A stretch of 64,000 bases of DNA, from contig OZ005692.1 in NCBI GenBank assembly GCA_963930775.1, forward strand, positions 10,521,029 to 10,585,028, written 5' to 3'. A model generated the notes under the pieces. That model had not been told where the DNA came from. It searched no databases and was given only the letters and a program-made list of their open reading frames with translations. Every line of letters starts with the position of its first letter. Positions within the stretch are counted from its first letter, which is position 1. A program made the translations under genes and the position numbers. This DNA is from Cliona cf. orientalis. Its lineage: Eukaryota; Porifera; Demospongiae; Clionaida; Clionaidae. Of this stretch, positions 1-64,000 are shown one piece after another.

Positions 1-623
1 CACACGCACACACACTTGGCAATAGCACGAGTTGTTTATTTCCGTTCCTCTACAGAGTTTTTATTGTCTAATAAAGAAAATGGATTGGGGGGGAGGGCCC
101 AGCCGCTGTTGGTCTTAAAGTGCCCAATTTTGTTCCCATTTAGACTCATCAAGTGCTGCCTAATAATTATAAGGTTTGACAAACAGGGAATCGCATCCAA
201 TCAGCTTCCCAGATCTGTTTAACAACACTCGCCTTAATTCAAGCCCAATATCTCTCTTAGCAACGGCTCATAACCGCGCATGCTGGTTGAAGGTCTTCAG
301 GTCTAGGAAAACCCGCTTAACTGGTTTCATCCTCTTAAGCTGAGCTGAAAGCCAAAGCACGGCACAAGGCTGCATAGACTAGACTAGACTTGACGTGATG
401 TGTGTTATGAATATGTTTATGTAATTAGTGATAGGCGGTGCCAAAATTGGGCACGAGTGTGACAGTGTATTGTGATTGGGTTACAGTGACTGTCTTAATT
501 GTCTGAGGGGCTCTATATATGAGGCTGGAGAGAGAGAGAGAGGTAGAGAGAGGTAGAGAGAAGGGAGGGGGGAGAGAGAGAGGTAGAGAGAGAGAGAGAG
601 AGAGAGAGAAGGGAGAGAGAGAG

Positions 624-679
<56 letters not shown>

Positions 680-3600
680 AGGAGAGAGAGAGAGCTAAAT
701 AGCTTAAGGCCACTCAGCTAGAAACTTGAGTTATTACTGCTCAATTAACGATTCCATAATAAGCAATCAGTGGTCATTGGGGGAAACAGATTGGAACGGA
801 ATTAGGTGAAATTTCCATTCCGAGTCTCGGTAACTCATGGGGATAGCTAATGGATACAGATTGAAAATGAAGTCATGCGATGAAATCATTCCTAACTTAA
901 TTAAGTGTGCATTTATCGCTATAGGAACCAAGTTTTGCTTATATATAACCATAGTAATATAGTTTCAAGTTAGTGTATGGTACAAACTAGGACTTGCTAC
1001 GTACAGTAGTATAATAATATTATACCAATTTAGAGGCCGAGGTAGGTAGCTACTTGCTATGCCTGGCTTTGAGAATTTCGGGGTTAATAGCATTGAAGGT
1101 TTAATAGGTGAAGTACCGAATAATAATCGCAAGTTAGACCAGGCCACGTCCACGTTTGAAGCTTAGTACATGTAGTACATAATATTATACGTACATACGA
1201 TTATGTATTTGTTCGTGACGAGCCGACCGTTGCCAAGGTGTTTAATGTGGCGTGATTGATGCAGCCCCATAGCAGCCAAAACCCACCTGAATACATGTGC
1301 ATACACGTACATGTACGTATATACATGTGTATGCTATGTGATATTATACCCCAATAGAAATACACACTTAAGTTCGTGTACATAATGAGTATGATGGCTG
1401 TAGAGGGTGTCACATGATATGTTCCACCCAATGAGATCACCTGAGATAATTGTATTGATGGACCCACTGCCCTCCAGCTGTGTGTGTGTGTGTGTCTCTC
1501 TCCTTCTCTTTCTCTTTGTGTGGTGGGAGAGAAGGAAGTGGGTGCGATGCCATGGGTGACATTTCTAAGAGTTCAGTTCTCTTAGACCCTCTCTCTCTCT
1601 CTGTCTCTCATTGTCCTTTGAGAACTCTAAATTGGCCTATCTTTGGAAGTTAATCTAGTAGGTATGCTTGGGTGTTTGTGAGAATACATTATTAAATAAA
1701 GCCATTTTGATGCAATATTAAATAATATAGTACTGTCCAGCTGGTACTTTATCATTACAAAATGCAAAGGAACTATAATAGCTATATTATGTATAGTTTT
1801 ATAGGTATATACATACACCTTGTATATACTGTAGTATGGGACTAGACAAAACTGTGTACACTGGTAAAAGGTACCCGTTCCTTTGATGATAAAAGCAATG
1901 ATGCTTTTGTCTGGACAGGAATTATGGGACGATATAATAATTCAATAATCGTTTGCTGACTCTAGCTAATGAAGGCGGAAAAAAAAACCCACTATAACAA
2001 TGTCGTCTACTAGTCAATAGTTTAACTGCTATACTGAGTGTACATGTATATTATGTACTAGGAGAGCATAATGTATGAGCTCTTGATGGTGCATGGCATA
2101 GTACATGTATATATGTCATTGAGTGACAGGGTAACTTCAAGCTTAGCTAAACCGAGGAATGTTATATTTGGCTGGCATTTAGGTGTTTCATGGGCTGTTA
2201 AGTTTTCGAAAGATCGTACATCGCGTACGATCCTATCGAGCTAAAGTGGACAAGATCGCCGCTGCATACCAATCCCATGCCCGGATTAGTTATAGCTATT
2301 AGTCAAGCTAGCTAACTATGCAATCAGTGATGAAGAACAATTTCTGAGCAAGCAAGAACAGATATTATGGAATGTTGCATCGACTTAGTGAGCAAATTCT
2401 GTTCTACACTGAGAGTACAATGATTTGGATGTTCTCTGTGATCTCTTATTACATTAACTATTTCTTGCTGCACCGTGAAGAAGACTATTAATATATTGTT
2501 AGCTCTGATTATGGAGAGTAGTTGGCGTCGCGTAGTCTTACCAGACAGCTAACCTCAGCAGAAATTGAGTGCATGTGAGAGCACTTGTGTTCGTATACAT
2601 GAGCACGTGTTACGGACAGTTGTATATATAGTGCTCTATAGCCGACTAGTTTTTTCATTGTGGGGTAATAGAATGGGATGGCAATATGTATCACATGTGT
2701 ACATAATAGCTAGCATTACTAACTGTTCTATCAGCCTGCAGCTATAGTACAATACATGTATTACATGTAATACTGTCAATGTCGGCAGAATTGGTGCATG
2801 GCTATTGATGTGTGTGTGTGCGTGTCTGTGGATACTCGCGTCTGTCTGTCTGTGTTCTGTGTTGATGTTAGGCTTACTATGGTTGCTCCTGCTGACTGAC
2901 TGTGTATTGGTGGGGAGGGACGAGGGATGGAGGGAGGGGATTTCTTTAATATAAAGTGTAGTCTGCTTGTCTGCTTTCACTTTGAGCTAATGGAAGCCCC
3001 CAGTACATATAGGTCTCCCTCCCCTGCCTCTCTTTCCTGTCATACTCCTGGCATTGTCCTCTCTCTCCCTCTCTCTCTCTCTCTCTTGAGTGGTCACCTC
3101 CTCCATTGATGCCTCCCCCACCTACCTCCCTCCTTTGCTCCTAAAGTCCTTTTCTCCCTCCCCCTCTCTCCCTCTCTCTCCTTACCTCTAAATAGAGTGT
3201 GGTCACTCCTCCATCTATCCAAAGCCACTTCCTGCTAACCTTGTTTAGATATCTCCCCTTTTCCTAATGCTAAAATTAGTGTTGTCTATAAATAGTTTGT
3301 AAATGTGCATAATATAGATGTAAGACCCTAAAATATTAACTCCTGCCGTTATCAATTAGTATTTCTGAAAGCTTCTGTTTTGTTCATTAATAACCACATT
3401 TCTCTTTAATAAGTAACTTTCACTGAAAAGGGTGTAGGTTTGAAGTTCGTAGGCCGGCCGGTATGGTATGCGTGCTGTCATTTGTACCGAGATTTACGTT
3501 AATGAACCATACAAGTGTACATGCATACATACATGCCGTACCCGCCCACACTATATGAGCTTAAAATCACACCATGTTACAGATATGTTCATCTGGCGTG

Positions 3601-4341
3601 ATGTATGTACTGCAAACTGTTTTCATAGTCCATAACTCTTTTATAATCTAATTATGACTCCCTTGTACTTGTATAGTGTGGGCTAAAAATAGCATTGAGT
3701 AAGTGTACATAGGACAGGTACTAGCTCTAATAATAATGGTTCTCTATAAGGAAGGTAGCTACCTCGATCATCATTGTGTTATGGTTGTAGGGAGAAGGAG
3801 AGAGGTATAGTCTGGATATGGAGAGGGAGGAGGGAGAGGGAGAGAGAGAGAGAGAGAAAGATGGATGGCAAACCAAGCCATGCTTCAAATCAAAGCAGCC
3901 CTTACCTCTCTCTCTCTCTCTCTCTCTGTCTCTCCGTGCCTACTTAGCTGATAGTGAGAAAGTAATTGAATCCCCCGTCCCCCCACATGCTATGAATATC
4001 ATTACCAGCTCAAGCAGCTGGACCTTCTGTGGCTATGAATAACATTTAAACTGGGTCTGAGCCGTTAAAGTGTACGTGGTAAAGTTGAGGGGGTAGAGGT
4101 GTGATAGGCGTGAATGTTGCATGTTTGTAAACAATGGATTTCCTAAAGAGTTTTATATAAGTATGATTGAGATAATAATTACGTACCATATACGTGGAAA
4201 TTTTTGCTGGGTAAAAATTTTGCCGAGCCTATAAAACTATTACTGTGTGAGTGCATGAGCATAGGGAGTGGGGTATTATATGACATAGAATATCTGGCCT
4301 TCTTGATCAGACTGACTTAAAATTTTACAATCTGTTTATAG
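1..4341. other. gene-poor left flank
   Basis: I see no convincing coding exon here on either strand. The stretch holds AT-rich unique sequence, GA/CT microsatellites (about 525-692, 3060-3185, 3827-3856, 3906-3928), a short GT run near 1480 and scattered palindromic ATGTACAT-type words. The kinase gene starting at 4342 needs upstream exons for its glycine-rich loop and catalytic lysine. I searched for them here without success, so the intron before 4342 probably spans this region or the exons lie to the left of the window. Confidence 0.5.
525..692. repeat. (GA)n microsatellite
   Basis: About 170 bases of almost pure GA dinucleotides, broken by short GGTAGA and AAGGGA interruptions. The Ser/Leu-rich open frame on the minus strand is a by-product of the repeat. 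Confidence 0.9.
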
Positions 4342-5878
<1,537 letters not shown>

Positions 5879-6024
5879 TCCTTTGTCAGTTATTGTCATC
5901 AGTTTTTGTGTCACTGCTCTCCTTTATTAATTATACAAGGGTATAATAATATATACTTGACCATACTTACTAATAATTATTCAGTGTGTATCAAAAATAT
6001 CAAAATTTAATATCAAATTGACAA

Positions 6025-9000
6025 TTAATGGTCAATGATAGTTACTACTTCAGCTTCAAGCACAGCTGTTTTCAGTTTACTGCATCCAACGTCAGTAATG
6101 TCACTAGTGTCAATAATTGTGCATGCATGCATGCAGGTAATAATATTATAATGGCAATTGTACATACAATAGTTTATTGAATACATACAACGTATGATCA
6201 CTTCTTATAGTGGGTACATGCAGAGTGGTTGACGACCTTTACCAGAAAAGCACATATTTCTCCCATATTATGTTCTATTACATAATATATGGAACAAAGT
6301 TTTTTTAATGTTAAAATTTAATATGCTTACTTGAAACGCAATCCAAGCTTTGTTAGATTTTTGTTAGACTGTATCAACTTGATTAGATGGGGAATACTGA
6401 CATCAGTAAGTCTATTGTTGTGCATACTGCAGCAAGAGCCATAATTATTACAATGTATACTCATGATCAGTCTTGTATGCCAGACAGCAGCTTCTGCTAG
6501 ACTCCTACTCACAAATCTAGAGGGAGAGTCTAGCAACAAGACTATAAAATTAATTTTAATCATGAAAACATGCACGAACATGTACCACTTGAAAACGTGC
6601 ATGGGCAAGCATGCAATATTATACACTACATCACGATGTACAGGGGTGTAGGTAGGATTTTCATGGAGGGAGGTGCTGCTTTGTGTGCACGAACAGAAAA
6701 TCAAAGCCATGCCCACTTTGACCATACCTTCCAATTACTGCGCACTAGTGACGATCTACTGACAGGTCTTCGAAGAAAACAACAATGTAGATTCTGCTAT
6801 TTTATGACTCATGAACAAAGAAAATGATGAAGTAAGACCTCATCTGTTTGTAGTCATTGCTTATCTACATACATAAGCATTAGGCTGGGGGGGGGGGGAT
6901 TTCTGGGCAACAGTGAATCCCCCTGCCTACGCCCCTGATGTGAATAAAATTAATATACATTATGCTTTACATTAGTTGCTGGAGTCGAGTACAGCTTTGA
7001 AGCCCTGGCATTAGAGCCTGAAATCCAGCATCACCAATCTCATTTTCATCTACCCTGTGCAGGATGAAATGTAGATTAGATATACCTGTAACAAAAGTAC
7101 ATGCATGACATTGTACTCCTGCAAGTGTAGATTAGGATAAGTGCTAAACTATTTTGCAGAGTTCAACACTTGTCTCCTTGACACACGGTATATTCTAGTC
7201 TCATGCCCAGACCCTATGACAATCCAAACATGACAAAAATTATCAAAATTCAAACTCAAATAAACAGATGTTACATAAATACAAACTCAAGAGTGTAAAA
7301 GTACGAACTTTGCATATGGAAGGGTGCAAAAGGTCAAAGCTGCAAACTGAAAGGTGCAAAAGCACAGAGCTGCATACGGAAGGGTGCAAAAGGTCAAACC
7401 TGCAAACTCAAGGGTGCAAAGCTGTGGATGAGTACATTGGCACATTAAGCTAATAATAATATTATTATTATAAAGCACAAAGTCGAAAGTACAGTATTAA
7501 TTGGTAAACTAGTAATAATAGCAATTCTATTCCAGTTCCTGGTACATGTTTGCATACGACACTTGGGTTTCATCCAGCGACAAAAATTTGGGGTGGAAGC
7601 GCGATAAATGAGTGGGCATATTCAGCACGCCAACTTCCTTGGGACGTATTTTAGGAGAATTTCTTTAATCCTTCCATATTATTTCGGATAATTTTTGATC
7701 AAAAATGCTAGTGATTTTATTTGGTGATTCACTGCGATAATTATGAAGCTTCCCCCTGTCCCCCCACTGGATGAAACCCTGCCAGTGGACCCAAACCCAC
7801 ATGTCCTCTGAATTGATATATTATTACCCCGCGCGCATGTGCAAGGGGTAAAGTAATCGGTCGTGTCGTTGTTGTTGTTGTCGTCGTGAGCACAAAAATC
7901 GCCATATCTCGAGATGTAGACGTCTAAGCGACTCGTAAGCACAACGAATCAATCGAATTCGGCGAAAAACTGGCTTCAGTGTCCGTCAAATCGATGGATA
8001 CGGTCCATGGGCGTCACAAATAGTGCCTTTTTGTTAGCTAACGTAGCCACGCCTATCGATAGTGCCTACTCAATGCATAATGCATGTTATTGTATTGTCT
8101 GCTCATGCGCACAACTAAGTAGCCAAGAATAATATTATGACTGGTAAAGATCGTCGAAATTAATAAAGTCTATACTCCATCCGAATCCACTGACGGAGCT
8201 GAAATCTGCAGCCCTATGGAACCAAAACATAATGTAAGACGGCTATACTATTACAACAGACTATTGGACGTATCAGTTCATATCTTCTAGTAGTCTAGAT
8301 CTAGTACAGATAGAGTGCTTTTGTCACCGGGACCTCCGGTAGCTATGACATTGTTCAATTAGCTAAGCAGCATTTCCACTAATTTTCTGAAGTTCGCAAA
8401 ATTATAGCCATGCACACAAAGCAATTCTATAGATTGTGCAATGTGCGCGCGGGGTATGTGCTCTACAGAGCTCTAGTTATATATAGCAACATCATTATCA
8501 TCAGAGAATAGCTTTGCCAGGGGGGCCAAGAAGGTGCGATCATAACTATATTATTTGGCTGCTCGAACATTCATTTACCCGGTGAGCACTGTCATCGTAG
8601 AGTTTGTAGGTCTTACATGATCACTTTGAGGGAGCCTATACCTTTTGACGTCATTGTACCAGGCAATGTGGCTTGTTTCATTGTGAACTTTAGATGCACA
8701 TGTACACAAGAGTACGTTATTGCTTTTGTTGACTAGTAGAGTCAAGGGCTTTTAGGAGTATAAGTGGTCCTTGCTAGAGTCTAATACACATGACATTGTG
8801 CTAGTTTATGGGCGTAGTACTTGTCAGTGCATCCACTTCTTTCTATTGCTCCAGTTGGTTGCTCTACATTACTCTAGCGAATTCATATTCCTGGGCAAGG
8901 TACCATATAGCGGGAAATTTTCGCGGATCGGTAGGAAAGGAGCATTTCGCGGAGAAAACTTTGCGGAATGTTAAAACTGGTCGCATAATGGGTGTGGCAT

Positions 9001-12000
9001 GCCTAGAATTTTGTGGAGAAAACTTTCGCGGATGGCGGAAAAATCACGAAATTCGTGAAAGTTTTCTCCCTCGAAAGTTTCCCACTATACGGTATCTCTG
9101 ATTTCTGGAATGGCCCTGGTGTAATAATTGAAAAGAATGTTTGTGGGATCCATGACCTCTGTACCTTGAATTTACAGGTTTGACCTTTTGCTGGATCTGT
9201 ATAATATTACACTATTCAAAAATTTACTCCAGCGTTAACTGGCAGAAAAAAGTGTAGGGGTACACTCTTTCCTGCCAGTGTTACTCGGGAAATTGGGGAT
9301 TAAAATAGTACTAGTGTGGAGGTACACAAGGGTCAATGCCCGCGTATTACTGGGAGGAAACAGTGTAGGAGTACACTCTTTCCTGCCAGTATAACGGGAA
9401 AGCATTAGTGTAGGGGTACACTCTTTCTGGCCAGTTACTATCGGGAAGAGGAGAGTGCAGGGGTACACTCTTTCTTACCAGTTAATAAGCAGGCAGAGAA
9501 CTAGAAGAGTGCAGGTGTCCACTGTTTCTTTCCAGTATTAGTAAAAGTCGGGAGAGCAATAGTGTTGGGGTACACTCTTTCTTGCCAGTTAATAAGCAGG
9601 GAGGGAGGAGTGCAGGGTGCTGGCAAGAAAGAGTGTACCCCCACACTATTACTCTCCCAACTTTTACTAATACTGGAGAGAAGAGTGGACACCTGCACTC
9701 TTCTAGTTCTCTGCCTGCTTATTAACTGGCAAGAAAGAGTGTACCCCCACACTATTGCTCTCCCAAGTCTAACTAATACTGGAAAGTAAGAGTGTACCCC
9801 TGCACTCTTCTCTGCCTGCTTATTAACTGGCAAGAAAGAGTGTACCCCACACTATTGCTCTCCTAACTTTTACTAATACTGGAAAGAAAGAGTGTACCCC
9901 TGCACTCTTCTCTGCCTGCTTATTAACTGGCAAGAAAGAGTGTACCCCCACACTATTGCTCTCCCGAGTCTAATACTGGAAAGAAAGAGTGTACCCCTGC
10001 ACTCTCCTCTTCCCGATAGTAACTGGCCAGAAAGAGTGTACCCCTACACTAATGCTTTCCTGTTATACTGGCAGGAAAGAGTGTACCCCTACTAACACTG
10101 TTTCCTCCCAGTAATACGCGGGCATTGACCTTTATGTACCTCCACACTATTTTAACCCCCAATTTCCCGAGTAACACTGGCAGGAAAGAGTGTACCCCTA
10201 CACTCTTTCCTGCCAGTTAATGCTGAAGTAAATGTTTGAATAGTGTAATTTAATCCCCACCCCCTTTTGCTCCTTCCATATTATGCAGATCTGTACTTTT
10301 GCACCCTTGCATGAGTTTGCAGCTTAAAGTTTGACCTTTTGCACCCTTGAGTTTGCATATACTTATCCTACATCCATGTAAGGTAAGTTTGCACATTTGA
10401 GTATGAATTTTGATAATTTTGTCATGTTTGGATTACCATAGCTAATTATTATTCTACATGTACATTAGTAGGAGCTATAGCTATAGTATAGAACATAATA
10501 GGCTTATAGCTCACATCAGTTTTTCAACTTTACAGCAATGCTTGAGAGTTTTTCCAAGAATATGTGCCCCAACAGAATTGAGTTTTACGTCACCAAGACT
10601 AATTAAAAGAAAGAATAAATAAAATTAGTCTGGTCAGCCATTGCATGAGAGGGCCTCAATTGGTCAAGGCCACTCAGCAACAGTATTAATAATTTACCGT
10701 AGGACGGGTTTTAATTGTGTAGTGTAATAATTGCGTTGTAGTCGAGTCAGGCCAAATTGCGAATCCAATAATTGCGATAGACGACCCCGTACTGTACTGT
10801 AGTATACGTGCACGTTTATGTTTGCGAATCTATTAATTGTGAAATGTACAAAAACTCGCAATTCGCAATTAATAGATACTCGCAATTAAAACCTGACTTA
10901 CAGTATTTTGTAACAAATAATGTGATCTAGCCAAGGGCAAAGAAAAATGCACTGTGCAACAGTAGCCTAGTCCCCAGGCTAAAAGTCATGCATGGTTACA
11001 GTTGCTAAATTATTCTAAATCAGCTATAGAGACCTCATCTAATGGTCTTCTATATTACACTTTTAAGAGACCCTCAGGCCCTTAGAGTATCACGGTAGCA
11101 CCCGTGCTGTGCTCAGGATGCTACATGCAGCCTCGGGCCTTTGGGTCTCCTAGGAATGCGTAGAGACCTTGGACTCCGTCTCTAACTATTTGTAAACTCA
11201 CTCAATAAATAACAGATTTGGGCAACACTTGAGACTGTTTATGAGTATAAATAGAGTAGAGTCACTGATTTGAAGACCAAATATTCTGCATCAATTAGAA
11301 TACAAACACCGTATTATTATTAGTATAATACTATACCAGTAAGCATACAGTAACAAGAATAGAAGATAATAATTGTAGTCAACAAACAATAATAGTTATA
11401 ATAAATTTAATTTCTACTAACAGTAGCTAGTGCAACCTTATCTTGCAGAGATCAGTTGTGTGCTGCAGGGCATCACAGAGAGATTTTCCATAGTCTTCAG
11501 GAAGAAAATGTGACTGGGATCTAGAAATTTGAGTACGGCACCCAGGAATGCTGCAATTTTAGGAGTATATATTATACATACCATAATTCGTGAATTTTTT
11601 GTTGTTCATTTTGCACAAAGTGACAAAAACTTGTATACGCGAAAATTTTTTACCTGTACTATATAACTTATACAGCAAATATAATATTATGGCGCATTTG
11701 ATATTGACAAAATTATTGTTACATGAAAATTTCTAACACAAAATTTGGAAATTAACGCAAACTATAGTAATAATATATAGCTATGATATGCATGCCCCCT
11801 CCCCCACAAAAGTTAAAAAAAAAAGGCTCACCCACTTCACTATTAGCTAATATATGATCGTCCACGAGAAAACCATGCATAATGCGCTGAAAAAAATTTT
11901 TGAGTTAAGGCCACCATTACCTACGGTGGCCGAGAAGGACACTGCCGCGGCGGCCAAAGCCGCCGTGGGCCGCCCAAAAGCCGCCGTTGGCCGCCAAAGG

Positions 12001-15000
12001 GCCGCCCAACGGCTGCAGCTGGCCACCGCGGCTCAGCCACGCCCGCCAATCTGTTTGAAAATCGATCCTCTAGCTTACAACTGGTTAATTAGACTATTAG
12101 CTATCCCGCACGCATGCGCAAGCGGTCAGTTTGTCAGTCTATCTTCGTCATCGTCCGTACGATATGCATACTTGTTAGGCATCTGGGCACAGTGGGTTAT
12201 AACGGCGATCAAATACAACAAAGAAACGGACTCAGCCTCGTTTGGATTCGATCGATACTGGGTACAGGGGCTAAAATGTTTGTTGGTCACTCCTATCAAC
12301 CGCGTGCTTTCTGCCCATGCGCACGCAGTACTAATTTACCAGACCACGCCCACTGCAGCGTTTAAGCGCACGCTTTCGATCTCTGCTAAGCACGAGAACG
12401 ATCACCACTGATAAAGAAAGGGCGGTATACGTCACATAAACCTTTCCCTCTCGATTACCCCCACCGCAGCGTTTAGTTATTAATAATTATTTTTCTGACA
12501 AACACGCGGATGGCTGAATTTCCGAGTAAACGCAATGATCTAGGCCACACCTAACGTTGTCCAGTTAACCATTCGTGAACTGAATATCGATTTTAAAGTT
12601 TTGGCGGGCGCAGCTGAGCTGCGGTGGCCAGCCACAGCCGATGGGCGGCCCTTTGGCGGCCAACAGCAGCTTTCGGGTGGCCCCAACGTGGCTTGGGCCG
12701 CTGTGGCAGTGTCCTTCTCGGCCACCGTAATTACCAACTACAACCTTTGAACTATTGCTCCTGCAAATTTGAAGTCTCTAGCCCGTGTAGTCATGGAGAT
12801 ATGAGCAAACATATACCCGGATAAAGTTTTGCAAAAAATTGCAATGAACATTGCTACGTACGTTGCACGCGGAAGTCCGTATACTCCCAGTTTATGGTAA
12901 ATACGTGGCCCCGCCCACCAAGTCAACATGATGAGCTAGCTGGCTGCCAAAACGCTCGAACGAGAGCAGCAGCCAATGTTTCAATGGAAAAGAACGAGAA
13001 GATAAGCGTTCCTAAAGATCGTTAATACACAAAATTGAAGAAAGAAGTGACTGGAGAGATTTTTCTGTGCAGCTGCCGTGCTTGCCTACCTGCAATTATG
13101 GCAACGGCTCCGTATCATGGCCGCTCTATGTAGCTACTCGCCTGACTTCTTCGAGCCATTACTTGGTAAGTATAGTGTTCTAGAAGCTACGAAGCAGATT
13201 TATGTGTAGAGGAATGATTCCTCTATCAATCTATACCAAAAAGTGAAAATTGATAGTTATCATCACAGGCAACTATTTTGGCCTGTATCTCAGATTGATA
13301 TTCAGCGCATTATGCATGGTTTCTCGTGGACGGTCACATATAGGTTCCCCCTAGGTTTGCATGCATGGATCTACATGTACATGCATGTATATGTTGTGAA
13401 AAAACCTATAGTTATTAATTATACTTCATGTATTATAATATACACTCAATCATTATGGCCATGGTCTTACTGCAATTCCTGAAGATACTTTGTGCTGTTG
13501 AATTCAAGGGCTGGTGATCCGTAGTTCATATCATTAATGACAGTGAAAATAGTGATAATAGCATCACTAAATATCTTAATAGGCCTGTAATTTTTTGTGA
13601 TCAATGGATGATCATATCATTATACTAAGATTATAGTTGTCCGTGTGTGTGTGTACGAGCGGGAGGTGACCGGAAGCGATTCGACCCGAGCTAAAACGTT
13701 TTTATTTCTAGGCATCGCTGGACTTGGGGCGATACAACCGATAGCCCACTGACACGGCTGGCTATGGCCCCAGCGGCAACTAAAGTGAGCTGCTTCAACA
13801 AAACACCAGGGCAAAATTAGATTGAACTGTACCACTTACCATGGCGGCCTGGAGAATACAAAGGGGTGACATTCAGGAGTCAGTGTTGCCCATCGGTGCT
13901 TTCCAGAAGGAGGCGATTCTATTCTAAGCATCTTCACTTGGGAGTCCTTGCGAGCAAAGCTGCAAGACAACTAACGAATTTCTTGAGCTAGCTGATTGAC
14001 AAAGTCACTTGATCAGGCAGGATGTGCACGTGCGCTAGCTTGCTCACGTACGTACGCGCATAAAGATGTAGGTAAAGGTCGTCGATGGCACATGCACAAT
14101 AATATGCAGCACAGAGATAAAGGAGTGAGCGAGCGAAGCGAGCTCACTCCTTGTACATTATAATTTTTCATACCTTAGCTCGTCTAAGCTATCAGTGCAC
14201 ATCCTGAGATAATGAATCACATCTTCACTCAGTATTTGGCCACATATTTTAAAGCTGCATATATTAGATAGCCAGGTGTGTATTATGTATTATATACGTG
14301 CAGCAAAATAAGCTGAACATGTAGTAGTACATACCTAACCAGACAGCCTGGATGTTGGAAGCATAATTTCACTATTTCATAATAAAACCTTTCAGGCACA
14401 TCTAGACTATAGAGTCATTGCGCATGCATGCAGACATCACATATTATACATGGGGTTAAAATTTTTAATTAGTTAACTCTTACTTCAGTGTTACTGTTTT
14501 CTGGGAGCCAACTCTAGCCTTTTCAATATATTCCTGCAGTACTACAACTTCTTTCAACTTTTTAGCTAGTTCTGCAATTCTTGTGAGTCTAGTAAACTGA
14601 GTACCATGGCTATGCGAGATATATCGATGGTCAGTATATAGTGGAAAAATAGAAATAAACTTACACAATGATATCCAAAGAAAGTTGGAGTGCTTTATTG
14701 TCAACAAGACTAAATATAGCATTACATTGATCTTTTGAGGGAAAGTGAGAGCCAGGACAACTGAGCTTAATATCCAATGCAAGAGCACTTCTATTGTTCA
14801 AAAGAGAAGCAATAGCAGGAGCACGTGATATCGCCCATGAAAACCAACCGTCAATTTTAATACAACTATTCCATATCTCTAATATCATGTAATTGTATGG
14901 TGGCTGACTTTGGGACTCATAAGCACATTGCACTAATGTCTGCTTCGACAATTCACGTGATTGATGCATATTTTTAAAGACTTGCATTACTCCTGGAAGT

Positions 15001-18000
15001 TTAAAATTCAACAGTCCACAAAGGAAGCGACAACATACTACAGAAAATACATCAGACTTTAAGTCGATCAATTCTGGAGGGAGTCCAGCCATATAAACAG
15101 CTGCAAGGAATTCTTGAAACGTTAAATGAAGAAAAGTGTAAGTCTCATCAAGCCCAAATCTCATAAAGTAGCGGTCAATAACAACTAGACCAAGACAACT
15201 ATCATCACTTCCTGTACTACCAGATTCAAAGGCTATCTCTCGCAGCTCTGACTGCATGAAGACTTGCTTTTTTGCAACTGTTGCATCATAAGCAAGTTTG
15301 CAGACCTTGTCAAAGATGATCTTATCCTTTGGTGGAAGCTGATCAAATGAAGTCAAACAAGTAGTACCTGGTCCACCTTCTCGTTTGTACTGTGAACGAA
15401 GGAGCATAGATATGGTGAAGTGTTTGTAGAATTCAGTTTCCGTCTGTGGTAAAATAGCAGTCCCATCGTAAAGAAACACAAGCATGGCACAATGTAGAGG
15501 GAGATAGCACATATTCATCAAGTTAGGATGCAGTTCCAAATGCTTCAATAGATCTTCAGCCTTTTGTTGATTATTACAATAGTAGCTTTGAATATAGTGA
15601 ACGACATGTTTCTTTAAAAAGCCTACCACTTCTATTTGTTTGTCAGCGTATCGACGGAAGTCTTGACATGCTGCAGGGCGAGAGCTCACCACAATGAGTG
15701 CATCACGTAAAAAATTACGGGAATCATTCATCAGACTGAGGACAATATCATCATGGCTAATGGGAGAATACTCATCAAATCCATCAAAAATAAAAACTAC
15801 ATTCTTTCCGTCTATTTTTTGAATAGCACGCTCCAAAGAAGTAATTTCATCTGGTTTTAAAGGCGGGCATGCAACTTGAATGAGGGTGGCTAAGGTACGC
15901 TCATGAAATGCATTCAGTCGTCGCAGTGGAATGAGAAACAGGAGTGTTGAATCCAGAAACAGATTATTTGCCCAATCTTGACTTATTTTGGTCATGAGTG
16001 TAGTTTTTCCACTCCCTGGTCGACCTTGAAATAGAACAAACTTAAGTTTGGTGAGATCATCAAAGATTTGGTGATATGTGATGCCTTCTTTCTTTCCAAC
16101 TATCTCATCCATTGATTCCTGGACAGTTTGACGCCAACTTGTGTGGTCTTTGATGAGCGCTAAGTTTATGAAGTTGGTAACCTTGACAGGTGGCCAGGCT
16201 TGGTCATCAATTTGTCGCAAGTAAAAGTTAGCGAGAGTTTGATGGTACTCGAATTTGCCTATCAGAAGGAAAACCAATTGAAACATGTCCTATATACTGT
16301 GGGACGGGTTTTAATTGCGTAGTTTATTAATTTCAAGTCAGGCCAAATTACGAATCCAATAATTGCGATGGATGACCCCATACTGTACTGTAGTATACGT
16401 GCACATTTATGTTTGCGAATGTATTAATTGCGAAATGTAGAAAAACTCGCAGTTCACAATTAATAGATATTTGCAATTAAAACCCGACCTACGGTATATT
16501 AATTTATGGCTAATTAGCTAACTTTCATTCTGTGGTGGGTTTTGCTGCCAATTTCCAACAGCTCCTTCAAACTGACGAGTGCCAGCACCCCTCCCTCGGC
16601 CACACCCTCGTGCTCCATGGTCATATCCTGCCAGCCGTTGACCACGCCCACGTCCTCTCCCACGTCCATACCCACATGCAGACTCACTTGAGGTAACTTT
16701 AATAATACAGGGACAATAAATTTACGATTCATCTTATTACTGGCATAATTACATTATCATACTTACCTGTAGCTACAGGATGATGTTGAGCGATAATTTT
16801 TGCTAGTCTATGATCATTGGCACCAGCTGGGTCGTCAATTGCCTCCACCAGTTTACGCCACGTGGGAGTGCCGAACCGCTCCACGTTGTACCTTTGACGC
16901 AACCATACGCACACTACGTCGTTTAGTTGTTGTTCGTGATCTTGCAGGCTTGATCGAATTGAATCAAGTTCACCCATTCGTAAACCCAGAGTGCGACCTA
17001 TTGCCAAGGATCGCGCTTTTACCGTAATGATCTCTGATATGACATCACGCAAGTCATCCTCTCCTATAATTAATTATTAGCAAATTCTTTACATACATAT
17101 GTGACCCGCCATATGGGATTTTTTGTGAAAGTTGAGTTTGATACATCTATGATAAGCTCTACCATAGAGATAACTCGCGTTCAAGTTCTAGACTGATCAT
17201 GCGCTTCGTTGTGGAGATACAGCGCTTTGTTTGCGATCGCGCCACACCCTCAATATTCGAGAAATTATGGTCCAAAGGCGTTGCTATGCACGCGTATGGC
17301 ATTTCCGCATACTACGCGTGACCCGGAAATCAATTAAATGAACCTGGGCGGAGCCGTTCGAAATGAACGTAAAGATCGAGCTAGAGTTGAATTTCGTTGT
17401 TGACAATGACAGCCGATTGTTCTTAGATGCCCAAGAAGCTAAAAAGGTGAGTGAACGTACAGTAGTTTGATGAATCTAGCTGTATCTAGGAAGAGAATTC
17501 TAATTAGCGCCCATAGCAACGGGCTCCGTGTACGGCAGCTGTACAGACTAGGTAGGTCAAAATGAAGGCTCATTTTGCCTTTGTAACTTACGGTTAGCCT
17601 CCGTAGACGACGGCAAAGGTTAGCAGAAAGGTTCTTTGGCATAAATATGTCAAAAACTCAACTTTGACATTTCTTGACTTGAGGTACTAAAAACGCGCAT
17701 TGCGCGAATAGCACGCGGATCCCATATGCCGGGTTTTTCCGTAGACGGTCACATATTATAAGGCCACTCCAAATCAATTAGTTGTTTCTCATCCCCCTTG
17801 ATTTCCACCCGCATGTATTTCCATCAGCACCAGCACAATACAAAAGTATACCGCCTCGATTTTTTGGATTGCTGAACTTATGATTTTGACGACCATTTCC
17901 CATCAAACTTGTGATTAAACGACCATTTCCAGCCGCCCGCCTGCATCAGTTTTTTGGCTCAGGGGTGATGAAAAACAATGAATTAATTTGGAGTGGCCTA

Positions 18001-18489
18001 AATAAGAATGCAGGTTTAGAATACATACTAATCATAAGAACTTAGAAATTAAAAAGCGCTTACCCAACACTTTGCTGCTATCTACACTGTTGTAATCAAG
18101 ATCTGAAATTTAACGTATAATGGTAATTTAGACCACTGAGTGGTGCCCACGGAACTTTTCATCCCTTCAACGCCATACATACCAGGTCCTGGATTTGACT
18201 CTACGTCTCCACACCTCAGGAGCAAGGATACATTCATAACACTCGTGGCCAACAACAGCGACATAAGGACAGCCAGGAGCCTCGCTTCTCTCTTGTAGCC
18301 GCCGCTGCCACACCCAAACCTTGACGACTCGGAACACGCCCCACCTCCCGCGAACACGCATTGAGTGAACAGCATACTGGCGACTTGTCTCTTGATCTTT
18401 CTCCATCCCTTGGGGAGCCTGCTAGCGATCCGGGCGGCGAAGGTACCGATACGAGCCCTCCATACGTCCACTTCGATGCTACCACACAT
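6025..18489 (-). CDS. NLR: 2A-like signal - DEATH - NACHT - LRR
   Basis: Twelve exons (minus order): 18489-18183, 18102-18064, 17063-16767, 16696-16523, 16258-14665, 14588-14484, 14254-14174, 11550-11437, 10598-10515, 7054-6971, 6426-6331 and 6103-6025. Phases agree at every junction; the CDS is 3054 nt (1017 aa). Residues 71-92 are hydrophobic and run into GDVESNPGP (94-102), a 2A ribosome-skipping motif. A DEATH domain follows (about 116-214, LGLRMGELDSIRS), then an Arg-Gly-rich linker and a NACHT domain with P-loop GRPGSGKTT (351-359) and Walker B FIFDGFDEY (near 430). The last exons encode ribonuclease-inhibitor-type LRRs, two of them on exons of exactly 84 nt. By family this is a cytosolic innate sensor. 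The RG-linker exon is the weakest part. The acceptor at 14588 was chosen over one at 14603 for phase. Introns hold two copies of one MITE and a 3.2-kb foldback element. More LRR exons could be hidden in the 2.6-kb intron 14173-11551. Confidence 0.82.
6641..6936. repeat. MITE-like element with CAGGGGYGTAGG ends, in an NLR intron
   Basis: The left end CAGGGGTGTAGGTAGG and the right end CCTGCCTACGCCCCTG are inverted copies with two mismatches in 16. Just inside the right end is a run of 11 G. Related ends occur at 30110-30300 and 42146-42305. Confidence 0.65.
7825..8458. repeat. inner element with TACCCCGCGCGCA ends
   Basis: The left end ATTACCCCGCGCGCATGTGC and the right end TGTGCGCGCGGGGTATGTG form an inverted pair about 630 bases apart. 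Single copies of the same GC-rich end occur near 33489 and, diverged, near 12105. No coding content is seen. Confidence 0.5.
8901..9094. repeat. MITE, GGGAAA-TTTTCGCGG family, copy 1
   Basis: A ~195-base element with ends TACCATATAGCGGGAAA and TTTCCCACTATACGGTA, rich in AAAACTTTCGCGG words on both strands. Copies are at 39186-39401 (opposite orientation) and 48908-49107. Confidence 0.75.
9206..10249. repeat. 1-kb palindrome of GTGTACCCC units
   Basis: The left arm (from 9206) is the inverted copy of the right arm (to 10249), starting at ATTACACTATTCAAA / TTTGAATAGTGTAAT and running to a centre near 9610-9630. Each arm is a ladder of imperfect units that repeat CTGGCAGGAAAGAGTGTACC (or its complement), separated by variable spacers such as TTAATAAGCAGGCAGAGA. 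Open frames through it translate the repeat and are not genes. Confidence 0.85.
10695..10905. repeat. MITE, CGGGTTTTAATTG family, copy 1 (NLR intron)
   Basis: Ends are TACCGTAGGACGGGTTTT and AAAACCTGACTTACAGTA. The 210-base body is shared, with point changes, with 16295-16496. The termini begin and end with TA, which suggests TA target duplication. Confidence 0.8.
11916..12735. repeat. GC-rich foldback element in an NLR intron
   Basis: Two GC-rich arms (about 11916-12070 and 12590-12735) are inverted copies starting ACGGTGGCCGAGAAGGACAC and separated by roughly 520 bases. The composition (GGCGGCC-rich) is far from the surrounding AT-rich DNA. The 185-residue Ala/Arg-rich open frame across the left arm is a by-product. 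Confidence 0.7.
14118..14156. repeat. short near-perfect hairpin
   Basis: GGAGTGAGCGAGC and GCGAGCTCACTCC pair around a GAA loop inside the NLR intron. A hairpin of this strength is unusual in the AT-rich background. No role is evident. Confidence 0.6.
16295..16496. repeat. MITE, CGGGTTTTAATTG family, copy 2 (NLR intron 4)
   Basis: Ends are TACTGTGGGACGGGTTTTAA and TTAAAACCCGACCTACGGTA. It fills almost all of the 264-base intron between the RG-linker exon and the NACHT exon, so this small intron is largely MITE sequence. Confidence 0.8.
17097..17756. repeat. 660-base inverted-repeat element (NLR intron)
   Basis: Ends ATATGTGACC and GGTCACATAT flank internal inverted words CATATGGGAT / ATCCCATATG and AAAGTTGAGTTTGA / TCAACTTTGA. 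It lies in the intron between the DEATH exon and the 39-nt exon. No coding content is visible. Confidence 0.6.
17759..18000. repeat. MITE with AGGCCACTCCAAAT ends
   Basis: A 240-base element with inverted ends AGGCCACTCCAAATCAATTA and TGAATTAATTTGGAGTGGCCT, directly abutting the previous element and bounded by TA. A fragment of it lies in the PAK intron near 5515-5612. Confidence 0.8.
18183..18489 (-). other. first NLR exon with 2A-like translational recoding motif
   Basis: This exon encodes 102 residues ending in RCGDVESNPGP and then splices at a GTATGT donor immediately after the proline codon. The 2A consensus is DxExNPGP, where translation fails to join the last Gly and Pro. The skip would fall between Gly101 and Pro102. 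The preceding LLAVLMSLLLATSVMNVSLL segment is signal-like. An internal methionine (residue 76) would give a 27-residue leader very like the signal/2A leaders reported for sea-urchin NLRs. The exon joins a 39-nt exon and then the DEATH exon in phase, so it belongs to the NLR and not to a retrotransposon. Confidence 0.8.
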
Positions 18490-18664
18490 GATTAGTGAGC
18501 TTGTTGGGTTCTATGAACTTTGAACCGTGATCGAGACTCTCGGAATTGGGCTGGGAATGAGACCAACATCCCGCAAGTTTGGTTCCAGATCCGCGTATCA
18601 GCGCCTGCGCATGCGCATAATAATACTGATCATGTGAATTAATTTTGACAGTCAGTAATTCATT

Positions 18665-18899
18665 TCAGTTAAAAACTTTGAATTTGACAGTCAGTACAAT
18701 GACAGCTACTTCCAATAATAATGATGGAACACTGCAGTGGAATAAGGACAAAATAACAACAGTAATTTCAGTATTAAAATTTATAATAATTATTATAGAA
18801 GGATACAGAACACGTTGGGTAGAGTTATGAACATGGAGAGTCCGGAGAAGAATCCAGCCAGCTCCAGCACGGTGAAGAATCATGAATAGGGTCAGGCTG
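18665..18899 (-). pseudogene. partial TMEM107 pseudogene
   Basis: Two blocks match the intact TMEM107 gene at 36067-37069 at nucleotide level. The 18665-18731 block matches the last exon, with its acceptor CTGCAG and residues VPSLLLEVAVIVLTVKFKVF kept. The 18807-18899 block matches exon 3 (LTLF...LELAGF...LSMF). In the exon-3 copy four extra bases (ATGA) after the LTLF codons shift the frame. Exon 4 and its flanks are gone: the blocks lie 75 bases apart against about 450 in the intact gene. Exons 1 and 2 are absent. Because intron sequence with a splice acceptor is kept, this is a DNA-level duplicate and not a retrocopy. Confidence 0.85.
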
Positions 18900-19988
18900 A
18901 TTATTATCATAAAACTGTTCCGTTGTGCGCATGCGCGCACTATGTTGACGACCTTTTCCGGATTGAGTTGAGTTGTGCTACCATTGTTTTATGAATTGAG
19001 GAGGAAAGGCAAAAAATCTAATGATTTTAATACACTCTCAGTAGAGGGTTGAGAGCAGTAACTAGTTCAACCATTAAAATTTTGTCAAGTTATCTTTTGA
19101 ACTTTTCATCTGCATAATATGTACGACTACGACATAAAAGTTAATGCATCTGTTCAAATAAACAACTTTTATCAAATATTAAATGAGCCCACGTTAATAT
19201 TCGATAATTACATAGTATTCCAGTATTTTTGTGGCCTTGCAACATTAACTTTATGATCACAGTGGATTGTGTGAATTTTAATTTATGCCATGAGGCTCCG
19301 AGTCAGCAGCCTTGATGAGTTACATGCTGGCATGCATACATGTTTGCTCATGCACCTAACTTATGTAGGTAAAGGGTCGTTCAAGCACTTCCGACTGTAT
19401 ATACTGGTAAGGTATTCTCCACAACTCTGCTAGCCTATGCACTGGTCACATGACAATTGATTACCCATGTCAGCCAGCTAGCTTGCTAAATCTATACTAT
19501 AATAGCTACATGCCATGTGAGTGTACTATGGGTTTGTCCTTCATGCCAGCTAGCTACTTGGGCATAGCTAATACTAGCTGATAGCTAGGAGTATAGCCAT
19601 AATGTAGCTAGATCTAGCCATACGCAGCTTAAAATTAGGAGGGGCTGAGCCCCCCTCTTGCATATTGGGGCCCGGGGGGGGGGGGGGGAGGGGGGGCTGG
19701 AGCCCTCCCTGCCCCCCTAGCTATTTCTCAGCTACTAGCTGCCACTTATGTGCAGAGGGGTGGGATGGTGTACTCCTATTATCCAATATAGAAGTCGTTA
19801 CATGTTGTGTATAATTTGGTTGGTTGCACCTTTTATGGCAATAGCATACACTAGCTATAGAGTCAGATGAGTGATCTGAGATGCCACAAAATTAATTCAC
19901 TTGTAAATTAGTGCTTAAGTGCAAAGTGCAGCAAGTTACCATTAGCTACCGCTTGATAAACAATTATAATATTCTATTATATTACTAT
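18900..19988. other. gene-free interval with a G-rich tract
   Basis: No exon is supported. A G-rich tract at about 19669-19702 (runs of 15 and 7 G) could form quadruplexes. The remainder is AT-rich with CTAGCTAGCT-type palindromic words and one GGTAAAGGGTCGT motif near 19370 that recurs in MITEs elsewhere. Confidence 0.5.
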
Positions 19989-20343
19989 AGCCCCGTTTAC
20001 ACGTACTAATCCGAATTAGTTAACGCGCATTCTAACGCGCGTTATCTCTGTCCACACGCGAAACCACAAACCGCGTTAAGGAAGTGGTGTGTAAACGCAA
20101 TTATGGATTGTGACACGAGTTAACCAGTCACCTGAGGTGCTCAATATTTGGAAAAAGCAACAAAGAAGCTCAAAAGATGAAGAGGAGGGCTCGATGGCTC
20201 GTTTAACAGACAAGAACAGATTGGCAGGTAAGTATTCGTTGGTACTGTTATTTGTGTGGGGTTTGAGCATGCGCGTAGGGGGTACGATTGCCTAGTAACG
20301 GCTTGGAAACGTACAAGTATCACTATAGAGTCTTTCGTTGGCA

Positions 20344-21678
20344 ATGGATAAGCGTGTTGTTGCTGTGGTAGTTCGGAACATCTCGCTGAAAAGAAAGCGT
20401 AGGGCCGCTAAGAGATTGGAACGAATGAAAGAGGAGAGGAGAAGGCGCAGGCGAGCATTTTTGAGAAGGCAGGCTATGGAGCGTATGATGTTTCTTATGT
20501 TGATGACCGTCAGTTGTTGCAATCTCTCGCCAGAAAGGACAATTTGGATAAAAGAGAGAAGTAGCCATTGGTGGGAGTATGTTGTAAAGTCCACATTTAC
20601 GCCAGAAGATTGGCTACAGAATTTCCGTATGTCACAGTGTACCTTCATGTACTTGTGCGATGAAGTACGGTCCTCCATCGAGAAAAGTGATACAGACATG
20701 AGAAGAGCAGTGCCTACTGACATGCGTGTTGCGCTTACACTATGGTTTTTAGCAACAGGTGCTGACTATCGTACCATTAGTCACTTATTTGGTGTGTCAA
20801 AATCTACCGTGTGTTTGGTGTCCAAGGATGTGTGTTCTGCCATCGTAAAGAGTCTGCTGCCTCGCTACGTAAGATTTCCTGCTGGAACGGCTTTGAGGGA
20901 GATTATTGATGGTTTTGAGCATGATCTGGGTTTTCCTCAGTGTGCAGGAGCAGTCGATGGATCTCACATCCCCATCATCTCTCCTCAGGAGTGTCCAGCC
21001 GACTACTACAACAGGAAAGGCTGGCACTCCATTATCCTTCAAGGCACCGTCGACCATCGAGGCCGTTTTACAGATGTGTACGTGGGCTGGCCAGGTCGGG
21101 TTCACGATGCTCGCGTCTTCGCCAACTCTAGTCTATATCAAAGGGGACAGAGTGGTAACCTTTTGCCAGACTGGAAGGAGCAAATCGATGGAAAGGACGT
21201 TCCTCTTATTATTCTTGGTGATCCCGCATACCCACTCCTGCCCTGGTTGATGAAGGCATACCCGAACAACGGCCATTTAACTCGTGAACAGAAGAGATTT
21301 AACTATCGTTTAAGCAAAGCTAGGGTGGTGGTTGAGCATGGTTACGGTCGTCTGAAAGGTAGATGGAGATGCTTACTTAAGCGTTTGGATGTGGATGTCA
21401 GAGATGTACCAGAATTGGTTACCGCATGTTGTGTCCTTCACAACATCTGCATTATCCGAACATCATGCTCTCGATCTTCCCTCCTTCTTTTCTCTTCTAG
21501 TTCTATGTCCTTCTGCCAACGCTCCTCTTCATATTTCTGGTACTGTTCATCGGCCTCACGCTGGTATACCATGAAGGACTCCATTGCTTTATCAAGTGCC
21601 TTTTCTGCTTTGCTCTTTTTCTGTAGTCGAGGCTTCTTTTTTGGTGGGGTAGCTAGTGGTGTGGGTGTGTGCGCATGA
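20344..21678 (+). CDS. Harbinger transposase (DDE nuclease)
   Basis: An uninterrupted frame of 444 residues from the first ATG. A basic N-terminus (KRKRRAAKRLERMKEERRRR) precedes a helix-turn-helix-like stretch (DYRTISHLFGVSKSTVCLVS) and the DDE_4-type nuclease. The catalytic acids are D in AGAVDGSHI, D in GRVHDARVF and E in VVEHGYGRLKGRWR. The domain ends in CCVLHNICI, where Harbinger transposases normally stop. The last ~75 residues (Ser/Phe-rich) are antisense to the second exon of the accessory gene and may be a read-through tail. An upstream exon near 20160-20227 ending at a GTAAGT donor is possible but unproven. Confidence 0.92.
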   Translation: MDKRVVAVVVRNISLKRKRRAAKRLERMKEERRRRRRAFLRRQAMERMMFLMLMTVSCCNLSPERTIWIKERSSHWWEYVVKSTFTPEDWLQNFRMSQCTFMYLCDEVRSSIEKSDTDMRRAVPTDMRVALTLWFLATGADYRTISHLFGVSKSTVCLVSKDVCSAIVKSLLPRYVRFPAGTALREIIDGFEHDLGFPQCAGAVDGSHIPIISPQECPADYYNRKGWHSIILQGTVDHRGRFTDVYVGWPGRVHDARVFANSSLYQRGQSGNLLPDWKEQIDGKDVPLIILGDPAYPLLPWLMKAYPNNGHLTREQKRFNYRLSKARVVVEHGYGRLKGRWRCLLKRLDVDVRDVPELVTACCVLHNICIIRTSCSRSSLLLFSSSSMSFCQRSSSYFWYCSSASRWYTMKDSIALSSAFSALLFFCSRGFFFGGVASGVGVCA

Positions 21679-22439
21679 CCATGTATATGTGTGTGTGTGC
21701 AAGTGGAGAAAGTGAGAGGACTAGAAATGCATGTTGGTGTTTACTGAGTATCTGTGGATTAGAAATGTGCTTAATTGTGGTGTGTATGTGTGTGTGTGTG
21801 TGTGTGCGCGTGTCCTGTACCATGTACATGCATTTAACACATGCACACCTGTTGTATCCCCAGATTTCTTCTCACTCTGTATGGAACCAGCTGCCTGAGG
21901 AACAAGTGCACTATCCAGGGGTGCAGTCGCTTGAACGTCATCTCCATCTGTACATTAGTAGGTACATGCATATAAATTATTATACGGTATACAAATCATT
22001 GTTGTAAAAATTATTGATTACCATTCGTTTCAATTTCTTCCCCTTCAGCTCTGGTACTGACATCTTCAGTAGCACTGCTGCTGTTACTGGTGGTACCGGT
22101 GTCAAGTACAACTGCTGGCACAGATGCTGGACGATGTCCCAATATGCCATCTAGCTCTTTGTAGAATTTACATGTTTTCCTTCCTCTCCCAGTTTGTCCA
22201 TTATGATCCTTTATTTGTCTATACTCTTTTTTTAAATTTTTGATTTTATTTCTACATTGTAGCCAATCTCTGTCATATCCTTTTTCTTCCATCTTCTTTG
22301 CTATACTACTAAATATGGCCTGGTTTCTCACAGCTCCATCCAGCTCCTCCTGGATTCTGTCCTCTCCCCAGATGCTAATGAGAGCCCTGACCTCGTTATC
22401 AGACCAAGAGGAACCGCGAGAAGTGCTTGTGGTGGCCAT
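21438..22439 (-). CDS. Harbinger accessory Myb/SANT-like protein
   Basis: Two exons, 22439-22022 and 21652-21438, join in phase to a 210-residue protein. The N-terminal ~100 residues form a trihelix/Myb-SANT-like domain (SWSDNEVRALISIWGED ... CRNKIKNLKKEYRQIKDHNG). The C-terminal exon is a charged coiled coil (READEQYQKYEEERWQKD) ending HDVRIMQML. In Harbinger elements such a partner brings the transposase to the nucleus and to the element ends. Its 3' exon overlaps the transposase frame on the other strand: the accessory stop (21438-21440) falls in the transposase HNIC codons. Confidence 0.88.
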
Positions 22440-23019
22440 ACTTCAGTTGTGGTCGATCTGTGGTGGCTAGCAGCTCCAACCCGCTTCTCTTAACTCGCGT
22501 CAGCTGTTTACACGCACACATTTCGCGCCTAATCCAGATTCAATCCGGGTTCAACCCACATCCTGAGGTGGGTTACGTAATCCAGTTTCCAATGCGCGTT
22601 CGCGCGTTTACACGTATGCGAGTTAAATTAACGCGCGTTCCAATCCGCGTTAAACACTGCGTGTAAACGGGGCTTATTTGGTTTCCACTCTATGGAAATA
22701 GGATGATATACTGTAAGGTGCATGGTCATATTAATCAGTGCACATCATGCCATGCAGTGTATTATTACTCATGGAGTCCATATAGCTAAAGTGAAGCTTC
22801 TATACTGTATGGGCTTAAATTCTCTTCCCTTAAATAACCACTGTACTGGTGTGTTTACCAGTGATGCAATGTAGAGCACCCATCAGCCATGACAAGAATT
22901 ATTATACTCTGGGAGATTGTCATGCAATATGAACTTCCTATCCCTACTAACGACCATTACCTAGAAACCACTACTAACGATCATTACCTATTGATCTCCC
23001 CAAAAATTGACATGCAGGG

Positions 23020-23580
23020 TCTCCACAGCTGCTACTGGAGTTAATCACAGAGCCACAATACCCTGCAACAACAGTTCTGAGGTGGCAAATCAGATAAGCC
23101 TTTTACAGCTTGAAGGAGGAAAGCTTAGGAATGTCTCTGGTACTGTACCTGAGAGCAAACAACTGTTCTGAGGTGGCATATCAGATAAGCTTTTGCAGCT
23201 GAACAAGCAATTGTTCTGATTTGGCAAATCAGATAAGCCTTTTGCAGCTGAATAAATAATTGTTCTGAGGTGGCAAATCAGATAAGCCTTTTGGAAGGAG
23301 GAAAGCTTAGGAATCTCTCTGGTTCTGTACCTGAGAACATAATTGTTGTTTACATGCATGTTTGTTGTTGCTGCTGCATGTGCATGGGCACATCACATAC
23401 AACTCTTGAAGCAGCTGTATATTCCCTGGTACAGTACCAGAGACATTCCTAACCTTTCCTCCTTCACAGCTGCAAAAGACTCATCTAGCTGATTTGCCAC
23501 CTCAGAACAATTGTTGCAGAGTATTGTGGCTCTGTGATAACTCTAGTGCCAGTTGTGGAGGCTGAAGCTCACTGCCAGCC
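23020..23580. repeat. inverted-repeat element with internal tandem units, copy 1
   Basis: The ends are inverted: ATCACAGAGCCACAATACC near 23044 and its complement GGTATTGTGGCTCTGTGAT-like sequence near 23519. Between them are four units of about 70-90 bases containing TTCTGAGGTGGCAAATCAGATAAGCC, then GGAGGAAAGCTTAGGAAT. A shorter relative is at 24420-24830. Confidence 0.7.
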
Positions 23581-23617
23581 CTATCCATTTAATATACAGG
23601 CCTCCATGAGGTAGTGT

Positions 23618-24400
23618 GAAGGAGGAAAGGCATAGAGGTTGGATTAAGCTGCTTAGCAGGCAGATGTTTTTAAGGATTGTAGCCTGGTAAATCAATAGAA
23701 GATGTTAACACTGAACACATATTAAGGCTAAAATTAATGGAATGTGAAAAAGACAGGGAACACTTTTAAGAATGTGATCTTTAAGACAGACAATCTCACT
23801 GAGACTAAAAAAACATCTGTATGACTCTTCTCCTATAGTAAGAGAGAATTGTTTCTGGTCAACAATGCACATGTAGCTACATGCAAATAACAATTAGCTA
23901 TGTTGACATTTATAGATTCCCTATATATCTGCCCTGAAATTTTCTTAATTGATTCACTGCAGGCCACAAATGAAGGTCTATCAGATGGGATACCTGCATG
24001 AAGCCTGGACAGCTTATGGCCAGGGCTTAAATTAGCCACTGAAAGATTCTGTAATTACGTATACCATCCAATTAATTAATAGAAGATTCTGTTGATCATC
24101 AAGTTCTAAGTAGAGTCTATATATAGCTAGCATGCCCTAGAATGTTCTCATGATAAGCCTATAAGCCTGAGTTTGGCTTCAATATTCATGACCTGGCATC
24201 TGGTGGTCTTCCCAATGCATTCACAAGTGCAGTCTGTAATTGGATCTGGCACCATTAATCATCAGAGGCTATTAGTAAGTGGTTTTTATGCATGGCTGCT
24301 TCAAATGCTTGGTGATCAACTGAAGCTTTACTGAGATTTTTGACATAATAAGCTATTTGATCTTTAAAGAACTGCTGTGTGTGCCAGCTCTGTGCATGCA
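23618..24400. repeat. segmental duplication, copy 1
   Basis: This block (starting GAAGGAGGAAAGGCATAG) matches 24876-26560 in the same order and orientation. Shared landmarks include GATGTTAACACTGAACACA, GGCCACAAATGAAGGTCT, TCAGATGGGATACCTG, TTATGGCCAGGGCTTAAATT and CTGGTGGTCTTCCCAATGCA. No gene is visible in it. Confidence 0.75.
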
Positions 24401-25454
24401 TGCATGCATGCAGTGAGCTTCACCTCCACAACTGCTACTAGAGTTACCACAGAGCCACAACAACTGTTCTGAGGCACAAATCCAATAAGCCTTTTGCAGC
24501 AATAAAGGAGGAAAGCTTAGGAATGTCTCTGGTATACTGTACCTGAGACTGTTCTGAGGTGGCAAATCAGATAAGCCTTTTGCAGCTGACAGTGAAGGAG
24601 GAAAGCTTAGGAATGTCTCTGGGTACTGAACCTGAGACAAACAACCCTTCTGAGGTGGCAAACCAGATATGCCTTTTGCAGCTGTGAAGGAAGAAAGCTT
24701 ATATTTAATATAGGAATAGTACTGTATACCTGAGAACAAACTACTGTTCTGAGGTGGCAAACCAGATAAGCCTTTTGCAGCTGTGAAGGAGCCTCGGAAA
24801 GCTTAGGAACTCTGGTCTCTGGTGAGAACATAGTTGTTGTTTGCATGCATGTGTGTTGTTGCTGCATATGAGCTACTGTGAAGGAGGAAGGCATAGTGGT
24901 TGGAATAAGCAGATAGATGTTTTTAAAGATCGTTCTATGTAGCCTGGTAAATCAGTAGAAGATGTTAACACTGAACACAGGTCAAGGCTAAATGGAATGT
25001 GAAAAAGACAGGGAACAATGTTAAGAACAGGATCTTTAAGAACATTAAAAAAAAAACATCAGTATGGCTCTTCTCCTAAGGGAGAATTGTTTCTGGTCAA
25101 CAACGCACATGCACATGCATGCAAATAACACGATGAATTATGTTGATATTTTATAGATTCCCTATACATTTGCCCTGAAACTTTCTTAATGGATTCACTA
25201 CAGGCCACAAATGAAGGTCTTGTAGCATGCCACAATGGCTCTGTGCCACGTGCTGGAATGGCCATAGGGAGGCGCACGCAACATCGGCGCAAAACGTGCA
25301 CAATAATGGTTCGTTCATGTATAATAATATACGTATACGCGGTATGGATGGGAGGGGGTGGGGGTTTGGGGATGGGTTGCCAATGGTTAGCAGGGTTAGT
25401 CTCTAGGGTTTGTCTATGATAGGGGGGAAATAATGATTGGCAGCAGCGACAACA

Positions 25455-25531
25455 GCGGTGGTGTAGTGGTTGGGGCTTTTGTGTGTGGAACAGAATGTAG
25501 CGGGTTCAAATCTCGCTTTATGCTTTGATTT
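25455..25531 (+). other. tRNA-like sequence (SINE head or tRNA relic)
   Basis: GCGGTGGTGTAGTGGTTGGG resembles an A box/D arm. GCGGGTTCAAATCTCGC folds as a 5-bp T stem with a TTCAAAT loop and fits the B box. The acceptor ends do not pair, and the following bases run into poly-T. It is not a functional tRNA, but it may be the promoter part of a tRNA-derived short element inserted in the duplicated block. Confidence 0.45.
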
Positions 25532-25599
25532 TTTTTTTTTTCACTTGTCGAAATTTTTCTAAGTTCTCGTCAGATGGGATACCTGAAGCCTGCATGGGC

Positions 25600-26215
25600 A
25601 GCTGCAAAAAATCATTATTTTAACCATAGTAGGTAGGTGGCTATCTCAGTTTCACGCCTTGTTAATTTCATCATTAGCATAAGGAAACGTCATGGTCTGA
25701 ATAATTATTCCAGACTCCAAATTAAATTATAAGCAATGTAATGAGCTCTTAAAGTTCAGTTAATGCAGAGGAGTCAAAAGTAACTCATTCTGTAATAATG
25801 CATTCAACGGATCATTAGAAGTCACCCTCCTCTGTATTCGCCATGGTTACTGCATGCATGCTATCTTAGACTCTAATAATTAAAATTAATATTAATGATC
25901 TGTTCCAGTAACCATGGTGAATACAGAGGAGGGTGAATTATTTCTAATGACCCGTTGAATATAGTTGACACAACTATCACACAAGTACAAAACTTAATTT
26001 GAGGTACACACATTATTACAGTTATACTTTTGGTGACTCCTCTGCATTAACTATAATGTTCCAGAACTTGAAGAGCTCATAAAGTTTTTTACAATTATTT
26101 GGAATCTGTAATATTCAAACCATGAGGTTTCCTTATGCTAATGATTGAAACAAGGCATGAAACTGAGATAACCACCTGTTGTGGTTAAAAATTAATAATG
26201 ATTCATTTTGTTGCA
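25600..26215. repeat. 600-base inverted-repeat element
   Basis: The left arm (about 25605-25855) and the right arm (about 25900-26205) are inverted copies. Paired landmarks are ATCATTATTTTAACCATAG / TGGTTAAAAATTAATAATGAT, CCTTATGCTAAT and its complement, and CAGAGGAGGGTGA / TCACCCTCCTCTG. It is absent from segmental copy 1, so it is a separate insertion. Confidence 0.7.
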
Positions 26216-26734
26216 GTGAGCTAGCTAGCTATAGCTAGCTTATGGCCAGGGCTTAAATTAGCACTGAAAGATTCTGTAATTACCATCCATATTATCAGTG
26301 TTGATTTCTAAGTAGAGTCTAGCTAGCATGACCTAGAATGTTATCATGATATCCTATAGGAGGTGAGAGTTTGGCTTCAATAATAATTATTATTCATGAA
26401 CTGGCATCTGGTGGTCTTCCCAATGCATTCACAAGTGCAGTCTGCAATTGGATCTGGCGCCATTAATCATCAGAGGCTAAGTGGTTTCCAAGGTTTTTAT
26501 GGCTGCTTCAAATGCTTGGTGGTCAGTTGAAGCTTTAGATTTTTGATATATTGAACTTTGATTCTTAAAGAAGTACACTTCAGAATCTAATGTTGTTATC
26601 CTGTATAGTATTGATGGTCAAGGCTCAAATTACATACTACCTTTTTGCAACCAGACAGTCGGAACCTGGAGCATGTAAAACAAGGGTAACCGAAATTGGG
26701 TTATAGTGTGCATGCATGTATGCATGTGAATTAT

Positions 26735-27795
26735 TTTAAGATAAGTCACATACTTTTCAGAACTTAGATTAGATGATGCCAAGTATAGAAAGCAGTAGCT
26801 ATTGTGCTTATCGATCAATACTACGGAAACAATCATTATCATGTAACAATGGTAGGCGTACAAAATTAAAGAATATGATGATTTCTCATCATGCACTATG
26901 AAGCTTATTTTGTATCAAAATAATGCCAATGTGACCTGCAAATAACGATATAACATCCTAACTTAAGTGAAATAATTATGTGCAAATTTTGATGCAATGT
27001 GACCTCCAATTTGAAACATGAATATAATCTGTAAACATAAGCTTTGAATGCAGGGTTTTGGGAAATCTCTGCTGTGAAGTTCACTGCAAACTTTGGTGTA
27101 AATTTCAAATTTTGAGTTGACATACATGCACTCTTAGTAAACTTCAATGATCTTTCATGTAAACTTTATGTAAACATCAATTTGAATGTAAAGTTCCATG
27201 CAAACTCTTACTAGTATGCAAACTAAATTTAATGTGATACTGTGCTTTGCAAGTCAGTTGTCCAGTGGAAAGGGTAAATAGGCAGTGGCTCTCAAGTGCT
27301 TAACTGAAGTTAGGTTAGGAGGTTACATTGTTGTTTGCAGGTCACATTGAGTATCATTATTTTGACACAAAATAAGCTTCATAATGTAGCATTTTGTTAA
27401 TTCGCATGCATGTGAGTGCAACTGAGATAACCCATGTTTGAAAAATACAAGGTGGTCGGCCATTAGTAAAATTTTTGATGCACAGCATACATGCATCTGA
27501 TCAGGATAGATGTGCATGTGCACACTCATTATTACCCCGTGCACTTAATAGCGAGGTGCGCTTAATAACCAGAGTTTATACGGTATGGTGTGTGTGACTG
27601 TTGGTACTCTGTAAAATTATATATATATTGATTAACCTAACATGGGTTATCTCAGTTGCACTTACTTCTAGTCACATGCTAATCAACAAAATGAGAAATC
27701 ACCATAATCTTTAGTTACATGATAGTGATTGCTTCTGTAGTATTATTGATAAGAACAATACTGCTTTCTATACTTGGTATCATCTAATCTAAGGC
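26735..27795. repeat. nested inverted repeats
   Basis: Sequence around 26750-26950 (AGATTAGATGATGCCAAGTATAGAAAGCAG, GAAGCTTATTTTGT, TGTGACCTGCAAA) recurs inverted at 27325-27385 and 27700-27795. A second inverted pair (GCAACTGAGATAACCCATG) lies at 27419-27437 and 27643-27661. No gene is seen between. Confidence 0.6.
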
Positions 27796-28503
27796 CACTC
27801 AGAATTAAAATTAATGACTGACTGTAAAATTTAAAGCACCCAATTTAATAGCTGAATTTACTACAGGCATAATATTATATTATACTTACTCACACTTTTA
27901 ATAGGACTGTCTTAAGCTATATACCACACAGTTGCAATTGGACAGCTGGAATACTACAAGTTTACATATATCACTGTAAAAAATGAATTATAGTGAACAT
28001 GTGCACACATGCATGCAACAAACAAATAGCCACTAGAACTAGATCTAAATGTAAATCTATAGCAAGTGTAATTATAAAGTAGGGTGCATGCTCGAATTAG
28101 CCCCAGGCTATTCATGTATCCAATGTACAATGTTGTACATAAAGAAAAAAATGTATTTTGCCATGATTTTGATTTATATGCTCACTACACTGCAAGGCTT
28201 GGACACTGAGCGTATGCATATTATGACCAATACATTCAATACTGGCCCATTGAACACGCACTGAAGGTGGCATGACATCTGTAAAATGATGTAGACATGA
28301 CTGTCTTGGCAAGGGTGCATGAACTAGCTAGTACAACTCTTAACACAGGTGGGTGGGCTTTTGCCACAAATCCTCAAACTTGTACCACATAAATAAATTA
28401 TAGCTAGGAATTCACAAAGAAACATAACTATAGTCACCAAATTGAATGGACCATTAATGGCTAAATTTTAATTAGCTAGTTACTCATCATTAATTAGCTA
28501 TAG

Positions 28504-31454
28504 TTACTCATCAGATGATGAAGGAAAGTTTGGAATAATGCTGCACACCCAGCCGATGATCTGTGTCCCCTTCACTGTGATCATCTTTGAGTCAACATCA
28601 ATATCATAGAGACTGCCTGGGTGGCTGCTACCTCCAATGTTGAAGCATCCAATGGCCTATATTGAGATACTGTATTGAGACACTATAGCTATATATATTA
28701 TACAGCAGGCCAGAATAATTACTGACATTGTGTAAGTGACAAGGCTGGACTTTCAAGTGTGCAAATTAATATAAGAGAGCACTTATCTCAGAGAATAATA
28801 AGGTAAATCCCTATTATGAGTCAAGAAAATGATATGCCACATATTATATTATATTATAATTGGAGGGTTAGCTATTTTTGTGGTTAAATTTTTATGATTT
28901 CCCAATGTTACAGTATCTATTGCATAGGCTATGAATGAGATCTCCCCTAGGGACATCTACTTTATAAATAATTAGTGTGCCCAGACATTGCAATTGTGGC
29001 TATTATGCTTTTTGGGTAGGTAGAAGTGAAAGTAAAAGATAATACCGTATGGCGGGTAATTTTCGTGGGGTCGAATTTGGAAAGTCCGAAAAGGCCCTCT
29101 AAATTAATTTTCGTGGTTTTAAAATTTCGTGACAGCAACCAGTCTAGGGGCATGGCACTGCTACACAAGCGATGATGTAATCGATACATGCGCTTGCAAT
29201 CTTCTTTGTTACTAAGCCATACCTACAGAGACTTGGAAAAAAGGCATGAGATAGAAGAATATTAGTGTCAAAGACGCTATGATCAGCTGGATGACAGTGG
29301 CTACCGTTGCTTACTAACACCAGAAAGTGTTGGCCGCGCTGCCACGATGTTTGTGGCCACGCCCATCATCATGGACTCGCATAGTATCATATCACTGTAA
29401 GCATTAATTTTCGTGAGTGGAAAAATTTCGTGACTGCCAAGTCAACCACAAAAATAACGAAAATTAGCACCCCACGAAAATTACCCGCCATACGGTATCA
29501 TGCACATAATATGGTCCATGGACAGTGCATAATATGTACATGCAATTTTGCTGTAATTTCAACTTACCATTGAAATATTTTCACCAGATGAAATACATTT
29601 CAATGCCTTATCAGTGATGGAATCGGCACGAATCATTATATCTTTTGCCAGCACCATGTCAGTAGGTAGCAATGGAAATCCTCCTTTATTCTTGCTTGGG
29701 TCCAGCTCCCCAGTTGACCACGTAGAAGCAGGCTTTCCATTGATTCCAAGTTTTGGATACTCAAGGAGTTTTGTGTCCAACCAAGGACGAATGATGCTTA
29801 CTTTGCGAACCTTAAAGGAAATTTCCAGGTTGGAATCTTCAGTTGTCAGGTCAAAATTTTCTTTCCCACGATCAGCACTTTTAGGAAGCTCGAGGCCTGC
29901 ATTGCTAGTGCTCAGTGCACCACTCAAAGTCATGAATATCTCATGGCTTCTTGCAGAGTAGAGCTGCTCCTGGGTCACTTTAACCTGTAGTTTTTAATAG
30001 CTATGCTGATAACAGATACACAATAGTATATTATTATAATAATTATGCATGTGACCAATTACATTCATCATGTGTATCAAGTGTGGGATGTTCTTCCATG
30101 GAGTCTAACCATGGGTATAGGAACAGGGGTGGCCACAGGGGCCAGGGCCCCCCCAGTTTTTAAGCTGACATTTCATACCTGCAGTTCAGAGTGAGATCCA
30201 ATCCAGCTAGTCTACAGAGTAGCTATTGACACATTTGGGGGAGGACCCACAGAAGTATTAATATGGGCCCCCCAACATAAAACATCTTCCTACGCCCCTG
30301 CTAACTAAGGTATATGACCTTCAAACACTTACAGGTATCCATCCCTCATCATCTTTAGCCTCTGAAAAGAGCTTCCACCAGTCATCAGGATCAAAAGCAG
30401 TCTTGTAGAATTCATCATTTCCACCATCTCCAGCATTATATTGTTTGTTCTGTTCCATAACTGAAGACATGTATAATATTATATAATATAATGCAAATGC
30501 ATGCATGTTCATTATACACACATCTCTAATATACCCTGCAGTTGATCCACTAGCTGTGTCCTTAGGTCACCTCTGGTGTATCGAGAGATGTCGGTTTGGT
30601 ACTTTGCTATTTCAGCCCTCAGATTGTTAAAATCAGTAAGAGCAGCCTTCACTTCATCAGCATATGGTCCAACCCCCTGCAAATAATTATTTGGCCAGCT
30701 CTTCTTCTCACTACCTTGCTGGCATTCACGCCGAAAATTTCCATGTTTTTCTTGTGCACTTCTCCATGCTTCACGAAGAGTGTCTAACTTTTGGAAGAAT
30801 TCAGTTTTTTGCTGCTTTTGGTATCCCTCTTGACCTCCGTAGAGAATTTCAATAGCTTTATCGTAGTTTTCTTTTAGTGCTTTTTGATCTTCAGGATTTT
30901 CGGTGATTGTAAAGGTATCCAACAGTTGCTTCCAGTGAAAGGAAATGTGAGAACCAGTATCATAGAAGTAGGGTGCAAGGGCTGGTACTCTGTCAGCCAT
31001 CTGAAAAATCGCATAATCGGGACTCCTCATTGTGCTGGGATCAAACTTATCCGGATTAAAGGAGTCAGGGTTGATGGTGAACCCTGGCGTCTCCAGGAGC
31101 AGGCATGACTTGGCAGGTGTACAAGGAGGTGGCAAAGGAACAATAGTGTCACAGATGCAACGCCATAGGCTCTTGAAGGCGTTGATACCACCTGTCTGCT
31201 TTTCAGGTGCAGGATTTGGTAATTCTGCATGTTGGAGGGTTGCAAACAAAAATTGAGGTAGCTACTTTACTTTGTGTGAATCTTGTCTTACGTTTAATTG
31301 GTGACAGACCACACTTGGGACATTGAGCGGTGCCATCTACCATGTTTCCTTTGTATTCATTAATGTAACTGCGTTGACCACAGTTCTGACACTTCCAGTC
31401 AACTCCCAGCGAGCCCAGGAAATTCCCCAACTTCACCGCAACTTTCCCTGCCAT
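28504..31454 (-). CDS. unrecognised protein, zinc-ribbon form
   Basis: Five exons: 31454-31292, 31224-30535, 30460-30333, 29984-29568 and 28656-28504. Phases match and the sum is 1551 nt (516 aa). Exon 1 encodes a zinc ribbon with two CxxC pairs (CQNCG and CPKCG about 22 residues apart). Exon 2 is a long charged helical region (NYDKAIEILYGGQEGYQKQQ). Exons 3-5 carry FDPDDWWKLFSEAKDD, VSIIRPWLD, STGELDPSKN, PLLPTDMVLAKDI and TQIIGWVCSIIPNFP. I cannot name the family; proteins of bacteria and fungi with a similar C-terminal GWxCxxxPxFP ending may be related, from memory only. A divergent paralog without the zinc ribbon lies at 33735-35578. There is no signal peptide or membrane segment. A frame upstream of ATG 31454 is open, so a start at 31487 is possible. 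Confidence 0.85.
29043..29498. repeat. MITE with perfect 29-base inverted ends in an intron
   Basis: TACCGTATGGCGGGTAATTT and AAATTACCCGCCATACGGTA are exact inverted ends, continuing to 29 bases. The 456-base element fills half of the last intron of the zinc-ribbon gene. The inner sequence repeats TTTTCGTGG / AAATTTCGTGAC words. Confidence 0.9.
30110..30300. repeat. MITE-like element, CTACGCCCCTG ends, copy 2
   Basis: Left end TGGGTATAGGAACAGGGG and right end CTTCCTACGCCCCTG are inverted relatives of the ends at 6641-6936. It lies between exons 3 and 4 of the zinc-ribbon gene. The inner GGGGCC / GGCCCC blocks also pair. Confidence 0.6.
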
Positions 31455-33734
31455 CAATTTTCTGCAATGCAAAAATGGATGTGGCATGTGTAGGTCATGT
31501 GAACACCAGTTTAGAGGTGAGGTATAGGATCACGTGTGTCATGCTGAGTCAGCCAAAATTTCATGCATGCCCATGTAGCCAAAACATTTGGTTTGAAATG
31601 CTTTAGGGAGCTCAAACGACTTACCATAATTATTATCTCGATTACCGGCTGACCTCGGTTATCGGCCGAGCATACATCGATTATCGACCATGATTTTACG
31701 CCAGGGACATTTAGTACGTGTTAATATGGAAAAATTTACAAAGGTGCTGCAGAGCTCCAGATAGGCTTAACTGCTTCTACAACGTAAATACAAGGAAAAG
31801 AAGGGTATAGAATGGTGTTGAACCAATTTGAATGGGTGCGTGACATGGCGGTGGTGGATCATAAGAGCTACATGGGTTTATCAACATCATCTTTGTAGTG
31901 TGGCGTGCAAGACACCATCATACTCGTTCTTATTTCAGGAGCTGCACCATGGGTACGATAAATGGCCATACTATTCGATAACTATAAGGTTGTCTCAGAT
32001 AGCTCACTCAATCATCAATCAAGGTAGCTACTCGACTTCTATAATAATATTATTATTCAGAAGAAAGAAGACAGTATAGCTAGCTACTCCAGAAAGCATC
32101 GCTGAAGTTAATATTAGCATTTAGATATATCATGTCATTATCAATCATAAAAATTAATGTACAATGCGGTAAATTAATGATTATTCATAGCTCGTTCTCA
32201 CTGAATCTCAACATAAGAACGAGTTGGTTGTAATTGGTAAGGGGTTGTCTTCATCCACACATCCTCTTGTAGAGGAGGTGAAGATCAACTTTGAAGCAAG
32301 ATCTGAAGGCATTCCTAAGCTGACTTATGAGCCGAATTTGAAGTGATAACTCGGCCAATAGTTGAGGTCTTACGTTATAATAATAATAATAATATTATAC
32401 CATAAAGTCTACTTATAGTGTGTAACAAGTGCCGGACCACACACTAAGCAGAAAAAAGTACAACCACAGATTGGCTATAGTACTCCGCAAGCTTCGAATG
32501 ATAATATAGCTAACCAGTGGTATTGCTGTAGCTAAAGTCCACAATACATGCACGCTCAGAAACCACACAGAATAGCCAGGGCCATAGCACGCTGCAGATG
32601 GTCCTACGCGTTTTCTACTTCACACTCACGTAAAGTGGGCGGGAATTGAAGCATTGCAAATACATGGCTTCCACATAATTATGGGAAAACTTCAAAGTGC
32701 CATAACTGAATCAATCCGGCTTTTGGACATTCTGCATGCCCATGTAAAAGATTTGATTTGAAAGGCTTCAGGGAGCTCAAAACACTTATAATTTTTCTAC
32801 TTAGTGTGAGTCTGTCGGCACCAAAATTGCCAGATCTCAAAGATTGCACCTTAGCTACCACAAATTGTAAGTTGAATAACCATCGTCACTATCAAAAAGG
32901 CAAAAAAGAGACATAGCTAGCTATAGGTATTAATTGCCGCGTTTGAGATGGCTCGCAAGCGCTATATACAAATCATACTTTTTCCTATAATCACACCACA
33001 TAATGCTCTCATTTCAATACCACGTGCTTTCAAGTTACGCTTTGCACATGCACTGCGGCATCAGCGGGCACCATTCCATAATTATGGGCGGCTGTATAGC
33101 CTCCATACAACAGTAGATAGAATTACTGTGACGTTAAATGTGCGCAACGCTACGCCTTGGTCACCTCCTTCGTCTTTTTGGTCCAGTAGCAATCATGTTT
33201 CAGACCGTCGCGCGGAAGTTGGTTCTAGTTTGGCCGCATGCCGCGAAATTTACGAAAACTGTACACCAATGCAAGCGCTGGCAGGGCATTACAGAAACCA
33301 ACCGGCCTCTTTTGAACTAGGAACTATATAGAAATCAGGAAACGTCTTACCTTCAAAATTCAATCACTTTAATTAGCTCACGATTCACCGCCAATGCTGG
33401 CTTTGCCGAATCGGGAAGTTATATACCACTGGAATCGGAATCCAGAATCAATAATGGGTACTACACCATTGAGGGCTGGCATGCACGGAACCCCTTGCGC
33501 ATGCGCGCGGGGTAATAATCACAATCAATCACATTTTCGTGGCGCACTATCTACATCATCTTCATGTCAAAACACTGCAGCAGCGAGCTATATAAAGGAG
33601 GAGTGCGCACCAGTAGTTGGCATATTGCAAAAGCAACCAGCACTCGCTAGCTCTTTTATACAGCTAGCTAGTCTCAGGCTCCGCTAAGCTATACGTGTCT
33701 TTGATCGAGACTGTATACCACGCCGCGGCAGGCT
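31455..33734. other. intergenic space between divergent paralogs
   Basis: A 2.3-kb shared upstream region. It contains a diverged direct repeat (about 31560-31620 and 32725-32795, shared words GCATGCCCATGTA and AGGGAGCTCAAA), a palindrome-rich stretch near 31640-31690 (GATTACCGGCTGACC, ATCGATTATCG) and one GC-rich MITE end near 33489. Small open frames here look random. Confidence 0.5.
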
Positions 33735-35578
33735 ATGTCGAACGAAACGAGTTCTAGCGGGGACTTCGATGTCTTCAAAAGCTTATGGTCCAACATCAAC
33801 GATGCCGTTGCTCCTTCCCCACCACAAGGGGTACCCGCCAAAGCGTGTCTACTTCTGGAGTCCCCAGGATTTTCCATCAACCCTGACGCCTATGATTTCA
33901 CTAAGTTTGACCAAAGCACGATGGATAGTCCCGATTATACCGTTTCCCAGCTTGTTGATCGAGTGCCAAGTCTTGCAGCTCAATTCTATGACACCAACGC
34001 TCATATCTCCTTCTACTGGAAGCAACTGCTATCGACATTCGAACTTGACGCCGGCCCAGACGAAGACAAAGCGGACCTCAAGGAACGGTATGACAAGGCC
34101 ATCGAGATGCTCTACGGTGGTCCCGAGGGCTACAAAAAACTACAAAAAACAGAGCTCTTCAAGAATCAGGATACCCTTCTTCAGGAATGGCAAGATGCAA
34201 AACAAGCGCAAAACGACTTTTGGCGGGAATGCCAGCAAGACGAAAAAAAGAAGAATTGGCCACGGAATTATCAGCAAAAAGCTACACCCTACTTGCAAAA
34301 GGTAAAGCAAGCCTTCACTGAGTATAGCAATCTGACCGCTCAGATTGATCAGTACCAAGCAGCCATCTTCCAGTACACCAGAGGCGACCTAAGATCAGTG
34401 CTAATGAACCAAGATGCAGGTGATCATGAGGCCTATATTAGCTACTTTTAATACAGGTCATTGTATACAGGTCATTGTATACAGATTAATCTTACCCAAG
34501 TTCTTTTATGCAGTTCTTGGACAAAACACACAAGTTAATGCTGGGGGTGATGGTAGTGGGGGTGAATTTTACAAGGTTACTTTGGAGCCTGATGACTGGT
34601 GGAAACTCTTTCCAGAAGCAAAAGATGATAATGGATGGACAAGTGTAAGTACTCAGTCTGTATTTCTATACATCTGCTTGGCTTTGATGATATTACTCTC
34701 AATTTTACAACTGACTCAAGCCTATAGCTCTCTCAATTAACAGGAATCATAATTATATTATAATAATATTATCGCTATTATGTCATTTTCTAAGGGTGGA
34801 AAACCATATCCAATTCCCCACCATTGCATGGCCACCTATGGATCTTTTCTGGCTATAATATTAATTGCTAAGCAATTGTCATGTGATTTTCAGGTTGAAG
34901 TGACTCAGCAGCATCTCTACCAGAGTTCCCATGACTCCTTCACCAAGGTAGGCGGTGGACTCAAAGTTGGCTTTGCAGGACTGTTCAACATTTCTGGAGG
35001 GGCTGATCGTGAGAAAAGGACATCATCATTGACAAAGGAAGGTTCCAACCTTAAAATCTCCTTTAAGATTCGCAAAGTCTCTATTCGTCGTCCCTGGTTT
35101 GAGACAGCAATCCTGCATTATCCCACAATTGGCATTAAAGGGTTGCCTGCTTGTAAGTGGTCTACTGGGGAGCTGGATCCAAGCAAGAACCAAGGAGAAT
35201 TCCCTTTGCTGCCTACTGATATGGTGTTGGCAAAGGATATTGAGATTCATGCTGACTCCTTTACTGAAACAGCAGAGGAGAAATTCAGTAAACTCACGAC
35301 TAAGGCAGATGCCGATGTGGTAAGTGTTGTAACTTGCATTGCGTGCTTATTATTATGTGGCTGCTTCATATTATAATTAACACAACTAGACTGGATTGGC
35401 GGGAATTTTACTGGGAATTGGACCTTTCAGCATTGGAGGTGACTTCCACTCAGACCATGGTTCCACGGACACCAAGTCTTCGTATGATGGAGACAGTCAC
35501 ACTCTCACGGTCACGGGGACACAGATAATTGGCTGGGTGTGTACTGTGATTCCACGCTTTCCTTCAGTTGACAAGTGA
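33735..35578 (+). CDS. unrecognised protein, paralog without zinc ribbon
   Basis: Four exons: 33735-34419, 34514-34644, 34894-35319 and 35390-35578; 1431 nt, 476 aa. It aligns along its length with exons 2-5 of the gene at 28504-31454. Shared motifs are NINPD-type SPGFSINPDAYDFTKFD, KAIEMLYGGPEGYKK, LEPDDWWKLFPEAKDD, STGELDPSKNQGEFPLLPT and TQIIGWVCTVIPRFP. Intron positions and phases are the same. Its own ATG lies where the other gene splices from the zinc-ribbon exon. The two are divergently transcribed from a 2.3-kb spacer, consistent with an inverted duplication in which the first exon was lost or gained. Function unknown. Confidence 0.87.
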
Positions 35579-36066
35579 CTTTCACTTGGTTTGCTGATGT
35601 GATTGGACCACAGAAACTTTCCTAGTATAGCTAACCTGAAATTTTATTGAACATAAATATTATTTAGGTTTGATTTTGTAGCTAGTTATTGCCAGGTGTA
35701 TACTGTAATACTATACTAATTAACTGAAATGTAGTGTGGTTGTCACACAATTAAGTGATGCGTGTTTTATCATTAATTTTTGTGACTGGCTATCAGAAAA
35801 GGGACCATTGGGAATTTTTCCAAAAAAATTGAGTTTTTGGCATGGATTGATAGCTCTGTGTGTGCTGAATCCAATAGTACTCGTAACTATACACATGTTC
35901 AACTAGTATAATAATAGTAGCTATTATCAATATGAAGATTTAGTGAAAAATCAACGTTTTCTAATGGACTCAGATATAGAATATTGACTGCAGGCATGTA
36001 TACATTATTATAATAATTACATGTATAATATAATAATATTATTAATAATTTTTGATTGTGCAAATT

Positions 36067-36396
36067 TTAGTTAAAAACTTTAAATTTGACAGTCAGTACA
36101 ATGACAGCTACCTCCAATAACAATGATGGAACACTGCAGAGGAATGAAGATAAAATTAATTCATAAGTTGCTATAATAATAATAATAATTAATATTATAG
36201 CTAATTTATAACAGCTACTACCTTAGGAATCCGAAGATGTACCAGTAGTCATCACAGCTCCATCTGTTGACAGCGAACAGGGCCAGGGCCACTGTCGCAC
36301 TCACATGAGCTGTGGTAGCTGTGTGACATCAAGAGTCAAGAGAAATAATAATATTATAAGCATGATCAAGTCACAGCATGATTCAGGCTCATAGGT

Positions 36397-36427
<31 letters not shown>

Positions 36428-37069
36428 GGAGTGAGGGGGCACATTGTACCCCTATTGGTCATTATTGAAAACCTATAGTGCTTTACTTCACTGGGGTCAC
36501 ATAAACCTAAATCACTGTGGCACTGCTGATAAAGCAATCATTCCGCAATAATTGTTTTTTACATAGCTAAATTTTGTGCGATACAGAACATGTTGGGTAG
36601 AGTTGTGAACATGGAGAGTCCAGAGAGGAATCCGGCCAGCTCCAGCACAGTGAAGAATAAGGTCAGACTGAGGGCTACCAGGTATCTGGAACAAAGGTAA
36701 AAACAGATTTTTGATTTAGGGGGGGGGGGGGGGACGATACTATGCAGCATAAATGTCAGTAACAGCATTATCACATGATACTAACTGTGTGTCTTTGGTG
36801 TTGAATTCTGCGGATGATTCATCAGCAGTGGGTGGAATACACGACGTGACGTTGCCAGACTGCACGGAAGAAGAGAAATACAGATCAGTTGTAGTCACAG
36901 TTTCTATGGCATGGGCCACAGTTGCTATGGGCAACTGCAATACACTGGAAATATCTAGGCATCATCAAACTTGCACCGAACTTACTCTCGACCAGAATAG
37001 CATTATATTGAGCACCAGGTGAGCCGTCAACGATAGGAAACGTGCTGGAATGATCGCGTTGAACACCAT
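36067..37069 (-). CDS. TMEM107: transmembrane protein 107 (ciliary transition zone)
   Basis: Five exons: 37069-36986, 36859-36786, 36685-36585, 36318-36222 and 36133-36067. They total 423 nt and encode 140 residues, the length of human TMEM107. The protein begins MVFNAIIPARFLSLTAHLV with FWSR at the end of exon 1, then has LELAGFLSGLSMF, VALALFAVNRW and DDYWYIFGF, all hallmarks of the family. Four membrane helices are expected. TMEM107 is part of the MKS module at the transition zone of cilia, in keeping with a ciliated, choanocyte-bearing animal. The gene is head to head with the first NTPCR gene; 158 bases separate the start codons. A long poly-G/poly-T tract lies in the intron at 36397-36429. 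A broken partial copy is at 18665-18899. Confidence 0.95.
36397..36429. repeat. T9-G21 homopolymer tract in a TMEM107 intron
   Basis: A run of about nine T is followed by about 21 G. A second G run (about 15) is at 36719-36734 in the previous intron. On the transcribed strand these read as C runs, then A. Possible quadruplex or assembly-sensitive sites. Confidence 0.8.
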
Positions 37070-37227
37070 GATCGCCAATATCCGAAGTATAGTAGTGGTG
37101 GATCCGCCACACCCCCAATTGATCTATTTATGTGAATTTTGAAAGAAATCTTTTCGTGTGCACAGAACGTTCATCTATGCTACTATACAGATCTGGTATA
37201 GAAGAGCAGCTGAAGAGAATGTTCACC
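37070..37227. promoter_or_regulatory. bidirectional promoter interval TMEM107/NTPCR
   Basis: Only 158 bases separate the start codons of two divergently transcribed genes, so the core promoters must overlap or share this space. No TATA box is obvious. An earlier in-frame ATG of the NTPCR gene at 37174 would shorten it further. Confidence 0.55.
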
Positions 37228-39553
37228 ATGGCAGCTCTCAGGAATGCCATCAGAAATCAAGCATCTGGACTGACTATCAAAAGATTATCCTCCACCAGTG
37301 TCAGTGCTGAAGCCAGCCCAGTGAAGTTACATGCAATACTGACAGGACCTACAGGTACACATTCAATCATAGGAAATCATCCACACACATGTTATTACCG
37401 GTATTATAAATACTTATTATGCACACTCATTCACACACTAATCTCATACCCAGACTCCTACCATTTTCGCGGTCTACTAGTTCATACTGACATTTAATAT
37501 GAACATGCACACGCACACACACACACACCATAGGGGTTGGTAAGACAACGATAGTTCAGAGAGTGTGCTCCCAGCTACAGGAGAAGCACGGTGACATTGA
37601 ACTGAGGGGGTTCTCCATTGAGCAAGTCAGACAGGAGTACTCGTGGGCGGGGAACAGGTACCTCGGCCCCAAGATTGGCTTTGATGTTGTGACGATGGAT
37701 GGACGCAGAGGGAAGCTGGCTAGGATTGACATGTACGCGACAAATTTTGTGACCTAATCCTTCAAGGATAGCATTGACTTGAAAATTTCTGAGATAGGAC
37801 ACACAAAAGTTATGGACATGCCTCAAATATAAAATCATTATACAAACGTTTATCATAATAGCCAAATTCCATATTGTTATAAAGTCCTCATATTTTAGCC
37901 ATATAGCTCAAATTTTGAGAGATAGGATATTTCTCTACTACCGTAGTTAATCGAATACAACGCATGATCCAATCTAACGCTAGAAATTAGCATTTTACGA
38001 ATTCTCATAACGTTCATATATGGAGCAGTTGACGACCTTTACCAGAAAAACGTGCGTTTTTCAAGAATTGAAATTAATTTTTTCCATGTGTTGTATTGAA
38101 TTAAGTACAGTAGTATAATATTATTATACATTGTCATGTACTCGTTTACACTAGAATTTGCTTTTCTTCCTGCAGCGGTGGTCTTCGACGTTTTAGGCTT
38201 GGTAAGGGAACCGCCAGAAAACCAAAGAAGAATTGCTTTGTCAACAGATATCGAGTGATGACAAAATCGTTTGAGAGGATAGCCCTACCCGAGCTGCAGA
38301 TACCAACGCTAGCTGAAACTCAACCTAAAGAATCAGATGAACCATCCAAAGCTGAACCATCCAAAGCTGAACCATCTAACGATGAATCGTACAAAGGTAC
38401 ATCATGCAACTACCGTAATTAATCTAATACAATGCATGGAAAAAAAATAATCTCAATTTTGAAAAACGTGCGTTTTTCTGGTAAAGGTCGTCAGCCGCTC
38501 CATATATAAACATAAATGTTATGAGAATTCGTAAAACGCTAATTTCTTGTGTTAAACTGGATCATGCTTTGTATTCGATTAACTACAGTACATACACTGG
38601 TCATCTCTAATAATGGGAGAGTTTGAGGGAGAAAATGTTAGAAATTTCGTGCATAGAATCTTTCTCACATGAAATTATCACTATCTTTGTAAGAATTTTC
38701 TCCTGTAAAAGTATTTTATATCCTAGTCGCTCTCTCTCTCCTCAAATTGACAGTACCGTAGTTAATCAAATACAACACAAAATTCTCATAATGTTTACAT
38801 GTGTATATATGAGTGACTGACGACCTTTACCACAAAACGCGCATTCTTTCACAATTGAAATTTTTTTTTTCCATGCGTTGTATTAGATTAAGTACGGTAT
38901 ATCAAATTCTTGTAAATATCATTGTATAGGTGAGGCTGTTAATACTGAGAAGAAGAAGCGGCCTGTGTACGTGATTGATGAGATAGAAAAGATGGGACTC
39001 TTCAGCAAACCCTTTGTGAAAGGAATCCGAGCCATTCTTCGTCAAGGACCCCACCTTCAAATGAGGAAACTGAGAGGAATGGAACCTCTGGTTGTCTTGG
39101 CAACGCTCCCCAAAGTGTCTGGGGAGGCACACCAGCTGATAAATGAGATCAAATCAAGAGAAGATTGTGCCCTGTTCGAGGTAAATACCATAATATAGTG
39201 GGAAACTTTCGAGGGAGAAAACTTTCACAAATTTCGCGATTTTACAGCCACCCACGAAAGTTTCTCCACGAAATTTTAGGCATGCCACACCCATCTATGC
39301 GATCAGTTTACATTCCGCAAAAGTTTTCTCTGCGAAATGCTCCCTTCCTATATACCGATCCACGAAAGTTTTCTCCCTCGAAAGTTTCCCGCTATACGGT
39401 ATACCGTATTATTATCATTGGTGTAGGTTGATTTGGTGAATTGTATGTGTTTTTGCACAGGTCAATGAAGAGAACAGAGATTCACTTGTGACTGAAATTT
39501 CTGACTTCTTATCGCAAAATCTATCAAAAAAGACATCAGATTCAAAAATTTAA
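37228..39553 (+). CDS. NTPCR/THEP1-type nucleoside triphosphatase, paralog 1
   Basis: Five exons: 37228-37354, 37534-37732, 38176-38396, 38930-39180 and 39461-39553; 891 nt, 296 aa. P-loop GPTGVGKTT, then IGFDVVTMDGRRGKLARI, and Walker B VYVIDEIEKMGLF identify the cancer-related NTPase (NTPCR, bacterial THEP1) family, which hydrolyses nucleoside triphosphates. It is about 100 residues longer than human NTPCR: an N-terminal extension rich in Arg and Ser (AALRNAIRNQASGLTIKRLS) could target mitochondria, and an insert of SKAEP-type repeats precedes Walker B. The start was chosen for its strong ACCATGG context; in-frame ATGs lie 9 and 54 bases upstream. Introns 2 and 3 contain three copies of one MITE. 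Confidence 0.9.
37939..38112. repeat. MITE, ACGACCTTTACC family, copy 1
   Basis: Ends TACCGTAGTTAATCGAATACA and TGTATTGAATTAAGTACAGTA are inverted. The centre carries GTTGACGACCTTTACCAGAA. It lies in intron 2 of NTPCR paralog 1. Confidence 0.85.
38411..38590. repeat. MITE, ACGACCTTTACC family, copy 2 (inverted)
   Basis: Same family as the previous copy in opposite orientation (central CTGGTAAAGGTCGTC). It starts 14 bases after the exon 3 donor of NTPCR paralog 1. Confidence 0.85.
38754..38899. repeat. MITE, ACGACCTTTACC family, copy 3
   Basis: Ends TACCGTAGTTAATCAAATAC and GTATTAGATTAAGTACGGTA; the body is shortened to 146 bases. Third copy inside one gene, 30 bases before the exon 4 acceptor. 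Confidence 0.85.
39186..39401. repeat. MITE, GGGAAA-TTTTCGCGG family, copy 2
   Basis: Reverse orientation relative to 8901-9094, with the same AAAGTTTTCTCCCTCGAAAG end. It lies in the last intron of NTPCR paralog 1, six bases after the donor. Confidence 0.8.
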
Positions 39554-39688
39554 TGGATCATTATCTCACATAACCATTATGAATCATTGTCTCTAATTAT
39601 CAGTTGTGAAAAATTGAAAAAATGAAAAATAAGGGTCTGTTTGGTGACTGTATATATTATAGTTCTCTGATTTGAAGTATCAAATAAA

Positions 39689-40742
<1,054 letters not shown>

Positions 40743-41319
40743 TAGGTCACTATTCTAATATTCAAGATTAATAATTGTTTCTCCCTCCAATGATGATAAG
40801 CATCACATTATATCAACCCCACTGACACATTCAACATCGTCTGATCCTAACGATATTGATTGATGCATGGAGCTAAAAGCATGGACTGTGCAATGATTTT
40901 GATAGCAGAATGCTTCAATCGTGATTTCCAGAAGTCATCGATATCATCAAGAGTACTCATGGTACTCTTGATATCATTCAGTGATTTACAGAGTAGCTAT
41001 GCTGCTGAGCAATAGTGGTATAATAACGATATGCGTACGAAGCTGACTCATCGATCACACGTTTACGGTTTGCTGGGAAAATGTTAGAACGATTTGGTGG
41101 ATTCAGCTTTCCTATGCCACCACCGTTCTTCCTGTTCAATATCCAGTATAGTATAGTATACGCATAGTTTACAAACAATCAATTGACGCATCTTTACGCG
41201 AAAACACGTCATCGCTAAAATTCATAGTGCGGTTTCCGCGTATCGGCGATGTTCCACGATCACCACAAGCCACCCAGAACTGTTCTAGCATAAAAGGGAG
41301 AGCCTGAAACAACGAATTT

Positions 41320-41510
41320 ATCGCTTCTCGGCCTTTTGGCTAAGATCAAGTAGAAATAACTGTTCTTTAGAGTTTAATAGCTCTAACGGGGGCATAGCCC
41401 CCAAGCTATTAATTCAATTTTTGCGAATCGGGACGAGGAATGAAGCTTGCTTCGCCCGCCCCACGGGTTGCCCTGGTATTGCAGTACCTCCAGGTGCGGC
41501 CCACTCCCCT
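41320..41510 (+). ncRNA. U2 snRNA-like gene with altered branch-site segment
   Basis: The 5' part ATCGCTTCTCGGCCTTTTGG plus CTAAGATCAAG is identical to U2 across animals and covers stem I and the U6-pairing segment. Stem-loop IIa (TTAGAG-TTTAATAG-CTCTAA) and IIb (GGGGGC-AT-AGCCCCC) differ from human U2 but keep pairing. The loop TTAATA and its downstream complement TATTAA are both kept. An Sm-like AATTTTTG, a stem III with GAAGCTTGCTTC and stem IV CCTGGTATTGCAGTACCTCCAGG follow. The branch-site pairing segment, normally AAGTGTAGTATCTGTTC, instead reads AAGTAGAAATAACTGTTC. A TATA-like CATAAAAG lies about 31 bases upstream, and a CCCC-T6-GGGG hairpin follows the 3' end. It lies alone between NTPCR paralog 2 and a methyltransferase gene. 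Confidence 0.88.
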
Positions 41511-41619
41511 TTTTTGGGGAACACAATCTTAAATCAAACACTAAGAACACGAAGATTTATTGATTTTATTATTTTGCTGTTTCTTCACTAAACTAGTACT
41601 GAAGTATTGTTCAGAAAAG

Positions 41620-41740
41620 AACAAAAATTCTCTGTGGACAAATTAAACTTAGCCAGCTTCACTGAACAGTTAAGTTGTCCGCAGAGAATCTTTGTTTATT
41701 TCATGCAGATATATAGCAACTGAGAATGATGTCACTTCTT
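41620..41740. repeat. small inverted-repeat element related to 45807-46001
   Basis: AACAAAAATTCTCTGTGGAC and its imperfect complement (TTGTCCGCAGAGAATCTTTG) are separated by about 30 bases. The flank CAACTGAGAATGATGTCACTTC also recurs, inverted, at 45807-45830. Confidence 0.65.
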
Positions 41741-41896
41741 AAATTGCGCGCAAGCGCTGCCATTTATACGTAGAGGTAGTTGTGTAGATAGGTACTCTTT
41801 CAGCTTTCGGTTAGGGATTATAAAAATTATGTTATTGAATGTTTAATTGAGCTACATCTACCAAAATTATAATTCATAAGATCAGTCAACTGATCA

Positions 41897-44123
41897 CTAT
41901 TTGTGTGCTACCACTGAAGTTGTGAGCCCAATCTTTCTCCTCCTGCCCTCGTACTCCTCCATGAACTGATCGGCTGTCCCTCCATCGATCCTTTCCCTCC
42001 ACTCCCTCAGAGACTCCTCCAGCTCCTCATCGGTCGCAAGAGCAAAGACACTGCCACGGTTGGAGGGAAATTTTTTTGGGATTTTTAATAGTAGCATTAA
42101 ACTTGCAATTGTCACAAACACATTATATATATTATTGCATGGTGTGCATAGGCGTAGGAACCATGGGGGCTCTGGGGGCTGATGCCCCCTATGTTTTCTG
42201 ATAGTTACCGTATAGCTAGGCTCAATTTTATACACACTGATCATACTGCCCTTGCCTATAGATCTATAGAACCCCCCTTCACCAAACCATCTTCCTACGC
42301 CTCTGGTGTGTGCATCATAACAGTACAGGTAATGTGGCATCTAACTTATAAGATATTTTTTACAGTTTATCTCACCTATGGAGCTAGTGCTAGGTACAAA
42401 TATTAGCACAATTAACTCTGTGATCAACACATACCATAGTGTCCCCTTTGTGGTCTAACAGTTATGCCATTATTGTGGTACTGCCAGTGCTCCTCCCACA
42501 ACCACAACCAGTATTATTAGGTATCATATTTAAATCGAGCCTCAACCGCCAATATTGCAAGGATTTAAAATTTGGTGATTCAGTATGGGATCGCCATGAT
42601 ATATTATATGCGAGTAGGAAATTTTGGCGGATTTTAATTTGGCGATTGTAATGTAGATCGCCAAACCGCCAAATTTTCCGGCTGTACGGTATAATCGAAG
42701 ATTAATTTTCTCTGTACCTGACTGTACTTCTCCAGTCTTTTCTGAGGGGTCCCTCTTTGTCGTACCAGTACTCTGGCCTGAGCAGTATGTCAGGCAGGAC
42801 CATCACTGTCCCCAGCCCAAATCCAGCTTCAGAGAGAAAGTCTTGAAGAACCGAGATTTTTGGCATTCTGCGACATTTATATTGTTTGATATAAAAGGAT
42901 CTCTATTACCGTAGTTAATAGAATACAATGCATGAGCCAATTTAATGCAAGAAATTAACATTAATTTTTACAAATTCTCATAGCGTTGATATATGGAGCG
43001 ACTGACGACCTTTACCAGAAAAATGTGCGAGTTTTTTTTCAAAATTGAAATTATTTTTTTCCAAGCATTGTATTAGATTCAAGTACGGTATATTATTTCA
43101 CTCTCTCTCTCTCCATACTTTTTAGACAGTATCTGCTGAGCCTTTGGTAGGATTGCGAAATACCACGGACTTGTGCACTGCTCTGGTGAGATAGTGTTAA
43201 TGACCAGGGTCCCCCCTCCGGGCTTCAATACACGGTGAGCCTCGCTAATGAATTTCCTGATCATCGGAAAACCACTCACACCCGGAGCATCAAGATGGTG
43301 GATCACCTGAAAAGATTTTTAAAAATGTCATTAATTTTATGCAGATCAAGCCAATGGGAAAGCCTGGATATTACTGAGACAAATTTTGGTTCCATAATTT
43401 GCCTTTAAATCACATAGCTACTGTGTTCACAGGTAGTATCAAAACGCAAACTTGTTTAACTTGATTTATATCCTTATGCTCACTAGATTGCAACAGATGG
43501 CATCAAATTCATTGTCGGGAAATGGCATTTTAGTGACATCTCCCTGAGTGAGGCTGACATTCTTCAAAGTAGCTGTCTTCTCCATGGCTCTCCCCAGCAT
43601 TCCTTCATTCACCTCCAGCCCTGTCACCTGGCCAACATACTCACTGAGAGCAACAGTGTAGTTACCACTACCACAACCTAAACATAATAAGAAACTTATA
43701 ACATAGGTAGCCGGCATGTGATATTAAAAATTTCCCAGTACACTGGACGGCTCATACCGATTTTGAGTCAGTATAATACCTTAGTAATGAAAGACGTAAA
43801 ATTGTTACTGCTGTGGACTATATTATTATAGAATAATAATAATGTTAAAATTAAGCTGGTTTTTTGTTTGGTATATACCTGCATCGAGTACATGCAACTC
43901 TCTGAGAGGTCGTTTTGTTCCACAGATGAAGGCACCCAAGATGACCTCCACACCAAAGGCAATCCGAGCTATAGCATAGGGAATTCAAGACAGACTATAA
44001 ATAGTATGATGTGTACATGACATGCATACTCAAAGCGTCTAATAGATATAGATTACTAGAGTCGTAGTGCTGCGAAGTCTGCTGGTAGTCTTCAAAACCG
44101 ACCGTTTTGGCTTCGCATGCCAT
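41897..44123 (-). CDS. SAM-dependent methyltransferase, tandem copy B
   Basis: Six exons: 44123-44057, 43968-43879, 43677-43484, 43306-43119, 42867-42718 and 42050-41897; 843 nt, 280 aa. Motif I is VLDAGCGSGNYT. The acidic GLEVNEGM, the motif IV region FPDNEFDAICCN, and VLKPGG place it in the class I (Methyltransf_11/25) superfamily. The substrate cannot be told. The N-terminal YQQTSQHYDSTR resembles the lead-in of small-molecule methyltransferases. Exon count, phases and most exon lengths equal the neighbouring copy A upstream in transcription, so the two are tandem duplicates. Exons 2 and 3 are far more alike than exons 4-6. Confidence 0.88.
42146..42305. repeat. MITE-like element, CTACGCC ends, copy 3
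   Basis: Left end GCATAGGCGTAGGAACCATG and right end CATCTTCCTACGCCTCTGG are inverted. An inner GGGGGC-TGAT-GCCCCC hairpin follows the left end. It is in the last intron of methyltransferase B. Confidence 0.65.
42907..43090. repeat. MITE, ACGACCTTTACC family, copy 4
   Basis: Ends TACCGTAGTTAATAGAATAC and GTATTAGATTCAAGTACGGTA; central GACTGACGACCTTTACCAGAA. It lies in intron 4 of methyltransferase B. Confidence 0.85.
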
Positions 44124-44545
44124 GGCTCGACCCGGACCCAGGCACCCTCCTAACGACCTTTACCATATTACGTATGGTAAGGGGTCACTAAGGAAAGAGC
44201 TATGGAGCTGGAACAATGCAGCTCATAAACAGATAAGAGCAGTTACCATGGTCCTGAATATGCTACTTTATATCTAGACTATATATAATATTATATCATA
44301 GTATTATAAAATTTAATATTAGCAACAGTGCAGTATTGTAAGGAAAATAGTATGTCGGCACTATACTATTTTTATCATCAGATACTATGGTAAATTAATA
44401 CTTAATAGTATACTTGTACTTTGATGTGTACAAATCTTGTATACCAATTACAAGTATTACAAGTGAAATAGGCACCTGAGTTTGAAATTCCATTCTGAGT
44501 AGAAATACCTATCTGACTTTGTGTATGTATAGCTACTATTAGCCT

Positions 44546-44687
44546 GTGATAGTGAGGTTGTATGTTGACTTTGGAATAGGTATTTGGTTCATCAAATTGT
44601 ACTCGCTATCGCTCGTACAATTTTTGAACCAAATACCTATTTCAGAGTGCTATTTTACCCAAATTCAACATACAACCTCACTATTAC
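44546..44687. repeat. 140-base palindrome
   Basis: TAGTGAGGTTGTATGTTGA...AATAGGTATTTGGTTCA is followed by its near-perfect inverse after a loop of about 30 bases (CGCTATCGCTCG). It lies between the two methyltransferase genes. Confidence 0.8.
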
Positions 44688-44767
44688 CTATACTAATACG
44701 TGTACTATAATAATTATCCCCTATCTCGTATACAGTGATAAAATTCTTTATCACCCCAAAAAATCTC

Positions 44768-44936
44768 TTATTCCTTGTTCTGTTGTGGCTTATGGGCAAC
44801 CACGGACACAGAGGTTCCAATCTTGAGCCTCTCCTCTTCACACTCCTTCAGATACTGGTCGGCAGTGCCATCGTCGATCTTCCCACGCCACCACTTCAGA
44901 GATTCCTCCAACTCTTCAGCTGTAGCCAGGGAGAAG

Positions 44937-44974
<38 letters not shown>

Positions 44975-44987
44975 TGTGTGTGAGTGT

Positions 44988-45038
<51 letters not shown>

Positions 45039-47859
45039 TGGCAATATCTGTACATGTATGTACAGGACAAATCAAAGCATAAACGTAATATGTCTATAAT
45101 AATATTATAGGCTGTGCATGGTTCAAAGGCTACTCTACATACATAACCCTACTCTTGAAACAATGAGGATACCCCTTTAATTATAATACTGTGCACTTGG
45201 AGCTATACTACACATATAATATTATTATTACCTACGTAAGGAAACAGCCTCAACCCTGGTCATAAATTAATGAAGATACTTCTTTGAAATCTACAATCAC
45301 ATAATAATAATATTATTATACCTGTCGGTGTTTCTCCATTCCTGTCTAAAAGGCCCTTCTTTGTCGAGCCAGTGGTCTGGCTTGAAGATCATGTCAGTGA
45401 GAACGAAGACTGCCCCCAGGTTGAACCCCACATCTTTCAGGTATCCTTGCAAGTTAGCGACACCTGACAACCTATAATAATGTGAAACGATTATCAAATC
45501 CCTATATAGTAGCTTCACTGTATTATGGTAAAGGGTCGCTATGCATGTAAGTAGCATACTTAAGTTATGCAATGTTATGTAATCATCAAAATTGTGTGGT
45601 AGCAATATTAGTCGTGACTATAATATTGCTGCCATTAACGTGAGTACCGTATTTATGCTAATAGAACACATGATCTAATTAGCACGTGAAAATTCGCGTT
45701 CTAGGATTTGTTTTGATAATGTATCATCATGTAGAATGTGATGATCACTCTTCACCAGAAAATTGCACGAAAGTTAAAATTGTAATTATTTTTTAGCTTG
45801 CATTCTGAAGTGACATCGTTCTCAGTTGCTATCTGCATGAAACAAACGAAGACTCTTTGCAGACAACTTAACTGTTCGGTAAAACTTGCTGACGTTTCGA
45901 CTATAGACTTTTGCCCTGAGGATGACTAGAGCATCTAGTTGAAACATGGGCAAGTTTTGCTGAACAGTTAAGTTGTCCGCAAAGAATCTTCGTTTGTTTC
46001 AAGCTTGCATTCTATTAGCATAAACACTGTACATACCTGCTAGCTTGGCGTTTTGAAGCTTCAGGCAGCAGTGAGTTGTACCACATCACCTTTGAAGTTG
46101 CCTGCTCCGGAGTGTGCACGTTGATGAGCAGGCAACCACCTGGCTTCAGAACTCGAATACACTCCGAAACAAAAAGCTTCAGTTTAGGAAAGTCACCGGC
46201 GGCATCAGCGGCCTCTAGATGATGAATCACCTGCATTGGTATACCAAATGACATAAATCATGAAATTCGTCCCAAATGTGTTAGAGATTTTCTATATTAT
46301 TATGATAGTTAGATGTTGGTTTTGCATATTCTACGAAGCAGTGAAGCCGCGAGTAGAATTGCGAAACCAACATCTAACTATTTTGGTAGCAGCCACTACT
46401 GACCCTCTATCACCTCTAACTATCCCATAATTTGGGGTTGAAGATTATGTTGCTATGGTAACTGCTACCAAATATTATTGTCTATATATGCAATCTTATA
46501 CACACATGTGCGTTATCAGCTATAATATTATGAGCATTTGGTAGCAGTTACCATAGCAACATAACTTTCAACCCCAAATTATGGGATAGTTAGAGGTGAT
46601 AGAGGGTCATTAGTATGTTAACGGGTCAGTAGTGACTGCTACCAAAAATAGTTAGATATTGATTTCGCAATTTTATACTCGTGGCTTCACCGCTTCATAA
46701 AATAATATTATACAAAACCAACATCAAAGTATTATTTATAGAAATAGAAACGTACACAAGGCATATCTATGGCTTAGCTATAATATACCTGGTTACAGCA
46801 GATGCCATCAAATTGGTTATCCTGAAATGGCATTTTAGTGATATCTCCCTGAGTGAGGCTGACATTCTTCAAAGTAGCTGTCTTCTCCATGGCTCTCCCC
46901 AGCATTCCTTCATTCATCTCCAGCCCTGTCACCTTGCCAACGTATTCACTAAGAGCAACAGTGTAGTTACCAGTACCACAGCCTGTCGTGGAGAAATCAA
47001 AGATGCGGATATGTAAAAAGAGTAGCCATGCAATCTCATCTTCTGGCTTTGAAAGCTGGAAACATGAGGATAATATAGCCATTATGATTGCAACCATTTT
47101 TGGGCGGGGGTGGAGGAGAGAGGGCATCATATTGGATTACGTAATAGTTGTGGTCTAGTGACCACCATGCAAGTGGTTAATGATTGCATAACTGATAAGG
47201 GGTGTTAACTAGGTGTGTTGCATGCTTTGCTATAGTAGGGGTGTATGCAAATGAGCACACTATCACAATAAAATTTTTTTATAATTCCATGGGCCACCAG
47301 ATAAGTACTTCTTAAACTAGAATACCTCTCAGTACTAAAATCAATTGCAGGCAGGTAGGTCACTAAGATTTCAATACCATTCATGGTTGAGGAGATTTTT
47401 GTTTCCTTACCTGCATCCAGTACATGCAACTCTTTGAGAGGTCGTTTTGTTCCACAGATGAAGGCACCCAAGATCACCTCCACCCCAAAGGCAACTCGAG
47501 CTGCAAGAGATATTAAAACAGAAAGGTTATGGTAGCAGCTCATAAGTTAATTCATTGTATGGTAGACTACTCTATTAGTTTGGTATGCTATGCGATCTAC
47601 ATACTTAGCATAATAATAAGGATAATCATATCATACTGTGATCTCTCTTCTAGATCTCTTTTATACTTTGATGACTTGCCCCTATTAAAATTTTTGATAG
47701 TCGTCACTGCTGCATTCTGTATTGAGCCTAGCTAGGACTGGGAGGGGAGTGGGTACTTCTGGCCCACTGGAAGTAGCCACTTTAATATTTCCGCTTACTT
47801 GAGTCATAATTTTGAGAGGTGACAGTGTAATTCTCGTATTCCCCATGGCCAGCAGACAT
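44768..47859 (-). CDS. SAM-dependent methyltransferase, tandem copy A
   Basis: Six exons: 47859-47799, 47500-47411, 46982-46789, 46230-46037, 45471-45322 and 44939-44768; 861 nt, 286 aa. Motif I is VLDAGCGTGNYT, then GLEMNEGM, MPFQDNQFDGICCN, VIHHLEAAD and RVLKPGGCLLINV. The N-terminus GEYENYTVTSQNYDS precedes a TRVAFGVEVILGAF helix. Substrate unknown. The gene is head to head with CoREST (694 bases between starts). The last acceptor sits against a (GT)n/(CA)n microsatellite. The donor of exon 4 coincides with the end of a MITE, and intron 3 carries a 416-base palindrome. Confidence 0.88.
44941..45037. repeat. (GT)n microsatellite at a splice acceptor
   Basis: Two GT runs with a short interruption. 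On the coding (minus) strand they read as CA repeats ending at the CACAG acceptor of the last exon of methyltransferase A. Confidence 0.9.
45645..46031. repeat. MITE, ACGACCTTTACC family, copy 5, with nested insertion
   Basis: Starts TACCGTATTTATGCTAATAG and ends CTATTAGCATAAACACTGTA, so the inverted ends are clear. It is diverged internally and interrupted at 45807-46001 by a second element. Its right end overlaps the first base of the exon 4 donor (GTATGT, 46036-46031) of methyltransferase A. Confidence 0.75.
45807..46001. repeat. 195-base insertion with 50-base inverted arms, nested in a MITE
   Basis: Flanked by a 12-base direct repeat AGCTTGCATTCT (45795-45806 and 46002-46013), which looks like a target duplication. 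Inner arms GAAACAAACGAAGA...CAACTTAACTGTTC and the inverse pair over about 50 bases. A relative is at 41620-41740. Confidence 0.75.
46310..46725. repeat. 416-base palindrome in a methyltransferase intron
   Basis: Left arm contains GATGTTGGTTTTGCA, CCACTACTGACCCTCTATCA and CCATAATTTGGGGTTGAA; the right arm contains their inverses in reverse order, after a spacer of about 50 bases near 46490. The arms are highly alike. Confidence 0.85.
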
Positions 47860-48553
47860 GTTGGATTGTTACAAAGGTGTAATATCGCTATTATTTATGA
47901 TACAAAGTTCATGCAAATTAATATGCAAGCGCACGCGATCAATCCGTGACGTCATTCCATAGATTACGGAGATGCTCAAAGCGTTAGCATTTCCGTATTC
48001 TGTAAATGCTCGAAATTTGGTGGAGAGCGAGAGGTGAGTCTCTGTGTATCTTGCTATATATTTTACAACCGGCTGTATATTTCTCTCCCTTTTTGCGCCC
48101 CAGCGTCCAAGCAAACATACTTTTAACGATTGGGCATATAATTTTCTTGAATCCGTCGATAAATTTGCCAGATTTTCCATTGACACCCTGGGTTCTACAA
48201 TCAGTGTACCCGCGCATGCTTTTTACACAATGCATACCATCGGAAACTAAAGCTTAGCACAAAAGAAAGCCTTTGAAAATATCAAACCGCCCGTTGATGT
48301 CGCGCCATTTTCATCACCAAAATCTCCAAGGAATCGTTTATGAGCCTAAAGCGCTAGCATGCAAAAGAATGCGTTGTCAATGGCTAATTATGCTGAAATT
48401 ATGTTTGACATGGCGTTCTAATTACGAGGAAATCCTAATTATCTTGTACTAATAAAGCTCTTTAAATCTACCATGACTAACATGTAACATCTCTCTAATA
48501 GGTTCCTCAATTCTTTTGGCCAATTTCGCGATTCGAGTGACCAATTTTCTGCG
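47860..48553. promoter_or_regulatory. shared upstream region of methyltransferase A and CoREST
   Basis: A 694-base space between divergent start codons. It holds no supported exon; the open frames on both strands near 48000-48250 have no matching splice partners. Upstream control elements of both genes must lie here, but none is recognisable. Confidence 0.45.
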
Positions 48554-54376
<5,823 letters not shown>

Positions 54377-55164
54377 TTGCATTAGAGTGACAAGCACCCT
54401 AGAGGAATAAAAACTCAACTAGTGTCATGATAAGCTTTTTTTTGATATCACAAAAAAAATCCTCCCGAAAAACGCTGAATTTCATTATGCACACAACCTC
54501 CCATTATTATTATTACCACTAACGATATTCATAGCGCTTTCTTTGTCTTGAAGCATAGCTGGTACACATACATAGCTCCTTATCCACTTTGCAGGAAACT
54601 TACCATAGGGCACATAATAATAATATTATCCATTGACTACTACACTATAATGGTTTGCATTCTGTTACTAAAAATCTTGGTGCAGTGTCCGTTTTTTTGT
54701 CGGTTTTTTGTATCACATGCAGTCATGACATTGTAGGTGCTATTTATAATAATAATTATTTATCTCCTTGCCTGCGAATTCTGTGTATTATATTTATCGT
54801 TGATTTGCAATTTATGGCCATTAAAGATTTTGCTGATCATGACATAAAGGGTAAAAGGATCGACCAAATTTTTATGATAATCTGCTACAAGTGCATGCAT
54901 AATAATTATGTTTGCTATGAGCTTCAAACAATAATGTACGATAATGACATAATTATATACTGTTGGGAAATAGGGCGAGTGTAAGCCTAAGCAGGAAATT
55001 ATCTTGAAATACAATAAATTCTCAGCATGCAGCGATAAGAATTGTTTTAGAATACATGGAACCACCACTTTAAATTGATCATACACACGAACTTCATGCA
55101 TGCAGTATCTAGAATCTCTGAAAAGCTAAAATCTAAAGGCAGCTAGCTATAGCTAGCGCAGTAC
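54377..55164. other. intergenic, nothing recognised
   Basis: AT-rich DNA between CoREST and the first beta-helix membrane protein. An AATAAA (54406-54411) shortly after the CoREST stop may be its poly(A) signal. No other feature is seen. Confidence 0.5.
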
Positions 55165-58100
55165 ATGATGGAAATTCGCATCAGATTTTCATCTTGTTTT
55201 GTGCACGTGGTAGTACTAGTGCTACTCTTTTTTGGCAGTAGAGAAGTTCTCTGTCACAGTGGAGCAGCTGAAAAAATAGTATTCAATGTTACTTGTGATC
55301 CAAACTTCAATGGGACAATATGTCATGGAGACTCATTGGAAGAAATAGTGGATGAAGCTAAGAAGAAAATGATTTCTGATTTGGAAATACGTATCAAGAT
55401 CCCTCAGCTACAGCTGAATAAAACCCTGAATTTTACTAATCTCAGGTCTCTAATCATCAGAGGTGAAGATGAATTGGGTATGACAAATTTAATCTGCACT
55501 CAGACTCATGCATATGGCTCTCAAGCTGGCATTGTGATAAATGGCACAAAAGAGAGGGTGCTCCTGCAAAATTTAAATCTGAGTTTCTGTGGAGTAAAAA
55601 TTAACAACACGTTTGGTAAGAGCATTTCAAAATTTTAGAGCTCTTACAATCGATCAGTGCAAGAATGTTGAACTCAAAAACATTGTCGTAGAGAGAAGCA
55701 AAGGACTTGGGCTAGTAATGAACAGCAATCAGGGAGGTCACGTGATCATGACATCAATCCTTTTTCAGGGAAATAGCATGTACAACCTGCGGGGTGTTGG
55801 TGATAAAGCATTTGGAGGTGGCGGGGCATATATCACTTTGGGTCGTTCTCCTGCGAATCAGTCTGCACTATTTCTATTTCGAAACTGCACTTTCAAGAAT
55901 AACACTGCTCATACCAAGAACTACACATTTGTCATGAACCTACGAAGTGGCTATGGGCGTGGTGGTGGCCTCTATTTCTACATCGGTGATGGTCTTAAAA
56001 ATATATTCGTATCTTTCATTGCGTGCAAGTTCATTTCTAACCGTGCATTTATTGGTGGTGGTTTGTCCGTAAATATTCAGAGTAGGCGTGGACATGTAAC
56101 GCAAAACATCACAGTCAAGATTGTTGATACTCTTTTCCAATGGAATGGATATGGAGGAAAGAACAACTCCGACAATCATACAGGATTAGGAGGTGGACTT
56201 CATGTCGCCTTCAATCGATTGGATAGTGTGGGTAACATATCAAACACGAGCTATCACCTACAAAATGTCAGTTTCAGCAATAACTATGCTGAACTAGGAG
56301 GGGCTGTATTCTACTTCTCGTATCGTGAAAACCAGGAAAAGTTCAGCAATGCAAATTCCATGCGTTTTGATAATTGCACATTCATCTCAAATCGAGCACA
56401 CATGGGATCAGCGGTTGCCATGATACCATATGTTTTTCAAAAGCTCTCAAATGGATTTATTATAGTTCCCAAATTTCTTGATTGCACCTTTTCAAGAAAC
56501 GCTGTTTTCGTAAAGAGTTCCTTTGAACACCGAATAGGTGGCATTGGCACAATATATACTAGCTTTTATGATATTCATTTTGAAGGAAGAAACAGTTTTC
56601 ACAGCAATCATGGTACACCTATACATGCGGTTAATGCAATTATCAACTTCACAAATAGCGATATGTGTTTCCTTAAGAATAGAGGAATCAATGGAGGGGC
56701 CTTGGGCCTCATTGGATCATCAATAGTGATTTTTGGGCCCAAGAGTTACAATTTTACTAATAATTCTGCACTATATCGGGGAGGAGCAGTCTATGTCTCC
56801 TTGATTGACAGCACTGACTTCCTTAGCTCCAGGAGCTGTTTCTTCCAATACCAAGACCAGAGAGGATTTAGAGGATCGTGGAATGCTAGTATCAATTTTA
56901 TTGGAAACAAAGCTAAAGACGAGACAGCTGGCCATGCCATTTATGCTACATCGATTCTACCTTGTCAAGTTGTAAAGCAAATCGATATGAACGAAACTCA
57001 GTACCACTATCTAGTCAATCTTACAAAAATATTTGACGTACGAAATTTCAAATTTGACAGCAGTGCATTTCGACAACCTCAAATAGCCACAGATGGAGCC
57101 AAGCTTTCTAGAAATGAACATTCACCACTGTCAATTATCCCCGGGCAAGAACGCGAGCATGGTGTTGTGATAACAGATGATTTGGGACACAAAGTAAAAG
57201 CATCGTTTAGAGTAAACTCGAACAGATATAATGGAATTATGCTTCAGTCTACGTCAGCATTTATTGGGGAGAAAATTCGACTTAGAGGTACTCCGCCTCG
57301 AAATGGAAGCATATATTTACAGCTTGCGTCTCCAAGACAAAGTTACATTTTATTAGACGTAAAGTTGCTCGACTGCCCTCCTGGATTTAAATTCGATAAT
57401 CAGAGCTCCACGTGTGTCTGTGATGTTGATGTACTTTTGAGTGTGACAAGATGTGATCTGGATACATTTCACAGTTACATTCTTCCTGGTTTCTGGATTG
57501 GAGTAGTGAAAAAATCAAGTGAAGCAAAGCTTGTGACTGGTCGATGTCCATTCTGTGATTATAGCAAACAGAATTTGTCAGCAGTTCCAGAATATGGAAT
57601 TATTTTACCTCAAAACTACTCCGGTTTGAACAAAGCTGTCTGTGGAGATACAAGAACAGGCGTTTTGTGTGGTAAGTGTGAAGATAGCTACACTGTTTAC
57701 TTTCACTCTCCAGGCTTCCTGTGCAAGCCAGCGGAGCCACTTGGATGTAGATTAGGCTGGCTGTTCTACATCCTCTCAGAGTTCGTACCTGTCACTGTGG
57801 TCTTCATTACCGTGCTAGTTTTAAACATCAGCTTCACCTCTGGTGCTATCAATGGCTTCATCCTCTTTAGTCAGTTATTAGATACATTCGATATTGATGC
57901 CAGTGGGATCATATCTTATCCGCAGTCAGCAAAGCATACGATACGAGCCTGGATAAAACGATATCGATTTATCTATGGATTTTTCAACTTGGATTTCTTC
58001 GATTCAGAGTCTCTCTCATTTTGTATGAAGAAAAATGCTTCAGCACTGGACATGTTAGCACTGAAGTATGTCACTATCTTTTACACGTTGCTGCTGATTG

Positions 58101-59143
58101 TGGCCGTCATTTTGACTATGAATAAATGTGGGGGGAGGTGCTGTGGAAGGTTTTGCCGAATCACAACCGTTCGCACTTCAGTAGTGCACGGAATATCCAC
58201 GTTCCTTGTGATTTGTTACACCAAATGTGTCAAAACATCTCTCGACTTACTTATTCCGATATGGTTGGGAAAGAGTGGCTTCACTAGAGTCTGGCTCAAC
58301 GGTGAACTGCTATACTTCAGCACAGGCCACTTGCCCTATGCTTTACCAGCGATATTCTGTCTTCTCACGATAGGGATGCTTCCCCCAGCTCTCCTGCTAG
58401 CGTATCCCCTCGGCAACAAAGTAATGACGTTCTTTGGTTGTGATCAAGTAAAATTTATCGCTTATCTCTCTCAATTTCTCTCTGTTAGCAGCATCAAGCC
58501 TTTGCTTGACTCAATTCAGGGATGCTTCAGGGACAGTATGAGGTTCTTTGCTGGTCTCTATTTCCTCTATCGATGGGTTATTCCTCTCGTACACATCACT
58601 GCTAATGGTTTCAGCACCTATTGCTGTGCTCTTGGTGGTGTCCTACTCTTCATTCTCACACTACACACCATCTGTCAACCGTACACGAAGAAAGCGCACA
58701 ATATCATCGATACTCTGCTCTTTGTGAATTTAATTCTCATCAATTCTCTCTCGTATTTTAATTACTACAAGAGCCACACTCAGTGGGGTATACGTAAGAG
58801 AGCTACCATTTCTCCGGCTATAGTGCAGCTGGTACTGATCTATCTTCCTCTACTAGTAGTCAGTGTATACGTGCTCGCAATTTTCCTCAAGAAATTTGCC
58901 CAATTTCGATGCCACATTTGGTTGGATAAGGTCACAGCTGTCTTTTCTGCTCAAATGAAGGCAAATACGCTAAGAGAGGTGATAGAATCGACAGTGTCAA
59001 TGCTGGATGAAGATTCCAGTAAGATGGAAGAAGATCAGATCCACAATTGGCTCATGGATAGTGAGAGAGATGTCAGCAGCGCACGCTCCGAGTATCATGC
59101 CAGTGATGATTGTGGAGGCAAACCACTTGATACATATATTTGA
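55165..59143 (+). CDS. large beta-helix / multipass membrane protein, paralog 1 (frame break)
   Basis: Starts with a signal peptide (VVVLVLLFFGSREVLC). About 550 residues of Asn/Gly-rich repeats follow (GGGAYITLG, NNTAHT, GGGLYFYIG, SNRAFIGGGL), typical of a right-handed parallel beta-helix. Then comes a Cys-rich stretch (CPPGF, CVCD, CPFCDYS, CGDTRTGVLCGKCEDSYT), about nine hydrophobic segments (from about residue 865) and an acidic tail. The reading frame changes at 55613-55637. The stretch totals 3979 nt, one more than a multiple of three. Either one base is extra in the AAAATTTTAG run, or a 25-base GTAAGA...TTTTAGAG segment is removed; both restore the frame. Elsewhere it matches the convergent paralog at 59434-63381, which is uninterrupted. 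A surface receptor or adhesion role is an inference. Confidence 0.8.
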
Positions 59144-59433
59144 GTGATTTATAAGATATAAACTAACACCTACTACTAGTACTGTAGTGTGTCTATGCTG
59201 GATAATTATTGTAGAGACGATCACTAGATACATGTAGTGCGACTTGTAGCCTGTAATAGGGGAGACTGTTTTTATAAAATATTACATGTAGCAGAAACAT
59301 AGCAAGGAATATGGAAAATTAATTCTTTTTGTAATAATAATAATTATTAGCTATTATTCATCTCCATAATATAACTACGCAATGAGCTAACTAAAATAAT
59401 TAGTGTTAATCACACAATACTATTTAATTAAGT
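59144..59433. other. convergent intergenic space
   Basis: A 290-base AT-rich gap between the stop codons of the two paralogs. It presumably holds both poly(A) sites. No repeat is recognised. Confidence 0.5.
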
Positions 59434-62400
59434 TTAATTGTATGTGTCTTCAGGATAGTCTCGATCTTCCACATAGTCGCAAACAGCCCTGAACTCCACG
59501 TCTTCGTCCATTAGCTGGTCATGAGTCAAATCCTCATCGGAACTTTCATTCAGAGAGCTTATGGTCCGTACTAGATCCCTTAATTTCCTCGCTCTTACTG
59601 GAATAAAAAATGACGGCTTGCGATTGCCGAAGCAGCATCCACAGATGTACTTGAGGAAGTAGACAAAAATAAAAACGGTCATTATTAACGCAGGTATGTA
59701 AATGAGCACAGTTTGCATAGCACCTGATCGAATTATGGTGCTATTTGGAATCTTTGGATTATTGCTTCTGTGGAAATTGAGCAGAGAAAGGAAGTTGATG
59801 AGCAGTAAGTTGCATAAGAGGAGGGCGTCGATGATATTGTGTGCTCGCTTGAGGTATGGCTGGCAAACCGTGTGTAGTGTTAGTATGAACACCAATACTC
59901 CCCCTACGACTGTGTAGTGTTCAAAGAACCCCACAGTGCCTATGTGGATGAGCAAGAACATCCACCTATAGAGGAAATAGAGGCCGGCAAAAAATCTCAT
60001 ATCATCTTTGAAACAACCTTGAAAGGAGTCGAGAAAAGGCTTGATACTGCTGATTGATGGTGCTTTCATAACATAAGCAAATACAGTAAACTTTTCCAAG
60101 TCAAGTTTAGCAATTACTTTATTGAGGAGAGGATAAGTCAAGAGCAGTATGGGAGGAATGATCCCAACAGTTAGTAGACAAAGTACTGCTGGAAGAGCAT
60201 ACGGTAGATGTTCTTTGCTGAAGTGAACTACCTCGCCATTCAGCCATACCCTATTCGGGGGTCGAAAGTTCTCATCTTGTGCAGCATAGATGTGCACTTG
60301 AAGGAGAAGGCTTAGGGAGACATTAACACACTGAGAGTAGCCGATCATTAGGAAGCTTGATATTCCATGAACAACTGATGTTTTGATGGTCGTTATCCTA
60401 CAGCATTTGCCTAAGCACCTCCCTCCACACTTATTCATTGTCCAGACAAGAGTGATTATCAGAAGAGCTGTGTAGAGGATTGTGATATACTTCATAGCTA
60501 ACATGTCCAATGCTGAGGCACCTTTCCACAGGCAGAATGAAAGGGACTCCGAGTTGAAATATTCCAGATTAAAAAATCCGTAGAATATCTGGTATCCCTG
60601 TGAGGCATTCCTGAGTGATTGCCGTGGAAACGATATGATTCCACCACCTGTGAGGTCAAAGGAGACTAGCAGCTGACTAAAGAGGATGAAGCCATTGACA
60701 GCTCCGGACGTGAAATTGATGTTCAAAACTAGCACGGTAATGAAGACCACAGTGACAGGTACGAGCTCTGAGAGGATGTAGAAGAGCCAGCCTAACCTAC
60801 ATCCAAGTGGCTCCGCCGGCTTGCACAGGAAGCCTGGAGAGTGAAGGTGAACAGTGTAGCCATCTTCACACTTACCACACACAATGCCTGTTCTCGTGTC
60901 ACCACAGACAGCTTTATCCAACTTAGAACGGTTTCGAGGAAGAATTATATCAGAATGCTCAGCACTGGATTCACTTAGGCTGTAGTCGCAAAAGGGGCAT
61001 ATACTGGTTACTAGTTTTGGTGTATTCCATGAGTCATTTATATACCCTGCCCAGTATCCAGAGATTAGATGACTTCGAAATTTTTCTAGATCGCAATCAA
61101 ACATACCTACATGTGCATTTGTATTGCAAATGCATTGGGATTGATCTTTTAGCTCGAACCCAGGTGGACAGTCCATGACTTCCATATCCAACTGAATAAA
61201 AGTCTGCCTAGCCGATATAAGATTCATGAAAATTATTGCTTTCTGGTTTGGCTTGCCTCTGATGTTGAACTTGTCAGTGATCACAGTAGAAGAGTTGGAT
61301 GCAAGGCTAATGTCTATTGCTTCTCCACCAATTTTTGGAAAGAAGGAAGCCCAAAATGAAGCGTTAATTGTTTGATTCAAATCGTCAGTTACTGTCACAC
61401 TATGTTTGTAGCCTTCCCCAGGGATTATGGCAAGTGGCGTGGACTTATTGCCATGCAGAACAGCTCCATCCGTAGCTATCTGAATCTCACTATCCAAAGA
61501 TCCCTCATCGATTTTGATGCCCCGTACATTAAAAACTTCAGTTGCATTGACGAGCTCATAATGTACCGGTCCAGTAGTGGTAAAATCGTACACTTGCTGA
61601 CATGAATGAAGAGATGTGGCATAAACGGTGTGACCAGCCATTGCATCTTTAGCACGGTTTCCAGTGAACAGTATGGTAGTATTCCAGTCCCGAAAAGTGA
61701 TCAAGTTATTCTCATCGACACACTGAATAAAACACAACTCAGAGCTAAAAAAATCCACATTATTAATCTGTGATACATATATAGCCCCTCCTTTGTAGAT
61801 GGCGGAATTATTAACAAAGTCATAGCGTCTTTGTGATCCTAAAATGACTACAGATGAACCAATGAGGGCTATCGCACCTCCCTGGAGAGCCGTGTTGTTT
61901 AAAAAAAGTGCACCACTGTTTTGGAAATTTACAACTCCGTTGATAACATAAAGGGCAGAGCCATTGTTTTTGGTGAAATTAGTATGTCCATTGAAAACAA
62001 CATGATATGAACTTATGTAGACAGTGCCAGCACCTGGATTGATTTGCAACAATAAATTCTTAGTATCAAAAACAGCATTTCTTGCAAATGAGCAGTTAGA
62101 AAATTTTATCAATGTCGAGAAACCAGTGGATATCCTACGATCTATACTTGGAGCTAAGAAAATGGCAGAACCCATATATGCCTTATTGTCTTCAAATGAG
62201 CAGCTGTGAAATGTGACAGAGCTGTGATCATTACGCCGCTTTCCTGATATGTGGTGCACTCCACCTCCAAGTTTGGCACAGTTTTCTAAAAAGCTAACAT
62301 TCTCGAGACTGTAACTACAGTTTTTGATGTTGTGTGAAGTGGTCCAATAGGAGTCAAATGTGAGGTGTGCTCCACCTCCAAAACCTTGCTTCGTACTTTC

Positions 62401-63381
62401 ATCACAACCATTCCTTTTGAAGACAGTATCTGCTATAGTGACTTGAATTCCTTCTGTTATCTCTGATATACCTCCTTGAATTTGAACAGCCAGACCACTC
62501 CCTAAGAATGCCTGATTGTTGGTGAATGTACAGCCTGAGAATAATACTCCGACATTTCTAACATTGCTGTCAAACACTACATACACCCCTCCACCTCTAC
62601 CATACCCCACGCTTCCTTTTCCGTGAACATCAGTGTAAAGATGATCATAGCGACTTGTGTTTGCCGTGTTATTCTCAAATGTACAATTATGAAAGTGAAG
62701 CAGAAGATTATACTCTGAAATATTATTGTTATTTTTGTGGATCACAACATACACTCCACCACCCCCAAAAACCTGAGGAGAGTCTGATACAGATCTGCTA
62801 GAGTAGTTCCTGTGAAGCACATTTTCTTTAAAGATGGCTGACTCAATATTCACCTCACCTCCTAAATGGTTCACTATCATCAATCCAATTCCTCCACTCC
62901 TCTCTATGCTGATACCAGTTAGCTGCACATTCCTACACTCTATTATTGTTAGTGCTGAAATGTAAGTTTTATTATCAAACCCATTATTGACTTTAGATCC
63001 ACAGAGAGTCAAATTTAAATTACCCAGCTCTACTGATCCATTTATGTTCGTCAGTATAACACCAGCACTAGCATTTTGATTAGGCACACAGATAATATTG
63101 GTCTGTACGTCAAGTTTACCAATGATCGTGAGAGAATTTATACCGGTGATATTGATCATTTCCTTCAGTTGAAGGTGGTCGGTCCTTATGTCAATGTGTA
63201 CGTCATATTCTCCTTCAACGCTGTTGAGAATGCTGCCCAATGTCTCATTTTGACAGCCATTTTGACGGTCACGATCGCACGTTATGGTGTATGACAGAGC
63301 TTTCACTGATACACAGCCATAGACAACTATGATCATAATCATACAAAAACTATTGAGTGCTGGATTACAGTAACTTGCCAT
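59434..63381 (-). CDS. large beta-helix / multipass membrane protein, paralog 2
   Basis: One uninterrupted, apparently intronless frame of 1315 residues. A hydrophobic N-terminus (FCMIMIIVVYGCVSVKA) is followed by a beta-helix ectodomain (FGGGGVYVVI, FENNTANT, YGRGGGVYVVFD, NNQAFLGSGL) with many NxS/T sites. The Cys-rich juxtamembrane block (CPPGFEL, CPFCDYSL, CGDTRTGIVCGKCEDGYT) and CKPAEPLGCRLGWLFYILSE lead into about nine membrane helices (residues about 865-1235). The tail is acidic (SSDEDLTHDQLMDED). The block around CGDTRTG and the first membrane helices is nearly identical to paralog 1, while the ectodomain differs more. Family unrecognised; the build is that of a cell-surface receptor with an adhesion-like ectodomain. 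Confidence 0.88.
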   Translation of the reverse strand: MASYCNPALNSFCMIMIIVVYGCVSVKALSYTITCDRDRQNGCQNETLGSILNSVEGEYDVHIDIRTDHLQLKEMINITGINSLTIIGKLDVQTNIICVPNQNASAGVILTNINGSVELGNLNLTLCGSKVNNGFDNKTYISALTIIECRNVQLTGISIERSGGIGLMIVNHLGGEVNIESAIFKENVLHRNYSSRSVSDSPQVFGGGGVYVVIHKNNNNISEYNLLLHFHNCTFENNTANTSRYDHLYTDVHGKGSVGYGRGGGVYVVFDSNVRNVGVLFSGCTFTNNQAFLGSGLAVQIQGGISEITEGIQVTIADTVFKRNGCDESTKQGFGGGAHLTFDSYWTTSHNIKNCSYSLENVSFLENCAKLGGGVHHISGKRRNDHSSVTFHSCSFEDNKAYMGSAIFLAPSIDRRISTGFSTLIKFSNCSFARNAVFDTKNLLLQINPGAGTVYISSYHVVFNGHTNFTKNNGSALYVINGVVNFQNSGALFLNNTALQGGAIALIGSSVVILGSQRRYDFVNNSAIYKGGAIYVSQINNVDFFSSELCFIQCVDENNLITFRDWNTTILFTGNRAKDAMAGHTVYATSLHSCQQVYDFTTTGPVHYELVNATEVFNVRGIKIDEGSLDSEIQIATDGAVLHGNKSTPLAIIPGEGYKHSVTVTDDLNQTINASFWASFFPKIGGEAIDISLASNSSTVITDKFNIRGKPNQKAIIFMNLISARQTFIQLDMEVMDCPPGFELKDQSQCICNTNAHVGMFDCDLEKFRSHLISGYWAGYINDSWNTPKLVTSICPFCDYSLSESSAEHSDIILPRNRSKLDKAVCGDTRTGIVCGKCEDGYTVHLHSPGFLCKPAEPLGCRLGWLFYILSELVPVTVVFITVLVLNINFTSGAVNGFILFSQLLVSFDLTGGGIISFPRQSLRNASQGYQIFYGFFNLEYFNSESLSFCLWKGASALDMLAMKYITILYTALLIITLVWTMNKCGGRCLGKCCRITTIKTSVVHGISSFLMIGYSQCVNVSLSLLLQVHIYAAQDENFRPPNRVWLNGEVVHFSKEHLPYALPAVLCLLTVGIIPPILLLTYPLLNKVIAKLDLEKFTVFAYVMKAPSISSIKPFLDSFQGCFKDDMRFFAGLYFLYRWMFLLIHIGTVGFFEHYTVVGGVLVFILTLHTVCQPYLKRAHNIIDALLLCNLLLINFLSLLNFHRSNNPKIPNSTIIRSGAMQTVLIYIPALIMTVFIFVYFLKYICGCCFGNRKPSFFIPVRARKLRDLVRTISSLNESSDEDLTHDQLMDEDVEFRAVCDYVEDRDYPEDTYN

Positions 63382-64000
63382 TCCTGATTAATATCGAAGC
63401 ACAGTACGAGCTATAGCTATTAATACTGATCAGATACATATAATATTGACGTGTTAGCTCTTATGAATAATAATATAAAATGCATGTGTATTTGGATCTG
63501 GAGTTGGGGAAAATAAATTTTGTGACTTTGGTGGTTTATCATAACTATCACCTGCAGTAGTGCACTACAGATCTATAGTAGCCACGCGGCTATAATATAT
63601 TCCAGTATTCGACATATTATTGTTGGTTGATCAAATCCAATCACAGTTGTGAAAAACTACCGTTGTTTTGTTTTAAGCAATACTTATATACAACATGATA
63701 CTAGAGTATAATAATCATTGAATATACTAGAGTAAACTCATCACATGTTCTATCAGCTATAGGATACTATGTACTGGGTATGTGACAATTGTGACCAGCT
63801 ATGAGAAAAAGGATCATTAAATTTAGGGAGTTTTTTTTTGTTTGCTATAGTAGCTATGTAGCTCGTTGCATGTATGGAGTAATATACTGTTCATGTAGCT
63901 AATTAATACGCCCTGTACAAACATAGGCTCTATAACTACTCACAACATAATATTATTGTTAAAAGCAATGCAAGCTAATTTGGGCATAGAAATTGAATAC
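63382..64000. other. right flank, nothing recognised
   Basis: AT-rich sequence upstream of paralog 2. It should contain its promoter, but I see no defined element. Confidence 0.5.

What the first reader, a model, noticed from the sequence alone, without database searches (positions are those of the whole stretch)
41320..41510. U2 snRNA-like gene with a rewritten branch-site recognition segment
Seen: stem I and the U6-pairing region match U2 exactly. Stems IIa and IIb differ from human U2 by paired changes that keep the helices, the IIa loop and its downstream complement are kept, and stem IV is intact. Yet GTAGTA, which pairs with the intron branch site and is nearly invariant in eukaryotes, is replaced (AAGTAGAAATAACTG). 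Inferred: compensatory change argues for selection on the RNA, so this may be a functional U2 variant for a different branch-site class. A decaying copy is the alternative.
Basis: partly seen in the sequence, partly recalled or inferred. Interest (0 to 1): 0.85.

Follow-up and report, generated by a model that had tools for sequence, protein, structure and literature searches.

The report
Sponge U2 RNA with rewritten branch-site segment
Every complete U2 spliceosomal RNA gene found in the held genome of the boring sponge Cliona cf. orientalis carries the same rewritten version of the short stretch that normally pairs with the intron branch site, so a part of the splicing machinery regarded as nearly fixed appears to have been replaced in this animal.

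Summary
Window 41320-41509 (+) is a full U2 snRNA (150.5 bits) with GUAGUA replaced: AAGAUCAAGU-AGAAAUAA-CUGUUCUU. The genome is Cliona cf. orientalis odCliOrie1.1 (19 of 19 chromosome lengths match). Of nine U2 matches, eight are complete, in two sub-families, and all eight carry the rewritten segment (one with an extra A); no GUAGUA U2 was found. Window copy against one B copy: 0 of 26 differences in positions 23-48, 43 of 143 after; five stem pairs change on both sides. U2 and U12 genes share promoter-like elements. So this looks like the species' standard, selected U2, neither decaying nor a side variant. A matching new branch-site class is not established: in 96 3' splice sites CTRAY is at chance (15, expected 15.0) and complements of the new segment are at best weakly enriched. 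Best reading: the branch-interacting stem-loop is kept while U2-intron pairing is weak or shifted. Limits: no other sponge, RNA or lariat data; U6 was not found in the held copy, so absence there is not proof.

The parts
41320..41509 (+). U2 snRNA gene, sub-family A copy on chromosome 4
   Evidence: RF00004, 150.5 bits, model 1-192; one of nine whole-genome matches
41326..41345 (+). stem I; its 3' side and the following bases (GCUAAGAUC) form the U6-pairing strand
   Evidence: CM alignment; 7 of 7 pairs unvarying in 8 copies
41342..41367 (+). branch-interacting stem-loop segment AAGAUCAAGUAGAAAUAACUGUUCUU
   Evidence: 0 of 26 differences between the window copy and one B copy; 8 of 8 complete copies, one with an extra A
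41352..41359 (+). rewritten core AGAAAUAA in place of canonical GUAGUAU
   Evidence: sequence; CM alignment
41367..41386 (+). stem-loop IIa, loop UUUAAUAG at 41373-41380
   Evidence: 6 of 6 pairs kept; one A-U to G-C change on both sides between sub-families
41388..41402 (+). stem-loop IIb
   Evidence: 6 of 6 pairs kept; two pairs changed on both sides
41406..41412 (+). IIc strand CUAUUAA, complement of the IIa loop
   Evidence: two of the four B copies have loop GUGUGACAG with CUUGUCACA, the other two CUGGUCACA and CUGUUCAC; the pairing in B was read by eye and needs one bulged base
41416..41423 (+). Sm-like site AAUUUUUG
   Evidence: sequence; unvarying in 8 copies
41430..41462 (+). stem-loop III
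   Evidence: CM alignment; outer helix 84.4% of cells paired (one pair never standard, one A-C in the window copy), inner helix 100%
41465..41502 (+). stem-loop IV
   Evidence: 94.8% of cells paired, two pairs changed on both sides
41262..41269 (+). PSE-like element ACCACAAG, 51-58 bases upstream (the name PSE is by analogy)
   Evidence: ACCACAAG lies about 50-58 bases upstream of both U12 genes; CCACAAG in 3 of 4 A copies and CCACAAA in the fourth; B copies have CCACAAG, CCACGAG, CCCCGAG or CCAAACG
41290..41297 (+). TATA-like box ATAAAAGG, 23-30 bases upstream
   Evidence: ATAAAAGG in 4 of 4 A copies; TATAAAGGG in three and TATATAGGG in one of 4 B copies; TATAAGAG in both U12 genes

Best explanation
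The locus is one of at least eight intact genes for the standard (major) U2 snRNA of Cliona cf. orientalis. In the ancestor of both U2 sub-families the branch-point recognition sequence was replaced by AGAAAUAA; the change is fixed in the copies found and looks to be under purifying selection. Shown: sequence, copy number in the held genome, near-invariance of the segment, compensatory changes around it, shared promoter-like elements, and that the branch-interacting stem-loop can still form on paper (AAGA:UCUU, CA:UG, GU:AC, 7-base loop). Inferred: the stem-loop still loads onto SF3b in the usual way, and the branch helix forms with weak pairing, most likely GUAG at U2 31-34 with CUA(A)C-like sites two bases nearer the U6 helix, or with changed or mismatched pairs in the old register, the branch adenosine being chosen mainly by the pyrimidine tract/U2AF, SF1 and the SF3b pocket. 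The sampled introns have pyrimidine-rich 3' ends but no clear branch-site consensus, which fits low dependence on U2-intron complementarity.
For: U2 identity. Nine whole-genome matches, from 46 scored of 9028 candidates, eight complete, all eight with the new segment. A pattern with a free 4-20 base middle finds these 8 genes plus 3 unrelated repeats and no GUGUAGUAUCUG. Segment 0 of 26 differences (window copy against one B copy) against 43 of 143 after it and 2 of 22 before it. Cells with changes on both sides 19 against a shuffled mean of 8.5, 0 of 500 as high; 95.7% of cells paired against 38.6-51.9% when slid. Window copy against two other A copies: gene 97-98% identical, flanks 0.50-0.54 where shuffled upstream flanks give 0.50-0.52. 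Promoter-like elements shared with U12 genes. Stem-loop energy -1.2 against -0.8 kcal/mol for the canonical segment. CT[AG]A[CT] in 15 of 96 3' intron regions, shuffled mean 15.0. PMC7969005 passages mention poor correlation of branch use with U2 complementarity and optional pairing, in other organisms.
Against: No RNA evidence. The isolated stem-loop folds no better than shuffles (z 0.26; canonical 0.25). The canonical-register complement scored above shuffles in introns (z 2.9, upstream 0.4) and above the shifted new register (z 1.4, upstream 1.6), and the EM motif search found a weak ACTA-containing motif above six null runs: either would fit a hidden canonical U2 or SF1-imposed ACUAA. Registers 35 and 36 of the new segment reached z 2.1 and 2.8 and TTTTCA[CT] z 3.2 and 2.1 in two intron sets, which would fit re-targeting. 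U6 core is absent from the held copy, so some sequence must be missing or withheld there. Two of five measures do not favour the structure: pairs changed on both sides (188 of 500 shuffles as high) and further pair types (500 of 500).
Confidence: 0.56

Rival explanations
1. Re-targeted U2: branch sites co-evolved, so introns carry sequences complementary to the new segment (AUUUCUAAC in the shifted register, UAUUUAC or AUUUCAU in others).
For: TTTCA[CT] 10 of 96 against 4.9 expected, z 2.7, upstream 0 of 45; in a narrower window TTTTCA[CT] 5 of 96 against 1.4 (z 3.2) and, in an ab initio set, 3 of 113 against 1.1 (z 2.1). TTCTAA[CT] 3 of 96 against 0.9. Registers 35 and 36 of the new segment z 2.1 and 2.8. 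Single introns match (TTATTCTAACAT in L082, ATTTCTACG in L113). Odds raised from 0.15 to 0.18 on re-reading.
Against: TATTTCT and TTATTTC 0 of 96 (expected about 1 each). ATTTCA 1 and 2 against 1.8 and 1.5. Registers 31, 33 and 34 of the new U2 gave z 1.4, -1.0 and 0.4. Many patterns and registers were tried, and parts of U2 shared by both forms reach z 5.0-5.5. The EM motif is not a complement of the new segment.
Confidence: 0.18
2. A canonical GUAGUA U2 exists but is withheld, unassembled or on an unheld small scaffold, and the eight altered genes are a paralogous U2 class.
For: U6, which must exist, was not found in the held copy by CM or pattern; 149 contigs are held against 307 scaffolds in the genome note; weak canonical-register signal in introns (z 2.9) and a weak ACTA-containing EM motif.
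Against: A U2 lacking its first 50 bases still scores 84.2 bits and a 3' remainder from model position 84 scores 69, against 77.5 for the pseudogene that was found, so withholding only a human-like 5' half should not hide it, provided the search's first look picks it up. A human-like 18S block of 35 bases is readable.
Confidence: 0.2
3. Decaying pseudogene copy.
For: None specific; a damaged copy exists at C6:4043306-4043486, lacking 10 bases of the segment and with a disrupted 3' end.
Against: Same segment in eight complete copies, compensatory changes, promoter-like elements.
Confidence: 0.02
4. Origin by copying from U12: the new segment resembles the U12 branch arm (U2 AAGUAG-AAAUAAC, U12 AAGGA-AAAUAAC).
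For: Local alignment score 24 against 14 for the canonical U2 segment; random middles reach 24 with P 0.001.
Against: Shuffled middles of the same composition reach it with P 0.14; gaps are needed; the comparison was made after seeing both sequences.
Confidence: 0.05

Closest known systems
Canonical major-spliceosome U2 snRNA (Rfam RF00004)
   Same: Stems, U6-pairing strand, Sm-like site, IIa-loop/IIc complement; 150.5 bits
   Different: GUAGUA replaced by AGAAAUAA with one extra base; in sub-family B the IIa loop and IIc strand are also rewritten together
Trypanosomatid U2 snRNA
   Same: GUAGUA replaced: UUAUAA in Leishmania major (PMC4950102, passages); trypanosome branch sites described as not conserved in a way that suggests extensive pairing with U2 (PMC6698659, passages)
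   Different: Different replacement and lineage, trans-splicing organism; the Leishmania paper also reports an unusual Sm site, here the Sm-like site is ordinary
Diplomonad U2 snRNAs (Spironucleus)
   Same: Divergent U2 (PMC6679479, passages)
   Different: There stem IV appears missing and a branch-pairing sequence that bulges the adenosine is reported; here stem IV is present and the branch-pairing sequence is changed
U12 snRNA of the same genome (RF00007)
   Same: Similar A-rich arm AAAUAAC near the branch-pairing bases; similar promoter-like elements
   Different: Separate genes, two copies with GAGUAAGGAAAAUAAC

Membership tests
U2 snRNA (RF00004) | covariance-model score above the curated cut-off | tested here: met
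   150.5 bits against 46, full length
U2 snRNA (RF00004) | stem I and U6-pairing strand | tested here: met
   7 of 7 pairs in 8 copies
U2 snRNA (RF00004) | stems IIa and IIb, IIa loop complementary to IIc | tested here: met
   12 of 12 pairs kept, three changed on both sides; loop complement present in both sub-families, in B with a bulged base, read by eye
U2 snRNA (RF00004) | Sm site and stem-loops III and IV | tested here: met
   AAUUUUUG; helices 84.4-100% of cells paired, with one pair of III never standard
U2 snRNA (RF00004) | branch-pairing sequence GUAGUA (usual, but not universal: Leishmania has UUAUAA) | tested here: not met
   AGAAAUAA in 8 of 8 complete copies; because an accepted U2 RNA lacks GUAGUA too, it is not taken as family-defining
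U2 snRNA (RF00004) | expressed, assembled in U2 snRNP and active in splicing | not testable with these tools
   no RNA data held
U12 snRNA (RF00007) | best match to the U12 model | tested here: not met
   The window gene's match is U2; where families of one clan overlap only the best is shown; two separate U12 genes exist
Pseudogene | loss of structure or promoter, unconstrained changes | tested here: not met

The most novel reading that the evidence does not exclude
An animal whose only major U2 snRNA has lost GUAGUA and recognises branch sites in a new register, or with little base-pairing, through co-adapted SF3b/SF1 proteins; possibly a clade-wide trait in sponges.
Probability: 0.4. Interest if true: 0.88.

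Novelty: new variant of a known kind. Interest (0 to 1): 0.72.

Why it matters
GUAGUA is treated as close to invariant and the branch helix as a core of splicing. An animal with all recoverable U2 genes altered at that spot gives a natural test of how much U2-intron base-pairing metazoan splicing needs, and whether SF3b, SF1 and the branch register can co-evolve. The nearest precedent found here is in trypanosomatids. If other sponges share it, the change could be dated and intermediate states found.

Tried and rejected
Relatives: a scan of genome contigs for AAGATCAAGTAGN{2,8}CTGTTCTT gave 3 hits, all short chance-like matches without U2 around them, and a scan of viral contigs for any U2 of this shape gave 0. 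No other eukaryote genome could be searched. Literature searches on the subject (one search was malformed; one search was for the species) listed no report of an animal or sponge U2 without GUAGUA; the library is open-access only, most hits were seen as listings, and the nine papers opened were read as passages.

Introns: ab initio gene finding on 264 kb (somewhat more, which added the stretches around the U2 genes) was noisy; its first setting over-predicted badly. Homology-anchored 3' splice sites: 145 exon hits of Cpn60/TCP1 (57) and myosin (88); stretches of 111 bases were fetched for 131 of 145; 86 of 131 passed the acceptor filter, plus 10 picked by eye in two window genes = 96. The filter asks for a pyrimidine-rich site, so it favours strong tracts. 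Of the 96, 9 were dropped before the EM search, leaving 87; real data had 60 starts and the null runs 20, so the EM comparison leans towards the real data. No positive control from another animal could be run. GCTAA (8 of 96 against 2.1, z 4.4) was set aside as one of many k-mers tried. The register scan gave high z for CU^GUUCUU (5.0-5.5) in a part of U2 that is the same in both forms; unexplained, not used.

U6: RF00026 0 matches (the tool says inconclusive), exact 20-mer 0, 32-mer with up to 3 mismatches 0, 16-mer core 37 hits with one mismatch and none exact. Taken as missing or withheld, not as true loss, because the U6-pairing strand of U2 is intact.

Full report
What is there. The window's only Rfam match at gathering level is U2 at 41320-41509 (+), 150.5 bits, full model length. 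Reading along it: stem I and the U6-pairing strand are intact, then AAGAUCAAGU is followed by AGAAAUAA and CUGUUCUU, where the model consensus has GUAGUAU (human sequence recalled). IIa, IIb, IIc complement, Sm-like site, III and IV follow; III has two non-standard pairs in this copy.

Where it is. The window is on chromosome 4. The held copy has 149 contigs and 216.8 Mb, the published one 307 scaffolds and 217.17 Mb.

All U2 genes found. RF00004 over the whole held genome gave nine matches at E up to 0.001, from 46 scored of 9028 candidates. Eight are complete: four of sub-family A (two in tandem and one more on C13, the window on C4) and four of B (two in tandem and one more on C17, one on C18). 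All eight carry AGAAAUAA; the C18 copy has one further A. The ninth (C6) lacks 10 bases of the segment and has a disrupted 3' end. A pattern with a free middle found the same eight, three unrelated 35-base repeats on C1, and no canonical form.

Selection. One A and one B gene are 76% identical. Taking the window copy and one B copy, differences are 2 of 22 in positions 1-22, 0 of 26 in 23-48, and 43 of 143 after that. Five helix pairs are changed on both sides between sub-families with pairing kept, 19 cells in all against a shuffled mean of 8.5 (0 of 500 as high); the covariation score and the share of paired cells also exceed every shuffle, but the count of such pairs alone is reached by 188 of 500 shuffles and the number of further pair types by 500 of 500. 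The IIa loop, UUUAAUAG in A, is UGUGACAG in B, and the downstream strand changes with it (CUAUUAA; in B CUUGUCACA twice, CUGGUCACA, CUGUUCAC). That pairing was read by eye and needs one bulged base in B. Window copy against two other A copies: gene 97-98% identical, flanks 0.50-0.54, where shuffled upstream flanks give 0.50-0.52. About 50-58 bases upstream A copies have CCACAAG (3 of 4) or CCACAAA, B copies CCACAAG, CCACGAG, CCCCGAG or CCAAACG, both U12 genes ACCACAAG; TATA-like boxes lie about 23-31 bases upstream of the U2 copies and, as TATAAGAG, at a similar distance from both U12 genes. One U2 copy (C13:8557294-8557483) lies between exon hits of a myosin gene on the same strand, so contamination by a symbiont is unlikely.

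Stem-loop. The branch-interacting stem-loop of human U2 pairs G25:C45, A26:U44, U27:U43 and upwards (assembled from passages of PMC13167188, partly by inference). The new segment folds with the same outer helix, GU:AC pairs and a 7-base loop, -1.2 against -0.8 kcal/mol for the canonical segment; neither is better than shuffles in isolation. So the hairpin can be kept; the loop letters are new.

Introns. Exon hits of two protein families and two window genes (read by eye as RCOR- and NTPCR-like, names recalled) gave 96 3' splice sites: 86 of 131 fetched stretches and 10 from the window. Pyrimidine rises from 54-58% upstream of -30 to 76% at -15 to -3. CT[AG]A[CT] occurs in 15 of 96 regions from -58 to -12, shuffled mean 15.0, sd 3.1. 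By arithmetic, an excess in only 15% of introns would have given about 27, z near 4. For the complements: the canonical register reaches z 2.9, the shifted new register 1.4, new registers 33 and 34 -1.0 and 0.4, 35 and 36 2.1 and 2.8, while parts of U2 shared by both forms reach 5.0-5.5. TATTTCT and TTATTTC occur in 0 of 96. TTTTCA[CT], which a kept register could pair in part, shows z 3.2 (5 of 96) and 2.1 (3 of 113 ab initio introns): small numbers, many patterns tried. An EM search found a weak ACTA-containing motif, log-likelihood 28.7 against 18.4-23.1 in six null runs that had fewer starts, with its best sites mostly 38-60 bases upstream; if anything it resembles canonical ACUAA.

Other snRNAs. 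U1 has eight full-length matches, U12 two with the usual branch arm. U6 was not found by four searches. As the U6-pairing strand of U2 is intact, the likely reason is withheld or missing sequence, which limits every claim of absence. A U2 gene whose 5' half was withheld should still have been seen if the first look picked it up (84.2 bits without the first 50 bases, 69 bits from position 84 on).

Reading. Functional U2: near certain by inference from sequence. Standard U2 of the species: likely. Mechanism: inferred only; the most economical view is that SF3b loading of the stem-loop is kept and U2-intron pairing has become weak or shifted, while introns rely on the pyrimidine tract and proteins. 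That CTRAY is the usual animal branch consensus is recalled, not tested here.

Comparison. Leishmania major U2 has UUAUAA in place of GUAGUA (PMC4950102, passages) and is still U2, so the family name stands. No report of an animal U2 with this change was listed.

Noticed in passing
L005, L006, L007, L008 (C17, C18): A second U2 sub-family in which the IIa loop is rewritten (GUGUGACAG) together with its IIc partner, with a changed stem I loop (UAAU in three, UAUU in one).
   Followed up: partly
G000 (whole genome): No U6 core found by CM or pattern; withheld, unassembled or unheld in this copy.
   Followed up: partly
C13:8557294-8557483 (L003): A U2 gene lies between exon hits of a myosin gene on the same strand.
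   Followed up: no
C6:4043306-4043486 (L009): Damaged U2 copy of sub-family B type lacking 10 bases of the branch segment and with a disrupted 3' end.
   Followed up: partly
window 53760-53890, 40040-40155 and several fetched introns: Long CT dinucleotide repeats stand directly before 3' splice sites, apparently as pyrimidine tract.
   Followed up: no
window 55598-59143 (+) and 59434-63387 (-): Two large open frames on opposite strands with the same weak domain matches (PMP-like repeats, DUF7630).
   Followed up: no
window 14661-16289 (-): NACHT-domain open frame, NLR-like.
   Followed up: no
C13:2849553 and C9:6554087: Only two 18S-like loci by a 35-base block with up to 2 mismatches, one exact and one with a mismatch.
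   Followed up: no
C10:8081635-8081718 (L145): A run of N just before a myosin exon hit; assembly gap or withheld stretch, not told apart.
   Followed up: no
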